Source: Elusimicrobiota bacterium
Lineage (GTDB): Bacteria; CG03; SLGR01; PWQF01
NCBI GenBank assembly: GCA_003557485.1
Contig: PWOI01000197.1
Span: forward strand, 1 to 5,106
DNA length: 5,106 nucleotides
Direction: 5' to 3'
Numbering within the stretch: position 1 is the stretch's first letter; each line of letters begins with the position of its first letter. A program made the translations under genes and the position numbers. The notes beneath the pieces were generated by a model. That model saw nothing but the letters and a program-made list of their open reading frames with translations, was not told where the DNA came from and did not search any database. Positions 1-5,106 of the stretch are shown here, in pieces.

Positions 1-1
1 A

Positions 2-232
2 GAGCAATACGATGAGTCAACGGGGGGAGGTACTGGATTTAAATTCTACGAAGTCACCCCCCACGCCCTTTATTATACCGTAGGCTGGGCCGTAAGCACC
101 TATTACGACCGTAAGCAGCATATGAAAAAAATGATAAAAAAAGCTATGAAAACAGATTTCTCGTGGAAAAGGGAATCTCTCTCATACATTGACGCCTATA
201 AAAAAGCCATTCAAATAAAAACCAGCCGCTAA
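2..232 (+). CDS. glgA: Glycogen/starch synthase, C-terminal fragment (5' end outside window)
   Basis: The last 76 codons of an open frame that enters from the left edge. The GT-B glycosyltransferase GlgA elongates alpha-1,4-glucan from ADP-glucose (or UDP-glucose) in the cytoplasm. The fragment matches the C-terminal signature of the family: a glycine-rich turn followed by TGFKFYEVTPHAL, then a helix with GWAVSTYYDR, and the terminal AMKTDFSWKRESLSYIDAY block. In known GlgA proteins the block AMxxDFSWxxxAxxYxxLY closes the Rossmann lobe. The catalytic N-terminal half is not visible, so a related family 5 glycosyltransferase cannot be strictly excluded. The TAA stop (230-232) overlaps the TAG stop of the convergent HEPN gene. 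A hairpin and T-tract directly downstream probably end this transcript. Confidence 0.82.
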   Translation, partial: EQYDESTGGGTGFKFYEVTPHALYYTVGWAVSTYYDRKQHMKKMIKKAMKTDFSWKRESLSYIDAYKKAIQIKTSR

Positions 233-264
233 TAACTAAATTCCTGCTGCGGATGGTTTTTTTT
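217..264. terminator. Bidirectional intrinsic terminator shared by glgA and the HEPN gene
   Basis: AACCAGCCGC (220-229) can pair with GCGGATGGTT (249-258) with a single mismatch (225/253) around a 19-nt loop holding both stop codons. On the plus strand the stem runs into eight T (257-264). On the minus strand the opposite arm runs into TTTTTATTT (read from 221 down to about 213). The structure can therefore serve both convergent transcripts. The loop is long, so efficiency is uncertain. Confidence 0.5.
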
Positions 265-693
265 AATAATCTCTGCAATTATATTAAGAAAATCAACAGC
301 ACTATCCAAGACATCTTCTGCTTCTTTTTTGCTGCACGGGATTTCAGGTTCATAAAGGAATTTGTGTCGGGATTTTCGCATATAATCATATATATTAATC
401 AGGGTAGAAAAATCGGGACCTAAAAAAGCATCGCAAAATCTGACAATATTCTTATGTTTGTCTTTATGTTTAGCCCGATAACCCTGACTGTTCATTAAAG
501 CAAGCCCGCAGTGAAGCATAGAATTATATGCATAAGTGAAAGCACATTCTTCATCAATATCAAGATTTCTTTTTGCAGTCTGCAGATCTTTTCCTGCCCG
601 TTTCATTAGATTATCTATTGAAACGTAATCAACAGGAGCTTTTAAAATTAAACCGGCCTTAGTCAAAGAGGAAATTGTATCTTTATAAATCAT
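229..693 (-). CDS. HEPN-domain protein (toxin-like partner of the MNT gene)
   Basis: A 154-aa all-helical protein resembling the HEPN families that sit next to minimal nucleotidyltransferases, especially the type with an R-x-x-R-[N/H]-x-x-x-Y motif (SAV_6107-like). The motif here is R106, R109, H110 and Y114 within YMRKSRHKFLY. HEPN dimers commonly act as ribonucleases using the Arg/His pair, and in HepT-MntA systems a nearby Tyr is adenylylated by the MNT partner; both roles are inferred here. A basic, His-rich loop (RAKHKDKHK, residues 73-81) precedes helix 3. I chose ATG at 693 because GGGAG lies 5 nt upstream; a TTG at 705 has no ribosome binding site. The start overlaps the end of the MNT gene by 11 nt, implying translational coupling. 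The RNase or toxin role is not proven, and some HEPN proteins are inactive. Confidence 0.8.
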   Translation of the reverse strand: MIYKDTISSLTKAGLILKAPVDYVSIDNLMKRAGKDLQTAKRNLDIDEECAFTYAYNSMLHCGLALMNSQGYRAKHKDKHKNIVRFCDAFLGPDFSTLINIYDYMRKSRHKFLYEPEIPCSKKEAEDVLDSAVDFLNIIAEIIKKNHPQQEFSY

Positions 694-1255
694 TAGGGCT
701 CCCAATTAAAAATATTTTTTTATCACGAAGGACTTCTTTTAAAAACTCCCGGGTAATTTTTTTGTTATTAAATTCTTCTTTAGTATAAATAGTAAAGTTA
801 ATTTCTCTGCCAAATTTATTTTCAAGGGGTTTAATAGCATTGATTATTTCCGAAGTCTTTGGATTCCCGATAATCATTAAATCAATATCGCTTGAAAAAG
901 TAGTTTTATCTTTTGCAAAAGAACCGTATATAAAACAGACATTAATATTTTTAATATTAATCAGACTTCTCTTAATTTTTTCTGTGATTCCTGCGGATTT
1001 CTTGATAATGCTTCTAATCTCATTATACAGAGGATGGTTTTTATTGAGCTTATAATATAATAAATTACCCGCTTTTTCTGTTAAAAAAAAGTTGTCAGAA
1101 GATAATTTTATTAATTCACGCCTGATATTCCCTGCTGAGTAACCCAGTATTCGCTCCAGCTCGCGAAGATAATATTTTTTATCAGCATTATTAAAGTAAA
1201 GGGTAAGAAGATCCTGCCGCAGTTTTGATTTAGTTATATATATATTGTTTAGCAT
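683..1255 (-). CDS. Winged-helix fused minimal nucleotidyltransferase (MNT), antitoxin/regulator-like
   Basis: A 190-aa protein with two parts. Residues about 8-75 form a winged helix-turn-helix: LRQDLLTLYF, then YYLRELERILGYSAGNIRREL, and a wing at NFFLTEKAGNLLYYKLN. Residues about 100-185 form a polymerase-beta-like MNT domain with GS (111-112) and the D123-x-D125 metal site in GSFAKDKTTFSSDIDLMIIG. The usual third carboxylate position appears to be N153 (REINFTIY). In MntA/HepT pairs the MNT neutralises the HEPN toxin by transferring AMP to it; here the fused DNA-binding domain also suggests autorepression. The start is ATG at 1255, with AGGAG (1262-1266) 6 nt upstream. An upstream in-frame TTG at 1306 lies inside the -35 box and is rejected. 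First gene of a two-gene operon with the HEPN gene. Confidence 0.85.
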   Translation of the reverse strand: MLNNIYITKSKLRQDLLTLYFNNADKKYYLRELERILGYSAGNIRRELIKLSSDNFFLTEKAGNLLYYKLNKNHPLYNEIRSIIKKSAGITEKIKRSLINIKNINVCFIYGSFAKDKTTFSSDIDLMIIGNPKTSEIINAIKPLENKFGREINFTIYTKEEFNNKKITREFLKEVLRDKKIFLIGSPNDL

Positions 1256-1277
1256 GTTGGACTCCTTTTTGACTACA

Positions 1278-1301
1278 ATTGTACTCATTAAAGAGTACAA
1301 T
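1278..1301. promoter_or_regulatory. 24-bp palindromic operator over the MNT/HEPN promoter
   Basis: The arms ATTGTACTC (1278-1286) and GAGTACAAT (1293-1301) are perfect reverse complements. The 6-bp centre ATTAAA is itself palindromic except for its outer pair. The palindrome starts on the -10 box and ends on the last base of the -35 box, so an occupied site would block RNA polymerase. The winged-helix domain of the MNT protein is the obvious candidate ligand (inference). Confidence 0.7.
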
Positions 1302-1306
1302 GTCAA
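1278..1306 (-). promoter_or_regulatory. Sigma70-type promoter of the MNT/HEPN operon
   Basis: On the minus strand, TTGACA (1301-1306) and TACAAT (1278-1283) are separated by exactly 17 bp. Transcription would start near 1271, leaving a short leader with AGGAG before the ATG at 1255. This is the best promoter match in the window. Confidence 0.75.
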
Positions 1307-1394
1307 GTAGATAGCAGAAATTTTAATCTGTAAACTGCAATTTGCGCTTCAAACACCGTAACTTTGAGAAAGAATTGCTCATTTGCAGCAGATT

Positions 1395-1422
1395 TTGTTT
1401 CTGAAGGCAAAGGTTGTATAAT
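1395..1422 (+). promoter_or_regulatory. Probable promoter giving a leaderless hydrolase mRNA
   Basis: A consensus TATAAT (1417-1422) lies only 6 nt before the ATG at 1429, with a weaker TTGTTT (1395-1400) 16 bp upstream. Initiation 7 nt after the -10 box would fall on the start codon itself. No Shine-Dalgarno sequence is placed correctly for that ATG; AAAGG (1409-1413) is 15 nt away. Both facts fit leaderless transcription. Confidence 0.45.
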
Positions 1423-1428
1423 AAAAAT

Positions 1429-2241
1429 ATGAAAACGATAAAATTCTTTATTTTAACCGGAGTTGCCGTTTACGTAATAATGCTGCTCTATTTTATCCTT
1501 GGCCAGTCCGGGTTTATTTACTTTCCATCGGGCAATATTGTTGCAACCCCCGCAAATGCAGGGCTTGAATATGATGACCTGCGTATAGAGACATCCGACG
1601 GCGTTGATATATCGGCCTGGTTTGTTCCTGCTGCAGATCGCCGCGGAACCCTGCTCTTCTGCCACGGCAATGCCGGTAATATATCTCATAGGATAGATAG
1701 CATAAAAGTTTTTAACAGTCTCGGCCTGGATGTCCTTATATTCGACTACAGGGGCTACGGGACCAGCTCAGGGTCTCCCTCCGAAGAGGGGACCTATCTT
1801 GACGCGCTTGCTTCCTACAGATACCTGACTGAAACTTTAGGCATACCGGATTCGGAAATAGTTCTATTCGGACGATCCCTGGGAGCTTCGGTGGCTGCCA
1901 GGCTTGCATCCCGTAATCCGGCGGCAGGCCTTATCCTTGATTCGGCCTTTACATCAATAACGGATCTGGGAGCCGAACTTTACCCACTTATACCTATAAG
2001 ACATATTTCCAGGTTCAGCTACAATACAACTGAATATCTCAAGGATGTAAAAGCCCCGGTTATGGTTATACACAGCTCCGATGACGAGATTATACCTTTC
2101 AGACACGGAGAGAGGATTTACAGCTCCATCTCCGGTGAAAAGAAGTTCCTCCGGCTAAGGGGTTCACACAATGACGGTTTTGTAAGGTCCTCTCCGAATT
2201 ATATAAACGCCGTATCCGGTTTTCTTGATACTGCTTTATAA
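1429..2241 (+). CDS. Membrane-anchored alpha/beta-hydrolase (Bem46/ABHD13-like serine hydrolase)
   Basis: A 270-aa alpha/beta-hydrolase. Residues 6-25 are a single hydrophobic segment (FFILTGVAVYVIMLLYFILG) acting as signal anchor, so the catalytic domain probably faces the periplasm or outer side. The oxyanion-loop motif HGNAGN is at 79-84. The nucleophile elbow GRSLG has S150, the acid is D219 in SSDDEIIPF, and the base is H247 in GSHNDGF, giving a complete Ser-Asp-His triad. Length and architecture match the Bem46/YfhR/ABHD13 group (peptidase S33-related lipases, esterases or acyl-protein hydrolases). The substrate cannot be told from sequence. A TTG at 1414 would add five residues but has no ribosome binding site spacing, so ATG at 1429 is preferred. 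It is divergent from the MNT operon and apparently monocistronic, and it is clearly less AT-rich than the flanking minus-strand genes. Confidence 0.85.
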   Translation: MKTIKFFILTGVAVYVIMLLYFILGQSGFIYFPSGNIVATPANAGLEYDDLRIETSDGVDISAWFVPAADRRGTLLFCHGNAGNISHRIDSIKVFNSLGLDVLIFDYRGYGTSSGSPSEEGTYLDALASYRYLTETLGIPDSEIVLFGRSLGASVAARLASRNPAAGLILDSAFTSITDLGAELYPLIPIRHISRFSYNTTEYLKDVKAPVMVIHSSDDEIIPFRHGERIYSSISGEKKFLRLRGSHNDGFVRSSPNYINAVSGFLDTAL

Positions 2242-2378
2242 ATAGTGCAACTAAATGTAAACTACTACTTGACATATAGTATCCAGAAACTAAACCCGGA
2301 CTTCCAAATACAATATATGGATTTCAGTTATAATAACTATATAGCAGGTTAAAAGGTAATGATAGAATAAAAACTTTT

Positions 2379-2882
2379 ATGAACAGAAAAATAACAGTTA
2401 ATGATCTGATGCAGAAGAACTACCAATACACTCTCTCGGAGCCCATAGGTAAAAACTTCTCCCCTGAATTCAAACCTGAGCTTACTCCGGCCCAGATGCT
2501 TGAAATGGGTGTTTTCGGAGGTAAGTATATGACAGACTGCCGGGATGAGTTCCCTGAGTCCTGGTTTAAAAAGGCCAAGCTCTGTCACGAAAGGCATAAT
2601 TCGGAGCTTAACTTCTTTAAAGTAAATGCCTCCCAGCCCTTATCTTACTGGAGAAAGAAGGGGTGGATTTATAAGGAAGACCCCCGGGGCTGGTTTCAGT
2701 GGTACTGCAGATACTATATGGGCAGAAGATGCCCCGATGACGAGCGGCAGATAAAACGCTGGAAAGCCATAAAGCGTCATAAGGCCCAGATTAAAAAGAA
2801 CTGCTCCCCGGGTGACTTCTTATGCCGCCCTAAACAAAGACAGGTACTTCTTCACTGGGCCTATGACAGCCGCAAGTTATAG
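2379..2882 (+). CDS. Conserved uncharacterised 167-aa protein
   Basis: I recognise the sequence style as a conserved protein family of unknown function found in many bacteria, and from memory also in some eukaryotes, but I know no assigned role. Visible hallmarks are EPIGKNFSPEFKPELTP (21-37), GVFGGKYMTDC (44-54), an aromatic block GWFQWYCRYYMGRR (104-117), RQIKRWKAIKRH (123-134), and a C-terminal NC(142)SPGDFLC(149) followed by RPKQRQVLLHWAYDSRKL. There are six cysteines (54, 69, 110, 118, 142, 149) and many Trp/Tyr residues, so metal or cofactor binding is conceivable. There is no signal peptide or membrane segment, so it is probably cytosolic. The gene looks full length. No Shine-Dalgarno precedes the ATG, but TAGAAT (2363-2368) ends 10 nt upstream. 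It is followed by an opposing operon. Confidence 0.8.
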   Translation: MNRKITVNDLMQKNYQYTLSEPIGKNFSPEFKPELTPAQMLEMGVFGGKYMTDCRDEFPESWFKKAKLCHERHNSELNFFKVNASQPLSYWRKKGWIYKEDPRGWFQWYCRYYMGRRCPDDERQIKRWKAIKRHKAQIKKNCSPGDFLCRPKQRQVLLHWAYDSRKL

Positions 2883-2929
2883 CGCATAAATCGTTTCTTT
2901 GAGTTTTAATCAGAACTTTTAAATAACAA

Positions 2930-2944
2930 GTGAGATTAACTCAC
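2930..2944 (-). terminator. Weak hairpin between convergent genes
   Basis: GTGAG/CTCAC form a 5-bp stem around a 5-nt loop. On the minus strand it is followed by an imperfect T-rich run (TTGTTATTT). It lies just after the stop codon of the XRE gene and could end the AbiEii/XRE transcript, but the stem is short and the T-tract is interrupted. Confidence 0.25.
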
Positions 2945-2956
2945 CAGGAAAGACCT

Positions 2957-3460
2957 CTAATTATTGTTTTCCGAAATATTTATTGTAAACTCGTGAAGTT
3001 TCAGCGCCTTCAGAATTTTTATCAAAGAAATCAACTTTATATTATAACCTCTTTCTATCCGTGATATGTCAGCCTGTGTCATCCCCGCCATATTTGCCAG
3101 ATCCTTCTGAGTAAAATTTGATTTACTCCTGGCCGTTCTGATTCGGCTGCCAATTTCTGCAAGAGTCTTACTTGGCCTGGGTTTCAAATCTATTTTTGCG
3201 CTCTCTTCGTATATAGTTTCCCACCAGGCCAGGAAATCTGCAGCGCGGGCGGTTTTTTTCCAGTATTTTCTTATTTTCGGCCAGGTGTGAATAAAAGTTT
3301 CTTTATTCACATACTCAAAAACTTCTTTAGCATTATCGCATCGGGACAATAATGTTGTCATTACCGGTATATATTTCGGATGATCCGGGTTCCTTAAAAT
3401 ATGGGGTATTTTATTTAATGTTTCCTGGTTAAAATCCCAGAAATATTTTTTAACGCTCAT
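2957..3460 (-). CDS. XRE-family HTH regulator, probable antitoxin of the AbiEii-like gene
   Basis: A 167-aa protein. Residues about 104-160 form a classic Cro/C1-type HTH: IGSRIRTARSKSNFTQKDLA, then the recognition region MTQADISRIERG (127-138). Residues 1-88 are a separate Trp/Tyr-rich helical domain (FWDFNQETL near the start, KIRKYWKK and ADFLAWW later). It resembles domains that accompany AbiEii-type nucleotidyltransferases (DUF6922-like; remembered, not searched). ATG at 3460 shares one base with the TAA stop of the upstream nucleotidyltransferase (TAATG junction), so the two are translationally coupled. As the likely antitoxin it should bind the promoter repeats at 4170-4211 and/or the toxin itself (inference). 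The antitoxin is second in the operon, unlike canonical abiEi-abiEii. Confidence 0.82.
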   Translation of the reverse strand: MSVKKYFWDFNQETLNKIPHILRNPDHPKYIPVMTTLLSRCDNAKEVFEYVNKETFIHTWPKIRKYWKKTARAADFLAWWETIYEESAKIDLKPRPSKTLAEIGSRIRTARSKSNFTQKDLANMAGMTQADISRIERGYNIKLISLIKILKALKLHEFTINISENNN

Positions 3461-4164
3461 TATATTTGTTCTCTTATAAACATCTTTATTTCATCGTCTA
3501 AATACTTAATCATTCTGGATGAATCAAATTTTTTGTCATATATATCCAAATCTAAGATGTTGATTTTTAAATCCTGCCTGGAATATGACCTGTACCATGT
3601 TACCATTCCTCTTTGCTGCTGGCCGGGCATTTTTTGTAAAAATTTATGCAGTGGACTGATCTTTAAAGATAAACAATACAGGTCATAAACATCTTTTTCG
3701 GCATTTCTCCAGGTGGGTATTTGTCTGCCTATTTCGTTCTTTGCCGAAAATGTGCCGGCTACAGCCATTATTTTCTGATAGTATATATGCTCTATATCAT
3801 ATACGGGAATATTATTTATTTTTTTTATTAAAGGCTCACTGAAAAACACATCTTCAATAAAATCCAGTTTGAAAAATAACCCGGGTTTAATCTCGGTAAA
3901 ATAAAACATAACCCTGGCCCTGTTTTCTGTCTTAAACTCGTTATCAAAATCAATTTTCAATTTTGTTTTGCGTTCAAAATTATTAACCAGTTTTTCAATA
4001 TCAGCACTGTTATAGTCAACGCTGAAAAAATCTAAATCGCCTGAAAATCTATGATGTAAATAACATAACTCTAAGGCCGTTCCCCCTGCAAGGGCGAAAC
4101 GGCAATTTTCCCGCGCGAACTCCTCCAGTATTAAATTTTGAATTTTTCTTATATCTTTTTGCAT
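3460..4164 (-). CDS. AbiEii/AbiGii-family nucleotidyltransferase, probable toxin
   Basis: A 234-aa protein with the family's signature motifs in order: AGGTALEL (26-33), HHRFSGDLDFF (37-47) with the D43-x-D45 metal-binding pair, FKLDFI (98-103) supplying a third carboxylate D101, K131 in IYYQKIMAV, and R153 with the KDVYDLYCL helix (157-165). Characterised relatives such as AbiEii and MenT proteins are polymerase-beta-fold toxins that add nucleotides to tRNA acceptor ends or use GTP, halting growth. Length is close to the compact members of the family. All expected catalytic positions are present, so it is probably active. ATG at 4164 has AAGGG (4169-4173) 4 nt upstream. It is the first gene of the operon, followed without a gap by the XRE gene. 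It is AT-rich compared with the plus-strand genes. Confidence 0.87.
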   Translation of the reverse strand: MQKDIRKIQNLILEEFARENCRFALAGGTALELCYLHHRFSGDLDFFSVDYNSADIEKLVNNFERKTKLKIDFDNEFKTENRARVMFYFTEIKPGLFFKLDFIEDVFFSEPLIKKINNIPVYDIEHIYYQKIMAVAGTFSAKNEIGRQIPTWRNAEKDVYDLYCLSLKISPLHKFLQKMPGQQQRGMVTWYRSYSRQDLKINILDLDIYDKKFDSSRMIKYLDDEIKMFIREQI

Positions 4165-4169
4165 ATAAC

Positions 4170-4211
4170 CCTTATGTGCTTAAAAACATATTCCTTATGT
4201 GCTTAAACATA
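4170..4211. promoter_or_regulatory. Two direct repeats, putative operator of the AbiEii/XRE operon
   Basis: CCTTATGTGCTTAAA occurs at 4170-4184 and again at 4193-4207, both followed by CATA (with AA inserted in the first copy). The spacing is 23 bp, about two helical turns. On the minus strand the distal copy covers the predicted start of transcription and touches the -10 box. Each unit (TTAAGCACATAA) is an imperfect palindrome, as expected for an XRE dimer site. Confidence 0.6.
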
Positions 4212-4237
4212 TAATAATATAATTGTTTTTTTTTCAA
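4209..4237 (-). promoter_or_regulatory. Promoter of the AbiEii/XRE operon
   Basis: On the minus strand, TTGAAA (4232-4237) and TTATAT (4209-4214) are separated by 17 bp. Initiation near 4202 would lie within the distal direct repeat. The surrounding AT-rich DNA allows alternative -10 registers. Confidence 0.55.
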
Positions 4238-4360
4238 AATATATTAATCGATTTACAAGTAATAAGGGATGGTTATATAATAAAAGGATGCCGTTTTGTT
4301 AATGATAAAGAATATGCAGAATTTGAACAAAAATTAAAAAGATGGAAAAAGCTCTTATAG
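4223..4360 (+). pseudogene. Short coding-like frame without a good start, possible gene remnant
   Basis: A frame open for about 46 codons ends at TAG 4358-4360. Its second half reads like protein (IIKGCRFVNDKEYAEF, then EQKLKRWKKLL), with an amphipathic charged helix. No ATG or GTG exists in frame; the only classical candidate is TTG at 4223, which lacks a ribosome binding site and sits in the AbiEii promoter. It may be the degraded 3' end of a lost gene, or a spurious frame in a short non-coding transcript. I do not recognise a family. Confidence 0.25.
4252..4281 (+). promoter_or_regulatory. Candidate plus-strand promoter, divergent from the AbiEii promoter
   Basis: TTTACA (4252-4257) and the consensus TATAAT (4276-4281) are separated by 18 bp. 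Transcription would start near 4288 and meet the hairpin at 4346-4366 about 80 nt later. AT-rich surroundings make chance matches likely. Confidence 0.35.
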
Positions 4361-4367
4361 CTTTTTT
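4346..4367. terminator. A/T-stem hairpin with flanking A and T tracts
   Basis: AAAAAGCT (4346-4353) and AGCTTTTT (4359-4366) form an 8-bp stem around CTTAT. The T-rich arm continues with one more T on the plus strand, and the A-rich arm gives TTTTT on the minus strand. It lies just beyond the stop of the 68-aa minus-strand gene and could end that transcript as well as a short plus-strand transcript. Low GC content makes it a weak terminator. Confidence 0.35.
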
Positions 4368-4405
4368 AGTTCCGTCATTATTCTTAATATTAATTTTTAA
4401 AGAGA

Positions 4406-4612
4406 TTAACTGCCACCCAGATTCGCATAAACATATCCCAGTTTGTAAGCAAGGTAAACCTTCTCCAGGGTATTCAGATCCTCACTCTCGGAAATGTCTC
4501 GTATCACAGCAGCCTTCTCATTTCCATCCTCCAGGCATTTTTCAATAATTTTAACTATTTCTTTATCTTTCTTTTTTGTGATTCCAAGTAATTCTCTATA
4601 ATTGTTGGACAT
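4406..4612 (-). CDS. Small 68-aa protein of unknown function
   Basis: I do not recognise a family. The start is supported by GAGG (4617-4620) 4 nt before ATG at 4612. The sequence is charged and mostly helical: KKKDKEIVKIIEKCLEDGNE (13-32), then AAVIRDISESEDLNTLEKVY (34-53) and a more hydrophobic end YLAYKLGYVYANLGGS (53-68) with heptad-like Leu/Tyr spacing. There is no signal peptide and one Cys (26). The periodic hydrophobic pattern and the ribosome binding site argue that it is real. A longer frame overlapping its first 58 bases lacks a convincing start. It lies upstream of, and in the same direction as, the AbiEii operon, but a hairpin (4346-4367) and the separate AbiEii promoter suggest independent transcription. 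Confidence 0.55.
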   Translation of the reverse strand: MSNNYRELLGITKKKDKEIVKIIEKCLEDGNEKAAVIRDISESEDLNTLEKVYLAYKLGYVYANLGGS

Positions 4613-4727
4613 GGTTCCTCGAATAAAAATTTATTCTTATTGTCTCCCAATTTCCTTAAACTGCAACTCTCTAAAACTAAAAGTTGATAGACCACCTCCC
4701 TTGTTTTAAGTTTTGTCGGGAAACAAT

Positions 4728-4753
4728 AAAAAAACCCGCACACGTGTGCGGGC
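4728..4753 (-). terminator. Strong intrinsic terminator (minus strand)
   Basis: CCCGCAC and GTGCGGG (within 4735-4752) form a perfect GC-rich stem around ACGT, the whole 18 nt being palindromic. On the minus strand it is followed directly by seven T (4734-4728). The opposite strand has A instead of T after the stem, so the direction is unambiguous. It ends something transcribed leftward from beyond 4753, best explained by the putative structured RNA at 4728-4838. Confidence 0.85.
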
Positions 4754-4838
4754 TTGAGGCAAGTTTTACTATATAATACTATCCCGACTTTTTAGCACAT
4801 TTATATAGCGGAGCAATATGCCTCAAATCACCGCTATA
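4728..4838 (-). ncRNA. Putative small structured RNA with a pseudoknot
   Basis: On the minus strand the unit would start near 4838 and end at the terminator, about 110 nt. Its first bases TATAGCGG (4838-4831) pair perfectly with CCGCTATA (4811-4804). The 19-nt loop of that hairpin contains TTGAGGCA (4826-4819), the exact reverse complement of TGCCTCAA (4761-4754) that abuts the terminator stem, giving an H-type pseudoknot topology. A TTGACA box lies at the right place upstream. No convincing minus-strand reading frame fills the unit. I do not recognise a known RNA family. The inverted repeats could instead act on the opposite strand. Confidence 0.45.
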
Positions 4839-4922
4839 ACAATTAATAATACAGAAACAGTTAGTTTGTCAAATTTTCCGATAAATATTAAAGAGATTAA
4901 CGAATATAGGATATTCATATAA
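4818..4922 (+). CDS. Possible 34-aa small ORF with a sequestered start
   Basis: ATG at 4818 has GGAG (4810-4813) 4 nt upstream and opens a 34-codon frame beginning MPQITAITINNTETVSL and ending EYRIFI. A plus-strand TATAAT (4772-4777) lies upstream without a good -35 box. The GG of the ribosome binding site is in the stem TATAGCGG/CCGCTATA, and the TG of the start codon lies in an inverted-repeat arm, so translation would be structurally controlled if this strand is transcribed. It resembles the start of a larger protein that has been cut short, but no continuation is visible. It competes with the minus-strand RNA interpretation. Confidence 0.25.
   Translation: MPQITAITINNTETVSLSNFPINIKEINEYRIFI
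4843..4872 (-). promoter_or_regulatory. Candidate promoter of the structured RNA
   Basis: On the minus strand, a perfect TTGACA (4867-4872) is followed by TATTAT (4846-4851, 15-bp spacer) or TATTAA (4843-4848, 18-bp spacer). Either would start transcription within a few bases of 4838, the first base of the TATAGCGG stem. Confidence 0.4.
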
Positions 4923-4958
4923 ATAAAGCGTACTATATTATCGGTATATGAAAGATGT

Positions 4959-5105
4959 TTAAATTAGGGAGTTACTGTTAGTTTGTATCCTGCGTGGGCA
5001 GCCAGCCCCTTCGGGGCGAACCTTTTTAAAATCATAAGAGCCTACTCCCTCCACCCTCCTTAAATCCGCCTGCTCGCCGTTCCTCGCACTCTCGCGCTCG
5101 GCTCC
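4959..5105 (-). CDS. Possible 3' end of a minus-strand gene entering from the right edge
   Basis: A frame open from the window edge for 48 codons ends with TAA at 4959-4961. Readable parts include ARNGEQADLRRVEGVG and DFKKVRPEGAGC, then PRRIQTNSNSLI. Other frames of this GC-rich segment are also open for 24 codons or more, so openness alone is weak evidence. It may be a non-coding repeat rather than a gene. The terminator at 4728-4753 is too far downstream to support it directly. Confidence 0.2.
   Translation of the reverse strand, partial: GAERESARNGEQADLRRVEGVGSYDFKKVRPEGAGCPRRIQTNSNSLI
4966..5050. repeat. Nested inverted repeats near the right edge
   Basis: AGGGAGT (4966-4972) and ACTCCCT (5044-5050) are 7-nt inverted repeats. 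They enclose a GC-only 5-bp hairpin GCCCC-TTC-GGGGC (5005-5017). Five T at 5023-5027 follow the inner hairpin after GAACC on the plus strand, so it could be a poor terminator. From 5051 to 5106 the plus strand is a pyrimidine-rich, CTCG-rich stretch very unlike the AT-rich DNA before it. Confidence 0.35.
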
Positions 5106-5106
5106 G

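Follow-up and report, generated by a model that had tools for sequence, protein, structure and literature searches.

The window, i.e. the whole 5,106-nt stretch of DNA analysed, is the entire contig C152 of a 2.07-Mb draft genome, and it belongs to the lineage, since the alpha/beta hydrolase encoded on it shares 51% identity with the sister-genome counterpart. On the minus strand, a structured element lies between a promoter and an ORF of 68 aa, and its neighbours, a HEPN/nucleotidyltransferase pair, an HTH protein and an AbiEii-type protein, are toxin-antitoxin-like. The HEPN and MNT-type nucleotidyltransferase genes (229-1306, minus strand) correspond to the PADLOC candidate PDC-M05A/B (E 2e-50 and 4e-13) and resemble a type VII toxin-antitoxin pair, and the HTH protein with the AbiEii-type nucleotidyltransferase (2957-4164, minus strand) resembles an AbiE toxin-antitoxin pair in which the partner carries its HTH domain C-terminally.

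A preliminary description of the element had listed a perfect TTGACA box, an 8-bp stem, a loop octamer with a perfect downstream complement, a terminator stem and a run of seven T, all of which were found in place (Table 1). A possible −10 box that suits the predicted start was absent from the promoter scan because the scan was limited to spacers of 16-18 nt. Three perfect helices of at least 8 bp occur in the interval, while 887 of 1000 dinucleotide shuffles had none and only 1/1000 reached three or more, bearing out that the pairings exceed chance; the RNA fold of the interval had z = −3.3, and an 8-bp complement to the loop region was matched by 1.5% of shuffles of the downstream segment. 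The plus-strand frame 4818-4922 had no protein family match.

Table 1. Positions of the features of the element and its surroundings in the window
Feature	Position	Strand	Basis or remark
Direct repeat copy 2, TTAAAGAGATTAAC core	4882-4901		just upstream of the promoter
−35 box TTGACA	4871-4866	minus	sequence
Possible −10 box TATTAT	4850-4845	minus	sequence; 15-nt spacer to TTGACA
Expected transcription start	~4838	minus	first base of P1
P1 5′ strand UAUAGCGG (TATAGCGG)	4838-4831	minus	sequence, covariation in relatives; GCGG 4831-4834 also belongs to the candidate antiterminator
UGAUUU, conserved SAM-II loop L1	4830-4825	minus	Rfam SAM_alpha alignment; slightly overlaps the candidate antiterminator
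Loop octamer TTGAGGCA (UUGAGGCA)	4826-4819	minus	perfect 8-bp complement of TGCCTCAA
P2b 5′ strand GGC of SAM-II pseudoknot	4822-4820	minus	pairs with GUC 4786-4788; columns 21-59, 22-58, 23-57
P2a 5′ strand UUGC	4816-4813	minus	pairs with GC(U)AA 4792-4796
U4812	4812	minus	able to pair with G4798; equivalent of the covarying pair beside P2a
P1 3′ strand CCGCUAUA (CCGCTATA)	4811-4804	minus	sequence, covariation in relatives
GCUAAAAAGUC, conserved SAM-II 3′ core with P2a and P2b 3′ strands	4796-4786	minus	Rfam and model alignments
UUAUAUAG	4776-4769	minus	pairs with CUAUAUAA 4801-4808 in the ligand-free fold, breaking P1
TGCCTCAA (UGCCUCAA), candidate antiterminator 3′ strand	4761-4754	minus	folds, shuffles; followed by a single G (4753), then the terminator stem
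CCGC of terminator 5′ arm	4751-4748	minus	in transcripts with 3′ ends at 4747-4738, paired with P1 GCGG in the ligand-free minimum-energy fold
Intrinsic terminator stem CCCGCACAC/GTGTGCGGG (3′ arm also GUGUGCGGG)	4752-4735	minus	sequence scan
U7 tract of terminator (T7 in DNA)	4734-4728	minus	sequence
68-aa ORF	4612-4406	minus	first plausible gene past the terminator, GAGG before it
Direct repeat copy 1, TTAAAGAGATTAAC core	4391-4410		at the end of the 68-aa ORF

Relation to the SAM-II class

The minus-strand RNA very probably carries an aptamer of the SAM-II riboswitch class. In the Rfam search, SAM_alpha (RF00521) was its best aptamer match (4844-4772; 22.6 bits, E = 0.0027 over 211 nt and all families), and the element tops the SAM_alpha matches of its own genome and of all 16 phylum genomes. 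The window misses the Rfam gathering cut-offs (22.6 versus 36 bits for RF00521 and 15.4 versus 44 bits for RF01726), which are curation thresholds and no defining molecular feature.

Feature by feature, the agreement with the consensus is close. An 8-bp P1 closes a loop that begins with UGAUUU, the invariance of which in alignments A1 and A4 was imposed by the search pattern, and P2a and P2b are both present, the latter with one G-U pair (GGC/GUC, versus GGC/GCC or GGC/GCU in relatives). The covarying SAM-II pair between the base after UUGC and a base before GCUAAA exists as the wobble U4812-G4798; in this column pair (31-47), A-U occurs 9 times, G-C 6 times and U-G once, in the window itself. 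One base, not two, separates UUGC from the P1 3′ strand, 1 nt fewer than in the Gemmatimonadota relatives. A methionine/SAM metabolism gene, which is typical but not obligatory downstream of SAM-II (e.g. locus L078, see below), is absent, and the next ORF is the orphan of 68 aa. Against a SAM-II switch stand the score under the Rfam gathering cut-off, the missing nucleotide and the G-U pair in P2b, as well as the orphan ORF, the partly circular model score, the computed stability of the terminator and the lack of a relative with a like expression platform (see below).

Of the proposed promoter-pseudoknot-terminator unit, the minus-strand structured regulatory RNA stands, together with its promoter, a pseudoknot and the terminator, and a ligand-sensing element, one of the options named for it, fits the SAM-II class; it is not undescribed, as the element is of an already-known class (Rfam RF00521/RF01726), and what is new is this member.

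Published SAM-II RNAs usually begin a few nucleotides before P1, carry terminators after P2 and follow an OFF-switch logic (PMC1273637), and the metZ SAM-II of S. meliloti yields an sRNA (RZ RNA) of ~100 nt that was attributed to termination (PMC9373788). The predicted anatomy of the window, with a start near P1 and a terminator after P2, agrees with this: like the SAM-II RNAs of A. tumefaciens metA and S. meliloti metZ (RF00521 SAM_alpha/RF01726), it combines P1 with a P2 pseudoknot, has UGAUUU, UUGC and GCUAAA, would start at the edge of P1, and would give a product of ~100 nt through an intrinsic terminator past P2. It differs from them in its lower G+C, the 1-nt shorter gap between UUGC and P1, the orphan ORF downstream, a host from a small uncultured phylum, and a putative antiterminator built from the P1 5′ strand plus loop.

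Other classes were considered as well. The SAM/SAH riboswitch is likewise an H-type pseudoknot sensing SAM. SAM-V, described as an H-type pseudoknot sensing SAM (PMC6061858), has the same likeness to the window, and the Rfam search of the interval returned neither. The matches to Leu_leader (RF00512) and to other leaders or sRNAs have a GC-rich terminator and a U tract in common with the window; Leu/Phe/Trp leader identities were rejected because these matches come from the terminator, and for Leu_leader neither a leader peptide nor a leucine gene was seen. A type III toxin-antitoxin RNA (ToxI/CptI/TenpI) was rejected too, since the element is not tandemly repeated within 4150-5106 and there is no toxin, the downstream 68-aa ORF having no Pfam match.

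Relatives of the element in other genomes

A DNA pattern derived from the window, GGTGATTTGAGGC-N-TTGC-N-GCTAAA, matched 32 places among 84,980 species genomes (257 Gb), mostly in Gemmatimonadota and Methylobacterium, with one each in Latescibacterota and Deltaproteobacteria. The Rfam SAM_alpha cut-off was passed by 11 of the 18 loci scanned, at 44-58 bits, and the tested ORFs behind the Gemmatimonadota elements encode the cobalamin-type methionine synthase metH (L057, L063, L070) or a Cys/Met PLP enzyme (L075). Clustering ahead of methionine genes would not be expected of a chance pattern; many of the 32 are genuine SAM-II elements preceding metH or a Cys/Met PLP enzyme. Those in Methylobacterium look SAM-II-like, but the two tested fall under the Rfam cut-off, and they were given no weight.

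A covariance model built from eleven of the pattern loci, with the window left out, scored the window at 43.1 bits (E 4e-9; runner-up within the window, 8.2 bits), a value that is partly circular, since GGTGATTTGAGGC, TTGC and GCTAAA had been set by the pattern. Outside these fixed parts, the window agrees with the relatives in P1, the A-rich linker, AAGUC and the spacing, and across the 16 phylum genomes it was the sole match under E 0.1. In the model alignment, 92.6% of the SAM-II structure cells were paired, versus 23-46% when the alignment was slid. The loop GAUUUGAGGC(A/G)UAUUGC and the segment GCUAAAAAG(C/U)C are nearly identical between the window and the Gemmatimonadota metH and Cys/Met PLP elements (L057-L088), and P1 departs by compensating changes, e.g. 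U-A, C-G or G-C at columns 10-35 (C-G in the window), so that the covariation sought by the preliminary description in P1 was found. The second 8-bp pairing (4754-4761/4819-4826) is not conserved in the relatives: the terminators and spacers of L057-L088, unlike those of the window, lack a TGCCTCAA-like antiterminator strand, a simple search method detected no common antiterminator among them, and no relative was found to share the expression platform of the window.

Two side observations concern the relatives themselves. In a deltaproteobacterial MAG, a SAM-II over the Rfam cut-off (L078, 542-617, minus strand; 52.8 bits) lies ahead of an ORF (at least 153 aa) that matched nothing in Pfam, and here too no methionine gene obviously follows. 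Five Gemmatimonadota leaders (L060, L062, L070, L087, L088) are SAM-II-like yet under the Rfam gathering score, and their downstream ORFs, as far as read, start like methionine synthase, with Pfam confirmation for L070; for Gemmatimonadota, the Rfam gathering score seems to be set too high.

Closer to the window, a search of 98 related genomes for close DNA homologues gave nothing but a chance match of 30 nt, and plasmids and phages gave none. No second SAM-II and no SAM-I was seen elsewhere in the genome; among the 15 other phylum genomes searched no convincing SAM-II was found, the window being the one case among 16, and sub-threshold matches in the sister genomes were at chance level; no SAM-I was found in the phylum genomes. 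Viral contigs did not contain the exact loop, and 13 matches to a looser pattern in them were rejected, being by eye ordinary coding sequence, none with SAM-II pairing.

A candidate switching mechanism and its alternatives

When growing transcripts were folded computationally in ligand-free form, P1 had a probability of 0.96-0.99 until UGCCUCAA was transcribed. At 4754 the fold flipped to UUGAGGCA/UGCCUCAA plus CUAUAUAA/UUAUAUAG, with probabilities of 0.90 for the alternative helix and 0.03 for P1, and in transcripts ending at 4747-4738, which have no terminator 3′ arm yet, GCGG of P1 was also paired with CCGC in the 5′ arm of the terminator. This pairing is mutually exclusive with P1 and P2, and its computed energy lead over a bound-like P1 scaffold was 14.2 kcal/mol, versus a mean of 6.4 (sd 1.5) in linker shuffles, 2/1000 of which matched it. 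Given the SAM-II class, the second 8-bp match is probably best read as an antiterminator; TTGAGGCA/TGCCTCAA fits this role, since the relatives do not conserve it and its formation competes with that of P1 and P2. The complete terminator (computed −35.9) outweighs the antiterminator (−29.5) at equilibrium, and therefore control would be kinetic, partial or leaky.

Taken together, we propose, with a probability of about 0.72, that 4840-4728 on the minus strand forms a SAM-II riboswitch whose expression platform works by transcription termination; the sequence elements, the consensus match, the mutual exclusivity and the computed energies are observed here, and SAM binding, switching and the identity of the regulated gene are inferred. 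The RNA would start near 4838, and while the polymerase moves between ~4783, where the aptamer is complete, and ~4757, the aptamer could adopt P1 together with the P2 pseudoknot (UUGC/GCUAA, GGC/GUC) and bind the methyl donor S-adenosylmethionine. With SAM bound, P1 and the loop would be locked, UGCCUCAA and the terminator 5′ arm would be free, and the terminator would form, so giving an RNA of ~110 nt ending near 4728, i.e. an OFF switch when SAM is abundant. Without SAM, the P1 5′ strand and loop (GCGG-UGAU-UUGAGGCA) would pair with UGCCUCAA-GC-CCGC (UGCCUCAAGCCCGC) and mask the terminator 5′ arm, and the polymerase would read on into the 68-aa ORF.

The preliminary description had instead let P1 and an 8-bp P2 (TTGAGGCA/TGCCTCAA) coexist in one pseudoknot, which would make the RNA either a new fold or a variant of SAM-II in which an insertion separates the 3′ strands of P2a and P2b. 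Each pairing is indeed perfect, and the loops of 4, 7 and 42 nt do not obviously forbid the arrangement; their joint formation, however, is not evident from the sequence, and SAM-II uses P2a and P2b for its pseudoknot, of which P2b (GGC/GUC) stands at its normal place and needs no insertion. Moreover, L061, L075, L076 and L086 have the identical loop GAGGCATATTGC with no TGCCTC match downstream, and therefore the second 8-bp pairing lies outside the conserved pseudoknot; UUGA of the octamer also lies beside or in the L1 strand that forms a triplex with P2b in the crystal structure (PMC5352136). We consider such a fold highly improbable. An always-on terminator behind a SAM-II aptamer, with a terminated sRNA that acts in trans or is SAM-stabilised and no switching role for TTGAGGCA/TGCCTCAA, is a less remote but still unlikely reading: the computed probability of the full-length terminator is the same in free and bound scaffolds, the ORF behind the riboswitch has no known relatives, and in S. 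meliloti the terminator after the metA SAM-II is not predicted to be SAM-responsive and yields sRNAs (PMC9373788). Against it, the alternative helix with its terminator-arm extension is far stronger than in the shuffles and is placed as an antiterminator would be. Between these two in plausibility, and quite improbable, comes a decayed, nonfunctional SAM-II relic left after loss or displacement of a methionine gene, for which speak the score under the Rfam cut-off, the orphan ORF, the flanking direct repeat present only twice in the genome and the sister genomes without SAM-II; a decaying RNA would, however, be expected to lose pairs, and here the conserved positions, the 8-bp P1, the intact terminator and the near-consensus promoter are all kept.

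Just beyond the terminator, UCCCGAC (~4709-4715, minus strand) perfectly complements GUCGGGA (4782-4788) just after the aptamer core over 7 bp, and in read-through RNA folded to 4710, P1 was dominant again (0.90).

Genomic setting and significance

The promoter, riboswitch, terminator and 68-aa ORF form a unit of ~490 bp flanked by a direct repeat of 20 nt (90% identical), the core of which, TTAAAGAGATTAAC, has only two copies in the 2.07-Mb genome; it looks as if the unit had been inserted or duplicated like a cassette. No relatives of the ORF were found in viral contigs, plasmids, phylum genomes, Pfam or NCBIfam, an RraB identity was rejected (E 0.0067, far under the family cut-off), and it has no known link to methionine; metH of this genome lies on a different contig, C56. 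What the SAM-II of the window controls can be named with low confidence only. It is conceivable, if doubtful, that a SAM-II was recruited for an unknown small protein or a SAM-stabilised sRNA in a repeat-bounded unit beside toxin-antitoxin/defence-type genes, which, if true, would place SAM sensing on a seemingly mobile unit and outside the metabolism of methionine.

The SAM-II of the window is of an ordinary kind; what sets it apart is the uncultured lineage and its place next to an unknown small gene, where a methionine gene would be typical. With it, a small uncultured phylum gains a sub-threshold SAM-II, whose close relatives upstream of metH are common in Gemmatimonadota, and the SAM-II class, on whose expression platform few tests exist, gains a clear antiterminator candidate; the orphan ORF would be an addition to the SAM regulon, if truly SAM-regulated.

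Upstream of the riboswitch promoter, a 13-nt direct repeat, AC(A/T)GTTAGTTTGT, occurs at 4857-4869 and 4974-4986 (117 bp spacing), and the contig end (4980-5106) carries a GCCCCTTCGGGGC hairpin together with a stretch rich in G+C that differs from the remaining window and has only one copy in the genome.
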